This document shows positions 1 to 64,000 of a DNA stretch of 64,000 nucleotides, piece by piece. The stretch is from Phycisphaerae bacterium (GTDB lineage Bacteria > Planctomycetota > Phycisphaerae > UBA1845 > UTPLA1), in assembly GCA_035275405.1 (NCBI GenBank), contig DATEMU010000011.1, positions 87,831 through 151,830 on the forward strand. Direction: 5' to 3'. Both the position numbers and the translations under genes were made by a program. Each line of letters starts with the position of its first letter. Position 1 is the first letter of the stretch. The notes under the pieces are model-generated. The model made no database searches, was not told the DNA's origin, and saw only the letters and a program-made list of their open reading frames with translations.

Positions 1-2094
1 GCCTTGGGACCGTTCGGCGTTTTGCCAGCCGCCGCCCCCGCCCCCGCCGTAGTGCTGCCAGTCGCCCGTACCCTCACGCTTGTACACATTTCCGTCCTTA
101 CCCGCATAGACGTTGTTCTGCGGCCCTTTCACGACGGCGCCGCCCTGGTTGCCCTGGACGCCCCACATCGACTTGCCGCCCGAAGTCTCGGCCCAGCCGG
201 CGCGACCGGCTTCTCCGGAGACGTGGCCGCCCGCGGCCCATTGATCCCCCTTGGTCGCGACGCTGTGGCCCCACGACTGGTAGCCGTTGGTCGCGCTGGC
301 GTGGGCGCGCGAGACGCCAGTGTAGGGGTTGTAGGCCTGGTGGACCTCGCCCGCGCCGTACGGTCCGTAGTGGTAAGCGCCGCGGGAGAAGGCGCCGGTG
401 ACGGAGTTGTAACCCGCGTAGTGCGCGGCGCCGCCGTAGGGACCGTAGTAGCCGCAACTGCGATAGTAGCCGCCGTAGCCGTAGTGATACGCGGCGGCGC
501 ATCCGTAGGAATAGTACGCGGGCGTACACGCGTAGTATGAGTTGCTTGAGCCGGCCAAGAGCGCGCCGGTCAACATGCCCGCGCCGAACATCAGCGTCCC
601 CGTGGCCGCGACGTACTCTCCCGAATAGCCGCTGGTGTAGCCGACTTGCACCGTGTCCGGCGTCGAGTCGTATACCTTGACGTAGGTGACGTTGTAAACC
701 GGACTCGAAGACGGAATGGTGTAGATCTGCGGCGGCACGGACGCGCAGACGGTCCATGGACCGGTCGCCGACGGCGCCATAAACCAGACGCCCTGACTGC
801 AGCAATAGTATTTTTGATCAAGGCCTATGACTTCGTACGGCGAATTGACGGCATAGGACATCGACGTGCCGTCAATGGGTTTGAACTTGGGCGGGCCGTC
901 GTATTCGACCTTCACCTTCGCTTCGCTGCGCTTGATCGTGGCCAAGTGTGGGACGGAGGCCAGTAGCGTCGCGTCGCGGGCTTGAGAGGTGCCGGGAACG
1001 TTTGCGAGGACATCCGCAACGGGGCTGTCTAGCGGGATTTTTGCGAAATCCGGCGGCAGGCTGGTCGTGGCGGCCGACCACGGGCCCATCAGGGAGTCGG
1101 CGCTGAACCAGCGCCCCGCGACCATGAAGTAGGTCTTGTCGCTGTTGGTTTCGAGAAACAGCGGCATGGTCGGGTTGCTCACGTACATCAGAGCAGTGCC
1201 GGCGATGGGCGTGTAGGCCGGCTCGCCCTGGGTCACGATGAGTTCCGCGGGTTCGATACTGGCGAATACGCGCGGGGATGGCGATTGCTTGCCGGGGATG
1301 TTCTTGCGGACGCTGTCCCATACGGGATCGGTGGGCAGGTTATTGAATTCCGAGGGCAGGCCCTGCGCGGCGGCCCAGGGACCCTTGGCGGCATCAGGGG
1401 CGGTCAGCCACGAATCACTGTTCTGGAGGTAGTATTGGGAGTCCTTTTCGTTAAGGAACACCGGCCAATTGGTATTCACGGCGGCCATGAGCCGCGTACC
1501 CTTGATAGGGCGGAACTGGGGCGCCCCCATGAAGATCACGAGTATGGCGGGCTGATCGCTGTAGAGAATCTTGGGCGGATCGAGGTTGACGTTGACGGCG
1601 GGCGGTTTGTTTGGCGCGTCGTGCAAGCAGGCAAGGACGCGGTCCAGCGACACTTCGAGGTAGTCTTTTTTCGGCAGCACCTCATGGGCGATCTTCTTGA
1701 GGGATTCGGTCTGTGAGGCGGAGGCCGGCGGAAAGCGGACATTGGTTTGCAGATTCGTGATCATGACGACGTTGCGGTCGTGATCGACGAAGGTGTCGCC
1801 CTTGACTTCCAGAACTCCGTAGACAGGCTCCTTTTTGTGATGCTCAACCGCCATGGCCATGCGGAAGCAGATCTTCGCGTAGTTGTCCCATTGGTCGATC
1901 TGGGGCTGATAGAGAATGACCTTGTCGCGGTGCTTTTCGAAGACGCGCGGCCAAGTCGGCTCGGAGCGGTCCGGGGCGTCCGCCGCCGGCGCGCCGGTGT
2001 CACCGGTCTGAGCCGAGGCGGTCGAGACGGCGACGAGCATTATCGTGTTGAGTGAGAAGAAAACGAGAAACGTCAATCGGGGTGTGGTACACAT
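1..2094 (-). CDS. Large secreted YG-rich protein, C-terminus off the left edge
   Basis: The minus strand is open from ATG 2094 to base 1, 698 codons without a stop, so the C-terminus lies outside the window. AAGGAG lies about 8 bases before the ATG. The protein starts with a signal peptide ending near SASA/TASA-Q. Three copies of a unit follow, each with an aromatic pair and a GPW motif (segments around QNSDSWL...KGPW, VAGRWFS...MGPW and SQGVWFM...TGPW). A hydrophobic patch (FGAGMLTGALLAG), a Tyr/Gly-rich stretch and a collagen-like Gly-rich tail come next. Similar proteins in databases are often labelled carbohydrate-binding family V/XII; I recall this only by resemblance. Function is unknown. 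It is the last visible gene of the sulfatase run, 63 bp after the LssY_C gene. Confidence 0.85.
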   Translation of the reverse strand, partial: MCTTPRLTFLVFFSLNTIMLVAVSTASAQTGDTGAPAADAPDRSEPTWPRVFEKHRDKVILYQPQIDQWDNYAKICFRMAMAVEHHKKEPVYGVLEVKGDTFVDHDRNVVMITNLQTNVRFPPASASQTESLKKIAHEVLPKKDYLEVSLDRVLACLHDAPNKPPAVNVNLDPPKILYSDQPAILVIFMGAPQFRPIKGTRLMAAVNTNWPVFLNEKDSQYYLQNSDSWLTAPDAAKGPWAAAQGLPSEFNNLPTDPVWDSVRKNIPGKQSPSPRVFASIEPAELIVTQGEPAYTPIAGTALMYVSNPTMPLFLETNSDKTYFMVAGRWFSADSLMGPWSAATTSLPPDFAKIPLDSPVADVLANVPGTSQARDATLLASVPHLATIKRSEAKVKVEYDGPPKFKPIDGTSMSYAVNSPYEVIGLDQKYYCCSQGVWFMAPSATGPWTVCASVPPQIYTIPSSSPVYNVTYVKVYDSTPDTVQVGYTSGYSGEYVAATGTLMFGAGMLTGALLAGSSNSYYACTPAYYSYGCAAAYHYGYGGYYRSCGYYGPYGGAAHYAGYNSVTGAFSRGAYHYGPYGAGEVHQAYNPYTGVSRAHASATNGYQSWGHSVATKGDQWAAGGHVSGEAGRAGWAETSGGKSMWGVQGNQGGAVVKGPQNNVYAGKDGNVYKREGTGDWQHYGGGGGGGWQNAERSQG

Positions 2095-2157
2095 CGCACT
2101 CACTCCTTTCATTTTGATGCGGCAATTCAACAGCAACGCGATGAGGAGGCCGGGGCC

Positions 2158-2961
2158 TCACGGGACAGGGGAGGGCGAGTGCTCCTTTACCAGTAAAGTA
2201 ATGTAACCGATCGCCAGGCGCCCGTCACTCTGCCAGGGGTCGCCTTCGCCATTTCGACCCTCTTTTTGCCTTTGAAACGATTCGATCCAACTCACGGTAG
2301 TAAGGACGCCCGCCCTCCGGAGGTCGTCCATCAAAAGGTCTCGATCGGCATCGACGTTGGGCGAAATGTGGTGGGTAATCTGCCCGGTCAGATGGCTGAA
2401 CCCGACGTGGGTATCAAAAGTGGCGGCCCCCCACCACAGCGGCCGCCCCTGGTCGTCGAGTTTGTCAGACCGCCAGAACCGCACGTGGTGCCGCTCGCGC
2501 GGGTTGTCGCCGACAGGCTTTTCGAAGGCGAGGTCCTGCTTTCGGCCGAAGAGAAACAGCGGGCTGACCGGGGCCTCGTCGAAGGGCCGTTTGAAAACCA
2601 CGCCTACGGCGATGCGCAGTGAACTTTCGATAGTGATGGGATCGGCGGGATACCAGCCGGCCGCGAGCATTCCCCGATGCAGTTGTTCGTCCGATCCAAC
2701 GAGGGCGACGTTCAACGGATCGCCGGGGAGGCCGCTTTTGGTATGGGTCACGGTCGCGGCGTCGGCCAGCGCGGGATGGCGCTCTTCGTGGCGGCGCCAG
2801 ACGAGGGGCAGAATCAGGAAGGCGACGGCGACATAGATGATCACGAGACCGACGAGCAGACGGATCGCCCGATGAAGCCCGACGCGGCGTCTGAGGGGGG
2901 CAGAGATATCGGCTTGCAGCACGGTCTCAACATTTCTGTCACGGCTTCCCATTCGAACCAT
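2158..2961 (-). CDS. LssY_C domain membrane-anchored protein
   Basis: The 267-residue protein has one N-terminal membrane segment (about residues 33-55, LLVGLVIIYVAVAFLILPLVW) and then a soluble region. That region resembles the LssY C-terminal domain: it has KSGLPGDPLNVALVG, a GWYPADP segment and the RHHVRFW motif. LssY_C was named from a Legionella type I secretion locus, but its biochemical role is not established. The start lies 12 bp after the HupE/UreJ-like stop, so it is probably co-transcribed. Family call good, function unknown. Confidence 0.8.
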   Translation of the reverse strand: MVRMGSRDRNVETVLQADISAPLRRRVGLHRAIRLLVGLVIIYVAVAFLILPLVWRRHEERHPALADAATVTHTKSGLPGDPLNVALVGSDEQLHRGMLAAGWYPADPITIESSLRIAVGVVFKRPFDEAPVSPLFLFGRKQDLAFEKPVGDNPRERHHVRFWRSDKLDDQGRPLWWGAATFDTHVGFSHLTGQITHHISPNVDADRDLLMDDLRRAGVLTTVSWIESFQRQKEGRNGEGDPWQSDGRLAIGYITLLVKEHSPSPVP

Positions 2962-2973
2962 ACCTGGCGGAGG

Positions 2974-3987
2974 TTAGAACTGCGCAATCCGCTCAAGACA
3001 CCAGAAGGCGCCCAGCGCGCCAATGCAAGTTGCAGTTAGTGAAGTCATGCGTTGGGTCACTACGGAGGGGAATTCGAATCTGCTGGCGACAGCGATTAGG
3101 GCTACCGTCGCCGCGATGAACGCAATTTGCCCTAATTCCACACCAATGTTGAAGCACAGCAGGGCGAGGGGGATCGCATTTTCCGGCAGACCGGCCTCGC
3201 TGAGCGCGCCGGCGAAGCCGAACCCGTGCAGCAGCCCAAACGCGAACGCAATCACCCATGGCCGGCGCGCCGTCAATCCCGGTTTGCCCTGCCTTCCGTG
3301 TACGATTTCCGCCGCCACAAACACGATGCTCAGCGCGATGACGGCCTCCACAGGCTTCTGTGGCACGTCGACGAATCCGAGCGTGGCCGCCGCGAGCGTG
3401 AGGCTGTGGGCCACGGTGAACGCGGTCACCGTCGCCACGACGCGCCGCCAGCCCCGCACCAGCAAGAGCAACGCCAGCACGAACAACAGGTGATCAATGC
3501 CGCCCCAGATGTGTTCGATTCCCAGCCACAAATAGGTTCCCGCCACGCTCCATCGGGTTGGCGTCGCGGCCATCTCCATCCACGGCTGTGAGGGGCGCAC
3601 GAGGGCCGCCCCTTTGGTGCCGTCCAGCATCTCGAAGCGCACCAGCACGTCGGTGATCGTCAGTTGAAGTCCCGGAAACTCAATGCGCTTGCCGGCGAGG
3701 CCCCGCGGTCCGGCCTCAATCCAGCGCCGTTCGAGCCGCGAATCGGTCAACTCCTGCACGACGGGATCTCTCAGACTCCGGACGTCGTCGGGTAGCTTCA
3801 AGACGACGGGCAGGCGCATGCCGGCCAAGACCGGAGTGCGCCAGAGCACGCTGAACCGGCTGGGCGCGGTTTCCTTGAGTTCGAGATATGCGGGACGAGT
3901 TTCGTGCGCCTGAGCCGATGAGAACGCGCACAGCACTGCCAGCACAATGCCGGTTATGGTCTGCCGAGCGCGTTGCTGACGCATCAT
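2974..3987 (-). CDS. HupE/UreJ-2 family membrane protein
   Basis: The 337-residue protein has a signal peptide, an exported N-terminal domain beginning HETRPAYLELKE, and a multi-pass membrane part. The membrane part shows the family's His/Asp motifs: EHIWGGIDHLLF, AHSLTLA, LLHGFGFA and CFNIGVELGQ. HupE/UreJ proteins are thought to be nickel or cobalt permeases. This extracytoplasmic-domain subtype (HupE_UreJ_2) lies away from hydrogenase or urease genes, so the substrate is open. Its ATG overlaps the stop of the parvulin gene by 4 bases (ATGA type), implying translational coupling. No hydrogenase or urease gene is seen in the window. Confidence 0.87.
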   Translation of the reverse strand: MMRQQRARQTITGIVLAVLCAFSSAQAHETRPAYLELKETAPSRFSVLWRTPVLAGMRLPVVLKLPDDVRSLRDPVVQELTDSRLERRWIEAGPRGLAGKRIEFPGLQLTITDVLVRFEMLDGTKGAALVRPSQPWMEMAATPTRWSVAGTYLWLGIEHIWGGIDHLLFVLALLLLVRGWRRVVATVTAFTVAHSLTLAAATLGFVDVPQKPVEAVIALSIVFVAAEIVHGRQGKPGLTARRPWVIAFAFGLLHGFGFAGALSEAGLPENAIPLALLCFNIGVELGQIAFIAATVALIAVASRFEFPSVVTQRMTSLTATCIGALGAFWCLERIAQF

Positions 3988-4916
3988 TGTGCGCCCCCGC
4001 TCAAGGGGCCAGAGGCGGCAGCGGTAGCGTCCGCGGACGGCGCCGCAGCCGTACTTGCGCTCTCCGGCGGCTCGGGCACCAGCACGGTGTATTTGGCCCG
4101 GAGCTCCTGATACGCCTTCTGCCAGGCCAGCGCCTTCTGCTCACCGAGCCATGCCGTCTTCACGTCCGGCTCCACTTCCTCGAAGTCTGGCACGCGACCG
4201 GGAATCGCGGTGTCCACGAACACCAAATGCCAACCGAAGCCGGACTCGATCGGCCCCTGCCACGAACCGATCGGGAGATTCGCAACCGCCTGGGCGAACT
4301 GCGGCCCGAATTCCTTGCCAAGATAATCCGGCGCGCGGTCGCGGTAATACTCCTGGGACATGAACGAGTCGGCGAATGAGTCGGGGAGCTGCACATCCTC
4401 CGACTGGCCGCCGAGCTGCGCCATCGCCTTGGCCGCGTCGTCACGAGCGCGTTCCCCGCGACGGTCGGGGGAGAAGTAGAGATGCCGAAAGCTGATGCGC
4501 CTGGGCATGGCAAACTTGTCGGAGTACTTCGCGTACCATGTTCTGAGCTCGGCGTTGGTCGGCTCGCGCGCTGCGGCGGTGTCCTCGGCCAGGAATTGCA
4601 TCTTTTGCGCCATGCGTCGCTTTACGATGGTGTCTTCTCTGTCGAGGCCCATTTCCAGCCCTTCACGATACAGAACTTCTTCCTGCACCTTGTTTTCAAC
4701 CAGACGCGCGAATTCCTCGGCTGTCGGCTGGCGTTTCCATTGCGCCTGGAAGACCAGCACGAGCTGGCCGAGGTCGTCGAGGGACAGTCGAATCTCCTTG
4801 GACGACGGCGCCGGTTCGCGCGCCGGTTGTACATAGCGGAACACGGCAAACAGTGCCGCTCCGATCAGGGTAAAGTGCAACAGTGGTTCATGTAACAGGC
4901 GTTTCATGAGATGCAT
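3984..4916 (-). CDS. Membrane-anchored parvulin-type peptidyl-prolyl isomerase
   Basis: The 310-residue protein has an N-terminal membrane anchor (about residues 11-25, LLHFTLIGAALFAVF), a SurA/PpiD-like helical chaperone part (EEFARLVENKVQEEVLYREG) and a parvulin domain. The domain begins around RISFRHLYFS and ends in PIGSWQGPIESGFGWHLVFV. The C-terminus is a Pro/Ala/Ser-rich tail. Parvulins help fold exported proteins outside the inner membrane. Here the likely clients are the exported sulfatase and DUF3604 proteins encoded just upstream, which is inference from position. It follows the DUF3604 gene by 100 bp and overlaps the HupE/UreJ-like gene. Confidence 0.87.
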   Translation of the reverse strand: MHLMKRLLHEPLLHFTLIGAALFAVFRYVQPAREPAPSSKEIRLSLDDLGQLVLVFQAQWKRQPTAEEFARLVENKVQEEVLYREGLEMGLDREDTIVKRRMAQKMQFLAEDTAAAREPTNAELRTWYAKYSDKFAMPRRISFRHLYFSPDRRGERARDDAAKAMAQLGGQSEDVQLPDSFADSFMSQEYYRDRAPDYLGKEFGPQFAQAVANLPIGSWQGPIESGFGWHLVFVDTAIPGRVPDFEEVEPDVKTAWLGEQKALAWQKAYQELRAKYTVLVPEPPESASTAAAPSADATAAASGPLSGGAQ

Positions 4917-5016
4917 AACTTGCAGCGCGACCCGAGACTACTGCGTCGGGGCCTGCGCTTTCGAGTCTGTTAAGCGCGCAAACATTGCATTCGTTGCTAC
5001 TACGGCCTAGCTCGAC

Positions 5017-7329
5017 TTATTCCTGCGTACCGGGGTGCGGGTCAATATCGGTGTGCAGGAAGGCGTCCTGACTTCGCTTGTCGTACTCGCCCTTGTTTAG
5101 CTTCACGAGGTTGGACGGACCTTTGGCAAGGATCTCGTAGTTGGCATAGCCGAATTCGTTGTTGCGCGCCGCAAAATACTGGTCGGCGAGCTTGTACACC
5201 GCCAGCGCGAATGGCGTACCGCCAACATTGATCACGAGCTTGCCGTTATTAATTGAATACGGCGTGGGCAAGGTCTGGTAATCGTCCCTTGGCAGATTTC
5301 CAGTCCCGCTGGGCAACGTCGCACGCCCGCCGATGTGCAGCGTGAGGGCGTTCCCTTCGGTATCGAAACGAACTTTGAACGGTTCGCCCGTTACGTTGTT
5401 GCGCAGCCAGATGGATTTGCCGACGAGAAGGGCCTTCAACTGCTCGTCGTCGAGCGCCGTCGCTTTTTTGGCTTTAAGTTCGGAAACGGTCAGGCCAGGT
5501 TTGGCTTCCTTGCGCGCTTCGGCGCTGGGCGTGTACCAGATGGGTGAGCTCCAGGCGCGTTCCTGAACGGTGGCCGGCACGACATCGGGCGGCGCGATTC
5601 CAACTTCACGCGCTTGGATGGTTGTCCAGCGCGGCGTGGGAATCTCCAAAACGCGTGCGTAGTAGAAGGCGTGCAGACTTGGGTCAAAGTTTGGATCGGT
5701 CCACACCGCATTGAGTTGCACTGCGCCAACCGTGTTTTCGTATGTGGCATTCTTGATGTCCACCGTGCTTTGAATTGGCGGCACTGAATCCGTCGTGGGG
5801 TCCATTTTGCGGTCGCCGGCCCAGACTACGTCGTAGATGTTCTCGAAACTCTGGCCGCTCTTCGTCCAGCCCTTGATGATTTGAACGCGATCCAGGTTGC
5901 CCGAGGTCGGGTCCTTCACCCCCCAGACGATGAAGGTCGGGGCCTTCGCCTTGAGGGGCGGCAGGTCGCCACCCATGGGTACGCCACCGGCATAGGCTGG
6001 TTTGACCCAATCGTTCTGCTTCAACATGGCCGCGTCGTAATCCCAACCGCCGAAGAAGCGAATCTTGATGCGCGGGCCGCTCGTGCCAAAAGTCTCCTTG
6101 CGGTACATCGCGTCCCAGATCGAAGCGCGGGTGTTTTCTTCGGCCCACACACCGGACAGGCCGGCGGGACTTTCGAGGCGCACGTCCAACCCGGTGAAGA
6201 TGTGACCGGCCATGCGGGTTTCAATGGCGCCGTCATTGATGCCATGGCCGCCATAGAAGTTGTTTTGGCGATATGGACTTCCGGAATTGTGCGAATCGGA
6301 TCCGCATACGAAGCCGAATTTGTAAGGGTTGTAGCCGTTCGCGTCCTGTAGCGCCAGGCCGTCCTTCAACGCCTGCCGCGCGTAGCTGCCGACAATCTTT
6401 GGGATCCGGCCGGACTCTTCAGGAAGACCGATCAGAAAACTCGTAATCTCGTAATTGGCGAATTCATCGTTCGGGGAAAGCAAGGGGTGGGTCTCGGATT
6501 GCCCTTTGATCTGCTTGATCTCGATCAAGCGCTCGTTGCGCATGCGTGCGTCCGCCCAGGCGGCGTCGATGGGCCGGCCAAGACTGTCAACGTCGGTCGG
6601 ATACATCCAGCCGTCGCTCAAATTGGCGTTGTGAGAGATGGCCAGCAGCTCGTTGCCGGCCTTGCGCTGCGCGTCCATCCACCTCCACAAGTCCTCCGGA
6701 TGCCAGGAGTCCAGCATGCTGAACGGCATGTCGCAGACATGGGCGGAATCGCGGAAGTAAATGTTGCGATGCAGATTGCGATTATTGTACTGCGAGGTGT
6801 ACTCGTAGGAGCAGAACGCAGTGAACTTGCCCGGATGGTTATTCTCGTCGGCGAGTTTGCAGTTCTCTTTCCAGATCGTGCCGGCCACCTCCGGACTCAT
6901 GAACGCTTTGATGGGCGGTTTGCTGACGAGCGAGACGAGATAAGTGAATACCTTGAGAACTTCCTGGGGATTGTCCGGATCCTTGAGGATCAGTCCCTGG
7001 GCCTCCGGCATCTTGCTGACAGCCGAGCCTGGGGTATTGGCTTGCTTGGTGACCCCAACGTACTCGGAGTGGTCGGTCACACCCATCCAGTCCAGCGGCG
7101 TGTCAATCCTGATGTCATAGCCCTGCGGATGCTTGAGCGTCTGGCCTTGCGCATACTTGTAGGCTTCGTTCGGCCCCGTGAGGTGATTGCCGAACAACCA
7201 GGCGTCTACCGACCAACTGGTGTGGATGTGTTGTTCGCCGAAATAGGCGTCGCGTTCCGGATTCGGTGCGGCGATTGACGGCGCCACCGCGGCCAAGCTC
7301 AGGGTTATAGCGGTAATCAGTTTTTTCAT
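5017..7329 (-). CDS. DUF3604 family exported protein
   Basis: The 770-residue protein has a clear signal peptide (MKKLITAITLSLAAVAPSIAA). The body matches the DUF3604 family: an early FGEQHIHTSWSVDAW motif, DWMGVTDHSEYVGV, an ISHNANLSDG segment and VCGSDSHNSG. The HxHxS, DH and DxH pattern is what a PHP-type metal-dependent hydrolase would use, so a periplasmic metallo-hydrolase is plausible. No activity is firmly established for the family as far as I know. It sits 94 bp downstream of the sulfatase in the same direction, an association that suggests a shared substrate. Confidence 0.88.
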   Translation of the reverse strand: MKKLITAITLSLAAVAPSIAAPNPERDAYFGEQHIHTSWSVDAWLFGNHLTGPNEAYKYAQGQTLKHPQGYDIRIDTPLDWMGVTDHSEYVGVTKQANTPGSAVSKMPEAQGLILKDPDNPQEVLKVFTYLVSLVSKPPIKAFMSPEVAGTIWKENCKLADENNHPGKFTAFCSYEYTSQYNNRNLHRNIYFRDSAHVCDMPFSMLDSWHPEDLWRWMDAQRKAGNELLAISHNANLSDGWMYPTDVDSLGRPIDAAWADARMRNERLIEIKQIKGQSETHPLLSPNDEFANYEITSFLIGLPEESGRIPKIVGSYARQALKDGLALQDANGYNPYKFGFVCGSDSHNSGSPYRQNNFYGGHGINDGAIETRMAGHIFTGLDVRLESPAGLSGVWAEENTRASIWDAMYRKETFGTSGPRIKIRFFGGWDYDAAMLKQNDWVKPAYAGGVPMGGDLPPLKAKAPTFIVWGVKDPTSGNLDRVQIIKGWTKSGQSFENIYDVVWAGDRKMDPTTDSVPPIQSTVDIKNATYENTVGAVQLNAVWTDPNFDPSLHAFYYARVLEIPTPRWTTIQAREVGIAPPDVVPATVQERAWSSPIWYTPSAEARKEAKPGLTVSELKAKKATALDDEQLKALLVGKSIWLRNNVTGEPFKVRFDTEGNALTLHIGGRATLPSGTGNLPRDDYQTLPTPYSINNGKLVINVGGTPFALAVYKLADQYFAARNNEFGYANYEILAKGPSNLVKLNKGEYDKRSQDAFLHTDIDPHPGTQE

Positions 7330-7423
7330 CTTGACCTCACATTCCTGCGTGAATCTGGTGGTCGCGCGGCAACGCCGGATGACGCGGGCACCGCGCGGCT
7401 CCCAACCGGTAGAGCGCCGACCC

Positions 7424-9937
7424 TTACTCGCGGCCGGCGGCGGCTTGCTTCATGCCCTCTTCGAGCTTTTTGATTTCCTCGGGGCTCAGTTTCGGTCGGT
7501 CAACCTTGATCGTGAGTTTGTTGAGCTTCCCGGTAAAGGTGAACGGAGGGCGGTAGTCCGCATCGTTCACGCCGGTCAGCGTGTCGGAGCCGACGTCGAA
7601 GGCCTCGTCCCACTGCAGAATCATGGGCAGCGTATGCGGCATGGATTCAGTGGCCACGGTTTTTCCATCCACTTTGAGTGTTCCGGTGCCGGGGCGGCCA
7701 AGACCGCTCATGTTGTTGAAGGCGAGCGTCCCGACGCCGAGACCGTCATACTTGAAGTCGAATTCGACAATGTGCCGGCCGGGCGAAAGCGCTTCCGGTC
7801 CTTCCCACTTGATGCGCTTCAGATCAATGAGGTTCCACAGGAACACCGGCCTGCCCTTGAGCAGGTAAAACCCATAGCCGGCGAAGCGACCGCCGGAGGT
7901 GAGGATCATGCCCTCCGCGCCACCTTGCGGCACTTCAATGTCCGCGGTGATCGTATAGGAGCTGTTGAGAATGGCGGGAGAGTCGCCCTGCGGCAGGCCG
8001 GTCATGGGTCGCGTATAGACGAACTCGGTGCGACCGGCGGTGATGTTCGGGCGCGGGGCCACGATGCGGGCGGCCACGGAGGCGTCCATCGGGAAGACCT
8101 GATATTTCTTCGCCTCCGCGATGAACATCTCCTTCAGTTGCTTCACTTTTTCCGGATGCTGGTCCGCGAGGTTCCGGGACTGGCTGAAGTCCTTGCTCAG
8201 GTCGTAGAGTTCGAGCACCTGGTTGTTGAGCGGGTCGGGATTGGCGGGGCCGAAGGCCTCCCACGGCGCGCGGTTGACCTTGGTGGCAAGGAGCCAGCCA
8301 TCGTGATACAGGGCCCACTGGCCGAACATCTCGAAATACTGGGTTTTGTGTCGTGAGGGTTCTTTGGCATTCTTCTCGTCGAAGGTATAGACCAGGCTCG
8401 TGCCTTCGATCGGCGCCTGTCGGATGCCGTCCGCATATTCGGGAGCGGTGATCCCGCAGGCCTCGAGAATGGTGGGCACGATGTCAATGATGTGGCAGAA
8501 CTGTTCGCGCAGGCCGCCCTGATCCTTGATCCGCGCCGGCCAGGAAATGGCCATGCATTGACGGATACCGCCGAGTCTGGAAGCGTTCTGTTTGAACCAG
8601 GTGAAAGGCGTATCGAAGGCCCACGACCAGCCTGCCGACATGTGGTTGTAGGTCTCTTCCGTGCCCCAGACGTCGTACCACTTCATTTGTTCCTCGACCG
8701 GCATCTGGTTGATGCCGTTGAAGAACGCGACTTCGTTGGGCGTGCCCAGCGGGCCGCCCTCGGCGCTGGTGCCGTTGTCTCCGTTGATGTAGATGATGAG
8801 CGTGTTGTCGAGCTTGCCCATGTCCTCGACGGCCTGGATGACCCGGCCGATTTCGTGGTCGTTGTACGCTTCATAGGCCGCGAAGATTTCCACCTGCTTG
8901 ATATAGAGCTTTTTCTCTTCGGGCGTACAGTCGTCCCAGTTCTTGATGACCTGCGTGGGCCAGGGCTCAAGCTGGGTGTCCTTGGGGATCACGCCGAGGC
9001 GCTTCTGGTTCTCGAAGATTCGCTCGCGCACCTTGTTCCAACCGTCGTCGAACAAGTGCAAGGCACTGATCTTCTCCACCCACTCCCGGGTCGGATGATG
9101 CGGCGCGTGCGTCGCGCCAGGGGCATACTTGACGAAGAAAGGCTTGCCCGGATCAATCTGATGGATGCGATTCAAGTAATCAATAGCGTCGTCGGCCATT
9201 CCGGTGACCAGGTTCCAGCCCGGCTTGCCCTCAAAGGGATAGATTTGCGTTGTGTTGCGGAAAAGGTTCGGCTGCCATTGATTGGCGTCGCCGCCGACGA
9301 AGCCGAAGAAGTAGTCGAAGCCCTGCCCGATGGGCCAATTCTCAAAAGGCCCGACCTGGCTCGCCGCGAAGGCGGGGACGTTGTGGTCTTTGCCGAACCA
9401 GGAGGTGGCGTAGCCGTTCTCCTTGAGGATGCGACCGATGGTGGCCTTGTCCTTCGCAATGATGCTGTTGTAGCCGGGGAAGCCGGTGGATTGCTCGGAG
9501 ATCACGCCGAAGCCGGCCGAGTGATGATTGCGCCCGGTGATGAGCGCTGCGCGGGTCGGCGAGCAGAGCGCGGTGGAATGAATGTTGTTGTAGCGCAGGC
9601 CGTTCTTCGCGATGCGGTCCATGGTCGGTGTCGGGATAACGCCGCCGAACGTGCTGGGGACGCCGAAACCCGAGTCGTCGGTAATGATGAGCAGCACGTT
9701 GGGCGCTCCCTTGGGAGGCACAACGCGCGGCGCCCACCAGGCCTTGGAGCGCAGTGCATCATCCTTAATCACTCCATCGAACTTCGGATCAGGTGGCGGG
9801 AGTTGTTTTCCATCGATGGTGGTCGTCGCGCCGGGCGAACCGACTGTTCCCGTCGTCTCTTGCGAGTTCGCTCGGTTCGCGACGATGAATACCGCCAACG
9901 CCACAGCGCAGGCAACGCGCAAATTGGCACGCATCAT
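7424..9937 (-). CDS. Exported arylsulfatase (type I, formylglycine-dependent)
   Basis: The 837-residue alkaline-phosphatase-fold sulfatase has a signal peptide (residues 1-25). The metal-binding pair D87-D88 lies in LLIITDDSGFG. The maturation signature CSPTR has Cys125, which would become formylglycine, and the motif continues into LITGRNHHSAGFG. A C-terminal extension after about residue 620 (VAPRPNITAGRTEFVYTRP onward) looks beta-rich and is typical of the long arylsulfatases of this group. The substrate cannot be read from sequence. It is the first gene of the run leading to the secreted protein at the left edge. The AGGGAGA upstream of ATG 9937 is a good ribosome site. Its activating enzyme is not in the window. 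Confidence 0.92.
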   Translation of the reverse strand: MMRANLRVACAVALAVFIVANRANSQETTGTVGSPGATTTIDGKQLPPPDPKFDGVIKDDALRSKAWWAPRVVPPKGAPNVLLIITDDSGFGVPSTFGGVIPTPTMDRIAKNGLRYNNIHSTALCSPTRAALITGRNHHSAGFGVISEQSTGFPGYNSIIAKDKATIGRILKENGYATSWFGKDHNVPAFAASQVGPFENWPIGQGFDYFFGFVGGDANQWQPNLFRNTTQIYPFEGKPGWNLVTGMADDAIDYLNRIHQIDPGKPFFVKYAPGATHAPHHPTREWVEKISALHLFDDGWNKVRERIFENQKRLGVIPKDTQLEPWPTQVIKNWDDCTPEEKKLYIKQVEIFAAYEAYNDHEIGRVIQAVEDMGKLDNTLIIYINGDNGTSAEGGPLGTPNEVAFFNGINQMPVEEQMKWYDVWGTEETYNHMSAGWSWAFDTPFTWFKQNASRLGGIRQCMAISWPARIKDQGGLREQFCHIIDIVPTILEACGITAPEYADGIRQAPIEGTSLVYTFDEKNAKEPSRHKTQYFEMFGQWALYHDGWLLATKVNRAPWEAFGPANPDPLNNQVLELYDLSKDFSQSRNLADQHPEKVKQLKEMFIAEAKKYQVFPMDASVAARIVAPRPNITAGRTEFVYTRPMTGLPQGDSPAILNSSYTITADIEVPQGGAEGMILTSGGRFAGYGFYLLKGRPVFLWNLIDLKRIKWEGPEALSPGRHIVEFDFKYDGLGVGTLAFNNMSGLGRPGTGTLKVDGKTVATESMPHTLPMILQWDEAFDVGSDTLTGVNDADYRPPFTFTGKLNKLTIKVDRPKLSPEEIKKLEEGMKQAAAGRE

Positions 9938-10046
9938 GTTGATCTCCCTTTATTGGCTGTTAATGACTGACGCGGATTCAACCTGCTGCCGCGCGCCCGC
10001 CTGAGTTCCCGCTCCGGCGAGGTCGGTCAGTGTACGAGGGTAGCCC

Positions 10047-10074
10047 AAAAAACGCCATAGCGAGTCATGATGGC
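10047..10074 (-). terminator. Possible intrinsic terminator after the STAS gene
   Basis: On the minus strand GCCAT (10074-10070) pairs with ATGGC (10058-10054) around an 11-base loop, followed by G and six T (10052-10047). The stem is short, so this is a modest candidate for ending the ComEA/STAS transcript before the sulfatase promoter region. Confidence 0.4.
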
Positions 10075-10098
10075 AACCGGTTCCCCCTGAAAGAGGGC

Positions 10099-10437
10099 CT
10101 ACGCGCCAAGTTGAACGCTGGCCAGACCGCTGGGCACGTCATCGCAGAAGTCGAAGATCTTGTCGAGACCGGTCACGAGGAAGACGCCCCAGGCGCTGGT
10201 GCTGATACCGCAGAGACGGAGCTTTCCGCCACCGGTCGCGTGCATCAGCTTCCTGAGCTTGAGGAGCTTGGCGATGTTGGAGGAGTTGAGGAAGTTAACG
10301 GAGGAGAAATCGAGAACGGCGTGGGCGCCGTGGCGGCGCTCAAGGGTTTCGTGCAGCGCGTTCAGGTCGTCGGAAAACAGCGGGTCGTCCTGAAGCTCGG
10401 CCAGCACGATGTTGTCGGACCAGTCTTTGAGAGACAT
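10099..10437 (-). CDS. STAS-domain protein (anti-sigma antagonist type)
   Basis: Starting at the internal ATG 10437 gives 112 residues that form one STAS domain. LDFSSVNFLNSSNIAKLLKL carries the serine pair (S52-S53) at the place normally phosphorylated in anti-anti-sigma factors, and GGGKLRLCGIS follows. In this family the protein binds an anti-sigma kinase when unphosphorylated; no partner kinase of the HATPase type is encoded nearby. The reading frame continues upstream to 10782, but that part overlaps the HhH gene and has no family character, so I reject the long form. It lies 10 bp after the ComEA-like gene. Confidence 0.8.
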   Translation of the reverse strand: MSLKDWSDNIVLAELQDDPLFSDDLNALHETLERRHGAHAVLDFSSVNFLNSSNIAKLLKLRKLMHATGGGKLRLCGISTSAWGVFLVTGLDKIFDFCDDVPSGLASVQLGA

Positions 10438-10447
10438 CGAGGCCAAC

Positions 10448-10858
10448 TTATCGGCTGGAAGTGACAGTGTCAAATTGGGCGGAACGCGTCGGGAAGCGGA
10501 GGAAAGGGCGGAGCCGGGCCAGCGTTCGCGGGCCGATGCCCGGTATGGGTGAGAGGCTACCGGCAGATTGAAAAAAGGGACGTTCGGAATTGGGGTCGGC
10601 GGCGCGCTGCGAATCCCGATAGGCGACAATTTTTCGGGCCAGCGATTCACCAATACCGGGGAGTTGCGCCAACTCAAACCACTGGGCGGTATTCGGATCA
10701 ACCCCCATGTTAAGCGCCATGCTGTCAATGCTGGGCCGTCCGAGATTTGCACCGGCAGGGCGGAGGATTCCGCCAAATGCAAGGGTGGACAGAAGCAGCG
10801 CGCCGACCAAAGCCAGGGCGGGCAGTGCGGACGGTAATCGGGCGTCCTTAAGGGGCAT
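10448..10858 (-). CDS. ComEA-like helix-hairpin-helix protein
   Basis: Starting at ATG 10858 the product is 136 residues: an N-terminal membrane segment (LPALALVGALLLSTLAFGG), then VDPNTAQWFELAQLPGIGESLARKIVAYRD. The latter is the ComEA-type helix-hairpin-helix that binds DNA in competence systems. A second short hairpin follows (LSPIPGIGPRTLARLRPFL). Alternative starts exist at 10903 and 11014; none has a strong ribosome site. No other competence gene is present. Such single HhH anchors occur widely in planctomycetes with no proven role. Confidence 0.75.
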   Translation of the reverse strand: MPLKDARLPSALPALALVGALLLSTLAFGGILRPAGANLGRPSIDSMALNMGVDPNTAQWFELAQLPGIGESLARKIVAYRDSQRAADPNSERPFFQSAGSLSPIPGIGPRTLARLRPFLRFPTRSAQFDTVTSSR

Positions 10859-11341
10859 GGACGCCGCAGGGTGATTTCCGAAGGCCACTTGCACAGGTCG
10901 CATGTTATACCCGAAGTAGGTAGTGCGGCCCGGTCGAGGATCGCTTACGAAGCTGTTATGCCGCAGCGCGGGCCGGAACGGGGGGTAAAAGGTGGTGGGT
11001 GGGATAGAAGGCACGGGCCGGCCCTGTCAGACGGGGGCTGCCAGGCCATGCAGATACTACGCAACCCCGCATGCACCCTGGAGTTGGATTCGCCTCCCAA
11101 CGTGGCGGATTCGGCGTACGGAACGGTCGGTTCGAGCCGGCTTTGAGGTTATCCGGACGCTTCTAACCAATGGGGGAATCAGGGGTCTAAACAGAGCAAC
11201 CTGCCATCGCCGTGCTTCCCAATGCCTGAAGCCGACCGGCGGGAGATATGGTCCCGGTGGGAGATTGTGCGCCGGGGAGACCACGCGTATAGTGCGCGGT
11301 TCGATCAAACCTCCAGGATAAAGCTCCACGGAATAACCATT
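10859..11341. other. Divergent intergenic region, ComEA-like gene / glycosyltransferase
   Basis: About 480 bp must hold the promoters for both directions, although the N-terminal extension of either gene could reach into it. I inspected it for riboswitch-like signatures such as c-di-GMP-I and found no convincing match. Short inverted segments (for example GGGCCGGCCC near 11012) occur but nothing decisive. Confidence 0.4.
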
Positions 11342-12865
11342 ATGCCAGCCACAGAGTGTTTGGACCGGATGGGAGTCCGGTCTGACGAACGATTTGTCAC
11401 CACGGAGGACGAAACACTGTCGAACGCGAATGTGCTCAGCGCGATCCAGCTTGGGCCCATCGATGACCGGACGCCGTCCCAGCGACGGGCCGAGAAGCTA
11501 TTCCAGTATTTTGTCATCGTCGCAGGACTCATCGGACTGACTGTCGCTTTCGCCAGTGGACGGGTCTTTGAGCGGTTCTCCCTGTGGCAGACGGCATGGG
11601 GCAGCTCGTTCTGGATCATGTCGCTGGCGTACGGTGGGTTGATGTACGCCGTATTGGTGTGGCGCGTGATCCTCTGGCGGCGGTATCGGCCGATGGAAGC
11701 CGTGCCGGACGAACAACTGCCGTTTGTGTCCGTCATTATCCCGGCGTTCAACGAAGGAGCCCTGGTCAAGCAGTCCATCCTCTCGGTCGCGGCGTCGAAT
11801 TATCCGACGGACCGGCTAGAAATCATCGCGATCGACGACGGCAGCGCGGATGACACGTGGCTGCACATCCTGACGGCGGCGCGGCAGGGAGAAAAGCGCG
11901 TAAAGATCCATACGCTGAGGCAGCCCACCAATAAAGGCAAGCGCGAGGCGCTGGTGCTCGGTTTTGACAAAGGGCGGGGCGACGTCTTCGTGACGATCGA
12001 CTCGGACAGCATGATCCACGCGGACGCGCTGCGCAACGGCGTGACGCCGCTGGTGCGCGATCCGCGGATCGGATGCGTGGCGGGCTGCGTTGAGGTGATG
12101 AACCCCCGGCAGAGCATCTTCACGCGCTTCCTGAAATGTACCTTCAGCCTGTCGTTCAAGTTCGTGCGGGCGTATCAGAGCGAGTTTCGCGGTGTGTTCT
12201 GCACGCCGGGGGCGCTGTCGATCTACCGGGCGGATTTCGTGCGCAAGGTCGCGGACGAGTGGGCAAGCCAGCAGTTCCTGGGGCAGAGGTGCACGACCGG
12301 CGAAGATCGGGCGATGACGAACCTGTTCCTGCGCGAGGGGTGGCTGACCGCCTACCAGGGCAACGCGGTCGTGTGGAGTAAGATGCCGCACACGTACATG
12401 GGCTTGGTCATGATGCTGCTGCGCTGGGCGCGGAGCAACATCCGCGAGACGATCGTGCTGTTCCGGTTCATGTTTACGCGGTTCCGCGGGGCGTATTTGA
12501 ACACATTCCGATTCAACATGATCGTGACGGCCCTGACGCTGTTCATGCCCGTGCTGCTGATCGGAAACAGCATTGTGCTGTTGGCGACAGCGGAGGGTTA
12601 TGCCCTGCACCAACTCGGAATGGTCATGACGTACGCCATGATCATGTCGGTTATTTACTACAAGAGCGAGCGCGACCTGGATTGGGTGTGGCTCTTCCTG
12701 TACGAGTTCTTCTGGGTGGCGTGCCTGTCGTGGGTCATGCCGTACGCGGCGCTGACGCTTCGGAATACGGGCTGGCTGACACGCGGCGTCTCAAGAGCCT
12801 CATCGCCTCCCCAATTGCCGGAACCCAGTTCGCAGCCCGTGCCGGCGCTCGCGGTCGCGGGTTAG
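11342..12865 (+). CDS. Membrane glycosyltransferase family 2, hyaluronan/chitin-synthase-like
   Basis: Starting at ATG 11342 gives 507 residues. Two membrane segments (about 55-72 and 90-112) precede a GT-A catalytic domain: VSVIIPAFNEG, the UDP-binding IDDGS (165-168), the metal-binding DSDS (220-223), the acceptor GED (320-322), and LLRWARS (360 onward) at the QxxRW position with Leu in place of Gln. Three to four C-terminal membrane segments follow. This layout is that of processive synthases such as NodC, HasA and PgaC, which polymerise a beta-linked sugar and extrude it. The product is unknown. The frame is open back to 11222, but the region before 11342 lacks family character. A strong terminator follows the stop. 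Confidence 0.88.
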   Translation: MPATECLDRMGVRSDERFVTTEDETLSNANVLSAIQLGPIDDRTPSQRRAEKLFQYFVIVAGLIGLTVAFASGRVFERFSLWQTAWGSSFWIMSLAYGGLMYAVLVWRVILWRRYRPMEAVPDEQLPFVSVIIPAFNEGALVKQSILSVAASNYPTDRLEIIAIDDGSADDTWLHILTAARQGEKRVKIHTLRQPTNKGKREALVLGFDKGRGDVFVTIDSDSMIHADALRNGVTPLVRDPRIGCVAGCVEVMNPRQSIFTRFLKCTFSLSFKFVRAYQSEFRGVFCTPGALSIYRADFVRKVADEWASQQFLGQRCTTGEDRAMTNLFLREGWLTAYQGNAVVWSKMPHTYMGLVMMLLRWARSNIRETIVLFRFMFTRFRGAYLNTFRFNMIVTALTLFMPVLLIGNSIVLLATAEGYALHQLGMVMTYAMIMSVIYYKSERDLDWVWLFLYEFFWVACLSWVMPYAALTLRNTGWLTRGVSRASSPPQLPEPSSQPVPALAVAG

Positions 12866-12891
12866 GAACGAGTACTCAGTAACAAGAAGTA

Positions 12892-12921
12892 GCCCCGGGG
12901 GAATTCCCGGGGCTTTTTTTT
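12892..12921 (+). terminator. Intrinsic terminator after the glycosyltransferase
   Basis: GCCCCGGG (12892-12899) pairs perfectly with CCCGGGGC (12906-12913) around a 6-base loop and is followed by eight T (12914-12921). This is a textbook rho-independent terminator for the plus-strand synthase. The convergent phosphoglucosamine mutase gene ends at 12955. Confidence 0.93.
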
Positions 12922-12954
12922 GCGCGCCCAGGTGAGCGATTCGCTTCGGGACAT

Positions 12955-14292
12955 CTACTTCAGTTCTGTGATTCGTTGGGCGAGGGATTGGGCCGTCGCT
13001 TCGTCGGCGGCCTCGGCGATGACGCGGGCGATGGGTTCAGTGTTCGAAGGGCGGATATGGACCCAGCCCTCGGGCCAGTCGATGCGGAGACCGTCGGCGT
13101 CGTTGATGCGACCGCCCTCGGCGGAGAGTCGGACGCGCTGCAGCCATTCGTTCATCCGGGGGCGGTCGATGTCGAACTTTTGCTTGACCATCACGTAACG
13201 GGGCAATTCGTCGACGATGTTGTTGAACGGCCGCCAGTCCTCAGCGAGTAAGCTGAGGACCAGTCCCATGGCGCCGAGGCTGTCGCGAACGGGGACGACG
13301 CGAGGGTCGATGACGCCGCCATTGCCCTCGCCGCCGATGACGCAATTATTTTCGAGGACGGCGCGGGCGACGTTGGCCTCGCCAACGGAGGTGCGATAGA
13401 CGATACATTTGTCGCCGGCGCGGGCAGCGAGATCGTCGATCATCCGCGAGGTCGAAAGATTGGCGGCGGCGGGACCGGGCGTCTTGCTGAAAACGTATTT
13501 GGCGGAGAGGGCGAGCGTGCATTCCTCGCCGATGTAGCGGCCCTTGTTGTCGATGATGGCGAGGCGGTCGGCGTCGGGGTCCTGGGCGAAGCCGATGTCG
13601 GCGCCGGCGCGAAGAACGGTATCGCAAAGGTCGGCGAGGTTTTCGGCAGTGGGTTCGGGCGTGTGAGCGAAGCGGCCGGTCGGTTCGCCGTTCACGTGGA
13701 TCACCTTGCACCCGAGCCGTTCGAGAAGCATCTTGCCGGACGCGCCGCCGGCGCCGTTGACGCTGTCGAGGACGACGTTGAGTTGCCGGCGACGGATGGC
13801 GGCGACGTCGAGGTTGCGCACGACGCGGGCGACATGGCGATCGTTGGTGGACAGATCGCGCTGGCAACGACCGACGTCCTGGACCTCGACGTAGTCAAAT
13901 CGCCGCTCGCGGTAGCGCTCGAAGATCTTCTCGGCAATTTCGGGCGGCGGCGCGAAGCCCTCGGCCGTAAGGAACTTGATGCCGTTCCAGCGGATGGGGT
14001 TGTGGCTGGCGGTGACGATGATGCCGCCGCGGGCGGACCGCTCCAGGACGGTCAGGGCGGTGCCGGGGGTGGTGACGATGCCGAGTTCGGTGACGCTACA
14101 GCCGACGGCGAGAAGGCCGCTCTTGATCGCGGATTCGAGGAGCTCGCCGCTGGGCCGGGAATCGCGGCCGAGGATGACGTGACCGCCGCCCAGGTGCGAG
14201 CCGAACGCGGCGCCGAGCTGGACGGCCAGTTCAGGGGTCATCGTCTCTCCGACGATGCCGCGGACGCCGGAGACAGACATCATAAGGGTCAT
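12955..14292 (-). CDS. glmM: Phosphoglucosamine mutase / phosphohexomutase
   Basis: The 445-residue alpha-D-phosphohexomutase has all the signature loops. The catalytic serine loop TASHNP has Ser96, the Mg loop is DPDADR (238-243), the sugar-binding loop is GEGNGGV, and the phosphate-binding loop is RPSNTEP near the C-terminus. GlmM converts glucosamine-6-phosphate to glucosamine-1-phosphate for UDP-GlcNAc, the precursor of peptidoglycan and probably of the polymer made by the neighbouring family 2 synthase. The length and SVSGVRGIVG start fit GlmM, but a phosphomannomutase/phosphoglucomutase specificity cannot be excluded. It is transcribed convergently with the synthase. Confidence 0.85.
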   Translation of the reverse strand: MTLMMSVSGVRGIVGETMTPELAVQLGAAFGSHLGGGHVILGRDSRPSGELLESAIKSGLLAVGCSVTELGIVTTPGTALTVLERSARGGIIVTASHNPIRWNGIKFLTAEGFAPPPEIAEKIFERYRERRFDYVEVQDVGRCQRDLSTNDRHVARVVRNLDVAAIRRRQLNVVLDSVNGAGGASGKMLLERLGCKVIHVNGEPTGRFAHTPEPTAENLADLCDTVLRAGADIGFAQDPDADRLAIIDNKGRYIGEECTLALSAKYVFSKTPGPAAANLSTSRMIDDLAARAGDKCIVYRTSVGEANVARAVLENNCVIGGEGNGGVIDPRVVPVRDSLGAMGLVLSLLAEDWRPFNNIVDELPRYVMVKQKFDIDRPRMNEWLQRVRLSAEGGRINDADGLRIDWPEGWVHIRPSNTEPIARVIAEAADEATAQSLAQRITELK

Positions 14293-14330
14293 AGTGGGTT
14301 CTCAGTCCCGTCCATCATTGTATATAGCAT

Positions 14331-14361
14331 GAATGGCGAATGGCGAATAGCAAAGGGCGAA
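14331..14361. repeat. GCGAATGGCGAATAGC-type intergenic mini-repeat
   Basis: Just upstream of the glmM start there is a run of 7- to 8-base units GAATGGC/GAATAGC/AAAGGGC. The same unit appears as a long hairpin at 16639-16695, on the other side of the TPR gene. It is non-coding and probably a genome-wide dispersed element. Confidence 0.6.
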
Positions 14362-14390
14362 AGATGCGCGCGTACCGACCCTCACCCCGA

Positions 14391-14413
14391 CCCTCTCCCT
14401 AGGAGGGAGAGGG
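14391..14413. repeat. CCCTCTCCCT palindrome inside a gene end
   Basis: CCCTCTCCCT (14391-14400) and AGGGAGAGGG (14404-14413) form a perfect 10-bp stem with a 3-base loop, preceded by CCCTCACCCCGA. This type of CCCTCTCC palindrome is common between genes in many bacteria. Here it encodes the last residues and the stop codon of the minus-strand 93-residue protein. Confidence 0.7.
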
Positions 14414-14680
14414 TGATTGGCGGAGGCGGTCGAGATCTTCGCGAACATCGGGGCGGATATACCGGGCATCGAGGTCGGACAGCGGAGCGAGGGCCGCAAG
14501 GGTGCGCTCGTATCGCGTTTCGAGATCGGCGGAGGTGTCGAGAAAAAGGACGCGCTGACCCTTGAGGACGCAGAGACCCCCGCCATTGCCGCCGAGGGAT
14601 TCGCGGCGGATGGCGAGGCCGATCTGTTCGGCGAGAGCGAGAAGTTCGTCAAGTCTGGATTGGAGGTCCATAAGAAGCAT
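14399..14680 (-). CDS. Small conserved-looking hypothetical protein
   Basis: The 93-residue protein has an N-terminal amphipathic helix (MDLQSRLDELLALAEQIGLAIRR) and a GGxGGGLCVLKGQRVLFLDTSADLETRYE segment that reads like a small globular fold. I do not recognise a named family. The codon pattern and the sharp hydrophobic rhythm support a real gene. The start could be 14680 or the Met two codons in (14668). The last six residues (QSPSPS) and the stop come from the CCCTCTCCC palindrome, suggesting the original C-terminus was replaced. It is the upstream neighbour of glmM on the same strand. Confidence 0.6.
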   Translation of the reverse strand: MLLMDLQSRLDELLALAEQIGLAIRRESLGGNGGGLCVLKGQRVLFLDTSADLETRYERTLAALAPLSDLDARYIRPDVREDLDRLRQSPSPS

Positions 14681-14830
14681 AGATTAAGGCATTTTGAGAA
14701 AAGCCCATACTGGTGCTGTGCCGTATGCTCGCAGTTGGGCGGACGCTGCTATCAGAACTCCGGCCGCGAGGCCGGGCCGGGGAGCGCTGTTAAGCGAGAC
14801 AACGGCTGATCCTAATGCAGGGTCCACTGG

Positions 14831-14848
14831 CACGCACTGGCGTGCGTG
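14831..14848 (+). promoter_or_regulatory. 7-bp inverted repeat upstream of the TPR gene
   Basis: CACGCAC (14831-14837) and GTGCGTG (14842-14848) form a perfect inverted repeat with a TGGC spacer, 30 bases before the preferred GTG start at 14878. It may be an operator, a hairpin in the leader, or part of a dispersed repeat related to the CACTGGC elements of planctomycetes. Confidence 0.4.
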
Positions 14849-14877
14849 GTTCTGATCGGCCGGTACGATGGGCGATC

Positions 14878-16644
14878 GTGAGTGAGACGATTAGCCAAAT
14901 CCCGCAAGAAGCCGAACGATGCAAGGCGCGCGGGTCGCGATGGGCGGCGTTGCTGCTTGTGCTGGCCGTGGCGGCGGCGTATGCAAACAGCTTCGACGGC
15001 GTCATGCTGCTGGACGATCGATATATCGAAAAGACGCCGGCGTTGGGGGAGCCGGGATTGTGGACGGAGATTCGGCGATCCTCGCGGCCGCTGGTTGATC
15101 TCTCGTTTGCGATCAATAAGGCCATCGGTGGGTTGGAGCCGTTTGGGTATCACGTATTCAATTTGCTCGTGCATTTGGCGGCGACGCTGGCGTTGTTTGG
15201 GGTCGTGCGGCGGAGTTTGGTCGCGCCGGAGGTTTCGGGCGAAGGGATTCCCGCGGAGGGTGGGTGCGAGAGAGGATTCTCGCACCAGCAAACAGCCATC
15301 GCGTTTGCGATCGCTGTACTGTGGGCGATGCATCCGCTACAAACTCAAAGCGTGACGTATATCAGCCAGCGGGCTGAATCGATGATGGGGCTTTTTTATT
15401 TGCTCACCCTGTATGGCGTTGCGCGAGCCGCGGGAGGACAGGCGGCGCACGCATGGTCGATCGCGGCGGTCGTGGCGTGCGCGATGGGAATGCTATCCAA
15501 GCCGGTCATGGTAACGGCACCGGTCATGGCGGTTCTCTACGACCGGGCATTTTGGGCGGAGTCGTGGAGACAGGTTTTTCGCCGGCGATGGCGGCTCCAC
15601 GTGGGACTTGCGGCGACGTGGATGGTACTCGTCCTGACAGGAGTCGTGCGCGGTTTGGCGAGCACGAATGGTGGAGAGGTGGGGTTCGGCGTGGCGACGG
15701 CGACGCCGCTGCAGTACCTGTTCACGCAGTTCGAGGTGATCCGTCACTACCTGCGATTGGCGATGTGGCCCAGCGGGCTTTGTCTCGATCATCAGTGGCC
15801 GGTAGCGCAAACGTTCGCGGAAGTCGCCGGGGCGTCGATGTTTGTAATGGCGCTGGTGGTGTTGACCGTCATTGCCTGTATTCGGCGACCGGCGGATGGG
15901 TTCGTGGGGGTGCTTTTCTTCGGCGTGTTATTGCCGACGTCGAGTTTCGTGCCGATCAAGGATGTGATCTTCGAGCATCGGATGTACTTGTCGCTGGCCT
16001 CGGTGGCGGCCGTGGCGGTGCTGGGTGGCGGGTGGCTCGTGCGCAGGATAGTCGGCGATGCGGCGCGATCGCGGCAAATTGGTGCGGCGATCGTCATCGT
16101 GGTCGCGCTGGCGTTGGGTGTTCGGACGCACTTGCGCAACCGGGATTATGCGAGCGCTGGGCGAATGTGGGCGGGGATAGTGGCGCGTTATCCGCAATCG
16201 GCGCGAGCGCTCAATAATCTCGGCGCGGCCTATTTGGATGACGGGAAATTGGAAGAGGCGGAAAGGCATTATCGTCGGGCGGTGGCGGCGGCACCGACGA
16301 TGTATGAGGCGCGATACAATTTGGGGCATGTGCTCATGCTGTTGGGGCGGGGCGATGAGGCGATCGAGCATTTGTCCATCGCGGCGACCAACGCGGAAGT
16401 GTATCCCAATGCAATGCTCGATCTGGGGACGATTTTCGCAAGCAAAGGCCGGCTGGATTCAGCAATATCGTGTTTCCACGAAGCAATCCGGGCGCAGCCG
16501 GAGAATGCAGATGCGCATTTCAACATGGGTCTGGCGCTGAAAGCGCGGGGAGATCTGGCGGCAGCGCGGCGCGAATTTGAGGCAGTGCTGCGGATACGGC
16601 CGGGGGATGAGGAGGCAAGAAGGCAAATAGCGAATTCAGAATAG
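14878..16644 (+). CDS. Multi-pass membrane protein with C-terminal TPR repeats
   Basis: The 588-residue protein starts at GTG 14878; the ATG at 14815 is also in frame but lies within a palindromic region. It opens with a membrane helix (WAALLLVLAVAAAYANSF) and the DDRYIEKTP loop, has about ten membrane segments, then at least four TPR units from about residue 420 (NNLGAAYLDDGKLEEAERHYRRAV and similar). The layout and the luminal Asp-rich first loop resemble the TMTC/GT-C glycosyltransferase-like proteins. A role in glycosylating exported proteins is possible but not shown. It is convergent with the Msr gene; the stop codon lies inside a long hairpin repeat. Confidence 0.8.
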   Translation: MSETISQIPQEAERCKARGSRWAALLLVLAVAAAYANSFDGVMLLDDRYIEKTPALGEPGLWTEIRRSSRPLVDLSFAINKAIGGLEPFGYHVFNLLVHLAATLALFGVVRRSLVAPEVSGEGIPAEGGCERGFSHQQTAIAFAIAVLWAMHPLQTQSVTYISQRAESMMGLFYLLTLYGVARAAGGQAAHAWSIAAVVACAMGMLSKPVMVTAPVMAVLYDRAFWAESWRQVFRRRWRLHVGLAATWMVLVLTGVVRGLASTNGGEVGFGVATATPLQYLFTQFEVIRHYLRLAMWPSGLCLDHQWPVAQTFAEVAGASMFVMALVVLTVIACIRRPADGFVGVLFFGVLLPTSSFVPIKDVIFEHRMYLSLASVAAVAVLGGGWLVRRIVGDAARSRQIGAAIVIVVALALGVRTHLRNRDYASAGRMWAGIVARYPQSARALNNLGAAYLDDGKLEEAERHYRRAVAAAPTMYEARYNLGHVLMLLGRGDEAIEHLSIAATNAEVYPNAMLDLGTIFASKGRLDSAISCFHEAIRAQPENADAHFNMGLALKARGDLAAARREFEAVLRIRPGDEEARRQIANSE

Positions 16645-16695
16645 CGAATAGCGAAATTAAGGGCAACGCAGCCCCTATTTCGCTATTCGCTATTC
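16639..16695. repeat. Long inverted repeat of GAATAGC units between convergent genes
   Basis: GAATAGCGAATAGCGAAAT (16639-16657) is perfectly complementary to 16677-16695, with a loop whose AGGG/CCCT ends can also pair. It holds the TPR gene's stop codon (16642-16644) and sits 15 bp before the Msr stop at 16710. It could act as a bidirectional transcript end, although there is no long T-run. Confidence 0.8.
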
Positions 16696-16709
16696 GCCAT
16701 TCGTCATTC

Positions 16710-17828
16710 CTACCACGGATTGGTCACGTGGCAGGCGCGGCCAGTCTTTTCGACATAGTCCTGGTGGTAGTCCTCGGCGGCGTAAAAGGTCTTGGCCGGT
16801 TCGAGCTGGGTGACGATCTTGCGGCCTTTGAACCGGTCGGATTCCTGCAACTCCTTGATGAACGCCTCGGCCTCGCGGCGCTGCTCGTCGTTGACGTACC
16901 AGATACCGGATCGGTATTGCGCGCCGTAGTCCGGGCCCTGCCGATTCATTTGCGTCGGGTCGTGCATCTTGAAGAAGGCCTCCAGCAGGCGGCGGAACGT
17001 GATGCGTGACGGATCGTACACAACCTTGACAGTCTCGGCGTGACCGGTCGTGTCGGTGCAGACCTGCTTGTAGTCCGGGTTGTCTACGCGGCCCTGCATG
17101 TAGCCGCTGGCGGCGTCGAGGACGCCGGGGCCTTTCTGGAAGTAGTGTTCGAGCCCCCAGAAGCAGCCGCCGGCGAAGTAGGCGGTCTCGGTCTTCGCGG
17201 TCATTTTATCTCCCGTGGATGAGGTGCGCTGAGCCGGCCTGCTCTCGGGCGGCAGCTCCGCGCCCTTCTTGTAGAACTTGAGCGAGGCGGAGTTGAGGCA
17301 ATGACGCTCCCCCGTCGGCGGCGGACCATCCTCGAAAACGTGCCCGAGGTGCGCGGTGCAGCGGGCGCAGTTGATCTCGGTGCGGCTCATGCCGTGGCTG
17401 CGATCGGTCTTGCGGGCGACATGATCCTTGTCGAACTCCTTATAGAAACTGGGCCAGCCCGTGCCGGATTTGAACTTGTGGTCGCTGGCGAAGAGCGGAA
17501 GTCCGCAGACGACGCAGACGTACATGCCGTCCTCTTTGTTGTCGAGCAGCGTCCCGCAGAAGGGTCGCTCCGTGTCGGCGGATTGGGTAATGCGGAAGGC
17601 CTCGGGGTCAAGCTTCTTGGCGAGTGCGGCGACTTTGTCGCGCGGCAGCGGCGTGACGTCGTAACCGGAGGCGGAGGTTTTCGCGTTCATGGATGTTCTC
17701 ATCTCCCCTGATTGTTTGCCCGCAGACGGAGTACTGTCCGCATCGACCGACGCGGGATCGCAGCCGACGATGAGGCCACAAATTGTTAATACGAGCGCGG
17801 CAGAACTCCCGGCGGCGCGGATTCTCAT
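16710..17828 (-). CDS. Lipoprotein MsrB-MsrA fusion (methionine sulfoxide reductase)
   Basis: Starting at ATG 17828 (AGGAG 8 bases upstream) gives 372 residues. The N-terminus is a lipoprotein signal with lipobox LIVGC (Cys23). The MsrB domain (about 55-190) has both zinc CxxC pairs (105/108 and 154/157) and the catalytic Cys177 in RHCLNS. The MsrA domain (about 212-372) has GGCFWG with catalytic Cys222. MsrB reduces Met-R-sulfoxide and MsrA the S form, so the pair repairs both isomers. The lipoprotein signal puts it outside the cytoplasmic membrane. The order MsrB-MsrA is the reverse of the PilB type. Internal Met codons at 17690 and 17204 have Shine-Dalgarno-like sequences. Confidence 0.92.
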   Translation of the reverse strand: MRIRAAGSSAALVLTICGLIVGCDPASVDADSTPSAGKQSGEMRTSMNAKTSASGYDVTPLPRDKVAALAKKLDPEAFRITQSADTERPFCGTLLDNKEDGMYVCVVCGLPLFASDHKFKSGTGWPSFYKEFDKDHVARKTDRSHGMSRTEINCARCTAHLGHVFEDGPPPTGERHCLNSASLKFYKKGAELPPESRPAQRTSSTGDKMTAKTETAYFAGGCFWGLEHYFQKGPGVLDAASGYMQGRVDNPDYKQVCTDTTGHAETVKVVYDPSRITFRRLLEAFFKMHDPTQMNRQGPDYGAQYRSGIWYVNDEQRREAEAFIKELQESDRFKGRKIVTQLEPAKTFYAAEDYHQDYVEKTGRACHVTNPW

Positions 17829-18029
17829 GGCATGGGCTCCTGGAATAAGGCACTGCTCGCCGGAAGCCATGAGCGATCATAGCCAAGTCCGGGGCCGCCG
17901 AAAACCCGGGGTTCCCCCCGGGCGTCGGGCGGCTTCACGCAGCGTGTGCCTGACAACGCCTTAGATCGTACCAGACGCGGGGAGGTTACATCGTGAAACT
18001 CGTCAACACACCGAAAGGCTGAGTTTTTA

Positions 18030-21000
18030 TCATCGGCGGCGGAAGTATCTCATGGCGACCAACCCGCAAAAGGCGCCGAGGATGGCCATCGGGCAGCCGA
18101 GGCCGCAGAGGGACGACAGGAAAAACGACAGAATAGGGACGGAACAGAGATCAGAGGGCTGCGTTCCGCCGGCGGGGCCAAGGGCCGGAGCGCCAGGGTC
18201 CTGGATTGAACCATTGGCCGTCAGATCAGCATCGCCGCGCTGACCGTCGACGAAGTGCAGGGTGATCGTATGGCCGTTGATCTCCGCGCCGGTGGTGCCG
18301 TCGAAGAGGAACTCGTACCAGTGAGGCGCGGGCTGACCGGGCTCGGGGCCGAACTTCCAGTATGTGTTAATTTGTGCCTCGGGTGGGAGGTCGACGATGA
18401 CCTGCACCTGCGCGGCGGCACCGGCGGAGAATCCGTTAATCACATAGCTTAGGAAACCGGCGGGGAACTCGACGCCGGCGGGGGTGTCGTCGGGCGAGGG
18501 GTTTGACCCCGCGGAGACGGAGGCCAATTGCGACCCGGCGGGGGCGACGATGGTGACGTAATTGCCGTCCGCATTGGGAAGGGACGTGACATTTTCCTGT
18601 TGACTGTCGGGCACGCCGTCGTTGTTCCCATCACCGTTGTTGGGCGCGCCGTTTTCCATCTCCTCACTAACGCCGTCCTGATCGGTCGTCGGCGGCTCGG
18701 GTGAGCCACAGCCCGCCGTGCCGGGAGCGGTCTTGTTAGGGTCGTCCGGGCAACCGTCGGAGCTGTTGGGCGTCCCGTCGCCGTCTCGATCGGCGTCGAC
18801 GCAATCGGCCGTGTCGTCGTTATCGAGATCAGGGAAGCCTTCGTCCGCGCCGCCGGCGCAGTTGTTGTCCAGGCCGTCACAAACTTCCGCGACGCCGGGA
18901 TGAATGGCCGGGTTGGAATCGTCGCAATCGGTATTGACAGAGGCCTCCCCGACGTCCGTACAGTCGAGGTCGCCGGAATTCACCGTCGTGGTCGCGCCGA
19001 AGCCATCATCGTCCCCATCATTGAAACATGTTTCGCCGCCGCTGCAATCCTGGTCAATCTCGTCTCCGGCGATCTCCGCCGCGCCGGGATGTACGCTCGC
19101 CGCGGAGTCGTCGCAGTCATCGTCGTTGGCCGACTCGCCGGCATCCAGGCAATCGTCGTCCGCCGACACGACCGTCCCGGCCGAGCCAAACGTATCGCCG
19201 TCGCCGTCCACGAAGCACGAGATCGAATCGGAGCCGTTGCAGTCCTGATCGATCCCGTCGCCGACGATCTCCGTCGCGCCGGGGTGGATGGTGTCGTCGC
19301 CATCGTCGCAATCGTCGTCATTGGCCGACTCGCCCGTGTCAGTGCAATCGTTGTCTACCGAGGCCACGGTCGTCACACTACCGAATCCGTCCGTATCGCT
19401 GTCACCAAAGCACGTCTCGCCGCCACTGCAGTCCTGGTCGACGCCGTCACCCACTGTCTCCACAGCGCCGGGGTGGATTGTGGGCTCGGCGTCGTTGCAG
19501 TCCGCGTTGTTCGCTACATGGTTGGCAGGGGCCGCGCAGGCGTTCACCGCCGAGGCGGCTGCATCGCCGAAGGTGTCCCCGTCGATGTCGGGATAAAAGG
19601 CCGTCGTCACTCCGTCATCGATCTGGGTGTCGCAATCGTCGTCGATCTCGTTGCAGGTTTCGGCCGCACCGGGGTAAATATTGGGGTTGGCGTCATTGCA
19701 ATCGTCATCATTGTCCGACTCGCCCGCGTCGGTGCAGTCACCATCCGCCGATACGATGGTCGTTGTCGAACCGAACGTATCGCCGTCCCCATCCATGAAG
19801 CAGGACTGCGTGTCCACGCCGTTGCAGTCCTGATCGATTCCGTCGCCGACAATCTCCGTCGCGCCGGGGTGAATCGTGTCGTCGCCGTCGTTGCAATCGT
19901 CGCTGGTGGAGGACTCACCGACATCCGCGCAATCATCGTCCGCCGAGGCGGCCGTCGTCGGAGTGCCGAAGCCGTCGCCGTCGCCGTCCACATAACATAT
20001 TTCGGCGCCGGAGCAATCATCGTCGACGTCATTGCCGACGATCTCCATGGCCCCGGGATAGACCGAAGCGGCGGCATCGTTGCAGTCGGTGTCCACGGAG
20101 GACTCGCCGGCATCCGCGCAGTCGAGATCGGCGGAATTGACGGTCGAGGTCGTGCCGAAGCCGTCGCCGTCGGCATCGTGGTAGCACCGATCACCGCCGC
20201 TGCAGTCCTGGTCGATCCCGTCGTCGATGATTTCCGTTGCACCGGGGTGGATCGCAATGTCTGCGTCGTTGCAATCGGTGTTCACGGAGGACTCGTCGGC
20301 ATCCGCGCAATCGAGGTCGCCGGAATTGACGGTTGATGTCGTGCCAAATCCGTCGCCGTCGGTGTCGTTGAAACACTGTTCGGCGCCGTTGCAATCCTGG
20401 TCGATCCCGTCGCCGACGACTTCCGTTGCGCCGGGGTAGACCGCGGCGGCGGCATCGTTGCAATCGGTGTTCACGGAGGACTCGCTGGCATCCGCGCAGT
20501 CGAGGTCGGCGGAATTGACGGTCGATGTCGTGCCGAAGCCGTCGCCGTCGCCGTCGTTGTAGCACCGGTCGCCGCCGCTGCAGTCCTGGTCGATTCCGTC
20601 GCCCACAATTTCCGTCGCGCCGGGGTAGATATTCGGGTCATTGTCATTGCAGTCCGCAGGCGGCGATATGCCGTCCATATCGTCGTCGGGCGGGGCAAGT
20701 TCGTAGGCGCCCATGTCGTCGACGGGGCCCTGCGGGCGGGCGACGCCGCGCTGGTCGGTCGCGGGGGCAAACGATGCGCTGGCCGACTCCAACGCGGGGC
20801 TGGTCGCGCCCAGGGCATGCGTCGCGGTCGTCCCGGGGGCGTTGACCATCAGCGGCCCGAGAAGAGGGTTGACGTTGTTCTTGTCGGTCGGTTGGGTGAA
20901 GGTGGTTCCCGACGTGTCGCTGATGAGATTGAAGCCGCCGGAAGTCGGCGGGCGGGCGAAGTCGGCGTCCAGGGGATTGTTGAAGATGTTTCGGACCGTG

Positions 21001-21920
21001 CTGTTGGCGATGATGGTGTTGCGGACGGTGACGATGGGATCGCCGATGAAGTCGTTCTGTCCGATGTAGCCATAGCGATTGGAGGCGATGGTGACGTTGG
21101 TCAGGGTGCCGCCCGTCGCACCGCCGCCATAGTCGATGCCGCCGGTGAAGCCGCCTCCCGTGCCGTTACCGCTGAGGGTGCTGTTCGTGATGTTGCACGT
21201 GCCGGCGTTGACATCGACTCCGGTACCGGTGTGTCCGCTGACGGCGCTGCCGGTGATTGTGGCCGTGCGATAGTTCGTTCCGTCGGCCCCGTGAGTGATG
21301 CCGCTGCCGGTGTTGCCGGAGATAGTGGAGTTGGTGATGTTAAGGGTGCACTGGCTATAGAGGCCCGCGCCGGAACCGGACGTACTTCCGGAGAGGACGA
21401 CGTTATTCAAGTTGAGGGTGAGAAAGCGCGAACTGGCTTCGATGCCGCCACCGCGATTCGACGCGCCAAAAGTAGAGGTGTTTCCGCCCGTGATCGTGAC
21501 GTTGTTGATCGTTACGGTGGCGTCGGGAATGAGAATATCGACGGGCATGTGAAACACGCGGTGACCCAGACCCGCGGCGGAGATCGTCGTGGTGGAAGCG
21601 CCCGCGCCGTTGATGGTGAGTCCGCCGGTGGCGATATCCAAGTCTCCGATCGTCGCGTCAGTATCGCTCGTGCCGGAGGCGATGGTCAGCGCGTAGGCGC
21701 CGGATGGAAGGGTAATGATGTCCGCCCCGGCGGCGGCGTTGGCAGCGAGGATCGCCTCGCGGAGGGAACAATCGCCCATGTCGCACGTCCCTGGCACGGG
21801 GTCGTCGGTCCGGGTCACGTCGAAAGTCGCCGCGAAGGACCGCGCGGTCGCGACGGCGCTGAGAACGGCCACTAGGGGGAATGTGATTTTGGTTGGTCGG
21901 AAGGAAGCTCGATATCGCAT
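18030..21920 (-). CDS. Giant surface protein: beta-helix, MopRM repeats, C-terminal anchor
   Basis: ATG 21920 (GGGAG 9 bases upstream) gives 1296 residues. A signal peptide is followed by the CSLREAI motif and a right-handed beta-helix region rich in NxTxSGN turns. Ten units beginning D-C-N-D and containing PGATE and DxDGDxFG follow (18834-20654). They are long variants of the MopRM metal-binding motif (Cu-binding MopE type), each with about four Cys. Next are a thrombospondin type-3-like Asp/Asn stretch and a domain like choice-of-anchor U (SYVINGFSAGAAAQVQV). The protein ends in a hydrophobic helix and RRR, a sorting-type tail. It is likely an exported, Ca- or Cu-binding surface protein. 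The divergent neighbour is the ECF sigma gene. Confidence 0.9.
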   Translation of the reverse strand: MRYRASFRPTKITFPLVAVLSAVATARSFAATFDVTRTDDPVPGTCDMGDCSLREAILAANAAAGADIITLPSGAYALTIASGTSDTDATIGDLDIATGGLTINGAGASTTTISAAGLGHRVFHMPVDILIPDATVTINNVTITGGNTSTFGASNRGGGIEASSRFLTLNLNNVVLSGSTSGSGAGLYSQCTLNITNSTISGNTGSGITHGADGTNYRTATITGSAVSGHTGTGVDVNAGTCNITNSTLSGNGTGGGFTGGIDYGGGATGGTLTNVTIASNRYGYIGQNDFIGDPIVTVRNTIIANSTVRNIFNNPLDADFARPPTSGGFNLISDTSGTTFTQPTDKNNVNPLLGPLMVNAPGTTATHALGATSPALESASASFAPATDQRGVARPQGPVDDMGAYELAPPDDDMDGISPPADCNDNDPNIYPGATEIVGDGIDQDCSGGDRCYNDGDGDGFGTTSTVNSADLDCADASESSVNTDCNDAAAAVYPGATEVVGDGIDQDCNGAEQCFNDTDGDGFGTTSTVNSGDLDCADADESSVNTDCNDADIAIHPGATEIIDDGIDQDCSGGDRCYHDADGDGFGTTSTVNSADLDCADAGESSVDTDCNDAAASVYPGAMEIVGNDVDDDCSGAEICYVDGDGDGFGTPTTAASADDDCADVGESSTSDDCNDGDDTIHPGATEIVGDGIDQDCNGVDTQSCFMDGDGDTFGSTTTIVSADGDCTDAGESDNDDDCNDANPNIYPGAAETCNEIDDDCDTQIDDGVTTAFYPDIDGDTFGDAAASAVNACAAPANHVANNADCNDAEPTIHPGAVETVGDGVDQDCSGGETCFGDSDTDGFGSVTTVASVDNDCTDTGESANDDDCDDGDDTIHPGATEIVGDGIDQDCNGSDSISCFVDGDGDTFGSAGTVVSADDDCLDAGESANDDDCDDSAASVHPGAAEIAGDEIDQDCSGGETCFNDGDDDGFGATTTVNSGDLDCTDVGEASVNTDCDDSNPAIHPGVAEVCDGLDNNCAGGADEGFPDLDNDDTADCVDADRDGDGTPNSSDGCPDDPNKTAPGTAGCGSPEPPTTDQDGVSEEMENGAPNNGDGNNDGVPDSQQENVTSLPNADGNYVTIVAPAGSQLASVSAGSNPSPDDTPAGVEFPAGFLSYVINGFSAGAAAQVQVIVDLPPEAQINTYWKFGPEPGQPAPHWYEFLFDGTTGAEINGHTITLHFVDGQRGDADLTANGSIQDPGAPALGPAGGTQPSDLCSVPILSFFLSSLCGLGCPMAILGAFCGLVAMRYFRRR
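18834..20654 (-). repeat. Ten tandem MopRM-like coding repeats (about 190 bp each)
   Basis: The coding repeats are about 63 codons each and keep the frame D-C-N-D...PGA-x-E...D-x-D...C-x-D-x-D-x-D-G-F/T-G...D-C. Unit 6 is a shorter canonical form (ETCNEIDDDCDTQIDDG), unlike the other nine, and unit 10 is truncated. Neighbouring units are similar at the DNA level, implying recent duplication and possible copy-number change. Confidence 0.85.
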
Positions 21921-21970
21921 GGCAATTCTCCCAAAGGTCCGCGACCGCGCGCTGCGCGGACTTCGATGGG

Positions 21971-22000
21971 GTGTACCCCTGGACAGGTGGGTTCTCACAC
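21971..22000 (-). promoter_or_regulatory. Candidate ECF-type promoter of the surface protein gene
   Basis: On the minus strand GTGTGAGAAC (22000-21991) is followed after 15 bases by TACAC (21975-21971). The same 10-mer with the same 15-base gap to TA sits on the plus strand at 22059-22088. GAAC-type -35 elements are typical for ECF sigma factors. Confidence 0.6.
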
Positions 22001-22058
22001 TGAAAATGACACCGATTCAACGGATTTGGAGCGGTCGGCGCGAGGATCGGCCCGCATG

Positions 22059-22088
22059 GTGTGAGAACGCGCCTTCGGATGGGTATCC
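22059..22088 (+). promoter_or_regulatory. Candidate ECF-type promoter of the sigma/kinase genes
   Basis: GTGTGAGAAC (22059-22068), then 15 bases, then TATCC (22084-22088), about 95 bp before the sigma factor start. It mirrors the element driving the divergent surface protein, so the sigma factor may control itself and its neighbour. Confidence 0.6.
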
Positions 22089-22182
22089 GAGGAGGAAATG
22101 AGCCCCGGCACGCCCGATGGGTCAAAAATGAACAGACCGGCACAGATTGGTAAGATGGACGTCGCGGGAGGACGGCGCGCGC

Positions 22183-22758
22183 GTGGACACGACCCATCCC
22201 AGTCTGTTGCTGCGTTTGAAAGATCATCGGGACGCGGCGGCGTGGCAGGTGTTCGACGACATCTACCGGCCGATGATGGAGCGGTTCGCGCTGGTCCGCG
22301 GGCTCGCCCCTGCGGATGCCGAGGATGTCGTCCAGCAGTGCATGGCGGCGCTCGCGGATCACATTCGATCGTTTGAATACGACCCCGCGAAGGGCCGCTT
22401 CAAGTCCTGGTTGCGGACGATGGTGAACAACAAGGTGCGCAACTTCGTGCGCGACCGGAGGGAAGTGGCGGGCGACAGCGGCCCGTTTCGGGACTTGGCT
22501 TCGCCGGAAGCGTCGGCGGAGGAAGTATTCGAAAAGCTGTGGAAGCAGGAGCACCTGTGGCATTGCCTGCGACGGATCGAGGCGCAAGTGGACGCGACGA
22601 CCTTCACCGCCTTTCGGCTTTTTGTGCTGGAACAGCGGCCGGTCGAGGAGGTCAGCGCGGCATCGGGCCTGTCGGCGAACAACGTGTACACGATCAAGTG
22701 GCGACTGACGCAGAAAGTCGCGGAAATGATGGCCGAGTTGGTGGGCGACGACGGGTGA
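22183..22758 (+). CDS. ECF-type RNA polymerase sigma factor
   Basis: Starting at GTG 22183 (GGGAGG about 11 bases upstream) gives 191 residues beginning VDTTHPSLLLRLKD, the usual opening of planctomycete ECF sigma factors. Region 2 (WQVFDDIYRPMMERF...DAEDVVQQCMAALADHI) and its KSWLRTMVNNKVRNFVRDR follow. Region 4 is around ATTFTAFRLFVLEQRPVEEVSAASGLSANNVYTIKWRL. The ATG 22147 is in frame but has no ribosome site. The kinase gene follows after 4 bp, so the two are co-expressed; such sigma/kinase pairs suggest control by phosphorylation or sequestration. Confidence 0.87.
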   Translation: MDTTHPSLLLRLKDHRDAAAWQVFDDIYRPMMERFALVRGLAPADAEDVVQQCMAALADHIRSFEYDPAKGRFKSWLRTMVNNKVRNFVRDRREVAGDSGPFRDLASPEASAEEVFEKLWKQEHLWHCLRRIEAQVDATTFTAFRLFVLEQRPVEEVSAASGLSANNVYTIKWRLTQKVAEMMAELVGDDG

Positions 22759-22762
22759 GTCA

Positions 22763-25345
22763 ATGGCGGGCTGTCTGAACGAGACGGACCTGCTGCACTT
22801 TCACGCGCAGCAGCTGGAGAAGGCCGAGCGGGTCCGAATAGAGGAGCATCTCTCGTCGTGCGCGGCGTGCGCGGAGCGCGACGCGGCGATGGTGCGTCGG
22901 CACGAAAGCTGGCTGCAACAGCTTCGGGAAGCTGGTCCGCCGCTTCGAAGGACCGCGGAGGGGACGATTCCGCGGGCGATCGCACCGGGGGCGATCTCGG
23001 GATACGAGATCGTCGAAGAGATCAGCCGCGGGGGACAGGGGATTGTCTATCGCGCGATTCAGAAGTCCACCAAGCGCGAGGTCGCGTTGAAGGTCTTGCG
23101 CGAGGGTCCGTTCGCATCGCGGGAGGCGCGGAGGCGGTTTGAGCGGGAGGTGGAGCTGGTCGCGGGATTGCGGCACCCCAACATCGTGGCGGTCTTCGAC
23201 TCGGGCGTGACAGCGGACGGCCGGCATTACTGCGTGATGGACTATGTGCGTGGCGCGCGGCTGGACCGGTATGTGCGGGAGGGCGGATTGGCATTGGACG
23301 ATGTGTTCCGGTTGTTTGCCACCGTCTGCGATGCGGTGAATTTTGCCCATCAGCGCGGGGTGATCCATCGCGATTTGAAGCCGTCGAACATCCTCGTCGA
23401 AGTGGGCGGAGAGCCGAAAGTACTGGATTTCGGCCTGGCCAAGCAGACCGGCACAATCGATGACAAACTGGTGACGGAGACGCAGATGGTCGCGGGGACA
23501 CTGCCCTATCTATCGCCGGAGCAGGCGCGGGGGCGCGTCGACGAGGTGGATATTCGCAGCGACGTGTATGCGCTGGGCGTGGTGTTGTACGAGTTGATCA
23601 CGGGGCGGTTGCCGTATCGAGTCGAGGGGGATGTTCCGACGGCGCTCCGCACCATCGCGGAGACGCCGCCTTCGCCGCCGAGCACGATCAGCGACCGGGG
23701 CGATTCGATTTCGATCGGCCACATCGACGACGAGGTCGGGACGATACTGCTCAAGGCGCTCTCCAAGGAGCGCGAACGTCGCTATCAGAGCGCGGGGGAC
23801 CTGGCGCGTGATCTTCGACATTACCTGGCGGGCGAACCGATCGAGGCCAAGCGGGACAGCCATTGGTACGTCCTGAAGAAGTCATTGCGGCGACATCGCG
23901 CGGCGGTCGCGGTCAGCGTGGCATTCGCCCTGCTCGTCATTTCGGCGACGATCAGCCTGGCGATCCTGTACGGCCGTCAATCGGGCCTGCTGGCGCAAGT
24001 GCAACAACAGAAGGGGCTGGCCGAGGACGCCGAGCACCGGGCCCGCCAGCGCTTTGAGGACCTGCGCGGCCTGGCCGGCACCGTCATCACAGAGTTGGAC
24101 GATCGCGTGCGTTACCTGTCGGGATCGACGCCGGCGCGAGAGTTGCTCGTCAAGACAGGTCTGGAGTATCTGAACCGCCTGGCGTCGACGACGGCGGAGG
24201 ACGATTGGCAAACGCGGGCGGAAATGGGGACGGCGTTTTTCAAGTTGGGAGATGTGCAGGGCGATCCCGACGTCCCCAACCTCGGCGATCCGGAAGGCGC
24301 GTTGGAGAGCTATCGACGCGGGTTGGCGCATGTGGAGGCCGCGGCGCGGGGATTGCCGAACGATGCCGCGCGGCACCGGGCGCTGGCGACGGCGTACAAC
24401 CGGATCGGGCGGCTGCTGAGCGCCATGGGCCGCGAAGGAGAAGCGCGGGAGCATTACGATCGGGCGCAGGCGGTACTCGAACGACTGATTGCGACCCGCC
24501 CGGACGATGTCGATCTTCAGCGCGATCTGACATTCAACGTTCAACAGATAGCGTATCAACATCGGGTCGCGGGGCGGCTGGCCGAGGCCCTGGAGATTTA
24601 CCGGAGGGTCCTCGCCCTGTTGGAGCAGGATGCGACGGATCCGCCGGAGTTGCACGGGGTGTCGGCGACTCGGGACCAGATCGGGCGCATCCTGAGCGAA
24701 CAGGGGAAGCTGGGCGAGGCCTTTGAGGAGCATCGGCGGTGCGCGGATTTGTTGGAGCGGGCCGTCGCGCTGGCCCCCAACGCGGCGCCGTATCAGCGGG
24801 ATTTGGCGGTGGCATACGATCGGATGGGACTCATCGAGCAACAACGGGGGCACGCACCCGCCGCGCTGGAACACTTGAAGAGATCACTGGAGATCAGTCG
24901 GCGCCTCGGCGAGACCGATGTGGCCGATCACAAGGCGCTGGCCAACGTGGCCGCGGCGCATTGTCGGATTGGGGAGATTGAACTGGCCGCCGGCGATCAC
25001 CCGGCGGCGCGGCGAAGCTTCGATCATTATTACGAGGCGGCTAAAAAACTGGTGGCGATGACTGGCAACAGCGCCGCGGCAGAGCGCGATTTGGCAGTAT
25101 CGCATTACAAGCTGGCGGAATGGCACACCGCCGAAGGCAAGAGAGCGGAAGCCACGTCCGCCGATCGGCTCGCGAGTTGGCGCGAAGCGCGGAAACAACT
25201 GGAGGCGTGTGAAGCCGTATTCAGACAGCTAAGCGAGCGCGGCAGGCTGGCGGCGGCGGATGCGAAGGTGCTTGACGAATTGGCGGCGGAGATCGCGGAG
25301 TGTGACGGAAAGACCGCGACGTTGGAGGCGGCGGACCGGAAATAA
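22763..25345 (+). CDS. Zinc-finger Ser/Thr protein kinase with TPR sensor part
   Basis: The 860-residue protein starts with a zf-HC2-like motif (H29-x3-C33-x2-C36), the fold used by ZAS anti-sigma factors. A complete Hanks-type kinase domain (about 81-355) follows, with a glycine loop SRGGQGIVY, VALK (Lys110), HRDLKPSN (Asp204), DFG (222-224) and SPEQA. A single membrane helix spans about 380-403, and TPR-like helices fill about 430-840 outside the membrane. This would let an outside signal act on the ECF sigma factor encoded 4 bp upstream, inferred from the domain order. It ends 29 bp from the convergent pepD stop. Confidence 0.9.
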   Translation: MAGCLNETDLLHFHAQQLEKAERVRIEEHLSSCAACAERDAAMVRRHESWLQQLREAGPPLRRTAEGTIPRAIAPGAISGYEIVEEISRGGQGIVYRAIQKSTKREVALKVLREGPFASREARRRFEREVELVAGLRHPNIVAVFDSGVTADGRHYCVMDYVRGARLDRYVREGGLALDDVFRLFATVCDAVNFAHQRGVIHRDLKPSNILVEVGGEPKVLDFGLAKQTGTIDDKLVTETQMVAGTLPYLSPEQARGRVDEVDIRSDVYALGVVLYELITGRLPYRVEGDVPTALRTIAETPPSPPSTISDRGDSISIGHIDDEVGTILLKALSKERERRYQSAGDLARDLRHYLAGEPIEAKRDSHWYVLKKSLRRHRAAVAVSVAFALLVISATISLAILYGRQSGLLAQVQQQKGLAEDAEHRARQRFEDLRGLAGTVITELDDRVRYLSGSTPARELLVKTGLEYLNRLASTTAEDDWQTRAEMGTAFFKLGDVQGDPDVPNLGDPEGALESYRRGLAHVEAAARGLPNDAARHRALATAYNRIGRLLSAMGREGEAREHYDRAQAVLERLIATRPDDVDLQRDLTFNVQQIAYQHRVAGRLAEALEIYRRVLALLEQDATDPPELHGVSATRDQIGRILSEQGKLGEAFEEHRRCADLLERAVALAPNAAPYQRDLAVAYDRMGLIEQQRGHAPAALEHLKRSLEISRRLGETDVADHKALANVAAAHCRIGEIELAAGDHPAARRSFDHYYEAAKKLVAMTGNSAAAERDLAVSHYKLAEWHTAEGKRAEATSADRLASWREARKQLEACEAVFRQLSERGRLAAADAKVLDELAAEIAECDGKTATLEAADRK

Positions 25346-25374
25346 GCGCCGAGCCTTTGTTGGTTTCGCATCGT

Positions 25375-26874
25375 CTATTCGCCGGGGCCACGCTTGGCCA
25401 GGTCGGCCAGTACCGCGAGGAGATAGCGGTACATCCGCTCGACGCTGGCGACTTCAACCCGTTCCCCGGGGCTGTGCGCCCCCTGGATGTTGGGACCGAA
25501 GGAGACCATGTCCATGCTGCCGACGCGCTCGCCGATGATGCCGCATTCGAGACCGGCGTGGATGGAGGCGATGCGCGGCGCTTTCTGGAACACGCGCTCG
25601 TAAGCGGCGCGGCAAACGGCGAGCGTGGGCGACTGGAGATTGGGGGCCCAGCCGGGATACTCGTTGGCCCGCTCGGCCTGCGCGCCGGCGAGGCGCGCGA
25701 TGGCGGCGATCTTCGAGAGGACCGTGCACATATCCGTGTTGCTGGAACTGCGCGTCAGGCAGCCAACTTCGACGCGGAGAGTTCCTTCGGCGGAGGTGCT
25801 CTTGATCGTCGTCGTGCCGTTGGAAGTCTGAACCAGGCCGGGGATTTCGGGAACGACGGCGAGGACGCCGTGCGGCAAGGCCGCGAGCGCCGTCAGGACG
25901 CGCCGCGTGTCGTCGACGGATGCGACGGCAGGGGCCGCCACTGACTGGACGGTGATCTTGCAACCGGCTTCGCCCAGGGCCACGGCGTGGGCCTGCATCG
26001 ACTTGGCGGAATTGGTCAATTTTTCGGACAATCCGCGTGGGCCTGTGACGGTCGCCGCGGCTTCGCGGGGGATCGCGTTGCGCTTGCTGCCGCCGGAAAT
26101 CGTGGCGAGTTGGATTTGCGGTTCGTCGATCGCCTGCAGCGTTTGCCAGAGGACCGCGATGGCGCTGACGCGATTAAGGTGAATGTCGCAGCCCGAGTGT
26201 CCGCCGGTCAAGCCGGTGATGACAAGTTGGCATGACTCGGCGCCAGGCGGAGGCGCGGCCATCGGAAGGGACCAGATGAGCGTCGTGTCGGTCCCTCCGG
26301 CGCAGCCGATGTAAATCGCGTCATCCTCCTCGGAGTCGAGATTGAGCATGCGGCGGCCCTTGAAGAAGTCGGGGGCGATGGCCTTCGCGCCGGACATGCC
26401 GTCTTCTTCGTCAATGGTGCAGAGGATTTCGAGCGGTCCGTGGACGGCAGCAGGCTCGGTCGCCGCAGCCAAAGCGAGGGAGACGCCAATGCCGTTGTCG
26501 GCGCCCAGGGTGGTCCCGTCGGCGCGGATAATCTGCTTGCCGTCGGCGCTCTTGTCCAACAGCAGACGGATGGGATCGGAGTCGAAATTGTGGGTCGTGC
26601 CCGAGTCCTTTTCGCAGACCATATCGAGATGGCCCTGCAGCACAATGGCGGGGGCGCTTTCACAGCCCTTCGTGGCAGGGACTTCGATGACAAGATTGCC
26701 GATGGAATCCTCGCGAACCTTGAATCTGTGCGACTCGGCAAGTTGTTTCACGTGAGCCCGGATTTTCTGCTCGCGCTTGGACGGTCGGGGCACCGCCGCG
26801 ATTCCGGCAAAAAATCGCCAGACGGACTGCGGAGCGAGCGATTCAATTGCAGAACGATCAGCGTCGGTATTCAT
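25375..26874 (-). CDS. pepD: Aminoacyl-histidine dipeptidase (PepD, M20 family)
   Basis: The 499-residue protein keeps the PepD metal-binding motifs: GHLDMVCEK (first His and Asp), LGADNGIGVS, DEEDGMSG, the LDSEEDDAIYIGCAGG segment and the C-terminal HAGLECGIIGERVGSMDMVSFGP. PepD hydrolyses Xaa-His and other dipeptides with Zn or Co. It is a cytosolic peptidase of normal length for the family. No signal peptide is seen. It is divergent from the SagB-like gene. Confidence 0.93.
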   Translation of the reverse strand: MNTDADRSAIESLAPQSVWRFFAGIAAVPRPSKREQKIRAHVKQLAESHRFKVREDSIGNLVIEVPATKGCESAPAIVLQGHLDMVCEKDSGTTHNFDSDPIRLLLDKSADGKQIIRADGTTLGADNGIGVSLALAAATEPAAVHGPLEILCTIDEEDGMSGAKAIAPDFFKGRRMLNLDSEEDDAIYIGCAGGTDTTLIWSLPMAAPPPGAESCQLVITGLTGGHSGCDIHLNRVSAIAVLWQTLQAIDEPQIQLATISGGSKRNAIPREAAATVTGPRGLSEKLTNSAKSMQAHAVALGEAGCKITVQSVAAPAVASVDDTRRVLTALAALPHGVLAVVPEIPGLVQTSNGTTTIKSTSAEGTLRVEVGCLTRSSSNTDMCTVLSKIAAIARLAGAQAERANEYPGWAPNLQSPTLAVCRAAYERVFQKAPRIASIHAGLECGIIGERVGSMDMVSFGPNIQGAHSPGERVEVASVERMYRYLLAVLADLAKRGPGE

Positions 26875-26972
26875 GGCTACCTCTCTTTCCTGATCCGCGC
26901 AGTTTACAACTGATCGGCCCCTGGGAACCAGTCCGGTATAATCCCAACGAAACTACGGCTATTTAAGGTGCC

Positions 26973-28658
26973 ATTATCGCAGCGACCACCGAGCTTGAAC
27001 GCGTCGTCATCTACCACGAGGCCACGAAGCATCATCCGCAGCGTTACGCGCGGAGCTTGGGCTATCTGGATTGGGCGACGCAGCCGAACCCCTTTCGACG
27101 ATATGACGGTGCGCCGCTGACGCCGCTGCTCATCGGTCCGCGCCATCAGGAACCGGCGTATGACTCGCTGTTTACGACCGACGGCATCGCCCCTCAGCCG
27201 GTCACGCGGCGGACGCTGTCGGCGTTCTTCGAGTGCTCGCTGGCGTTGTCAGCGTGGAAGGCGTACGGCGAATCGACGTGGGCGCTGCGCTGCAATCCCT
27301 CCAGTGGCAATCTGCATCCGACGGAGGGTTATCTGCTTTGTGGCGGCGTAGAGGGTATCGGCGAGCAGCCGGCGGCTTACCACTATGCGGCGAAGGAGCA
27401 CGCGCTGGAACGGCGGCATGTCATCGACGCGGCGGCGTGGGCCGATCTCGTGGCCGCACTGGGCAGCGAAGTCTTTTTTGTGGGGCTCAGCTCCATCCTC
27501 TGGCGGGAGGCGTGGAAATACGGCGAGCGGGCCTTCCGGTATTGCCAGCAGGATACCGGTCATGCACTGGCTTGTTTGCGATTCGCGGCGGCGATGCTCG
27601 GTTGGCGGATGACATTGCTTGAAGACCTCGGAGACGACGAGGTTGCCCGTTTGCTGGGGCTTGATCGCGTGGGGGACTTTTCCGGCGCGGAGCGGGAGGA
27701 ACCGGAGCTTTTCGCCCTCGTGTCGGCCAAGCCGGACGCAAATCCTCGCGGCGTTCTTACGCTCGATCCCGACATTATCGCACGGGTTGCCGCGGGTCCG
27801 TGGGAAGGCCGGGCCAATCGCCTCAGCTCCGATCACGTCCCGTGGGAAATCATTGATATGGTGACCGACGCGACAAGAAAACCGCGCACGCCCATCAACG
27901 GAGAGGTCATTCATCCGGGCCGCCTCCCGGCAGCCGCTCAGAGCGCGGGGACGGTACCCCTCGCGCGCGAGGTCATCCTCAAACGCCGCAGCGCCACGGA
28001 TTTTGACGGTCAAACGTCGATTCCCCGCGACGTCTTCTACTCCATGCTCGCGCGCGTAATGCCGACGGACGCGGCGCCGTTCGACGCGATCTCGTGGCCG
28101 CCCGCGATTCACCTGCTGATGTTTGTGCATCTCGTCGAAGGTTTGTCGCCGGGCCTCTACGCCCTAGTCCGCGATCCGGCGAAGGTGGACTCGCTTCGCG
28201 CCGCAACGAATCCCGATTTCGCGTGGACACTGGCGAGCGACGCGGCGCCGGGTCTGCCGCTCTACCCGCTCAGGGTGGCTGATTGCCGCCGGGGGGCGGC
28301 GCAGCTCAGCCTGGGACAGGCGATCGCCGGGGACGGTGCCTTTTCGTTCGGGATGGTCGCGGAGTTCGAGCCGTCGCTGCGGCGCTACGGGCCGTGGTTC
28401 TACCGGCGGCTGTTCTGGGAGGCGGGCATGATCGGGCAAACGCTGTACCTCGAGGCCGAGGCCGCGGCAATGCGCCTGGGCAACACGATGCGGGCGACCG
28501 GCATCGGCGCGTACTTCGACGATCCCGTCCACGAGGTCTTCGGCCTGTCGGGCCGGGAGTTTCAGAGTATGTATCACTTCACGATGGGCGGAGCGGTGGA
28601 TGACCCGCGCCTGACCACCCGTCCGCCGTACGGCGAAGCGGTCGCGCAGCGCGTATGA
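26973..28658 (+). CDS. SagB/ThcOx family oxidoreductase, apparently without a standard start codon
   Basis: Two nitroreductase-like flavin domains are fused. The first carries the CNPSSGNLHPTEGYLL motif that is a hallmark of SagB/ThcOx; the second begins near VILKRRSATDFDG. The family's usual N-terminus (YHEATKHHPQRYARSLGYLDW) is encoded in frame upstream of TTG 27057, with no ATG, GTG or TTG between the in-frame TAA at 26964 and that point. Candidates are ATT 26973 and ATC 26976, behind AAGGTG (26965-26970). TTG 27057 would cut off the conserved part. Family members oxidise thiazoline/oxazoline in RiPPs, but no precursor peptide or YcaO gene is near, so the substrate is unknown. Confidence 0.8.
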   Translation: MIAATTELERVVIYHEATKHHPQRYARSLGYLDWATQPNPFRRYDGAPLTPLLIGPRHQEPAYDSLFTTDGIAPQPVTRRTLSAFFECSLALSAWKAYGESTWALRCNPSSGNLHPTEGYLLCGGVEGIGEQPAAYHYAAKEHALERRHVIDAAAWADLVAALGSEVFFVGLSSILWREAWKYGERAFRYCQQDTGHALACLRFAAAMLGWRMTLLEDLGDDEVARLLGLDRVGDFSGAEREEPELFALVSAKPDANPRGVLTLDPDIIARVAAGPWEGRANRLSSDHVPWEIIDMVTDATRKPRTPINGEVIHPGRLPAAAQSAGTVPLAREVILKRRSATDFDGQTSIPRDVFYSMLARVMPTDAAPFDAISWPPAIHLLMFVHLVEGLSPGLYALVRDPAKVDSLRAATNPDFAWTLASDAAPGLPLYPLRVADCRRGAAQLSLGQAIAGDGAFSFGMVAEFEPSLRRYGPWFYRRLFWEAGMIGQTLYLEAEAAAMRLGNTMRATGIGAYFDDPVHEVFGLSGREFQSMYHFTMGGAVDDPRLTTRPPYGEAVAQRV

Positions 28659-28811
28659 CGCGGATTCTGTTCTCTTCGCCCTGAAGTGTCAGAGAATTGG
28701 GCAGACGGACAAGAGTTTTACGTTCACCTTGCGTCGGCTCATGCGCGGGCTCGCGCGAGCGATATCAGATCATTTTCTCTGCGGGAGAAAGTCCTGTCCG
28801 TGGCCGCCTCG

Positions 28812-30467
28812 TTACTGGTTTAAAATCTCATCCACGATGCATTGGATGTCTAGCCCATCCATGAGGCAGTCGTTGTTGCAGTCCCTCAACGGTCTTCCAT
28901 TGGTACAAACGGGCAGGCCAGGCGTGTTGTTAGGGCAGGTGTCGCATGTGTCTCCCAAACTGTCCCCATCCGCATCTTCTTGGCCGGAGTTGGACGTGTT
29001 CGGGCAGTTGTCACAGGCATCGCCCACGCCGTCGGCGTCCGTATCAGCCTGGTCGGCATTGGCGACGGTCGGGCAGTTATCACAAGCATCGCCCAAGCCG
29101 TCGCTGTCCGCGTTGGCTTGATCGACGTTCGCTACGTTCGGGCAGTTGTCCGTCCCGTTGAGGATGCCGTCGGCATCGCTGTCGCAACCCAAGTTGACGA
29201 CATAGGCCGAACCAGCCTCAGGTCCGGCCGCGTGGTCGTCCCCGCGCGCCCCGATCAGCGCCGTGTCTCCCGAGATCGCGACGGAGTAGCCGAACTCGTC
29301 AACCGATGCGGCGTCGGAGGCGGTTAATTTGACAGTTTCCGGCATGTTGGTCCAGCCACCGCTGGGCTTGACGAAGGCGTACGCCGAGCCAGCGCTGGTT
29401 CCACCCGCGTGATTATCATGGTACGCCCCGACAAGCGCCGTTTCGCCAGAGATCGCGACTGAGTAGCCGAAGAAGTCATACGCCGCCGCGTCGGACGCGG
29501 TCAGCTTGGCCTGTTCGGTCAACACGCCGCCGGAACGAACAAAGACGTAGGCCGATCCGGCGGCGGTCCCGCCAGTGTTTTTGCCGTACGCCCCGACCAG
29601 CGCCATGTCTCCCGAGATCGCGACTGAGTAGCCGAAGTAGTCATTAGGCGCCGCATCGGAGGCGGTCAACTTGGGCTGCTGGGTCCACACGCCGCCGGAG
29701 CGGACAAAGGCGTACACCGAGCCGATGACCGTGCCCGCGTTAAAGGCGCCGCGCGCCCCTACGAGCGCCATATCGCCCGAGACCGCGACTGAGATGCCAA
29801 AGTTTTCAGTCGCTGCCGCATCCGATGCGGTCAGTTTGGCCTGCTGGGTCCACACTCCGCCGGATCGGATGAAGACATATACTGAGCCGGCTTCAGTCCC
29901 GCCCGTGTGAGTGTCGTAGAGCGCCCCGACTACTGCAGTGTCGCCCGACACCGCAACCGAGTGGCCGAACTCGTCAAACGCCGCCGAGTCGGAGGCGGTA
30001 AGCTTGGCCTGCTCAGTCCATACGCCGCCGGAGCGGACGAAGACGTAAGCCGAGCCGGAGTAGTTCCCTGAATCGTCGTCGCCGATCGCCCCGACCAGCG
30101 CCGTGTCAGCCGAGACCGCGACCGACCAGCCGAACCCGTCACTCGCCGCTGCGTCGGAGGCGATGAATTTGTCCTGCTGGGTCCAGACGCCGCCGGTGCG
30201 GACGAAGACGTAGGCCGAACCGGCGTATTCGCCGCCCGCGTGGGAGTCGGAGGGCGCTCCGACCACCGCTGTGTCTCCCGAGGCAGCGACCGACGAACCG
30301 AATCCGTCATTCGCCGCTGCGTCGGAGGCGATCAGCTTGGTCAACTCCTGCGGGCTGCACTGCCCCATCGCAGTGGGCGCCGACGTCAACGCTATTAGTC
30401 CGCACACCGCTGCCAAACCGCTGCGCAACCCCGAGCGATCCAATCGAGTTTTAAACAGATTCATCAT
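28812..30467 (-). CDS. Secreted FG-GAP propeller / TSP3 / dockerin-like protein
   Basis: The 551-residue protein starts with a signal peptide ([20 protein letters not shown]). Seven FG-GAP-like beta-propeller blades follow, each containing [31 protein letters not shown] sequence. Three thrombospondin type-3 Ca-binding repeats follow ([15 protein letters not shown] and similar), then a C-terminal dockerin-like [21 protein letters not shown]. Such propellers are exported and Ca-dependent, and are used in adhesion. The final GLDIQ motif resembles one in the protein at 41743-44094. Start at ATG 30467 or the next codon 30464. Confidence 0.88.
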
Positions 30468-30803
30468 TCGCCCTACAGTAGCAGTTAATCGAAAAGTCCC
30501 CTTTGACCTTGGACTACTCCGCCGTCGGGCTGTGACCAGTCATTGTACCACGATTCCCCTGTGTGAGGGCCAATATTCAGGCATTATTTCGATCGCCGAG
30601 GTCCTGGAGGATGTACTACGCCATCAACGATGAGCGATTCGCGGTGTGGCGTCTCTCTTCGCCGCAGATTTGTCGGCGCAAGCGGGCTTTCATAGACTTA
30701 ACGCCATGGTCCGCGTTGAATCTTGACGTTGGCCAGCGTCACTCAAGTCGACGCACGCCGCGCGCATCCGCGCCCGGAACCCGCCACAATCTGAGGGTTC
30801 TTC
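30468..30803. other. Intergenic region upstream of the FRG gene
   Basis: Between the divergent FG-GAP and FRG genes I see no ORF with family character. Promoters for both genes should lie here; I cannot identify a clear pair of boxes. AT content is higher than in neighbouring genes. Confidence 0.4.
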
Positions 30804-31730
30804 ATGAACAGCAATTTGACGAGTCTTGAGGAGTTAGTTGCATGCGCGCGGAAACATCCACCGGAATTCTGGCTGTTCCGGGGCCATAAGACGACCAAAT
30901 ATTTACCCACGCCGAAAGCGCATCGCCCCGACACGTTTCCGAACGCTGGCAATAAGCCAGGGTGCGGGGACGAAGCGTGGATTTGTCAGGCGTTTCGAGA
31001 CAAGGCCCATAGCGTATACGCCCGGTGCCCCGCGGACGATCACTACTTTGAATGGTTGGCGCTGATGCGGCACCACCTCGCCCCGACGCGGCTCCTGGAC
31101 TGGAGCAGAAATATCTTGGTCGCGGCGTACTTTGCTGTCGAACCGGATCGCGAAAATCCAAAGGACCGCAAATCCGATAGACAGATTTGGGCTTTGAATG
31201 CAACTGCGCTCACGGATTTCGCCCGCGATGAACATGTAAGCGCTGCGAAAACAACAAAGTCGCCACTCTTTTGCGGCTGCTTGGCCCATCAAAAGAACAC
31301 TGACGGCAATCAAGCCAAAAGGTGGAGTGTCGGGAGAGCAGCCGAGACTCTCGCGAAACAAGCCGTCATCGACGAGCGGGCTTGGCCAGATCATCAATGT
31401 ACGGCCGAGCATTGCTGCAGATTCCCACTCGCCATTGCGCCGCCAAGAACTTTCCCGCGCATGGTCAGTCAGGCTTCCTGGTTTACCGTTCACCCCAAGC
31501 CATCGAAAGTATCGCTCTCGCTTGAGCAGATCAATAAGGAGCACAAGGATCGCTCGGGGAAACCGCTTTGGGAGCACTTCGTGATACCTGCGACCGCAAA
31601 AGATCAAATTCTTGACGACTTGGCCGCCGTCGGCGTTTCGCGCGCAACGCTCTATCCCGACTTGGACGGCCTTGCCCAGAGTCTTCTTCCGGATTACGGT
31701 CGGTTATGCAGCCAACTTGTTCGAAAGTAA
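30804..31730 (+). CDS. FRG-domain protein
   Basis: The 308-residue protein has the FRG domain (WLFRGH near residue 29 and MRHHLAPTRLLDWSRNILVAAYFA near 91), named after its Phe-Arg-Gly motif. FRG proteins are often found in defence islands and near phages and are suspected to act as toxins or effectors; the reaction is not established as far as I know. The DNA is visibly more AT-rich than the flanks, consistent with transfer. No antitoxin-like small gene touches it; the closest small gene (31894-32274) is convergent and 160 bp away. Good ribosome site not obvious. Confidence 0.8.
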   Translation: MNSNLTSLEELVACARKHPPEFWLFRGHKTTKYLPTPKAHRPDTFPNAGNKPGCGDEAWICQAFRDKAHSVYARCPADDHYFEWLALMRHHLAPTRLLDWSRNILVAAYFAVEPDRENPKDRKSDRQIWALNATALTDFARDEHVSAAKTTKSPLFCGCLAHQKNTDGNQAKRWSVGRAAETLAKQAVIDERAWPDHQCTAEHCCRFPLAIAPPRTFPRMVSQASWFTVHPKPSKVSLSLEQINKEHKDRSGKPLWEHFVIPATAKDQILDDLAAVGVSRATLYPDLDGLAQSLLPDYGRLCSQLVRK

Positions 31731-31893
31731 CGCTCGCAGCCCCAGACTCGGAGCATAGTCTGAGTTCGAAATTGGGTTAAGCCAGCGCGTCAAAGGCGAG
31801 CCCGACGGTGCACTGCGACCGGAACGAACGAACAGAAGCGATACGCATTGCGGTAGCCCTTGGACCGCCTGAAATCAGCGGCGGCTTCGCCGA

Positions 31894-32274
31894 TTAACCT
31901 AACGCCGTTCTTCCATGCCAGACCGGCAGGTCGTGAAGCTTGGACACGATAAGTTCGTAGGTCGTCTCCGGATCATCGTTGAAGTCCAGCAGGGCGGTCA
32001 TGGCCAGCATCTCGTTGGTCGCCTCGGTCGAAAGATGCCGCAGCCCGGTCGTGCGTTGTTTCCCGGAGAGGTGCTTATTCAAAGGGCCGAAGAGCTTGTT
32101 GGCCCGTTTCCAGCCGAACAGGTGACACAGCCCGCCCACGAGGTCCCACGCGACGGCGGTTTCATCGTCGAAATGAACGGTCTCGCCGCGCTCGTCCTGC
32201 GCGTCGGCGGCGCTGCACCAGCGGCGCTCGTGGTCAAAGAGCGCGATGAGTTTGTCCTTTTCTGCTTGCATCAT
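31894..32274 (-). CDS. Small hypothetical protein, possibly DUF6197-like
   Basis: The 126-residue protein has a Trp/Cys-containing start (FDHERRWCSAADAQDERGE) and a helical middle (AVAWDLVGGLCHLFGWKRANKLFGPLN). The pattern W-C...D..G..V......AVAW.L.G is reminiscent of DUF6197, but I cannot confirm this. Length and residue composition support a real gene. It is convergent with the FRG gene. Function unknown. Confidence 0.65.
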   Translation of the reverse strand: MMQAEKDKLIALFDHERRWCSAADAQDERGETVHFDDETAVAWDLVGGLCHLFGWKRANKLFGPLNKHLSGKQRTTGLRHLSTEATNEMLAMTALLDFNDDPETTYELIVSKLHDLPVWHGRTALG

Positions 32275-32528
32275 AGACGTTCATTCCTCGTTTCAGGCTC
32301 AACCCGACCAACTGGCAAGGCGACCGGCCACTCTTCCGGAGGCGTGGATTTCGATCATCGAAGTGGGATCAGGCGACCGGAGAGGGCCCGCTACTATCGA
32401 TGGCGAACCGGTGGATTATATCATCGCAGAACCGGCGCGGGGCGGAAAAATGGTTTTGGGCCCCATTCGTGCAAAAGGGGACGATGCGCGAACGCGAACG
32501 AGCACCGAGTGCCCCGTACAATGCGCCC

Positions 32529-34142
32529 ATGGCGCTTTTGGTACGAAATCTCGCTCTCTCTCTGGACGAAGCCGAGGAGGAGCTACGGTTTCGGGCGGCG
32601 AAGCGGCTGCGCGTCCCGCCGGGGGACATCCAGGAGTGGCGAGTCGTGCGGCGGGCATTGGACGCCCGGTTCAAGGATCGCATCGCCTATGTCTACAATG
32701 TAGAGCTGTCGCTCGCCGGCGGCGCGAAGGAAGAGCGACGCGTGCTGGGCCGCCTCCATCGGGCCGATGTCGCTGAAGTACCGCGCGCGCCTCTGACGGC
32801 GCTCGAGAATGGAAACGAGCCGCTCGAACATCGGCCGATCGTCGTCGGATTCGGGCCGGCGGGGATGTTCGCGGCCCTGTGGCTGGCGCGGCATGGGCTG
32901 CGGCCGCTGGTGCTGGAGCGCGGTCAAGGGGTCAAGGTCCGCCATCGCGACATCCTGCACCGGTTCTATCGGCAACACGAATTCGATCCGGAAAGCAACC
33001 TGCTGTATGGCGAGGGCGGGGCCGGAGCGTACAGCGACGGGAAGCTGTACACGCGCGTGAATGACCCGCGGATGCGCGACATCCTGCAGGTCTTCGTCGA
33101 TCACGGCGGCAAACCCGACATCCTGATTGACAGCCGGCCGCACCTGGGGAGCGATTGGATCCCGACACTGTGCCGGCGGATTCGAAAGACGATCGAGTCG
33201 CTGGGGGGCGAGGTCCGCTTTGGCGCGCGAGTTGACGAGATTCGCATCGACGATCGGCGAGTCAGCGCGATCCGTGTCGGGACGGAAACGCTGCCCCTCG
33301 GGCCGCTCCTCATGGGGATCGGACACTCTGCGCATGACACGGTTCGCGCGCTGATCGCTGCCGGCGTCACGATCGTGGCCAAGCCGTTTCAGATTGGTGT
33401 CCGCGTCGAACACCCGCAAGCGCTCGTCGATGGTTGGCAATACGGCCCGGCATGCGGGCATCGGCGGCTCCCACCGGCGGAGTATCACCTCGTAGCCAAG
33501 GGCGCGGCGGCCGGCTTGGGCGACGTCTACAGTTTTTGCATGTGCCCCGGCGGGATGATCCTGCCGACCAACGAATCGGCCGGGCTGATTGCCACCAACG
33601 GCGCGTCGAACGTCAGTCGATCCGGTCGCTTCGCCAACAGCGGACTGGTATTGACAGTTCCTCTCGACGAAATCGACAACGACCCGCTCGTCGGGCTCGA
33701 TTTCATTCAGCGCTGGGAGCGCGCGGCATTCGATCTGACCGGCGGGACGTACGCGGTTCCGGCGCAGCGGGCGACGGATTTTCTGGCAGACCGGCCGTCG
33801 GATGGACGCTTAGAAACGAGTTACCCGCTCGGCGGGCGGTGGGCAAACATCCGCGACATTCTTCCCGCGTTGGCCACACCGGCGATTCAGCGCGCGCTGG
33901 CGGATTTGGATGCGCGCCTCAAGGGATTTGGAGGGGCCGAGGCCGTGGTAACGGGACCGGAGACGCGGGCATCCGCGCCGATTCGCATTCTGCGCGACGC
34001 CGAGACGCGCGAGTCGGTCTCCACGAGCGGGCTGTTCCCGATCGGCGAGGGTGCGGGCTACGCGGGCGGGATCATGTCGGCCGCCGCGGATGGAATCGCC
34101 ACGGCGGAGGTGCTCATTCGGCGGTACGCCCCGATGCGTTGA
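32529..34142 (+). CDS. NAD(P)/FAD-dependent oxidoreductase (uncharacterised flavoprotein)
   Basis: Starting at ATG 32529 the product has 537 residues. An N-terminal domain (ALLVRNLALSLDEAEEELRFRAAKRLRVPP) is followed by the FAD-binding VVGFGPAGMFAALWLARHG. Next are the conserved NLLYGEGGAGAYSDGKLYTR and FCMCPGGMILPTNES, and the C-terminal FPIGEGAGYAGGIMSAAADGI that completes FAD binding. This is the widespread family of BaiN-like flavoproteins with an added N-domain; the substrate is not known. The open frame extends to 32400, but that part has no family match. It is convergent with PlsC, 11 bp away. Confidence 0.85.
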   Translation: MALLVRNLALSLDEAEEELRFRAAKRLRVPPGDIQEWRVVRRALDARFKDRIAYVYNVELSLAGGAKEERRVLGRLHRADVAEVPRAPLTALENGNEPLEHRPIVVGFGPAGMFAALWLARHGLRPLVLERGQGVKVRHRDILHRFYRQHEFDPESNLLYGEGGAGAYSDGKLYTRVNDPRMRDILQVFVDHGGKPDILIDSRPHLGSDWIPTLCRRIRKTIESLGGEVRFGARVDEIRIDDRRVSAIRVGTETLPLGPLLMGIGHSAHDTVRALIAAGVTIVAKPFQIGVRVEHPQALVDGWQYGPACGHRRLPPAEYHLVAKGAAAGLGDVYSFCMCPGGMILPTNESAGLIATNGASNVSRSGRFANSGLVLTVPLDEIDNDPLVGLDFIQRWERAAFDLTGGTYAVPAQRATDFLADRPSDGRLETSYPLGGRWANIRDILPALATPAIQRALADLDARLKGFGGAEAVVTGPETRASAPIRILRDAETRESVSTSGLFPIGEGAGYAGGIMSAAADGIATAEVLIRRYAPMR

Positions 34143-34153
34143 TATTGAGCCCC

Positions 34154-34798
34154 TCACGCCGCCTTCTTCTTCTGAGAAGCAATCTCCGCCCGCAGCGCCG
34201 CAAACATGAACCGCAGCGTGTGGTCGATCGTCGTCATGATCTCGTCGCGATCGAGGCCCGCGAGGTTCATCGGCGGGCCAAACTGGATCCAGATCGGTCG
34301 GCGGCGGAGGAACCGGCGGTGAATGGGCCACGCGTCAAAGGCGCCGACGATGACGGCCGGGACGACTACCGCATTGGCGCGCTCGACGATCAGGGCGACG
34401 CCGCGCTGGAGCGGGGCGATCTCGCCGTCCTGGGTACGAGCGCCTTCGGGATAGATGTTCATCAAGTGGCCCTCCTGCAAACGCTGAATGGTCTCTTTGA
34501 CGGCGCGGACATCGCCCTGGCCCTGCCGCACCGGAAACGCGTTGAGGACCGAGCGCAGAAACCAAGCGTTAAAGCGGTTCCTGAACAACTCGGACTTGGC
34601 GATGTAGTTCAGCGGCCGCTTCAGGTGCAGCGGCAGGAGAATGGGGTCCAGCAGACTCTGGTGATTGGACACGATGAGCACGCCGCCTTGAGCGGGGATG
34701 TGCTCGTGCCCGTACACTTTCAGATTGAAGAGCAGCTTGGCCAGCGGCCGCACAGTCGTCTGCAAGAGTTTCCAGAAGAACGAGCGCCGGGTCTTCAT
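34154..34798 (-). CDS. 1-acyl-sn-glycerol-3-phosphate acyltransferase (PlsC-like)
   Basis: The 214-residue protein has the acyltransferase block NHQSLLDPI (HxxxxD type), a second block (RNRFNAWFLRSVLNAFPV) and the YPEGARTQDGEIAPLQRGVALI block that binds the phosphate. PlsC transfers an acyl chain to lysophosphatidic acid to make phosphatidic acid at the membrane. Its ATG overlaps the acyl-CoA dehydrogenase stop by 4 bp (34795-34798), so the two are translationally coupled. Specificity within the PlsC family cannot be told. Confidence 0.87.
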   Translation of the reverse strand: MKTRRSFFWKLLQTTVRPLAKLLFNLKVYGHEHIPAQGGVLIVSNHQSLLDPILLPLHLKRPLNYIAKSELFRNRFNAWFLRSVLNAFPVRQGQGDVRAVKETIQRLQEGHLMNIYPEGARTQDGEIAPLQRGVALIVERANAVVVPAVIVGAFDAWPIHRRFLRRRPIWIQFGPPMNLAGLDRDEIMTTIDHTLRFMFAALRAEIASQKKKAA

Positions 34799-36660
34799 CC
34801 GGCCCGCCCAGGGGAGTCGCCGCTCCCTTCCATTCGCGTGGCGACGAATGCGCGATCCTGGTCAGCGATTCTGGGAACGGATATCAACCGGCGGAATAAA
34901 AATGACGGGATCGCTTCCCGTTCTGCGCGGGAAGCGAGCGCCAGCGCCGCGGCATTGAAGTCGCAGACCAGCGCGTGAAACATGACCGCCACTATTTCGG
35001 CAGGAACGTGCAGGCGCACCGCATTTTCCGCCGCCAGTTGGCCGTAAGCGATCGTCGCCAAACAGTGCCCCAACGCCAGGGTCAGCGGCCTGTCGGCGCG
35101 GGCGGTTCGATCCATCTCGCGTTTGCGGACGAAGAGTTGGAACGCCTTCGCCGCTTGAACGAACATCCGGACATTCGCGATCGACATCAGCGGACGGTAG
35201 GCTTCGAGGAAACAGGGAAACCCGATCTCGTTCACGGCGCTCGTTCGCGCCTCCATCAGAAACGCGTTTTCTCCCGCAGGAATCTCGCCGGCAACCAGTG
35301 ACTTCGGCTCGGCGAGGGAGGGGTCCGCTTCGGCAAAATAGCGCGGAATAAAGTGGGTGGTCAGGCCGAGATTGATGTGGGTGCTGCCTTCCAGGCCGGG
35401 AATGAGCTGCACGTCGCGCAGGGCCATCTCGAAATAGGTGTCCGACTCGAAGCCCTTGGCGCCGATGCACTCGGAGAGCAGCGCCATCACTTTCACGCCC
35501 TCTGTGCTGAGCTTGGCCTTCTGCACGGCGGCAAACAGGAGATAGCGCCGGTCGGCCGCACTGGCGGCGTGGACGTAATCCAGCGCCCGGTAGGCGTAGA
35601 GCTTCATCGCCGTCAGACGGGCATACGCCTGCACCATCGTCGCGCGGAGGTGCGGCATGTCGATAGCCGGCTGGCCATAGAGCACGCGAGCGCGCAAATG
35701 GGCGGCGGCCTCTTCGAAAGCACGCTCGCAGATTCCTATCGAGCCAAATCCAAGAAAGAACTTGCCCAGCGCCACGGTCCCGAAGATCGCGTCCCAGGCC
35801 TGCCGGCCTTCGGCGATCACGTCCGTTGAGGGCAACTCATGGTCCTTCACCTCGAATTCGCCGACGTGCGCCGCCCGCACCCCGAATGTACGGATCTTGC
35901 GCACGCTGCGATATCCCTTTGCCTTATTGGGACGCAGCGCGATCAAAACAAAAGGTGCCCGCCGGGCATGCGCGGCGCTGCGCGGATTTACCTTTTTCGC
36001 CAGGATCGCGATGAGCGCTGCGGCATTGGAATTTCCGATGTAGTACTTCGCGCCATTCGCCTTGAAGCGATCAGGGCCGGCTTCGGTGACCGTAAACTCG
36101 TTGCCGAGCAGGTCCGATCCATGACCTCGCTCGGAGACGCCGAACGCCAGGAGCCCCCCCGCTTCCAGCGCGGCGACGGACTCGCGCTTCAAGGCCATGT
36201 TGTCCCCCATCAGAATCGCACAGAGTCCAAGGAAGGAAACCTGGAGGCTATAACCGTGGGCGGGGCTGAAATAAGCAAAGACCTCAAGAAATCGCGTATA
36301 ACGGAGCAGGTCAAACTCCGATGCCATCCGCGAAAACTCCCGCGGCGCGAGCAGGCGGGCGTAAAGCTGATGAGCCGACTGGTAGGCAAGCCAGTCCTCA
36401 TACCACTGCTCGCGCTGATCCTCCTCTTTGAGCGCCGGCAGACCCTTGCGCTCGAAAAACTCGGCGAGCTTTTGAGCCAGTGGTTCGCGAAGATAGACCT
36501 CTGAACCGGCCGACGGCCGCGGCCCGGAGAAGACCTGCGGGTAGATCGCCTCCTGAACGGGCGCAGGGGCGTGGCCGTCATTCCTGTCGACGCCGGGCAC
36601 GGTCGATCGCTCCTCTGGCGCATCCTCCGCGCGCATCTTTGTTGGATTCGGTTCGTTCAA
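34795..36660 (-). CDS. Acyl-CoA dehydrogenase family protein
   Basis: The 621-residue protein (about 200 longer than a typical ACAD) shows FAD/acyl-CoA blocks GVSERGHGSDLLGNEF, LGFGSIGICERAFEEA, KVMALLSECIGAKGFESD and EGSTHINLGLTTHFIP. The C-terminal third is a helical extension like those of long-form ACADs of bacteria. The likely reaction is alpha-beta dehydrogenation of an acyl-CoA, coupled to membrane lipid turnover because PlsC overlaps it. The start is TTG 36660 or ATG 36636; neither has a strong ribosome site. Upstream is the leader of the divergent desaturase. Confidence 0.85.
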   Translation of the reverse strand: MNEPNPTKMRAEDAPEERSTVPGVDRNDGHAPAPVQEAIYPQVFSGPRPSAGSEVYLREPLAQKLAEFFERKGLPALKEEDQREQWYEDWLAYQSAHQLYARLLAPREFSRMASEFDLLRYTRFLEVFAYFSPAHGYSLQVSFLGLCAILMGDNMALKRESVAALEAGGLLAFGVSERGHGSDLLGNEFTVTEAGPDRFKANGAKYYIGNSNAAALIAILAKKVNPRSAAHARRAPFVLIALRPNKAKGYRSVRKIRTFGVRAAHVGEFEVKDHELPSTDVIAEGRQAWDAIFGTVALGKFFLGFGSIGICERAFEEAAAHLRARVLYGQPAIDMPHLRATMVQAYARLTAMKLYAYRALDYVHAASAADRRYLLFAAVQKAKLSTEGVKVMALLSECIGAKGFESDTYFEMALRDVQLIPGLEGSTHINLGLTTHFIPRYFAEADPSLAEPKSLVAGEIPAGENAFLMEARTSAVNEIGFPCFLEAYRPLMSIANVRMFVQAAKAFQLFVRKREMDRTARADRPLTLALGHCLATIAYGQLAAENAVRLHVPAEIVAVMFHALVCDFNAAALALASRAEREAIPSFLFRRLISVPRIADQDRAFVATRMEGSGDSPGRAG

Positions 36661-36781
36661 GATGCCGAAAAGGCGGAAAGGGGTTGGCTGCCCGCATTCT
36701 CTCGAATCTACGAGCCGGCGCCTCTTGTATTATAGCCGATCGAGTCGATGACACATGAAACGCGAGCCAAATTCGCGGCGC

Positions 36782-36809
36782 TTGCGTTTTCAGAAACGAA
36801 CCCTATGAT
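36782..36809 (+). promoter_or_regulatory. Candidate promoter of the desaturase
   Basis: TTGCGT (36782-36787), 16 bases, then TATGAT (36804-36809) fit a sigma-70 promoter. Transcription would start near 36816, giving a leader of about 145 nt that includes the terminator at 36900-36948. Confidence 0.5.
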
Positions 36810-36861
36810 CTCCCTGGCTCATGCGGGGTAGGGATTCAAGTCGTCGGACAACTGATTAAGG

Positions 36862-36887
36862 GGCTGCCCGCCGCGGGGCGGAAAGCC
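36862..36887 (+). promoter_or_regulatory. Leader stem-loop before the terminator
   Basis: GGCT (36862-36865) and CCGCC (36868-36872) pair with GGCGG (36877-36881) and AGCC (36884-36887) around a GCGG loop, forming a compact hairpin in the desaturase leader. Just upstream, GTCGG (36843-36847) could pair with CCGAC in the terminator's 5' arm and act as an anti-terminator. Confidence 0.45.
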
Positions 36888-36899
36888 GGTTAACGAGTA

Positions 36900-36948
36900 A
36901 GCCGACATGGCTGAATGCCCCCGGGCGTTCGGCCAGTCGGCTTTTTTT
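36900..36948 (+). terminator. Intrinsic terminator in the desaturase leader
   Basis: AGCCGAC (36900-36906) pairs with GTCGGCT (36936-36942), the inner part (TGGC..GAA.GCCC with GGGC.TTC.GGCCA) pairs further, and seven T (36942-36948) follow. GAGG (36949-36952) and the GTG start (36960) come straight after, so this terminator lies 11 bases before the gene and would stop its own transcript unless prevented. Confidence 0.85.
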
Positions 36949-36959
36949 GAGGCACACGA

Positions 36960-38102
36960 GTGGACATTACGGTACAGTCAGCCATCGAAACCCAACCAAC
37001 GGCGGAGCCGGCGAGCGCGAACGCCGCCTCGGCTCCTCTGAAATTCAATAATCCTGATGATTTTCGGCGGGCGCTTCGCCAGCGGGTGGACGAGTACTTT
37101 GCCGACACCGGCCGCAGGCCGCGCGACTGCCCGCAGATGTACGCCAAGACCGCCATCATTTTGTGCGGTTGCGGCGCCTTGTACGCCCTTCTCGTATTCG
37201 TCGCGGTCAGTTGGTGGGTCACGATTCCGTTGGCGGTCGCGCTGGGACTGGCGCTGGCGGTGGCCGCCTTCAATATTCAGCACGACGGCGGGCACGGCGC
37301 CTACTCCGAACACCAATGGATCAACAAGCTGGCTTCCCTGACGCTGGATCTGCTGGGCGGCAGCTCCTACATGTGGGCCCGAAAGCACAACACGATTCAT
37401 CACAGCTACACGAACGTCACCGGTCACGACGACGACATCAACCTCGGCGTGCTCGGCCGGCTTTCGCCGCATCAGAAGCACTTGAGCTTTCACCGACTGC
37501 AGCACTTTTACATGTGGTTCCTGTACGGGTTCCTGCCCGTCAAGTGGCACGTCTATGATGACTTCCAGAATCTGGTCGTGGGGCGGATCGCCGGGCATCG
37601 ATTTCCGCGTCCCCGGGGTTGGGATTTGGTAGTCCTTTTCGGCGGCAAGGCGCTGTTCTTCTCGCTGGCGCTCGGCCTCCCTATGTTTTTCCATCCGTGG
37701 TGGGGCGTGCTGGCGCTCTACGGGATTGCATCGTTTGTTCAAGGCGTCGCACTGAGTGTCGTATTTCAAATGGCGCACTGCGTCGAGGAGGCGGCCTTTC
37801 CTCAGCCGCGCCCGGGCACCAGCCGGATCGAGTCCAGTTGGGCCGAGCACCAGATTGAGACGACCGTGGATTTTGCTCCCCGTAATCGATTGCTGGCGTG
37901 GCTCGTCGGCGGGCTGAACTTTCAGGTTGAGCACCACCTCTTCCCGCAGATATGCCACATCCATTATCCGGCACTGGCCAAACTCGTGGAGGAAACCTGC
38001 CACGAGTTCGGACTCAGATACAAAGCCTCCAAAACATTTCTGGCGGGCATCGCTTCCCATTATCGCTGGCTGCGGCGGATGGGAATGGCGAACGCCGCTT
38101 AA
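36960..38102 (+). CDS. Membrane fatty acid desaturase (acyl-CoA/lipid delta-6-like)
   Basis: The 380-residue protein starts at GTG 36960 with GAGG 7 bases upstream. It has the three histidine boxes of membrane di-iron desaturases: HDGGH (108-112), HNTIHH (143-148) and a late QVEHHLFP box. Four or so membrane segments separate them. The third box with Gln (QxxHH) is the front-end (delta-6-like) type, but here there is no cytochrome b5 domain. It puts a double bond into acyl chains of membrane lipid. The leader contains a terminator, so expression is probably controlled by a cis RNA element. Divergent ACAD and PlsC genes support a lipid module. Confidence 0.92.
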   Translation: MDITVQSAIETQPTAEPASANAASAPLKFNNPDDFRRALRQRVDEYFADTGRRPRDCPQMYAKTAIILCGCGALYALLVFVAVSWWVTIPLAVALGLALAVAAFNIQHDGGHGAYSEHQWINKLASLTLDLLGGSSYMWARKHNTIHHSYTNVTGHDDDINLGVLGRLSPHQKHLSFHRLQHFYMWFLYGFLPVKWHVYDDFQNLVVGRIAGHRFPRPRGWDLVVLFGGKALFFSLALGLPMFFHPWWGVLALYGIASFVQGVALSVVFQMAHCVEEAAFPQPRPGTSRIESSWAEHQIETTVDFAPRNRLLAWLVGGLNFQVEHHLFPQICHIHYPALAKLVEETCHEFGLRYKASKTFLAGIASHYRWLRRMGMANAA

Positions 38103-38468
38103 CTTCCGCGGCGGTCGATGCGTCCACTCGACGCCGCTCAGAGTTGCTTCGCACAATTGCGATAAAGATGATGCGCCGACTCTCAATGTCGACATTCGAG
38201 ATAAACTCCCAAGTCCGGCCAAATTCCTGATCGATAAAACGAGTTGAGTACTGCGAATCTCGGCGCGCGGAGCACCGGAATTTTCTGTTGGTACTTGTTC
38301 TACGTCCGGTACGAAGATATGCTTAGTCGACGTCGTCGGTTTATCCCACCCGTTTTTCACGCCGAAAGAACGACCGAGATTCGATTCTTGTTACGCAGAT
38401 AGCGGAGCGTTTGAAACCACTGAATTCGGGCCGCGCTCGGGGAGTTCTTGCCCCGCGGAGGTCGTCCA
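38103..38468. other. Intergenic region before the subtilisin, with a 10-bp inverted repeat
   Basis: About 370 bp without a convincing gene. CGAATCTCGG (38254-38263) and CCGAGATTCG (38374-38383) are perfect complements 110 bp apart; they could be a regulator site or an accident. A ribosome site GGAGG (38457-38461) precedes the protease start. Confidence 0.45.
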
Positions 38469-40352
38469 ATGGCTTGGAGCACAATCAAACGGCAAGCGAG
38501 GTCCTGGCCAACCTGGCTGCGTGCGACCCGTTCATTCCTGATCTGCGGGTTAATTCTTCTTGTCGGCACGTCGCGCGCGACGGCGCAACCGATGCACGGC
38601 GCGCGGTTCGAGATGGAATCGCTGGAGGACGGCGCCAGGGTCGCCATCGTCGGCGACCGCACTGCTAATGAAGTCGAGCCGGCGGCGGAGACGTTTGTTC
38701 CGGGCCGCGTGATTCTCAAGTTCAAGCCGGGCGCCTCGGATGCCGGCAAGCAGCGCGCCGTGGGCCGCGCAGTAGGCGCGCGCGCCGCGGCGGAAATCCC
38801 GCAACTTGGCGTGACCATACTGGAATTACCAGCGACGGCCAGCGAAACGGCGCAGATGCACGCCCTTCGCCTGGAGCCGGAGGTCGAATTCGCGGAATTG
38901 GACCGGGTTTATCCGCCGGCCGATCTCCTCCCGAACGACTACTGGTATTTCGGGCAATGGCATCTTCCCAAGATCGCCGCGCCGATCGCCTGGGGCGCGA
39001 CGACGGGCAACAGCGGCGTGATTATCGCGATCTGTGATACGGGCATTGACTCCACGCATCCCGATCTGGCCTCGAAGCTCGTTCCCGGATGGAACGTCTA
39101 CAGCAACGACGCGGACCTGACCGATCAAACGGGCCACGGCACGTCGGTGGCGGGGGCGGCGGCGGCGGCGAGCAACAACAACGTGGGCGTCGCTTCGCCG
39201 GCCTGGGGATGTCCGATCATGCCGATCCGAGTATCGAACAGCACGGGCATGGCGACGAGTACGATGATCGCGACCGGGATTCTCTGGGCCGCCGACCATG
39301 GGGCGAAGGTCGTCAACGTCAGCTTCTACGGCGTGAACGGCGACGCAACGGTGACGAGCGCGGCGCAGTACCTGCAAGGCAGGGGCGGCGTGATGACGGC
39401 GGCGGCGGGCAATGACGGCCTGTTCTACTCTGCGGCGGACAATCCCTACATTCTGGCGGTCGGGGCGACGGGATCGGACGATGTCCTGGCATCCTTTTCC
39501 AGCCGGGGCAACTACATCGACCTGACCGCGCCGGGCGCGGGGATCTACACGACGGCGCGCGGCGGGGGCTATGGATCGGCGACGGGGACCTCGTTTTCCG
39601 CGCCGATCGCGGCGGGCGTAGCGGCGCTGGTCATGTCGGTGCGGCCGGAGCTCAGCCCGGACCAGGTGCAGGCCGTGCTCAAGCAGTCGGCCAACGACCT
39701 CGGCACGACGGGATGGGATTCGAGCTACGGCTGGGGCCGCGTGAACGCGGCGCAGGCGGTGGCGCTGGCGGCGATTTACGGCGGTGATACAACGCTGCCG
39801 ACCGTGAGCTTCAGCACGCCGGCGTCCGGCGCCGGCGTTTCGGGCACAATCACGGTGCAGGTCAGCGCCGCGGATAACGTGGGAGTTGCCTCGGTCAAGC
39901 TCTTCATCGACGGCACGTACTTCGCAACGGCGAGCGCGCCCTACGCGATCTCGTGGAACACCGCGCTGTTTCCCAACGGCGCGCACACCCTTCTGGCGAC
40001 GGCGACGGACGCGGCGGGGAACATGGCGGTCGCGCAAAGAAGCGTGACGGTCAACAACACCGTGACGGACACGGTCGCGCCGACCGTCGCGATTACGTCG
40101 CCGACGGATCAATGGATCATCCAGCGCAGCCAAAGAAACCTGCAAGTCTACGTCAGCGCGAGCGACAACGTGAGCGTCACCCGCGTGGAGCTGTACGTGG
40201 ACGGGGTTCTCAAATCGACCTCGACGGTGGCGCCGTTTACGACGGCGTGGAACACCCGAAGCATGCCGTCCGGCGCGCATTTCGTGCAATGCCGCGCGTA
40301 CGACGCGGCGGGGAATGTTGGGCTGTCGGCGCCGATTACGGTTTACAACTAA
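38469..40352 (+). CDS. Exported subtilisin-like serine protease with C-terminal Ig-like domains
   Basis: Starting at ATG 38469 (GGAGG 7 bases upstream) gives 627 residues. A signal sequence (FLICGLILLVGTSRATAQ) is followed by a fervidolysin-like pro-domain (FVPGRVILKFKPG...) and the S8 catalytic core with Asp190 (ICDTGIDSTHPD), His223 (GHGTSVAG), oxyanion Asn315 and Ser375 (GTSFSAP). Two Big/Ig-like domains follow from about residue 440 (TLPTVSFSTPASGAGVSG and APTVAITSPTDQ), each containing a VxxVxxxVDGxxxxTxxxxPY type block. It is an exported proteinase, probably cell-surface or medium. No partner gene is obvious; the next gene downstream is 685 bp away. Confidence 0.92.
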   Translation: MAWSTIKRQARSWPTWLRATRSFLICGLILLVGTSRATAQPMHGARFEMESLEDGARVAIVGDRTANEVEPAAETFVPGRVILKFKPGASDAGKQRAVGRAVGARAAAEIPQLGVTILELPATASETAQMHALRLEPEVEFAELDRVYPPADLLPNDYWYFGQWHLPKIAAPIAWGATTGNSGVIIAICDTGIDSTHPDLASKLVPGWNVYSNDADLTDQTGHGTSVAGAAAAASNNNVGVASPAWGCPIMPIRVSNSTGMATSTMIATGILWAADHGAKVVNVSFYGVNGDATVTSAAQYLQGRGGVMTAAAGNDGLFYSAADNPYILAVGATGSDDVLASFSSRGNYIDLTAPGAGIYTTARGGGYGSATGTSFSAPIAAGVAALVMSVRPELSPDQVQAVLKQSANDLGTTGWDSSYGWGRVNAAQAVALAAIYGGDTTLPTVSFSTPASGAGVSGTITVQVSAADNVGVASVKLFIDGTYFATASAPYAISWNTALFPNGAHTLLATATDAAGNMAVAQRSVTVNNTVTDTVAPTVAITSPTDQWIIQRSQRNLQVYVSASDNVSVTRVELYVDGVLKSTSTVAPFTTAWNTRSMPSGAHFVQCRAYDAAGNVGLSAPITVYN

Positions 40353-40987
40353 GTGCCATAGGCACGAAGGCACCCAGGGCAGAAGGCTCAGGACGCGACG
40401 GGCGATTCAGTGGCCCCCCTCTCCGGTCGACACGGAAAAAAGCGGTAATAAACGGAATCCGAAGATGCCGCCGATCGGCGGAGATTTTTTTTGGCGCAAA
40501 CGACCGCAAATGAGCGCAATTGAAGACTTGAGGCCTGAGGCTTGAGGCTTGAGGAAGGAGCGTTGCACGTCTCGAAAAAAAAACGACGTGGTTGAATTGG
40601 GCTGATAAAGTTGAATATTCGTTGCATGGGCGCGGAGACTCCGATCTTACGAGCCTCTAGCCATAAGCCAGAAGCCGTAAGCTGACGGAAGCGGAGACTC
40701 CTCCGCCTCTCTTGGTTCTCTGCCCCTCATCCTTGCTCAGCGCTCCCTCAAAAATTGAGCAGTTGAGCAGGTGAATAAGGTGAGCAGGTGAGTTTGGGGA
40801 TTGAGGGCGGGTTTTGCTCTTCGACACCGACTAAAGGGGCGGCAGAGTTAGTAGATCGCGAGATTCGCGGCCGTTGTGGGGTGCGTGGTTTTCCGCAATC
40901 GTAGCGGAAAAATCCGCGGTTGACGGCGTATCATGGAGGGGGAGACTTGATTTCAAGGCCCGAAAAAATCTTTATAAGCGCTGTGTA
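40353..40987. other. Repeat-bearing intergenic region
   Basis: About 635 bp with no gene. It holds several small repeats: GAGGCCTGAGGCTTGAGGCT (about 40530-40549), TAAGCCAGAAGCC units (about 40664-40676), GTTGAGCAGGTGA and GGTGAGCAGGTGA (about 40762-40792), and an A/G-rich patch near 40570. The sigma-54 promoter of the next gene lies at its right end. Confidence 0.5.
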
Positions 40988-41004
40988 TTGGCACGGAGGT
41001 TGCA
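40988..41004 (+). promoter_or_regulatory. Sigma-54 promoter (-24/-12) of the PEP-CTERM gene
   Basis: TTGGCACGGAGGTTGCA matches the RpoN consensus TGGCAC-N5-TTGCA at every key position: GG at 40990-40991 and GC at 41002-41003 have the exact 12-base spacing. The start codon follows at 41038. This implies an RpoN-dependent activator. Confidence 0.8.
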
Positions 41005-41037
41005 ACAGGACCTTCGAAGCCATGCGCTGGAGGCCGC

Positions 41038-41739
41038 ATGATGAAGTTCAAAGACCTTGATATGTTGATTCCAGGGCTCCTGAGCCTTGCCGTCTGCGGC
41101 ACTGCATCGGCGACGCTTATTGTCGATCATCCGCCTCTTAATTCGGGCGGGCCGGCGGCGGATACGGAGTTTATCAACTCGTCTAACGATCCAAGCTGGC
41201 AGCAGTTGGCGGACGATTTTCAGGTTACGCAAGACGCCGTGATCCGGCGGATTTCGTGGTGGGGATTCTACGGTTCAAGTTCCCTTGAAGAGGTAGAACC
41301 GCCACCCGTGACGGAAACCATGCGAGCGCGAATCTACGGGGCGCGTGCAAGCGACGGCCTGCCGGACGATGCGAATATACTTTTTGAAGAAAGCTTCCTC
41401 AGCCCATCACGCGAGGCTACGGGGCGCATTGTCTTTGTCGGTCCGGGACCGCCGGAGTTCAAGTTCGAAGTTGATTTGACATCGCCGTTCGCGCTTGAGG
41501 CCGGCACTCCGTATTGGTTGGAGATCGTGCAGGTGGGGGATATTAACAGCTTGTTTCGATGGGAATATGGACCCACTGAGAGAACGGGACACGCTTTTCG
41601 GCACAACTTGATCGTGGATTGGACGCATACGTTTAGTGCCGACGCCGATCTTGCATTTCAACTTTCGACAATTCCAGAACCAATCTCATTGTTGATTTGG
41701 GCTATCGGGATCGTTACTTGGGGGAGAAGGAAACGATGA
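41038..41739 (+). CDS. PEP-CTERM sorted exported protein
   Basis: The 233-residue protein has a signal peptide (LIPGLLSLAVCGTASA). A beta-rich body contains WQQLADDFQVTQDAVIRRISWWGFYG and a jelly-roll-like MRARIYGARAS...PFALEAGTPYWLEI. The C-terminus, IPEPISLLIWAIGIVTWGRRKR, is a PEP-CTERM tail: IPEP, hydrophobic helix, basic end. Exosortase cuts such tails and the protein goes to the surface or to exopolysaccharide. No exosortase gene is in the window. GGAGG 5 bases upstream fixes the start at 41038. The next gene starts 3 bp later. The likely control is the sigma-54 promoter at 40988. Confidence 0.92.
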   Translation: MMKFKDLDMLIPGLLSLAVCGTASATLIVDHPPLNSGGPAADTEFINSSNDPSWQQLADDFQVTQDAVIRRISWWGFYGSSSLEEVEPPPVTETMRARIYGARASDGLPDDANILFEESFLSPSREATGRIVFVGPGPPEFKFEVDLTSPFALEAGTPYWLEIVQVGDINSLFRWEYGPTERTGHAFRHNLIVDWTHTFSADADLAFQLSTIPEPISLLIWAIGIVTWGRRKR

Positions 41740-41742
41740 AAA

Positions 41743-44094
41743 ATGCTCTCGCGGAATACCTCGCACTCAGCGGAGACCCTTTTCTTCGTCATCATCATCT
41801 CGCTCCTCACCGCGTTTACGCGCTCTGTTTTTGGGCAAACTTGTCCTAGCTCCCCAACATTGTTTGACAACGACGTTCTTGAAGGGCCGTTGACCGGCAC
41901 CAGCGAGAAAGGCTTGAGTCCTTCGATCGCTGTTGACGATCAATCGCGCTTTCTGGCGGCGTGGGAGACGCCAACCACGGCCATGCCGCCAACCTCCGAT
42001 TACAACGAGATTATTGTCCTCGGATTCTCGTTCGCGTCCGGATTTAGTTGCCAACGTGGGCCGCAACCCGTTTCCGACTATGTCTCGACGGGCCACAATT
42101 TTCATAACCTGCCCTCCGTGGCCATGAGTTCGGATGCGCGGGTCCGCGTCGGATGGACGGGAGGCCGCTGGACCTCCACGATCACCGACCCCACGGTCCT
42201 CCTTGCGGATTTCGGTTACGACGACAATCCAGCCACTTGGCCGATGGTCTTGCCGCCGGCTCCGCCCGGACGTGGCGATTTTCAGGCCTCGGTTGGACTG
42301 AGCGACGCAACGACAGACGCGGACGTCGTTGGTTGGTCAAACAGGCAGGCTTTGGACGGCCTCTTTTATGATGCGGGAAGCGAAACTGAGATTCGATCTT
42401 GTTCAACTTATTGCTCAGCTCGAACCCAACAATGGCAACCATGCGTTGCCATGCGGGATGACGGGCATTTTGTGATTTGTTGGGCCGATGCAGAGGAAGA
42501 TGAAAATGAGCCACCTTTCAATATTCTCTTGCAACTCTATGATGCCGGAGGCAATTCGATCGGCGGCGAGGTTCTTGTGAATGATCCATCAATTGAGCAA
42601 TTTCTGTCTCAACAGCGCTCGCCCGCCGTCGCCTTCGATTCCGACGGTCGGATAGTGGTAGCGTGGGCTGGTACAGAGATTTTGGGCTGTTCCAGCCAGT
42701 TCAAGGTCTACGCGCGTCGATTCGAGTGGGATGGCACGGATCCCGATGCCGCGCCAGCGGCTGTGGGCCCCGAGTTCATCGTCAACAGCAGCACCAGTTC
42801 GCCGCCCGCCGGTGGAACCGTCACCCGGCCGGCCGTGGCGATAACGAATGCGACAGGCGCTTTGGCAGGCCGGTATATCGTCGCCTGGAATGTCGGCGCC
42901 AACGGCTCAAACGTCCACGAGGTCCACGCCCAGTACTTCGAGGCCGACGGCCGACCGTTGGGTGGGGAGTTCGTAGTCAACCAGGAGCCGGGCTACGGCG
43001 GCGACAACGTGTCGCGCAGGCTGTCCAATTCGGCCCAAAAAACGGTTGCATACGCACCGGCCGGGGATGTGGTGATCGTCTGGACAAGGCTGCAAAGCGG
43101 AAACAACACGGTTCACTTTACGCGGTTGCCGGACGATTACGCCGAGTATCAAGATTCCTTGCTTACGTGCCTGAAGGGGGACGTGAACCGCGACGGTCTG
43201 GTGAACGGCTTGGACATCCAGGACTTTATCGACCTGCTGCTTGGCGGTCCACTGTGTCTAAGCATCGTCGATATCTGCCCGGCGGACATGAACAGCGATT
43301 TGGCCGTCGACATAACAGGAGATTTAGACCTGTTTATCTTCGCACTATTGGGAGGGACTCCTCAAGCGCCACCCCCGGTCATTGAGGATTGCAACAGCAA
43401 CCAGGTCCCGGATGACCAGGACATTGCCAGCCAGAGCAGCAACGACGTGAACACGAACGGCGTGCCGGACGAGTGCGAGTGGGACTGCAACAGCAACGGC
43501 GTGCCGGATGACTGGGACATCGCCCAGGCGACCAGTGCCGATTGCAATACCAACGGCTTCCCGGACGAGTGCGAGGCGGACTGCAACACCAACGGCGTGC
43601 CGGATGACTGCGACGTGGACCCGACCGACCCGGACGGGGATGAGTTCGTGAGCGCGGATTGCAACAGTAACGCCTATCCCGACGAGTGCGACCTGGCGCT
43701 GCCGCCGGGGTTCGGGAGCCTGGACTGCAATACGAACGGGATACCGGACGAATGCGACTTGGCCGCGTGCGAGGGCGATCCGGCGTGCGACGATTGCAAC
43801 GCGAACGGCATACCGGATAGCTGCGACATCGCGGCTGAGATCAGCGAGGACATCAATACGAACGGCATCCCTGACGAGTGCGAGGGCGAGGGGATGATGG
43901 GCGGTGAGACGATGATGTCCGGCGAGGGCGGCGAGTTCGACGAAGAGGCCGCCTGGGAGGCGTTCTACGACTGGGCCGCGACGCAGTGTTGGGGACCGAC
44001 CTGTGAGACGAGCGGCGCGGAGCAGTTCGGTGCGCTGGCGGCGAAGCTGCAAGAACTGGGATTGCCTATCTCCGGGCGAGTCATTGAGCCGTAG
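41743..44094 (+). CDS. Secreted protein with dockerin-like and DCNxNGxPDxCD Ca-binding repeats
   Basis: The 783-residue protein has a signal peptide (LFFVIIISLLTAFTRSVFG). A repetitive beta-rich body follows, with blocks such as QRGPQPVSDYVSTGH and PSIEQFLSQQRSPAVAFDSDGRIVVAWAG. A dockerin-like segment (LKGDVNRDGLVNGLDIQDFIDLLLGG, then ADMNSDLAVDITGDLDLF) and about nine short Asp/Asn units (DCNSNGVPDDWD type) follow. The C-terminus is acidic, Met/Gly-rich, with a WxxFYDWAATQCWGPTCE end. Both repeat kinds bind calcium. It is translated right after the PEP-CTERM protein, probably from the same sigma-54 promoter. Function unknown. Confidence 0.87.
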   Translation: MLSRNTSHSAETLFFVIIISLLTAFTRSVFGQTCPSSPTLFDNDVLEGPLTGTSEKGLSPSIAVDDQSRFLAAWETPTTAMPPTSDYNEIIVLGFSFASGFSCQRGPQPVSDYVSTGHNFHNLPSVAMSSDARVRVGWTGGRWTSTITDPTVLLADFGYDDNPATWPMVLPPAPPGRGDFQASVGLSDATTDADVVGWSNRQALDGLFYDAGSETEIRSCSTYCSARTQQWQPCVAMRDDGHFVICWADAEEDENEPPFNILLQLYDAGGNSIGGEVLVNDPSIEQFLSQQRSPAVAFDSDGRIVVAWAGTEILGCSSQFKVYARRFEWDGTDPDAAPAAVGPEFIVNSSTSSPPAGGTVTRPAVAITNATGALAGRYIVAWNVGANGSNVHEVHAQYFEADGRPLGGEFVVNQEPGYGGDNVSRRLSNSAQKTVAYAPAGDVVIVWTRLQSGNNTVHFTRLPDDYAEYQDSLLTCLKGDVNRDGLVNGLDIQDFIDLLLGGPLCLSIVDICPADMNSDLAVDITGDLDLFIFALLGGTPQAPPPVIEDCNSNQVPDDQDIASQSSNDVNTNGVPDECEWDCNSNGVPDDWDIAQATSADCNTNGFPDECEADCNTNGVPDDCDVDPTDPDGDEFVSADCNSNAYPDECDLALPPGFGSLDCNTNGIPDECDLAACEGDPACDDCNANGIPDSCDIAAEISEDINTNGIPDECEGEGMMGGETMMSGEGGEFDEEAAWEAFYDWAATQCWGPTCETSGAEQFGALAAKLQELGLPISGRVIEP

Positions 44095-44134
44095 GAGAGA
44101 CTTGGGGTCTCGAAGACTCATCCTGCCATATGTC

Positions 44135-44151
44135 GGCGGGTGGAACCCGCC
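44135..44151. repeat. GGCGGGTGGAACCCGCC palindromic repeat
   Basis: GGCGGGT (44135-44141) pairs with ACCCGCC (44145-44151) around GGA. This GCGGGTGGAACCCGCCCTAC-type unit, followed by GGCGGGAGCCTCGCCCTCCC (about 44166-44185), belongs to dispersed intergenic repeats common in bacteria. Here two types lie in tandem between convergent genes. Confidence 0.7.
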
Positions 44152-44214
44152 CTACGGCGGCTCGGCGGGAGCCTCGCCCTCCCGGCGAACTTCTCGCCCT
44201 CCCGAAAAAGCGAA

Positions 44215-44249
44215 GGCCCGCCCCACCGTGTCAGTGGAGCGGGCCCCTT
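44215..44249 (+). terminator. Possible bidirectional terminator between convergent genes
   Basis: GGCCCGC and CCAC (44215-44226) pair with GTGG and GCGGGCC (44234-44245) around CGTGTCA. A CC-TTTT tail follows on the plus strand; on the minus strand TTTTT begins six bases beyond the stem. It separates the dockerin-like gene (ends 44094) from the Ig-like repeat gene (ends 44280). Confidence 0.6.
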
Positions 44250-44279
44250 TTCAAGCGCTGCTATCGTGTCAACCGTTCG

Positions 44280-46805
44280 TTACGGACACGACACGACCGT
44301 GACGGACCTCGTGCACGTCACCACGGCCGGTTCGGAGGTGGCCGTACCGTCGCAGGTGAAGTTCAACGTGCCCGTGGCGGTCACGCTCAGGACGAACGAG
44401 CCCGCGGCGCCGGCGTCGACGCAGACGGGGTTACCGTTCGCGGTCGTCGTGCCATCGCAGAAGGTCCCGTTTCCGGAGATGGACCACGCAAAGGTCCCGG
44501 CGAACGTCGCCTGACCGGAGGAATCGACGTGCGCGGAGAACACCAGGTCGGTGCTGTTGGCGCACGGGGCCATCGTGCCCTTGAGCTTCAGCACTGCCAC
44601 TGGGGCGCAGCACACGCTCTCGAAGCCATTGCCGTCGGTGACGGTCGCCGTATAGACGCCCGGCACGCTGACGGTGATGCAATCGTCATCAGAGGTGAAC
44701 CCGTTGGGCCCGGTCCACGAAATGGTGACCGGCGGGAGGGTACCCGTGGCGGGTTCGACGCAGAGCGTCGCAGTCTCGCCCTCGCAGATGAGTCCGCCAC
44801 CGGTGATCACGCAGCCACCGGGCGGGCAGGGAATGGCGGCCGAGCATTCCGTCTCGCAGCCGCTGTCATCGGTGATCGTGACCGTGAGCATCGGCGGTTC
44901 GACGGGGCTGCACGCGCCATCGGTGCGGTGATAGTTGACGGTGAACCCGGGGCCGTTACCGCCGTTGTTCACGACGCAACTGTCGACCACCCAGCCGGCG
45001 ACGTCGATGCTGGCGGAGCAGCTAAACGGCGCGTCCCCGCCGGAAATGGTGCCGGTGAAGACACCGCCTTCGGTCGGCTCTGCAATGACGCAGGTGAGAT
45101 TGGACGTGACGTTAACGTCCAGCTCGTCCGTGCACTCGCAGCCGTCGGCGCTGGTGACGGTCACTTCGAGGTGGACCGTTCCGCTGGCCCCGGCCGAGAA
45201 GGTGAGGGACGCGGTACCCTGGCCGGCGGTGATCGTTCCACCGCTGATGGTCCAGACGATGGTCGCACCCGCGCCGGGGTTCGCTATGCTCGCGGTATTC
45301 CCGGTGGAGTTCGGACACACGTCGGCCGCGGTGATCTCGCAGACGGGCACTTCGCCGATCGTCAGGTCGAGCGAGCCGGAGCACTCGCAGCCGGCGGCAT
45401 TCGTGACGGTCACATCGAGGGCGACGATTCCGCTGGCCCCGGCGGTGAAGGTGATGGACGCGGTGCCTTGACCCGCGGTGATCGTGCCGCCGCTGATCGT
45501 CCAGACGATCGTCGCGCCGGCTCCGGGGTTCGCTATGCTGGCAGTGTTACCCGTGGAGTTCGGGCACACATCGTCCGCGGTGATCGTGCAGTTCGGAGCG
45601 GCCAGGATTGTCAGATCTAGCGAATCCGTGCACTCGCAGCCGCTGGCAGAGGTCACCGAAACATCCAGGTTGACGACGCCACTGGCTCCCGCGCTGAAGG
45701 TGATCGACGATGTTCCCTGACCGGAGGTGAGGGTGCCGCCGCCGCTAACGGACCAGACAATGGTCGCCCCGGCCCCGGGATTGGCGATGCTGGCCGTGTT
45801 GCCGGTGGAATTGGGACATGGCGCCTCTGCCGTGATGTCGCAGACCGGTCCCGGCAGGATCGGCACGGTTTCCTTGCAAAGCCTCGTGCAGCCATTCACT
45901 GTGACGCTGGCGATGAACTGGACCTGTGCGCCGGCGCCGGCCGTGAACGTAATAGAGGAGGTGCCTTGCCCGGCCGTGATGGTGCCGCCGACGACTTGCC
46001 AGACAATGACGGCGCCGGGTCCGGGATCCGGGATGCTGGCCGTGCCGGTGGAATTGGGACACGGCGCCTCAGCCGTGATCTCGCAGACGGGTCCCGGCTG
46101 GAGCGTTACGGATTCCTTGCAAAGACTCTTGGTGCAGCCGTTCACTGCGACGCTGACGATAAACTTGACCTCCGTGCCGGCGCCGGCCGTGAACGTAATG
46201 GAGGAGGTGCCTTGGCCGCCCGTGATGGTGCCGCCTTCGATTTGCCAGATAATGACGGCGCCGGGCCCGGGATCCGGGATGCTGGCGCTACCGGTAGAAT
46301 TCTGGCAAGCCTGTGATATGGTGATTTCGCACGGCGGAGACAATCCGACTTGAAGTTCCAGCTCCGCTTCGCAATGGCCGACTTCAATCGCGTCAGGGGC
46401 ATCGTCGCCCACCACCGTGAGGAGAACGGTTCCAACAGCGTCAGCAGTAAAAGTGATGCACCGCGTGCCCTGTCCGGCGGTGATGGTTCCATTGGTGATG
46501 GTCCACACGTATTCCGCGGGCCCAGTGTCCGGGACGCACGCCGTGTTGCCGGTCGATCCTGCACACGGATTGAGCGGAATCGCGGTAATGGTGCAGTCCA
46601 CTATTGCGCTGTCATCTCCTCCCCCAGGCCCTTGCGGGGTCGGCAGGTTGGAGCCGTCGGTGCTGGGATTCGGGTTCGGGTTCGGAATGCCACCGTTACT
46701 GTTGTCGATGGGTCCGGTGTTACAGGAATAGGCGCCGCAGGCCAGCCCGATGGCGGTCAGCAGCGCGAGCAACTTGACTGGTGTTGACGTTATGGTCCTT
46801 GGCAT
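44280..46805 (-). CDS. Exported Ig-like/PKD-type repeat protein
   Basis: Starting at ATG 46805 (GGAG 9 bases upstream) gives 841 residues. A signal peptide or weak lipoprotein signal (LLALLTAIGLACGAYSC) and an Asn/Pro-rich linker lead to six tandem repeats of about 82 residues. Each has C-x-I-T...NSTG..ASI..PG.GA.IVW...GGTITAGQGT.SITF and Cys pairs that could form disulfides. Three further Ig-like domains follow, rich in Cys. There is no catalytic motif and no clear C-terminal anchor. It is likely a surface or matrix protein. The frame extends to 47021, but the extension is Arg-rich without signal character, so I reject it. Confidence 0.85.
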   Translation of the reverse strand: MPRTITSTPVKLLALLTAIGLACGAYSCNTGPIDNSNGGIPNPNPNPSTDGSNLPTPQGPGGGDDSAIVDCTITAIPLNPCAGSTGNTACVPDTGPAEYVWTITNGTITAGQGTRCITFTADAVGTVLLTVVGDDAPDAIEVGHCEAELELQVGLSPPCEITISQACQNSTGSASIPDPGPGAVIIWQIEGGTITGGQGTSSITFTAGAGTEVKFIVSVAVNGCTKSLCKESVTLQPGPVCEITAEAPCPNSTGTASIPDPGPGAVIVWQVVGGTITAGQGTSSITFTAGAGAQVQFIASVTVNGCTRLCKETVPILPGPVCDITAEAPCPNSTGNTASIANPGAGATIVWSVSGGGTLTSGQGTSSITFSAGASGVVNLDVSVTSASGCECTDSLDLTILAAPNCTITADDVCPNSTGNTASIANPGAGATIVWTISGGTITAGQGTASITFTAGASGIVALDVTVTNAAGCECSGSLDLTIGEVPVCEITAADVCPNSTGNTASIANPGAGATIVWTISGGTITAGQGTASLTFSAGASGTVHLEVTVTSADGCECTDELDVNVTSNLTCVIAEPTEGGVFTGTISGGDAPFSCSASIDVAGWVVDSCVVNNGGNGPGFTVNYHRTDGACSPVEPPMLTVTITDDSGCETECSAAIPCPPGGCVITGGGLICEGETATLCVEPATGTLPPVTISWTGPNGFTSDDDCITVSVPGVYTATVTDGNGFESVCCAPVAVLKLKGTMAPCANSTDLVFSAHVDSSGQATFAGTFAWSISGNGTFCDGTTTANGNPVCVDAGAAGSFVLSVTATGTLNFTCDGTATSEPAVVTCTRSVTVVSCP

Positions 46806-47081
46806 AAGTGCGTTCTCCAGGCGCGCGGATCGGGCGACGGCGCGATTCCGCGCTTTCTTGCAGTAGCGAACTTTCGTGTTTTCACGGCACGGGGGACATC
46901 CCCGGCCCGTCCTCTTCCCCCGCGAACTGTACCTGCGAAAGCCGAAGGATTCGCGGCCAGGCCGCCGTCCTTCGAACTCCCCCAAAGTTTCCTTCCATTC
47001 GCGTGTCAGGCCCTGAATCATCGCCGCGCGGGAATGCCCGGTGGGGCTTCGGGCGCGGCGGTGGTTCAGATCGCAGCGGTC

Positions 47082-47101
47082 TTACATGGGCTACCCTCCT
47101 T
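47082..47101 (-). promoter_or_regulatory. Start-stop site (ATG-TAA) behind a strong Shine-Dalgarno
   Basis: On the minus strand AAGGAGGG lies a few bases before ATG (47087-47085), which is immediately followed by TAA (47084-47082). The site is 277 bases before the Ig-like gene's ATG. A ribosome would start and stop at once, a known way to stall or regulate in some leaders. Confidence 0.35.
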
Positions 47102-47543
47102 TCTCCTTAGCCATTTTGCAATATGAGTAAGCGGTACGAGTTACCGCGCCGAAGAACCCCAACGTGAACTGACATTCCTGGCGCGAAAGGAGCCATCCGC
47201 ATTTTTGGAGATGACAGAATGGAAATTCGCGCCAACCATACAGCTAACGATACAAGTCCGGCTGAGTGAGTATCAATCGGGAGTGCATCCCATGCGGTCG
47301 CGAATGAGTGCGTAGGGCGGGATTAGCGCGGGGGTTGGGGCGATGGCGTAATCGGATAGGGTTTAGGTGCCGGGGGGTTGGCCTGGGAAATCATATTGAA
47401 TCAGGGGGCAACAGAATAGTGGATATTGGGCGACGGCCTGCGGTGGAAGTAACACCCCTTACGGCTGAGGCATCCAAGGGCGGGGCGCCGTTGGCCTGAT
47501 GCTGGTACCGATTCAGCCGGTATCATGGGATGAGGAGTCCGCG
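47102..47543. other. Intergenic region before the OlsF-like gene
   Basis: About 440 bp with no gene I can support; a 63-codon plus-strand frame at 47308-47499 is Arg/Gly-rich with no family character. Promoters for the minus-strand Ig-like gene and the plus-strand OlsF-like gene must be in here, but I cannot pick them out. GAGGAG (47532-47537) is the ribosome site of the next gene. Confidence 0.4.
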
Positions 47544-49346
47544 ATGAAATCGGTGGCTCTGAAAAGTAATCCGTTTTCATTATCAGGGTCGCCGTCCGCC
47601 AGCGGTCATCGTCTGTCGCTGCGGTTGGCGGGTCCCGTGCTCGAAAGGGCGCTGGGGCTGCGGGGCCTCGGCGCGATCTACGATAGCGCCCGCGACGCCG
47701 GGGGGCCGGCGGAGTTTTGCGAGGCGTCATTACGTTATTTGAACGTGAAATGGGAAGCGGCCGAGGAGCAGATCGCGAGAATTCCACGGAGCGGACCGCT
47801 GGTCGTCGTGGCGAATCATCCGTTTGGAGCGCTCGAAGGAGTCATCATTGCCGCGCTGCTGTTACGTATCCGGCCAGATGTGAAGCTGCTGGCGAATCAC
47901 TTACTCGACCGGATTCCGGAGCTGCGGCCTGTCCTGGTTTCCGTTGATCCATTTGGTGGAGAGGAAGCCGCCGGTCGGAACCGCATTCCCTTGCGAAGTG
48001 CCATCGATTGGGTGCGCGGCGGCGGGGCATTGGCGGTGTTTCCAGCAGGCGAGGTCGCGCACCTTACCCTCCGGGACCGTCATGTTGCCGAGCCGAGGTG
48101 GAGCGCGACGGTGGGGAAGATTATCCGCCGAACTTCGGCAAATGTCGTGCCTGTGTTCTTTGAGGGCCGCAACAGCGCGAAGTTTCAGGCGCTGGGATTG
48201 CTTCACCCCCGGGTTCGCACGGCGCTCCTGCCGCGGGAATTATTGAACAAGCGAGATCGTAGTATTCGCGTTGCGATTGGCCGTCCGATCCCTGTAGAAC
48301 GATTGCGGAGATTCGAACGACCGTCGGAGATCGTAGAGTACCTGCGCCTGCGCACGTTAATGCTGGCCGATCCGTGCGTTTCGCGTGCCGCCGGCGCCGC
48401 CGAGTTTCAGAATGAGGGGGCCGCGACCATCGCGCCAGCGCAAGACATCAACAGCCTGCATGATGAGATTGCCCGCATTCCACAGGGGCAGCAGTTAGCG
48501 GAATTGGGGCCGATGGTCGTTTTTTGCTGTCCGGCCGATTCCATCCCGCGCGTCGTCAAAGAGATCGGCCGCCAAAGGGAGGAGACATTTCGGCGAGTCG
48601 GCGAGGGAACGGGTCGCGGCGAGGATCTCGACCAATTCGACGAACACTATTTACATCTGTTTGCATGGGATCGCGAGGCTCGCCGGCTCGTCGGGGCGTA
48701 TCGACTGGGGTTGTCGGACAAAATCGTTTCTCAGCAAGGCATCGACGGGATTTACACGCACACGCTGTTCAAGTTCAACCGATCGTTGCTTGACCAATTA
48801 GGGCCGGCGATCGAATTGGGCCGGTCGTTCGTAGTCGCCGAATATCAACGCAGTTTCGCGCCGCTTCTTCTGCTGTGGAAAGGCATCGGCCGGTTCCTGG
48901 TCACGCACCCGCAGTATCGCATTCTATTTGGGGCGGTCAGCATCAGCGACGAATACGAATCGACGACGAAGCGGATTCTCATGTCATTCCTGCGGGCGAA
49001 CTGTTTCGACGAGGCGCTTTCGGCAGGAATCAAGCCGCGGAATCCGCCTCGATTCGCGCGATTGCGTCGCGACGAGGAAAGACTGCTCAGTGCAACGATT
49101 CACGGCATCGACGAGGTGGACGAGCTTGTTCAGGAAATCGAGGCGGACGGACGCGGCGTCCCGATCCTGCTGCGGCAATACCTCAAACTGAACGCCAAGC
49201 TGCTGGGATTCAACGTCGATCCGGTCTTCGGGAACGTGCTCGACGGGCTGTTCTACGTCGACCTGACAACAGTTGAGCGCTCGCTTCTGGACCGTTACCT
49301 GGGGCGGGAAGCGGCCACGGCGTATCTCGCCTACCATCGCGTGTAA
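47544..49346 (+). CDS. Bifunctional acyltransferase, OlsF-like (ornithine/amino lipid type)
   Basis: Starting at ATG 47544 (GAGGAG 6 bases upstream) gives 600 residues with two parts. The N-terminal part (about 60-300) is a PlsC-like O-acyltransferase with NHPFGALEG (His92, Glu98) and VFPAGEV. The C-terminal part (about 330-590) resembles the hemolysin-like GNAT N-acyltransferase OlsB, for example GAYRLG and ELGRSFVVAEYQRSFAPLLLLWKGIGRFL. OlsF of Serratia makes ornithine lipid with this same order of domains, so the product is probably a phosphorus-free amino lipid. The amino acid is not known. The convergent DedA/ATP-grasp gene is 38 bp away. Confidence 0.82.
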   Translation: MKSVALKSNPFSLSGSPSASGHRLSLRLAGPVLERALGLRGLGAIYDSARDAGGPAEFCEASLRYLNVKWEAAEEQIARIPRSGPLVVVANHPFGALEGVIIAALLLRIRPDVKLLANHLLDRIPELRPVLVSVDPFGGEEAAGRNRIPLRSAIDWVRGGGALAVFPAGEVAHLTLRDRHVAEPRWSATVGKIIRRTSANVVPVFFEGRNSAKFQALGLLHPRVRTALLPRELLNKRDRSIRVAIGRPIPVERLRRFERPSEIVEYLRLRTLMLADPCVSRAAGAAEFQNEGAATIAPAQDINSLHDEIARIPQGQQLAELGPMVVFCCPADSIPRVVKEIGRQREETFRRVGEGTGRGEDLDQFDEHYLHLFAWDREARRLVGAYRLGLSDKIVSQQGIDGIYTHTLFKFNRSLLDQLGPAIELGRSFVVAEYQRSFAPLLLLWKGIGRFLVTHPQYRILFGAVSISDEYESTTKRILMSFLRANCFDEALSAGIKPRNPPRFARLRRDEERLLSATIHGIDEVDELVQEIEADGRGVPILLRQYLKLNAKLLGFNVDPVFGNVLDGLFYVDLTTVERSLLDRYLGREAATAYLAYHRV

Positions 49347-49383
49347 TCAGATACCCGTCTTAACGACGTGCCGTTTTTATGGA

Positions 49384-50982
49384 TTAATCTGACAGTGTGT
49401 CGATACGGCGATTTCGATAATACGCACGGGCGTGGCCCGCGAGTCGGCGCGTTGAGGTCGTCGTGTGACCGAGGCGGCGATTGGCCGCGCCGATCTTGAA
49501 GAGCAGCGACCACTGCCTGCAAAGGACGCGATACGCCGTCGTCAAGCGCCATGACGGATCATAGATATTCGTCGATTCGGAGCTGGCGCCGTTCAGCTCG
49601 ACGATCGTGAACCCGCGACCGGCCTTGAAGGCCTCGACATCGGTAAAGCGGATATCGAAGCGGCCGAAGTGAAAGCCGTCGAAGTGCCGGGCGATTTGGT
49701 CGATTCGTTGCTCCAGCTCCGGCGTGATGAGGGGGGCACCGTCGAGAAACATCGTGCCCTGGCAATGGTTGCCGGCGACGACCAGTCGGTGGCATTGACC
49801 TGGGGCCAAGACCGCCTCGGCCTGACCGTTGAGTCGGGCGAGAAACGTATCGGCCTGCATGCGATAGCGGGGATGATTCCAGATCAGTTCCTCAACGGTC
49901 GAATGTCCGTCGCCTACAACGACGGGAAAGTGTTTGTCGGTGATGGAAAAGATGCGGCCGCGGGCCTCGCCGGGGAGGCGATAATAGAAGACGCCCGCCT
50001 CGTACGGACCCGGGTGATAGACCTGGACGAGAATAGGATCGTGCGCCTCGCGCAGGTAGCAAACCGCCTGGTCGCGAGTGTGTATCAGCTTCACGCCGGC
50101 GCCGCGTTCGCCGACGTCTGGCTTGAAGATCAACGGGTAAGACCACGTCGACCCGAGTACGAGTTCGTCAAACTGAGCCAGTCGCGCTTCAGGCGTCGGC
50201 GCGTCGAGGCGTTCGGTCGGCGTGACCCATTCATCGGGCAACTTTCGCAGGATGTCGAACTTGGATTCGCCGACGAAGCCGCCGTGGGGTATACCCGGAT
50301 TGGCGGCGGTCAGCGTTCCAAATCCACGATGCCGAATTGAGAGATAAGCGATCCAGGGGATGACAGGGATATAAAAAAGCCAAGGGGGCCAGAACTCCCA
50401 ACGCCAAAGTCGCTGAATCCGGGCCTTGAGGCGCGCTCGCCCCACCGCGCTGCCGGAAAACTCGAGCAGTTTCACGATCAGAAAGAGCAGAAGGACTGCC
50501 GCTGCGACAGCGACCCACCCACCGCCGAGGACCGTTTCTAAACCTCTCAAGACCGGCTCACTCGCCAGGGCGGCCGTGCCGACAATCAGCGGCGTCCACA
50601 GCGCGGCGGCCAGCGCAGCATAGAAGAGGAACCGCCACGACCTGCGCCCGACGACGCCGGCGGCGACGTAGGTGGGCAGGCGAGTGCCCGGCAAGAAACG
50701 CGAGGTCAACACGAGCCATCCCACGCGGGTGTCGAACCAGTCGCCGAGGGTTTGGATGCGATGACGGGGAAGCCTCCGTTTGATGGGACCCCATTCAAGG
50801 ACCGTCGCGCCGAACGACCGGCCCAAGAGCCAGAGGCCCATGTCGCCGACCAGGATGCCGAGGAAGCAGCCGCACACGCCTATTACCGCGTCCAATTCGT
50901 GACGACGGATGAGCAAACCGACGGCGATGCAGGTCAGGTCCTCCGAGACGAACGTGCCAAAGATGATGGCCAGGAAGGACAT
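49384..50982 (-). CDS. DedA (VTT) membrane domain fused to an ATP-grasp domain
   Basis: The 532-residue protein starts with a DedA/VTT membrane domain (about 1-175). It has the acidic site FVSED, GDMGLWLLGR and SRFLPGTR (94-101), plus four or five membrane helices. A linker (176-235) precedes a soluble ATP-grasp-like domain. That domain has FKPDVGERGAGV (Lys287 and glycine loop), a GRFDIR motif (440-445) and VELNGASSES (Glu462, Asn464), the Mg-binding residues. DedA proteins flip lipids or drive proton-linked transport; ATP-grasp enzymes ligate carboxylates to amines. The fusion suggests a membrane-coupled ligase. It starts one base after the NRDE stop and ends 38 bp from the OlsF-like gene. 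Confidence 0.85.
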   Translation of the reverse strand: MSFLAIIFGTFVSEDLTCIAVGLLIRRHELDAVIGVCGCFLGILVGDMGLWLLGRSFGATVLEWGPIKRRLPRHRIQTLGDWFDTRVGWLVLTSRFLPGTRLPTYVAAGVVGRRSWRFLFYAALAAALWTPLIVGTAALASEPVLRGLETVLGGGWVAVAAAVLLLFLIVKLLEFSGSAVGRARLKARIQRLWRWEFWPPWLFYIPVIPWIAYLSIRHRGFGTLTAANPGIPHGGFVGESKFDILRKLPDEWVTPTERLDAPTPEARLAQFDELVLGSTWSYPLIFKPDVGERGAGVKLIHTRDQAVCYLREAHDPILVQVYHPGPYEAGVFYYRLPGEARGRIFSITDKHFPVVVGDGHSTVEELIWNHPRYRMQADTFLARLNGQAEAVLAPGQCHRLVVAGNHCQGTMFLDGAPLITPELEQRIDQIARHFDGFHFGRFDIRFTDVEAFKAGRGFTIVELNGASSESTNIYDPSWRLTTAYRVLCRQWSLLFKIGAANRRLGHTTTSTRRLAGHARAYYRNRRIDTLSD

Positions 50983-51777
50983 TCACACCCTTTGCGTTCG
51001 GGCCAGCGAAGTGCAACGGGAAGTCCGGCTCTCGCTTGGCGGCACGGGCTGATACGCCATCGCCACATCGTTCTGACCGACCTCGACGATCGTGGTGCTT
51101 ACGGTGCGGGCTTCGGCGCGTGACATGCAAACGCTTATGTGCGGTCGGTCGGGCCATTGATGGCGGTGAAATCGATCTTGTGCACTGGAGAGCGCGCCAG
51201 CTTCGGAAAAAAACTCGTCGAACAACGCACGGCGCGGCGGATTAACCACTTCATCCCCCAGGCCGGACGTCGTATAGAACAGCGGGCAACCATCCCACGA
51301 CGAGTCCACTCGGCGGAAGTCCCGACCGTCGCTGGTCAGCTCGACGAGGTTTTTGCCGTCGACGGCAATGACCAGGAACGGTGGAAACGATTGGGGATTG
51401 AGCTTTTCAATCACTGCGGCGGCTTCGCGCGCGTCGCCGCGCGTCATCATCATTGGCACGATCGTACCCCGACTGCGAAACGCGCTCTTGTCGCGCGCCG
51501 CTTTCTCGGCCGCAGGGCGTTGATAGGTATTCAGGAGCGTGGCGATGAGCCCGGCCTCGTTGACGGCAATCCACGTGCCGTCAGACACGGGATCGATCGG
51601 CATGATCGCCTTGAAATCGCCGCATTGCCGACTCTCCGGTGGTCGAGCTTCCGGTCGATTCCTCGATTCGTCGCGATTGCAGGCCAGCCGAAGCCCCCGA
51701 CTTGAAATAGCCGACGCGCCGGCCAACCCGCCCGAAACCTCAGCATCATCCAACGCGATCAGGCTGACTGTACACAT
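50983..51777 (-). CDS. NRDE/TANGO2-family protein
   Basis: Starting at ATG 51777, the 264-residue protein begins MCTVSLIA and carries LACNRDESRNRPEARPP, the NRDE motif that names the family. DGTWIAVNEAGLIATLLN and SFPPFLVIAVDG follow. TANGO2 in animals is linked to heme and lipid handling, but the reaction in bacteria is unknown. The N-terminal Cys could be processed like an Ntn hydrolase nucleophile. It starts inside the DinB-like gene (19-bp overlap), and its stop abuts the DedA/ATP-grasp start. Confidence 0.85.
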   Translation of the reverse strand: MCTVSLIALDDAEVSGGLAGASAISSRGLRLACNRDESRNRPEARPPESRQCGDFKAIMPIDPVSDGTWIAVNEAGLIATLLNTYQRPAAEKAARDKSAFRSRGTIVPMMMTRGDAREAAAVIEKLNPQSFPPFLVIAVDGKNLVELTSDGRDFRRVDSSWDGCPLFYTTSGLGDEVVNPPRRALFDEFFSEAGALSSAQDRFHRHQWPDRPHISVCMSRAEARTVSTTIVEVGQNDVAMAYQPVPPSESRTSRCTSLARTQRV

Positions 51778-52334
51778 GGGGTCCGATCGAGATAGGCCAG
51801 GGTCGACGGAGCGAAGCCGAACCTCGGATCGACGCACGCGCCGAGCGCCTGGGCCGCGACCGCCATCATGGCCTGGTGGTGCGTCGTGTGATTGAGGACG
51901 AAGACGAGTTCGCGGCTCCAACTGGAATGGGCCCGCACCGTCTCGCCATCCGGCGTCAACATCGAACGGACACTCAGGTATCGCTCCTTGACCGGCACGG
52001 ATCGTTCGAAGACGCCCCGAAGCTCGGCCAGCCGCTCTCGGGCGGCGGACGGGGATCGTTCGATTTCCGTGCCGCGCTGCCGTGCATCGTAGTCCACAAA
52101 TCCGTCGGCGAGGCCCCGGACCAGGGCCGCCACGTGATCGAGGGAGTGGCGAACGTGGCTGCCGACGCTCGCCATGTCGTTGGCCGGCTTGGCCGCATAC
52201 TGCATATCGGGCAGGTCGCTGATAAAGTCGTCCAACGCGTCCAGCGATTCGATGACGGCGCGAATGGCCTGGAAGATCGAAGGATCGCTTTGCCGGCTGT
52301 CCTCCGCGAGCAGTGAATCCGGTGCGAAGTTCAT
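51759..52334 (-). CDS. DinB-like (YfiT/DinB fold) protein
   Basis: Starting at ATG 52334 gives 191 residues forming a four-helix DinB-like bundle. The metal-binding His are at GSHVRHSLDHVAALV and FVLNHTTHHQAMM. DinB-fold proteins include nickel- or zinc-dependent thiol S-transferases, for example with bacillithiol or mycothiol; which thiol is used here is unknown. The reading frame runs on to 52739 but that part overlaps the DoxX gene. The start overlaps the DoxX stop by 4 bp, so translation is coupled. Confidence 0.8.
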   Translation of the reverse strand: MNFAPDSLLAEDSRQSDPSIFQAIRAVIESLDALDDFISDLPDMQYAAKPANDMASVGSHVRHSLDHVAALVRGLADGFVDYDARQRGTEIERSPSAARERLAELRGVFERSVPVKERYLSVRSMLTPDGETVRAHSSWSRELVFVLNHTTHHQAMMAVAAQALGACVDPRFGFAPSTLAYLDRTPCVQSA

Positions 52335-52807
52335 TGAACCACCTGCCTCCCTGCGGTCATGGAGCGGGCCCCGCGGAATCGGACCAGCCAGCGATTCCAC
52401 TCCCGTCTCCGCAACAAGAGGATACCCGCCGAAGACGCAAATACCACCAGGGCCAGACCAAACAGCAGACCGCCGTCGCCTTGGACGACGATGCCGAGCT
52501 GGGTAAGGTGGCTGACGATCGCTCCGGAAATGACGCCCAAGGCGACAAGGCTGCCGCAGATCACGGTCCGGGGAACCAATAGAAGGATGCCGGCGACCAA
52601 CTCGGCGAGGCCGGAGCCGATCCGGCCCCACGGTTCCATGCCGAGCTTTGTAAAGATGTACACGGATTCCTCTGCGGCGGTAAACTTGAAGAACAGTGTT
52701 TGGAAAAGTATCACCGCGACAACGAACTGAAGGACCCAACTTACAATGACGGCCGGGCGGCTGGAAGTCGCCACCACCACCGACGGAATGGTCTCAGGAG
52801 TCTTCAT
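52331..52807 (-). CDS. DoxX-like membrane protein
   Basis: The 158-residue protein has four membrane helices (about 21-40, 60-80, 85-102 and 112-132). FFKFTAAEESVYIFTKLGMEPWGRIGSGLAELVAGILLLVP is typical of the DoxX/DoxD group. DoxX proteins are quinone-related subunits of oxidoreductases, but many copies are orphan. In this run they sit among other redox genes. It starts 6 bp after the thioredoxin-fold/YHS gene. Confidence 0.8.
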   Translation of the reverse strand: MKTPETIPSVVVATSSRPAVIVSWVLQFVVAVILFQTLFFKFTAAEESVYIFTKLGMEPWGRIGSGLAELVAGILLLVPRTVICGSLVALGVISGAIVSHLTQLGIVVQGDGGLLFGLALVVFASSAGILLLRRREWNRWLVRFRGARSMTAGRQVVQ

Positions 52808-52813
52808 GGCTTA

Positions 52814-53746
52814 TTACTCATTTCTAAGATCGTGGGGGGCCATTTTGGCCCACGCGGCATCCGCTTTCGAGCGCAGATTCGCTTCGTCTTTGTTCCATTC
52901 CTTAAGGGCGTTGCCCAGCCACCCCTTGTAGAACAGGTAAAGACGGCCGTCGGTGATTTTGAAATTCTGCGGGTCGATTTCGACCTTGTCACCTTCCGCC
53001 ATCGCCGTCGCGCACCAGCCGCCATAGGCAGGGATATAGCGTTCGGGGTCAGCGGCGAATTTCCGTCGGTTTATTGCGGTGGCGAATTGATAGATAACAC
53101 CCCGGTACTCACTGGTGAGTGAGGATTGACTGGGACTCGGCGTGGGGGCGTCGTGATAAGAGACGGGGTCATAGCCGGCGATGGCCAAGCGCTGATCCCT
53201 TAAGTTGTATTCACCTTTTTCGGGATGCGCCTGGAGCTTTCGAACCGTCTCGCGAAATGCACTGAAGGACAAACGGTCCACGTTGCTCTTGCCCACGTGG
53301 CGGAACACTTCCTTGCCGTCAGGGCCGAGCAGGATGAGGGCGGGGTAGTGGACCGTCTGTCCGTGAAACGAGTAGCCGCCGGGGACGCCATAAGCGTCGG
53401 CCAAGGCGGCGTCTTGGTCCCGGTAGATCGGTGGCGCGCCGGGCGATTTCTCGGCAAGTCTCTCGCGCCACGCCGCGATGTCCTTTTCGTCGTCGGGCTT
53501 GATGAAAATATGCATGACACCCGCGATAGTCGGGCCTTGTTCGACATAGTCGCGCGTATGCTTCAAGCAAAACGGGCATTCGGTCTTGAGCAGGAAGTGC
53601 AGGGCTACGAATTTCCCCCGGGCGTCAGACAGCTTGAAGGTTTGATCTCCCGCTGTAATGGTGAAGTCGCGCGGTGGCTCAGCGAACGCGGGGCTAACCC
53701 CGACGGCGAAGCAGACCGTAAGAAGGATGATGTTTCGCGCCAGCAT
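52814..53746 (-). CDS. Exported thioredoxin-fold / YHS-domain fusion
   Basis: The 310-residue protein has a signal peptide (IILLTVCFAVGVSPAFA). A peroxiredoxin/TlpA-like domain contains HFLLKTECPFCLKHT, a CPFC redox pair near residue 58. A YHS-like domain follows from about 190 (LAIAGYDPVSYHDA...YQFATAINRRKFAADPERYIPAYGGWCATAM). YHS domains often bind metal near a heme or copper enzyme. The ribosome site AAGGAG fixes the start at 53746. It is the only soluble exported redox protein in the run; a role in copper or heme handling is inference. Confidence 0.85.
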   Translation of the reverse strand: MLARNIILLTVCFAVGVSPAFAEPPRDFTITAGDQTFKLSDARGKFVALHFLLKTECPFCLKHTRDYVEQGPTIAGVMHIFIKPDDEKDIAAWRERLAEKSPGAPPIYRDQDAALADAYGVPGGYSFHGQTVHYPALILLGPDGKEVFRHVGKSNVDRLSFSAFRETVRKLQAHPEKGEYNLRDQRLAIAGYDPVSYHDAPTPSPSQSSLTSEYRGVIYQFATAINRRKFAADPERYIPAYGGWCATAMAEGDKVEIDPQNFKITDGRLYLFYKGWLGNALKEWNKDEANLRSKADAAWAKMAPHDLRNE

Positions 53747-53846
53747 CGTTGACTCCTTTCGTGTTGTGCCACCTGTTGGATGCTGCTCGGGATTCGAGGT
53801 TTCGCAAAAACACCGTTGGAAATGGCCGATAGGGATGTTTTCGGCG

Positions 53847-54629
53847 TCATTTTCGCCGAATCGTGGCGGGATCGATCTTGAAGACGGTCAGGTCGCCCCG
53901 CTCCTCAATTTCGCCGGTGATTTCGACGTCATCCGCGACGTAGGGGAGGATGCGCTCGTCCACAGCGCGCCCCCGCGGATCGGCCAGGAGGTACAACTTC
54001 GCCGGTTCATGCGAACGATCGGCGAACATCGGCGGGATGCCGCCCGAGATGCAGAGAACGGCGCACTCCTTGTGGGTTTTGCCTTCGCCGGGCTTCATCG
54101 CCCCACAGTAACATTTGGGGTCGATGATCTCGCCGCGGAGCGTGTGCGAGCCCTTCTTGGCGATCGTCGGCTCAAGCCGGCCATACAGTGATGCTCCGGA
54201 TTCGGGCGACAAGGTTTCAATTTTTTCCGTTTCGAGTTCGAGGAGTCGTTGATCGGCCCGTTCGAGCGTGAAGCCGCGCACGCGAACAGCCCGGCCGTCG
54301 AATCCGGAAGCCGTCACAGCGGCCCCGTGCTTGCCCTGGTTGACCAACAGCATCGTCCTGGCGCCGCCGGTTATCGCCTCATCTGCGATGCGCACCATGG
54401 GATACGGATGTTCATAGAGGACGCCTTCAAAAGTTCGGACGCCGGACGTATCCCAGACTGCGTTTCCCGGTGAACGAAACGTCAGGGCCCAGGTCACCCC
54501 GGCGATAATGAGGACCATGACGAGCAACGGCGCGACGCGGCGCAGGAAATGGCGTTGTCGGCTGGGCACGGGTAGATAGCCGACGTAAAGCTCATCCGAC
54601 GAGACGTCTGGTGCGGGTTGTTCAGGCAT
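53847..54629 (-). CDS. Membrane-anchored protein with a Cys/His cluster (unknown)
   Basis: Starting at ATG 54629, the 260-residue protein has one membrane helix (33-50, APLLVMVLIIAGVTWALT) and a periplasmic part that holds two copies of a small beta-like fold. The remarkable motif is DPKCYCGAMKPGEGKTHKEC, then AVLCISGG: Cys173, Cys175, His186, Cys189 and Cys193, suitable for a metal or an iron-sulfur centre. I do not recognise a named family. It overlaps the Rieske gene stop by 8 bp and is likely made in the same complex. Confidence 0.8.
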   Translation of the reverse strand: MPEQPAPDVSSDELYVGYLPVPSRQRHFLRRVAPLLVMVLIIAGVTWALTFRSPGNAVWDTSGVRTFEGVLYEHPYPMVRIADEAITGGARTMLLVNQGKHGAAVTASGFDGRAVRVRGFTLERADQRLLELETEKIETLSPESGASLYGRLEPTIAKKGSHTLRGEIIDPKCYCGAMKPGEGKTHKECAVLCISGGIPPMFADRSHEPAKLYLLADPRGRAVDERILPYVADDVEITGEIEERGDLTVFKIDPATIRRK

Positions 54630-55689
54630 GAGTGTCCTCCGAGAATCGCGCGGGCTCGACCGGCGTACCGGCTTCCAATGGGCGCGGATCGACCAGGATG
54701 CGGCGGCTTTCCACGCGGACACGATAGGTCGGCACTTTCTCCGTGAACGGCGGCGGCGCACGGCCATCCTCCGGTCGATACGTCCAGCCGTGCCAGGGAC
54801 AGGTCACGCAGCCGTCGATGATCTTGCCCTCGCCGAGGGGACCGCCTTGGTGCGCGCAGACGTTGGTGAGGGCGGAGATGCCACCGGCGTAGCGGAAGAT
54901 CGCGATGCGCTCGCCGTTGGCGAGGCAGGCCGCCTTTCCACGGCCCTCCGCGATTTCATCAACGCTTCCTACATCTACCCAGGGATCCGCTGACTCCGCA
55001 GCGGCAGCGCCGTGAAGATCGCGAGCGTACTCGCGGCGTCCGGCGATCAGGTGCAGCGTTGCGACAACGAAAGCCCCCAGGCAGACGAGGATCGAGAGCC
55101 ATGCGCCCCGGTGGGTCTGCATGGCGCCGAGGGCGACGTGCATGACGAGGAGGCCGTAGGCAAGATAGACGAGCATGTGAATGCCCTTCCACACGCGCGG
55201 GCCGAGATTGCGATTCCAGAAGTCGTGGCTGGTGGCCGCCATGACGAACATGATGGAGAGGCCCGCCGCGCCGAGCAGCTGAAAAGGAAACGCGCTGAGC
55301 GTTCCGAAGTTCGTATTGCTGGTCAGGAGAGAAATCAGAGGGTTGAGGTGACCGAAACCGTGGTAAAAGCCAATGGCAAGTAACCCATGGGCCAGCCCGA
55401 GGAGAAACGTCGTCACTCCAAGATGTCGGCGGTTGTAAAGTAGCGGCAGAAAATGGCGATCGAGGCGCGCCAGCGGGCCAATGCACAGGATGACATTCAG
55501 CAGCAGAAACGCGCAACTTCCCAGGGCCCGCAGGACAAGGATTTCGTCGCTGATCGCCTCGGCGCCGCGGAACAGCAGTTTTCCCACCAGAACAAACACG
55601 ATCAGGTAGGCGATCACGCCGATGGCCACCAGCGCATCGTAGATCCTCTTGTGGCGGTTCCACTGTACGGCGACGTAACGGACGCTCAT
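54622..55689 (-). CDS. Heme membrane protein fused to a Rieske [2Fe-2S] domain
   Basis: The 355-residue protein has a ferric-reductase/MsrQ-like membrane part (about 20-215, five or six helices, with His at 101, 171 and 184 as possible heme ligands). A C-terminal Rieske domain follows: Cys278 and His280 in CAHQGG, Cys297 and His300 in CPWHGW. An electron could pass from a donor through the heme part to the Rieske cluster, or in reverse. It resembles a transmembrane electron carrier, but no exact family match comes to mind. It overlaps genes on both sides, a sign of tight coupling. Confidence 0.85.
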   Translation of the reverse strand: MSVRYVAVQWNRHKRIYDALVAIGVIAYLIVFVLVGKLLFRGAEAISDEILVLRALGSCAFLLLNVILCIGPLARLDRHFLPLLYNRRHLGVTTFLLGLAHGLLAIGFYHGFGHLNPLISLLTSNTNFGTLSAFPFQLLGAAGLSIMFVMAATSHDFWNRNLGPRVWKGIHMLVYLAYGLLVMHVALGAMQTHRGAWLSILVCLGAFVVATLHLIAGRREYARDLHGAAAAESADPWVDVGSVDEIAEGRGKAACLANGERIAIFRYAGGISALTNVCAHQGGPLGEGKIIDGCVTCPWHGWTYRPEDGRAPPPFTEKVPTYRVRVESRRILVDPRPLEAGTPVEPARFSEDTHA

Positions 55690-55847
55690 CGCCCTTGCTC
55701 CTGCTCGGCCTGGGCCGTCGGAATCGGGGTCTGCGAATCGAACCGCCGAGCCGATCGAACGGCCAGTGCCGCGGCGAGACCCAGGGCGATAAAGATCGCC
55801 AACATCGGCCAGAGCCGTGCATGCCAGCTTCGATGTACTCGCATCAT
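55686..55847 (-). CDS. Small one-helix membrane protein
   Basis: The 53-residue protein starts at ATG 55847 (AAGGAG 8 bases upstream) or the next Met at 55844. MRVHRSWHARLWPMLAIF and IALGLAAALAVRSARRF form one helix with a basic N-terminus, then a Gln/Glu-rich end. It overlaps the Rieske gene start by 4 bp and the next gene stop by 1 base, so it is probably a subunit of the same complex. Confidence 0.75.
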   Translation of the reverse strand: MMRVHRSWHARLWPMLAIFIALGLAAALAVRSARRFDSQTPIPTAQAEQEQGR

Positions 55848-56062
55848 CAGTTTGTCTCCTTTCGACGCGAGCGAATGCGACGGACCAGGAGCGGCCACAG
55901 TGCCATGCTTCCGGGGAGTATCAGGAGCCGAAAGCCCCACGGCGAATCGTCTGCGGCGGAATCAAATCGTGGCAGGCCCGCCGTGACGAACCAGAGCCCG
56001 AAGATCAGTCCGATCGCGAGATACGCGCCGATGACCGAGAGGATCAGGATCGCCAGGTTCAT
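55847..56062 (-). CDS. Small two-helix membrane protein
   Basis: Starting at ATG 56062, the 71-residue product has two hydrophobic segments (LAILILSVIGAYLAIGLIFG and RLLILPGSMALWPLLV) around a short loop with RFDSAADDSPWGF. Similar small proteins are found next to heme/ferric-reductase membrane subunits, where they help assembly or form a minor subunit. The role here is unknown. Its stop shares one base with the next start (TGATG). Confidence 0.72.
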   Translation of the reverse strand: MNLAILILSVIGAYLAIGLIFGLWFVTAGLPRFDSAADDSPWGFRLLILPGSMALWPLLVRRIRSRRKETN

Positions 56063-56131
56063 GTTACACCGCGAAGATGGGCTGTCGAACGAGCGCACAC
56101 TATACCCCCGCAACGGCAACGCTTCACGCCC

Positions 56132-56836
56132 TTAAAGTGGAATGGCGACGCCGCGGACGGCCTGCGCGAGATCGCTGACCAAGAATGCAACTACACGAGC
56201 CACATTGGCCGGCCTTACCCACGTCGTCGAATCGGCGTCGGGCATGGCAGCACGGTTTTGCGGCGTGTCCAACGTTCCCGGTAGAACGCAGTTGACATTG
56301 ATGCCCTCGGGGGCCAGTTCAGCGGCCATGCTCTCGGTCATTCGCAGTACGGCGCTCTTGGCGGCGCAGTAGGCGGCCAGACCCGCACCTCCTTGCAATG
56401 CGGCACGGCTGCCGACCGTTACAATTCGGCCGGATCGCTGGCGGCGCATAGCCGGGATAACGGCGCGGCAGGCCAGAAGCGTCGTGCGGACATTGAGATT
56501 GAAGAGCGAATCCCACGCTTCCAGGGACTCCTCAGCCACCGATTTTCCTCCGCGAAATCCCCCAACAGTGTGAACCAACGCATCGATCCGGTCGAATCGG
56601 GCGACCGCCTTCGCGACGCAATTCGATACGGACTCGGCGGACAGCAGGTCGACGCCGCCGACCAGGAGGTGATCAGCATTATTGGTCAGTTTGGGAAACG
56701 CCTCACTCAGCCGATCCTGGGAACGATCAACCAGGACCGTTCGCGCGCCCATGGCGACGAGTGCTTCGGCGACGGCCTGGCCCAAGTTGCCGACGGATCC
56801 GGTGATCATGACGACGCGGCGAGAGATATCGAACAT
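56132..56836 (-). CDS. Short-chain dehydrogenase/reductase (SDR)
   Basis: The 234-residue SDR has TGSVGNLGQA (NAD(P)-binding, an unusual TGxxGNLG instead of TGxxxGIG), an FNLNVRT region and the catalytic Ser of TVGSRAALQ. YCAAK gives Tyr and Lys, and NCVLPGTLDTP follows. The substrate is unknown. GGGAGA six bases upstream fixes the start at 56836. It follows the VOC gene by 12 bp in the run. Confidence 0.87.
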   Translation of the reverse strand: MFDISRRVVMITGSVGNLGQAVAEALVAMGARTVLVDRSQDRLSEAFPKLTNNADHLLVGGVDLLSAESVSNCVAKAVARFDRIDALVHTVGGFRGGKSVAEESLEAWDSLFNLNVRTTLLACRAVIPAMRRQRSGRIVTVGSRAALQGGAGLAAYCAAKSAVLRMTESMAAELAPEGINVNCVLPGTLDTPQNRAAMPDADSTTWVRPANVARVVAFLVSDLAQAVRGVAIPL

Positions 56837-56848
56837 GGCAGTCTCCCT

Positions 56849-57892
56849 TTATGGAGCGGTGAGCAGAAGGGCGTGACCGTCCGGGTCGCGGCCCAACTGT
56901 GCAGTGCCGAACCCAAAAGTTGAGTCCGGCAGACGAAAGTGATGCGACGAAACGCGGGCAAACTTGCGCTGTGCGGCGATGCCATCCAGATCGGCCGTGG
57001 CGCGATAGCGCACGCGCACGTGCCAGTGCCAGAGGTCATTGGCGCGGCTGTCGGGCGGCGCGGATCGACCGCCGTCCGGGGAGAGGTATTCGAGAAGCTC
57101 GATGCCCGGGCCTTGCGCGGCGCGGAGGGTGGTGATCCGCAGCCGAGCGCCCTCGACGTTGTTCAGTCGCTCCTGTTCGATCCCGTAGTTCTCACTGTTC
57201 CCGGCGATCCGCATGCCCAGAGTGTCATGATAGAACGCGAGCGAAATATCCGTATCGGCGACGACGATCGCGGTGTGGTCGATGCCGAGAAACAGCCGGT
57301 CGCTCGAGCGATGCCACTTGGGATCGCCCTTGCCGGGCGGGAATTGCAGGATCTCCAGGAAATGACCGTCGGGGTCGCGAAAGTAGTACGCGCGGATGCC
57401 CGCGGCATTCTGGTTCCAGGTAGGGAGCGTCTGTGGTCTTTGCGAGGCCGGTTCGACATTGTGTTTCTGAAGGCGGGCGTACGCCGCGTCCATGTCGTTG
57501 GTGATAATCGCGATGTGTTGGAACCAGCGGTCATCGGCGCGGGAGTCGGGGGGCATCGGCCGCCCGCGCGGGGAGAGAAATTGTTGGAGTTCGATCCGCT
57601 CGTCGCCCAGTTGCAACGTCACGATGCGGATACGAGCGCCCGGCACCCCGAAAAGCTTGGAGTACTCATCACCGCGGACCTCGATGTCCGCGTGTCTGCG
57701 AAAATCGAGCACGCCGGAAAAGAAGGCGATAGAGCGGTCGATGTCACCGACAGTCACGGCGATGGCGTCGACGGCCTCGACGAGCGCGGGCGATGCGCTG
57801 GCCGGATGCGTCGCGAGGGGCGCGATCAGGACAAGCACTCCAATGAGCGACCGCCGAACACGGCCAATCAGAATGACACGCCCTGCGACCAT
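56849..57892 (-). CDS. Exported two-domain VOC (glyoxalase-fold) protein
   Basis: The 347-residue protein has a signal peptide (SLIGVLVLIAPLATHPASA) and two VOC domains in tandem. The first begins near VDAIAVTVGDIDRSIAFFSGVLDF, the second near LFLGIDHTAIVVADTDISLAFYHDTLG. VOC enzymes use a metal held by His and Glu to act on small molecules: dioxygenases, lyases or glyoxalases. The substrate cannot be told. It abuts the GMC stop without a gap and precedes the SDR by 12 bp. Confidence 0.87.
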   Translation of the reverse strand: MVAGRVILIGRVRRSLIGVLVLIAPLATHPASASPALVEAVDAIAVTVGDIDRSIAFFSGVLDFRRHADIEVRGDEYSKLFGVPGARIRIVTLQLGDERIELQQFLSPRGRPMPPDSRADDRWFQHIAIITNDMDAAYARLQKHNVEPASQRPQTLPTWNQNAAGIRAYYFRDPDGHFLEILQFPPGKGDPKWHRSSDRLFLGIDHTAIVVADTDISLAFYHDTLGMRIAGNSENYGIEQERLNNVEGARLRITTLRAAQGPGIELLEYLSPDGGRSAPPDSRANDLWHWHVRVRYRATADLDGIAAQRKFARVSSHHFRLPDSTFGFGTAQLGRDPDGHALLLTAP

Positions 57893-59461
57893 TTACGCCA
57901 ACCTCTGGAGCAAGTAATCCCCGACGCGAAGCGCGTTGGCCATGATGGTCAGCGCCGGATTGACCGCGCCGCTGGATGGGAAGAAGCTCGCATCGACAAC
58001 GTAGAGATTGTCCACTTCGTGGGCCCGGCAATTTACATCGAGGGCGGAGGTCCTTGGGTCGCGGCCGAAACGGATCGTGCCGCATTGATGGGCCACGCCG
58101 GCCAGTGGGATGCGCTGTCCGACGAAGAAGTTGCGGCTGAAGAGCCCCTGATGGCAATCGTGGCCGTGAAGGCCGCAGCGCGTGGTCTGCTTCATCAGCG
58201 TTTTGAGCTGCGCGATGAGGCGGTTATGGGCTTCCTCATTGTTCGGCGTGTACGAGAGGACGATGTTTCCATCGCCATCGAGCGTCACGCGGTTATCCGG
58301 CGCGGGCAGATCTTCGCTCGTGAGCCAGAAATCGAGCGAATGTTTGGCCATCTTGTCGAGCGTCCAACCGGGCACGAGCGGCGGCGCTCCCGCCTTGAGC
58401 GTCACGCCGTCAAGCTTCCCGACGAAGGAGATGTGCCCCATGGGGTGGTCCCAGGCCTCGGAGGCGAAGTAATAGTCGTTGATCGCCAGGGTCTTTTGGA
58501 AAACCGTCGGATTGGGGCACTTGGAGAGGGCCATCAGTACCGAATTCGTGTGTCCCATGTAGTGGCGGCCGACCACATCGGAGCCGTTGGCCAGACCGCG
58601 CGGGTGCCGGTCGTTCGCCGAACTCAGCAAGAGCGCGGCGGAATTGATCGCCCCGCAGGAGACGACGACGATCGCCGCCTTAAGTCGCTCCTCGATCCCG
58701 TTTCGCTCGACGACGACCTGCGTCACTTCGCGACCGCTCACGCTAGTCTGCAACCGCGTCACCTTGGCGCCGGTTAACAGTGTTACGTTAGGGTGTGCGA
58801 TGGCCGGATCGACGGCGCAGACCTGGGCGTCGGACTTCGCCCCGACCAGGCACGGAAAGCCGTCGCACGTCTCGCAGCGGATGCACTTGCTCGTGTGGCG
58901 GTTCTTCTCGTCGAGCATGATGCCGAGCGGGACGTGAAACGGCCGTAGCCCCAGGGCGGCGAGGTCTTCGGAAAGTTGCTGAATCCGCGGCTCGTGCGAA
59001 ACGGCAGGGTGAGGATAGGGCGAATTGGCGCGCGGTTCGGTCGGATCTTCACCTCGATTGCCGTGAACATGGTAGAGCCGCTCGGCCTGGGTGTAATAGG
59101 GCTCCAGTTCGTCGTAGTCGATCGGCCATGCCGGCGAGACGCCGCCGTGATGGCGAATCTCGCCGAAGTCTTTCTCGCGGAGTCGAAAGAGCGCCGCACC
59201 GTAGAATTTGGTGTTCCCGCCGACGTAATAGTTCGTATGTGGGTGGAGGTCGCGGCCTTCCTTGTCACGCCATACTTCCTTCGTGTTGTACTTGCCCTCG
59301 ACGTTGACGGCTCGCGGGTTCCAATTGTCTTTTTCGCGGGGCACGTAGTCGCCCCGCTCCAGGAGGAGGATGCGTTTGCCCGATGGCGCGAGCTTCCAAG
59401 CGAGCGTGCCGCCGCCGGCGCCGCTGCCGATGATGATGATGTCGTAGAAATCGTCGGCCAT
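57893..59461 (-). CDS. GMC-family oxidoreductase
   Basis: The 522-residue protein has the FAD-binding N-terminus DIIIIGSGAGGGTLAWKLA. GGNTKFYGAALFRLR holds the covalent/FAD loop region, and the C-terminal NLYVVDASFFPSSGAVNPALTIMANALRVGDY holds the catalytic part of the GMC fold. RCETCDGFPC is a Cys motif found in some GMC-type dehydrogenases. GMC enzymes oxidise alcohols or sugars; the choice here is unknown, but glucose or gluconate chemistry would fit the neighbouring glucose dehydrogenase. It is 26 bp after the aquaporin gene. Confidence 0.9.
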   Translation of the reverse strand: MADDFYDIIIIGSGAGGGTLAWKLAPSGKRILLLERGDYVPREKDNWNPRAVNVEGKYNTKEVWRDKEGRDLHPHTNYYVGGNTKFYGAALFRLREKDFGEIRHHGGVSPAWPIDYDELEPYYTQAERLYHVHGNRGEDPTEPRANSPYPHPAVSHEPRIQQLSEDLAALGLRPFHVPLGIMLDEKNRHTSKCIRCETCDGFPCLVGAKSDAQVCAVDPAIAHPNVTLLTGAKVTRLQTSVSGREVTQVVVERNGIEERLKAAIVVVSCGAINSAALLLSSANDRHPRGLANGSDVVGRHYMGHTNSVLMALSKCPNPTVFQKTLAINDYYFASEAWDHPMGHISFVGKLDGVTLKAGAPPLVPGWTLDKMAKHSLDFWLTSEDLPAPDNRVTLDGDGNIVLSYTPNNEEAHNRLIAQLKTLMKQTTRCGLHGHDCHQGLFSRNFFVGQRIPLAGVAHQCGTIRFGRDPRTSALDVNCRAHEVDNLYVVDASFFPSSGAVNPALTIMANALRVGDYLLQRLA

Positions 59462-59487
59462 GGACAGACTCCCAAACAGAGGACGGG

Positions 59488-60363
59488 CTAAGCGACGGAC
59501 GCCGTCTTCGATGCCCGCGGTTCAGTGGCGTTACACAAGGCCACATCGTCCGTCGCTGGTTCGACGGATTCCGTCATCCGGTATCCGCAGAAGATGCACC
59601 GTTTTAACGGGCAATGGTGCATTTTCGCGCAACCGGCGTGGCAGGGTTGAGAGAGCGTCACGTGAAAATGCGCCGCCAGGAGCATCGCCAACGGCGGCAC
59701 GACGAAGTAAATCCACCCGGCCGTCCAAATCCCGCTGGGCAGCGCCGAGGAGAAAGTCCGAGCGGGGTTCATACCAAAGCCGGACAGCGGGGATTCGATG
59801 GCGACGTAGAGGGCGACCAGCAAGCCGACGACCAGGCCCGTCCAGCGCTCCAATTGCGGACGACTGGTCATGAAAAGGACGACGGTCATGGTGGCGAAGG
59901 CAATCACGCATTCGCCGAGCAGTGCCGCGAACATGCCTCGCGGCCCCGGCACGGTCACCGCATAGTTGACCGTGGGATCGGCGATGACCCGGCCTAAAAG
60001 GGCCTTTGAGAGCAGTACACCGGCCGTCCCGCCGACAAATTGCGCGAGCATATAGAACAAGGCATCGGGCGTAGCGATTTTTCCCAATCGCCAAAAGGTC
60101 AGCGTCACGGCGGGGTTGATGTGCGCGCCGGATTGGCGGCCCCAGGGCGAGTAGATAATGACGATGGCCGTTAGGCCCATCGCGACGGCAATCAGGCATC
60201 GCTGCAGAATCGGGCTCGGGATCGTTCGCGCCACGGGCGAGCCTGAATAAGCAACCAGCGCCGTACAGAGACAGGCCGAGAGCATGAAGAAACCAAGGCC
60301 GGCGGCCTCCATCATGTATTCGGGCCAGTGGCGTCGAAACGCGTCGGACGACGAAGGGCTCAT
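59488..60363 (-). CDS. Aquaporin/MIP-family channel with a Cys/His-rich tail
   Basis: The 291-residue protein has six membrane helices and both NPA motifs (HINPAV and GMNPAR), so it is a water or small-solute channel. The C-terminal tail after the last helix is unusual, with CHAGCAKMHHCPLKRCIFCGY, a cluster of Cys and His that looks like a small metal site. The stop of the acetyltransferase overlaps its start by 4 bp. Whether the tail gates the channel is open. Confidence 0.9.
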   Translation of the reverse strand: MSPSSSDAFRRHWPEYMMEAAGLGFFMLSACLCTALVAYSGSPVARTIPSPILQRCLIAVAMGLTAIVIIYSPWGRQSGAHINPAVTLTFWRLGKIATPDALFYMLAQFVGGTAGVLLSKALLGRVIADPTVNYAVTVPGPRGMFAALLGECVIAFATMTVVLFMTSRPQLERWTGLVVGLLVALYVAIESPLSGFGMNPARTFSSALPSGIWTAGWIYFVVPPLAMLLAAHFHVTLSQPCHAGCAKMHHCPLKRCIFCGYRMTESVEPATDDVALCNATEPRASKTASVA

Positions 60364-60923
60364 GACGACGCTCCCAATTGCCGGATGATGCGGCAGGGGT
60401 TGCCCGCCGCGACGACGTCGGCGGGGATATCACGCGTGACGACGCTGCCGGCGCCGACCACCGCATTGCGACCGATCGTGACGCCCGGACAGAGGATCGC
60501 CCCGCCGCCAATCCAGACGTTTTCCTCGACGGTGATGGGCGAGGCGAGTTCCGGCCCGGCGATCCGCTCGGTCGCGTTAAGGGGGTGGTGCGCCGCGTAT
60601 AACTGTGCGGAGGGGCCGACCTGGACGTTGCGACCGAGTCGAATCGGGGCGCAATCGAGCATGACGCAGCCGAAATTCAAATAGACATTGTCGGCCAGGT
60701 AAATGTGGCGTCCGTAATCGCAGTAGAATGGCGGCTCGATCCACACATTGGCGCCGCAGGCTCCCAGCAGTTCGTGCAAGATTGCCCGGCGCTGCTGGGC
60801 TTGCTCCTGACGGCTCTGGTTATACGCCCGGGTCAGGTCGCGGGCGTGCGACCGCGCGCGGACCAGCTCCGGGTCGGAGGCGAGGTACAACTCGCCGGCG
60901 AGCATTTTTTCTCGTTCCGTCAT
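60360..60923 (-). CDS. Sugar O-acetyltransferase (Maa/NodL/LacA type, left-handed beta-helix)
   Basis: The 187-residue protein has the N-terminal maltose-acetyltransferase motif (MTEREKMLAGELYLASDPELVRAR...), a hexapeptide-repeat beta-helix (GRHIYLADNVYLNFGCVMLDCAP...) and the IGGGAILCPGVTIGRNAVVGAGSVV end. Such enzymes acetylate sugars with acetyl-CoA, often for export or detoxication. It precedes the aquaporin gene with a 4-bp overlap. Confidence 0.9.
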   Translation of the reverse strand: MTEREKMLAGELYLASDPELVRARSHARDLTRAYNQSRQEQAQQRRAILHELLGACGANVWIEPPFYCDYGRHIYLADNVYLNFGCVMLDCAPIRLGRNVQVGPSAQLYAAHHPLNATERIAGPELASPITVEENVWIGGGAILCPGVTIGRNAVVGAGSVVTRDIPADVVAAGNPCRIIRQLGASS

Positions 60924-60947
60924 TGCTCCACCCGCATATCTGGCGTT

Positions 60948-61808
60948 TCAGCCGCCCGTTTCGAAGCCGGGGTACAACGTCATGCCGCCATCGACGAAGA
61001 GCGTGACGCCGTGGACGTAATCGGAGTCGTCGGAGGCCAGCCACACGGCGGCGCGGCCGATCTCGTCCGGCTCGCCGATGCGTTTGTAGGGGATGAGCTT
61101 GAGCAGTTCGTGGTAATGCTCGGGCGTGTCCCACGCGGCCATGTTGATCGGCGTGCGGATGGCGCCCGGGGCGATGCTATTGACGCGAATGCGATAAGGG
61201 GCGACCTCCTGGGCGATGCTCTTCATCATCAGCATTACGCCGCCTTTGCTCGCCGCATAGTTCACGTGACCCGCCCACGGGATCACCTCATGGACGCTGG
61301 AGATGCAGATGATCTTCCCGGCGGCACAGGAGATGTCCCTGCGCACGCCTTGCTTTTTGAAGCAGCGCACGGCTTCGCGAGCGCACAGGAACTGGCCGGT
61401 CAGATTCACGCCGATCACCGCATTCCATTGATCGAGCGTCATCTGGTCGAACGGCGCGTCTTTTTGCAGACCGGCGTTGTTGACAAGGATGTCGACCGCG
61501 CCGAATTCCGCGACCGCCCGCTCGACCATGTTGCGCACCTGATCTTCTTTCGAGACGTCGGCCTGCAAGGCGATGGACTTGCTGCCGCAGCGTTTGACCT
61601 CCTCCACGACGGCCAGGGCCTTTTCCTCGCCGCTGGAGTAATTCACGGCAATATCAGCCCCGGCATGACCGAGGGCGATGGCGATCGCCTTGCCGATGCC
61701 GGAGCTGGCGCCGGTCACAATCGCCTTCTGCCCCTTGAGGAGCTTGAGGATCGGACAGGCCGGCATGACCACGGCGGGATGTTGTTCGACGGACGTTGAT
61801 GGGCTCAT
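60948..61808 (-). CDS. Glucose 1-dehydrogenase-like SDR
   Basis: The 286-residue SDR has TGASSGIGKA (cofactor), NNAG, catalytic Ser in CISSVHEV, Tyr and Lys in YAASKGG, and a C-terminal SDDSDYVHGVTLFVDGGMTLYPGF typical of glucose 1-dehydrogenases. It oxidises glucose to gluconolactone with NAD(P). It lies 35 bp after the glucosidase gene in the same direction, so the glucose could come from that enzyme. Confidence 0.87.
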   Translation of the reverse strand: MSPSTSVEQHPAVVMPACPILKLLKGQKAIVTGASSGIGKAIAIALGHAGADIAVNYSSGEEKALAVVEEVKRCGSKSIALQADVSKEDQVRNMVERAVAEFGAVDILVNNAGLQKDAPFDQMTLDQWNAVIGVNLTGQFLCAREAVRCFKKQGVRRDISCAAGKIICISSVHEVIPWAGHVNYAASKGGVMLMMKSIAQEVAPYRIRVNSIAPGAIRTPINMAAWDTPEHYHELLKLIPYKRIGEPDEIGRAAVWLASDDSDYVHGVTLFVDGGMTLYPGFETGG

Positions 61809-61843
61809 GAGTTTTTCACCTCATTTGTACTCGGACACGGGAG

Positions 61844-64000
61844 TTACCTGGTCAATTGCTCACGCCGGCTCTTTTGCTCCTTGGCTGGAGCCAGTTGAGC
61901 AGTCGGAATCGACTTCTTCGTTAGATGACGACTCCGGTCGGCGGTTTCCATGGCGTCCGGCTTCCGCGGCTGAATGAGCTTGGCGATGAGCGCGGTCCAA
62001 CCGCATTGATGTGATGCGCCGAGGCCCCGCCCGGTATCACCGTCGAAGTATTCATGGAAAAGGAGGTAGTCGCGAAAGTGCGGATCGGACCGTAATTTCT
62101 CGTACCAACCGAAGACCGGTCGCCGGCCCTCCCGATCGGGCGAAAACGGGGCGACCAAACGGCCCGAAAGTTCGTTGGCGACGCCGAGAAGGGAAGTGGT
62201 CTGACCGGAACCCACCGGGCACTCCACGCGAAAGTCGTCGCCGTAGTAATGGTGGAACTTCTGCAACGACTCGACAAGCAGGAAGTTCATCGGGAACCAG
62301 ATCGGCCCGCGCCAGTTGGAGTTGCCGCCGAAGAGGCCGGTGCTCGACTCGGCCGCTTCGTAGCGAACCGCGAACTTCTGCCCGCCGTGCTCGAAAACGT
62401 ACGGCCGCTCGGCGTGGATCTTGGAGACGGAGCGAATGCCGTAATCGCTCAGAAACTCGCCGGGGTCCAACATGCGGCGGAGGAGGCACTTCATTCGATG
62501 GCCGCGAAGCAGCGAGAGCAGTCGGCGCTCACCCCGACCTGGTTCGTGCCAGCGGGAGACCAGCGCAGCGAGGTCCGGTCGGTAGTTAAGAAACCACTCC
62601 AGGCGGCCTTTGAAATCGGGCAGCTTATCGAGCAGTTCCGGTTCGAGAACCTCGACGGCGAAGAGCGGCACAAGACCGACCATGCTGCGGATTTTCAGCG
62701 GGATCTCGCGACCGTCGGGCAGGTGCAACTCGTCGTAAAAGAACCCATCTTGCTCGTCCCACAGCGCCGCTTCCTGGCCTCCAATGTTCGTCATGGCCTT
62801 GGCGATGTAGAGGAAGTGCTCGAAAAACTTGGTAGCGATGTCTTCATAGACCTTGTTGTGCAACGCCAATTCGAGTGCGATTCGCATCAAATTGAGGGCA
62901 TACATCGCCATCCAGGCGGTCCCGTCGGATTGATCGATGTGTCCGCCGGTGGGGAGCGGCGCGCTGCGGTCGAACACGCCGACGTTGTCCATCCCCAGAA
63001 ACCCGCCCTGGAAGACGTTGCGGCCCTCGGCATCCTTGCGATTGACCCACCACGTGAAGTTGAGCAAGAGTTTGTGAAAGACGCGCTCGAGAAAAGCGAG
63101 ATCACCGGGATCGGCCGGGTTTTTCTCCCGGCGCTGCTTGCGGTCGATCTGAAAGACGCGCCAGGTCGACCAGGCATGGACGGGCGGGTTCACGTCGCCG
63201 AAGGCCCACTCATAGGCCGGCAACTGCCCGTTGGGGTGCATGTACCATTCGCGGGTCAACAGGTCGAGTTGATTCTTGGCGAATTCGGCATCAATCAGGG
63301 CGAAGGGGATACAGTGGAAGGCGAGGTCCCACGCGGCGTACCAGGGATACTCCCACTTGTCACACATCGAGATGATGTCGGCGTTGTTCAGGTGCTCCCA
63401 TTCGCGGTTGCGGCCGGTTCGGCGCTGCGCGGGCGGCGACGGCTGATTGGGATCGCCGTCCAGCCATTGCTGTACGTCGTAGTAGAAAAACTGCTTGTTC
63501 CAGATCAGGCCCGCAAAGGCTTGACGCTGAATACGGCGCACTTCCTCATCCGGAATTTCCCGCTGCAAATCGTTGTAAAAGGCGTTTGCCTCATTCACCC
63601 GCTCATCGACAACAGCGTCGAATCCCGCGAACGCTCGATTCGCATCCTGGTCTTGTTTCGTAAGGCGAATTCGCACGGACGCCGACGCGCCCGCGGCGAC
63701 GGTCAATTTGTAACACGCCGCCACCTTGGTCCCGGTGTTCGCAGAATTGACGGCCTCGCGACGGCCGTTGACGACGTATTCGTGGAAAGCATCCTTGAAA
63801 TAACCCTCGCGACCGGTTTCGCCCCAGAGTTTTCCGGGATCGGACTCATTGTCGGCAAACAACCACTCGGGACGGCCATCAGCAAAGACTCGGAACTCCC
63901 CGAGCGCCGGGTGCTTCACCTCGACAAAGCCCTTCGGCGAAAGTCCCAGTTTGGGTTTTTGTCGAGCGAGAGCGTCAGGATCCCCCGCGCCGCACAGCGT
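61844..64000 (-). CDS. Glucosidase, MGH1-like/GH63-type glycoside hydrolase, N-terminus off the right edge
   Basis: The frame is open to the last base of the window; 718 residues are visible, so the start lies outside (the 63919 GTG is an internal codon). The (alpha/alpha)6-barrel motifs include WEYPWYAAWDLAFHC (catalytic Asp region), TWWVNRKDAEGRNVFQGGFLGMDN, GTAWMAMYALNLM and NSNWRGPIWFPMNFLL. The family includes mannosylglycerate and glucosylglycerate hydrolases, which break down compatible solutes. The tail after about residue 670 is basic. It is the first visible gene of the 16-gene run. Confidence 0.88.
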   Translation of the reverse strand, partial: TLCGAGDPDALARQKPKLGLSPKGFVEVKHPALGEFRVFADGRPEWLFADNESDPGKLWGETGREGYFKDAFHEYVVNGRREAVNSANTGTKVAACYKLTVAAGASASVRIRLTKQDQDANRAFAGFDAVVDERVNEANAFYNDLQREIPDEEVRRIQRQAFAGLIWNKQFFYYDVQQWLDGDPNQPSPPAQRRTGRNREWEHLNNADIISMCDKWEYPWYAAWDLAFHCIPFALIDAEFAKNQLDLLTREWYMHPNGQLPAYEWAFGDVNPPVHAWSTWRVFQIDRKQRREKNPADPGDLAFLERVFHKLLLNFTWWVNRKDAEGRNVFQGGFLGMDNVGVFDRSAPLPTGGHIDQSDGTAWMAMYALNLMRIALELALHNKVYEDIATKFFEHFLYIAKAMTNIGGQEAALWDEQDGFFYDELHLPDGREIPLKIRSMVGLVPLFAVEVLEPELLDKLPDFKGRLEWFLNYRPDLAALVSRWHEPGRGERRLLSLLRGHRMKCLLRRMLDPGEFLSDYGIRSVSKIHAERPYVFEHGGQKFAVRYEAAESSTGLFGGNSNWRGPIWFPMNFLLVESLQKFHHYYGDDFRVECPVGSGQTTSLLGVANELSGRLVAPFSPDREGRRPVFGWYEKLRSDPHFRDYLLFHEYFDGDTGRGLGASHQCGWTALIAKLIQPRKPDAMETADRSRHLTKKSIPTAQLAPAKEQKSRREQLTR

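Follow-up and report, generated by a model that had tools for sequence, protein, structure and literature searches.

A conserved, probable ECF promoter pair between a surface-protein gene and a kinase-linked sigma factor gene in a Phycisphaerae bacterium

Kinase-linked ECF sigma factors are numerous in Planctomycetota. In ECF43, represented by EcfP/PknT, and in the Planctomycetota groups ECF59, ECF61, ECF62, and ECF217, the sigma gene is followed by a gene for a Ser/Thr kinase, and the locus described here shares this gene order and, with the latter groups, its phylum. Sigma factors of the EcfP type are without DAED and gain the charge through phosphorylation, according to the available text of PMC8103513. 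The kinase-linked groups besides ECF43 keep DAED or a similar sequence, may work differently, and still need characterization, as described in the accessible part of PMC8999054, which also presents two zinc anti-sigma factors that release their sigma factors upon phosphorylation by PknB. The locus likewise resembles SigE/ChrR and SigW/RsiW, with their class I zinc anti-sigma factors, in having a two-domain sigma factor, a likely autoregulated two-box promoter, and a next gene whose product carries an anti-sigma-like domain with the H-x3-C-x2-C motif.

The window analyzed here, a 64,000-nucleotide stretch of DNA from a Phycisphaerae bacterium, contains a sigma factor gene at 22183..22758 on the plus strand. 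The product scored 58.1 bits against TIGR02937, the model of the ECF superfamily, for which the cut-off is 42.9, and its best match in the PDB was SigE/RpoE; Pfam listed region 2 alone at an E value of 0.001. The frame is open back to a TTG at 22147, and the start is most likely the GTG at 22183, because the MDTT start shared in the clade alignment discussed below falls there. Immediately downstream, at 22763..25345 on the plus strand, lies a gene for a membrane Ser/Thr kinase with a zinc anti-sigma-like N-terminus (about 22763-22933), a kinase domain containing HRDLK and DFG, one hydrophobic helix near residues 384-402, and TPR repeats. Divergent from the sigma gene, at 18030..21920 on the minus strand, is a surface-protein gene whose start was placed by eye at the ATG at 21920-21918. 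Its product contains ten MopE motifs, as anticipated when it was first described as a ten-repeat protein, together with choice-of-anchor Q and U domains, and by eye it ends in a Cys motif, a hydrophobic stretch, and an Arg-rich C-terminus; no MYXO-CTERM model was listed for it at an E value of 0.001. Neighbors of the locus include a fused methionine sulfoxide reductase B/A at 16710-17870 and a match to the SagB-family peptide dehydrogenases (TIGR03605) at 27057-28658.

The gap between the surface-protein and sigma genes contains the sequence GTGTGAGAAC-N15-TA twice, as elements of 27 nt each that point outward and so face the surface-protein gene on one side and the sigma and kinase genes on the other. 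The plus-strand element reads GTGTGAGAAC GCGCCTTCGGATGGG TA and occupies 22059-22085, and the minus-strand element reads GTGTGAGAAC CCACCTGTCCAGGGG TA and occupies 22000-21974. The first-pass annotation had recognized the two identical outward elements and their equal spacing, both of which were recovered, while its ends at 22088 and 21971 overshoot by 3. Beyond the ten bases of GTGTGAGAAC, the final five bases of both elements are also the same, GGGTA, and the intervening bases differ. We read the plus element (22059..22085) as a likely ECF promoter for the sigma/kinase operon, with a candidate -35 of TGTGAGA at 22060-22066 and a -10 of GGGTA at 22081-22085. The minus element (21974..22000) would be the corresponding promoter for the divergent surface-protein gene, with the -35 at 21999-21993 and the -10 at 21978-21974. 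The minus element lies about 54 nt from the surface-protein start and the plus element 97 nt from the sigma start. Across the whole 5.29-Mb genome, GTGTGAGAAC-N10..16-GGTA is confined to these two gap sites. Right after the plus element, at 22090-22100, the sequence AGGAGG-AA-ATG has the look of a strong ribosome site with a start whose frame is not that of sigma.

Relatives of the sigma factor were present in all 101 genomes searched, and the 11 named loci retrieved with the clade alignment all came from metagenome-assembled or uncultured Planctomycetota, several of them labeled Phycisphaerae. We analyzed 37 sigma genes, comprising 30 loci (L003-L032) and 7 further paralogues, and a maximum-likelihood tree placed 12 of them in one clade with a support of 100/99. 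The genomes bearing this clade are that of the window (G000) and G001, G006, G007, G012, G014, G032, G035, G038, G062, G064, and G086, and the sigma proteins of the element-bearing relatives are 52-60% identical to that of the window. When a class-wide set of 397 genomes was searched, in which G086 was not drawn, the top of the matches listed consisted of the known clade members, after which scores fell from 321 to 287 bits.

With up to one mismatch allowed, all 12 clade members had TGTGAGA-N15-[G/T]GTA in the 300 bp preceding the sigma gene, and such a promoter-like element in front of the sigma gene itself is consistent with autoregulation. An outward copy, again with up to one mismatch, was present in 10 of the 12; of the other two, G062 has a copy shortened by one base, and G035 lacks one altogether. 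The upstream neighbor in G035 is apparently a 608-aa frame on the sigma gene's own strand, and minus-strand frames of 511 and 204 aa are also there. Outside the clade, the sigma-side element was found at none of 25 sigma genes, one outward match with one mismatch was seen at the G013 sigma gene, and the reversed pattern was found beside none of the 37. A spacing of 15 accounted for 12 of 12 sites on the plus side and 10 of 12 on the minus side, as against no more than 2 and 3, respectively, at any of 12 other spacings, and dinucleotide shuffles predict 0.03 of 12. The relaxed motif was fixed after the relatives had been seen; the constant spacing and the contrast between clades serve as safeguards. 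The elements, fixed in spacing and orientation, are thus restricted to one clade among the 37 sigma genes, and we infer that the sigma factor of that clade binds them.

The -35 had originally been proposed to be of a GAAC-containing type. GAGAAC occurs at only 2 of the 12 plus sites, which rules out GAAC as the core, and the conserved core is TGTGAGA. The clade therefore departs from the AAC-type -35, which the available text of PMC8103513 gives as the hallmark of the first-studied ECF factors, no longer defining for ECF factors. In region 4.2, the clade sigma factors all read TIKWR (12 of 12), a sequence found in none of the 25 others. Two more distant relatives outside the clade, L180 and L181, also have TIKWR and are without the element, which counts against a simple recognition code. 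Their nearest matches, each with three mismatches, are CGTGAGA-N15-GTCA on the plus side and TGTGAGT-N15-GTCA on the minus side, perhaps a related promoter with another -10.

In a sister clade, whose members read HKAKYR or HKSKYR, GGCAGA[A/T]T was found together with the same -10, in the same frame, near 3 of the 4 members, a pattern seen after the fact. Searched as the 25-nt GGCAGAWT-N12-GKGTA, it had 23 sites across 17 family genomes, in which the reversed pattern had 0, and it was absent from the genome of the window. The loci concerned (L212-L234, in G016, G006, G005, G001, G015, and others) lie beside paralogous sigma genes; several of the sites precede exported-looking proteins, and others do not. 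These observations suggest that parallel sigma paralogues use different -35 words.

Searching the genome of the window for copies before other genes yielded, for GTGTGAGA-N14-G[G/T]GTA, three copies in 5.29 Mb, namely the two gap elements and one distant site. This third site (G000:C1:332878-332904) lies 36 nt upstream of the start of a gene whose 224-aa product has, by eye, a lipoprotein-type signal. With one mismatch allowed, the same genome had 20 sites against 58 reversed, and weaker targets there are therefore indistinguishable from background. Among 114 genomes of the order, 28 strict sites were found versus 16 reversed. The excess came from the 12 sigma-bearing genomes, with 21 sites versus 2 reversed, as compared to 7 versus 14 in the other 102. 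Together with the restriction to the clade, this excess supports the earlier proposal that the sigma factor drives both itself and the divergent surface protein.

Twelve of these 21 strict sites are in the sigma gap and 9 are distant. By eye, the gene that follows the site has a lipoprotein-like start in 7 of the 9 distant cases and another signal-like start in 1, that of G032. At the distant site in G007:C451 there is no clear gene within 400 nt, and the next frame resembles, by eye, a nucleotide-sugar dehydrogenase. The distant targets of G014 and G006 are homologous to that of G038 (31% over 205 aa). The distant target at G035:C10 is 50% identical over two stretches to the product of the gene divergent from sigma in G038, and this family has therefore kept the element both beside sigma (G038) and far from it (G035). 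The lipoprotein P0004 has homologues in G013 and G016, near which no element was found; in all, its homologues occur in 5 of the 114 genomes, too narrow a distribution for a test of conservation.

Other explanations of the pair were weighed against these data. The two words make an inverted repeat across the gap, and TGTGA resembles a CRP/FNR half site, as would be expected of an operator at which a dimeric transcription factor uses the two identical words as half sites to control both divergent genes. An operator would, however, hardly account for the second box, [G/T]GTA, which accompanies every word at one fixed spacing, for the single, uninverted copies that precede the distant genes, or for the variation among species in the distance between the two copies, and we regard it as very unlikely. 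The elements might also be ECF promoters read mainly by another sigma factor of the genome rather than by the neighboring one. Paralogous ECF factors can share promoters, and the genome has 11 matches to the window's sigma factor. Against this, two other sigma genes of the genome that were examined (at G000:C8 and G000:C15) have no element upstream, the element follows the clade of the neighboring sigma factor, and the 102 genomes without that clade show no excess of sites; the probability we would give this alternative is slim.

That the match arose by chance, or is the remnant of a local inverted duplication, might be suggested by the presence of just two copies in the window. No element of the GTGTGAGAAC type was found in 100 dinucleotide shuffles of the window, however, and the pair has been kept in relatives whose sigma proteins have diverged to the 52-60% identity given above, with the bases between the boxes varying and the spacing constant. 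We consider this origin scarcely credible. It is most likely that the adjoining ECF sigma factor recognizes both 27-base elements as its -35/-10 promoters.

A divergent partner was present at 11 of the 12 clade loci, and we scanned 10 of these proteins, the window's and nine others, leaving out the short frame in G006. Choice-of-anchor U was found in 7 of the 10. The outer parts vary, with MopE in the partners of the window and G001, HYR in those of G007 and G014, HAF repeats in those of G001 and G012, and beta-helix or thrombospondin-3 repeats in those of G032 and G062. The partner in G086 has choice-of-anchor X, and no anchor model was found in those of G064 and G038. Most partners have the Cys motif, hydrophobic stretch, and Arg-rich C-terminal end in common with the MYXO-CTERM proteins of Myxococcota, as these are described in the available text of PMC11980579. 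The present locus differs in belonging to Planctomycetota, and of the proteins scanned, that of G014 alone exceeded the cut-off of TIGR03382 (17.4 bits versus 15.85).

Choice-of-anchor U gave 22 matches, of which 8 are beside the clade's sigma genes. Of the 14 genes away from sigma, 13 were searched (that in G043 was left out), and none had the element nearby at up to one mismatch; contig ends truncate several of these stretches, and G006:C150 possibly represents the end of the G006 divergent gene, split off from the rest. Choice-of-anchor U was accordingly ruled out as a mark of the regulon, since anchor-U genes far from sigma without the element indicate that the domain alone does not define it. 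At G010:C23 (L155 4371-5249), a choice-of-anchor U gene has as its neighbor, on the opposite strand, the gene for a kinase 46% identical to that of the window, and no sigma match was found in this 11-kb stretch.

Nearer to the sigma gene, a sigma-70-like -10 hexamer, TAAGAT, is found at 22151..22156 on the plus strand, 32 nt before the sigma start, with no convincing -35, and may represent a basal promoter. All 12 clade loci have such a hexamer 23-43 nt ahead of the sigma start, compared to 2.6 expected from shuffles, and 19 of the 25 loci outside the clade have one, compared to 7.3 expected. A consistent -35 to accompany it was not found across the 12 clade loci. Read most simply, this layout combines a basal promoter with one that is autoregulated.

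The first 80 residues of 18 kinases were compared, and the C, H, C, and C of the H-x3-C-x2-C class I zinc anti-sigma motif were invariant in all 18, with zf-HC2 matching 17. The best PDB sequence matches of the N-terminal profile were ChrR (E value 4.9e-5), DdvA, RslA, and RsiW. A predicted model of this N-terminus has three helices with a pLDDT of 82, and in a Foldseek search with it anti-sigma chains ranked 1-6, at E values of 1.0-3.1, none of which is significant. At the DAED position, the clade sigma factors have DAED in 8 cases, DADD in 1, DAEE in 1, and AAEE in 2. Acidic residues are therefore present in 12 of 12, unlike EcfP, and the ECF43-type mechanism is not expected here. Phospho-activation of this kind was rejected on these residues, and with the anti-sigma-like N-terminus of the kinase considered as well, the EcfP model fits poorly. 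The role of anti-sigma factor at this locus may fall to the kinase itself.

Most likely, the ECF sigma factor encoded at the locus is autoregulated and controls a small envelope regulon. The sigma-70-like -10 nearer the sigma gene would provide basal sigma factor and kinase. The kinase is predicted to hold the sigma factor at the membrane because its N-terminal domain resembles zinc anti-sigma factors, and it would do so until a signal reached the TPR part. The signal would then change or phosphorylate the kinase and release the sigma factor. Once free, the sigma factor would activate the operon that encodes it on the right, the divergent surface-protein gene on the left, and the distant predicted lipoprotein gene, raising sigma factor, kinase, surface protein, and lipoprotein together. 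This restraint is predicted from resemblance. As a joint explanation, a promoter pair read by the adjoining sigma factor, a basal promoter, and a kinase restraining the sigma factor appear to us highly probable.

A more far-reaching version is put forward tentatively, and we would not be surprised to see it fail. A single membrane receptor, combining the zinc anti-sigma domain, the Ser/Thr kinase, the membrane helix, and extracytoplasmic TPR repeats, would hold the sigma factor, and phosphorylation inside this receptor would free it. Sensor, sigma factor, lipoproteins, and the large anchored surface protein, its outer part swapped between species, would form a closed loop at the cell surface. 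Paralogous sigma factors with different -35 words (TGTGAGA, GGCAGA[A/T]T) and the same -10 would run parallel, insulated envelope regulons.

A divergent, likely autoregulated ECF promoter pair, conserved and specific to a clade, is ordinary in principle; the anti-sigma-like kinase and the small envelope regulon are the unusual aspects. In the literature searched, as far as its texts were available, we found no instance of the motif and no kinase to which a zinc anti-sigma domain is fused, and nothing wider is claimed. At this locus, a kinase-linked sigma factor can be assigned a defined promoter and a small set of targets, and the kinase that accompanies it bears an anti-sigma-like domain. The locus makes kinase-linked control of a sigma factor directly testable, both in the binding of sigma by the N-terminus and in its release by phosphorylation. 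In contrast to SigE/ChrR and SigW/RsiW, the locus has its anti-sigma-like domain at the N-terminal end of a Ser/Thr kinase, which also contains a membrane helix and TPR repeats. Compared to the PknB case, as given in the accessible part of PMC8999054, the kinase and the anti-sigma-like domain would here be one protein.
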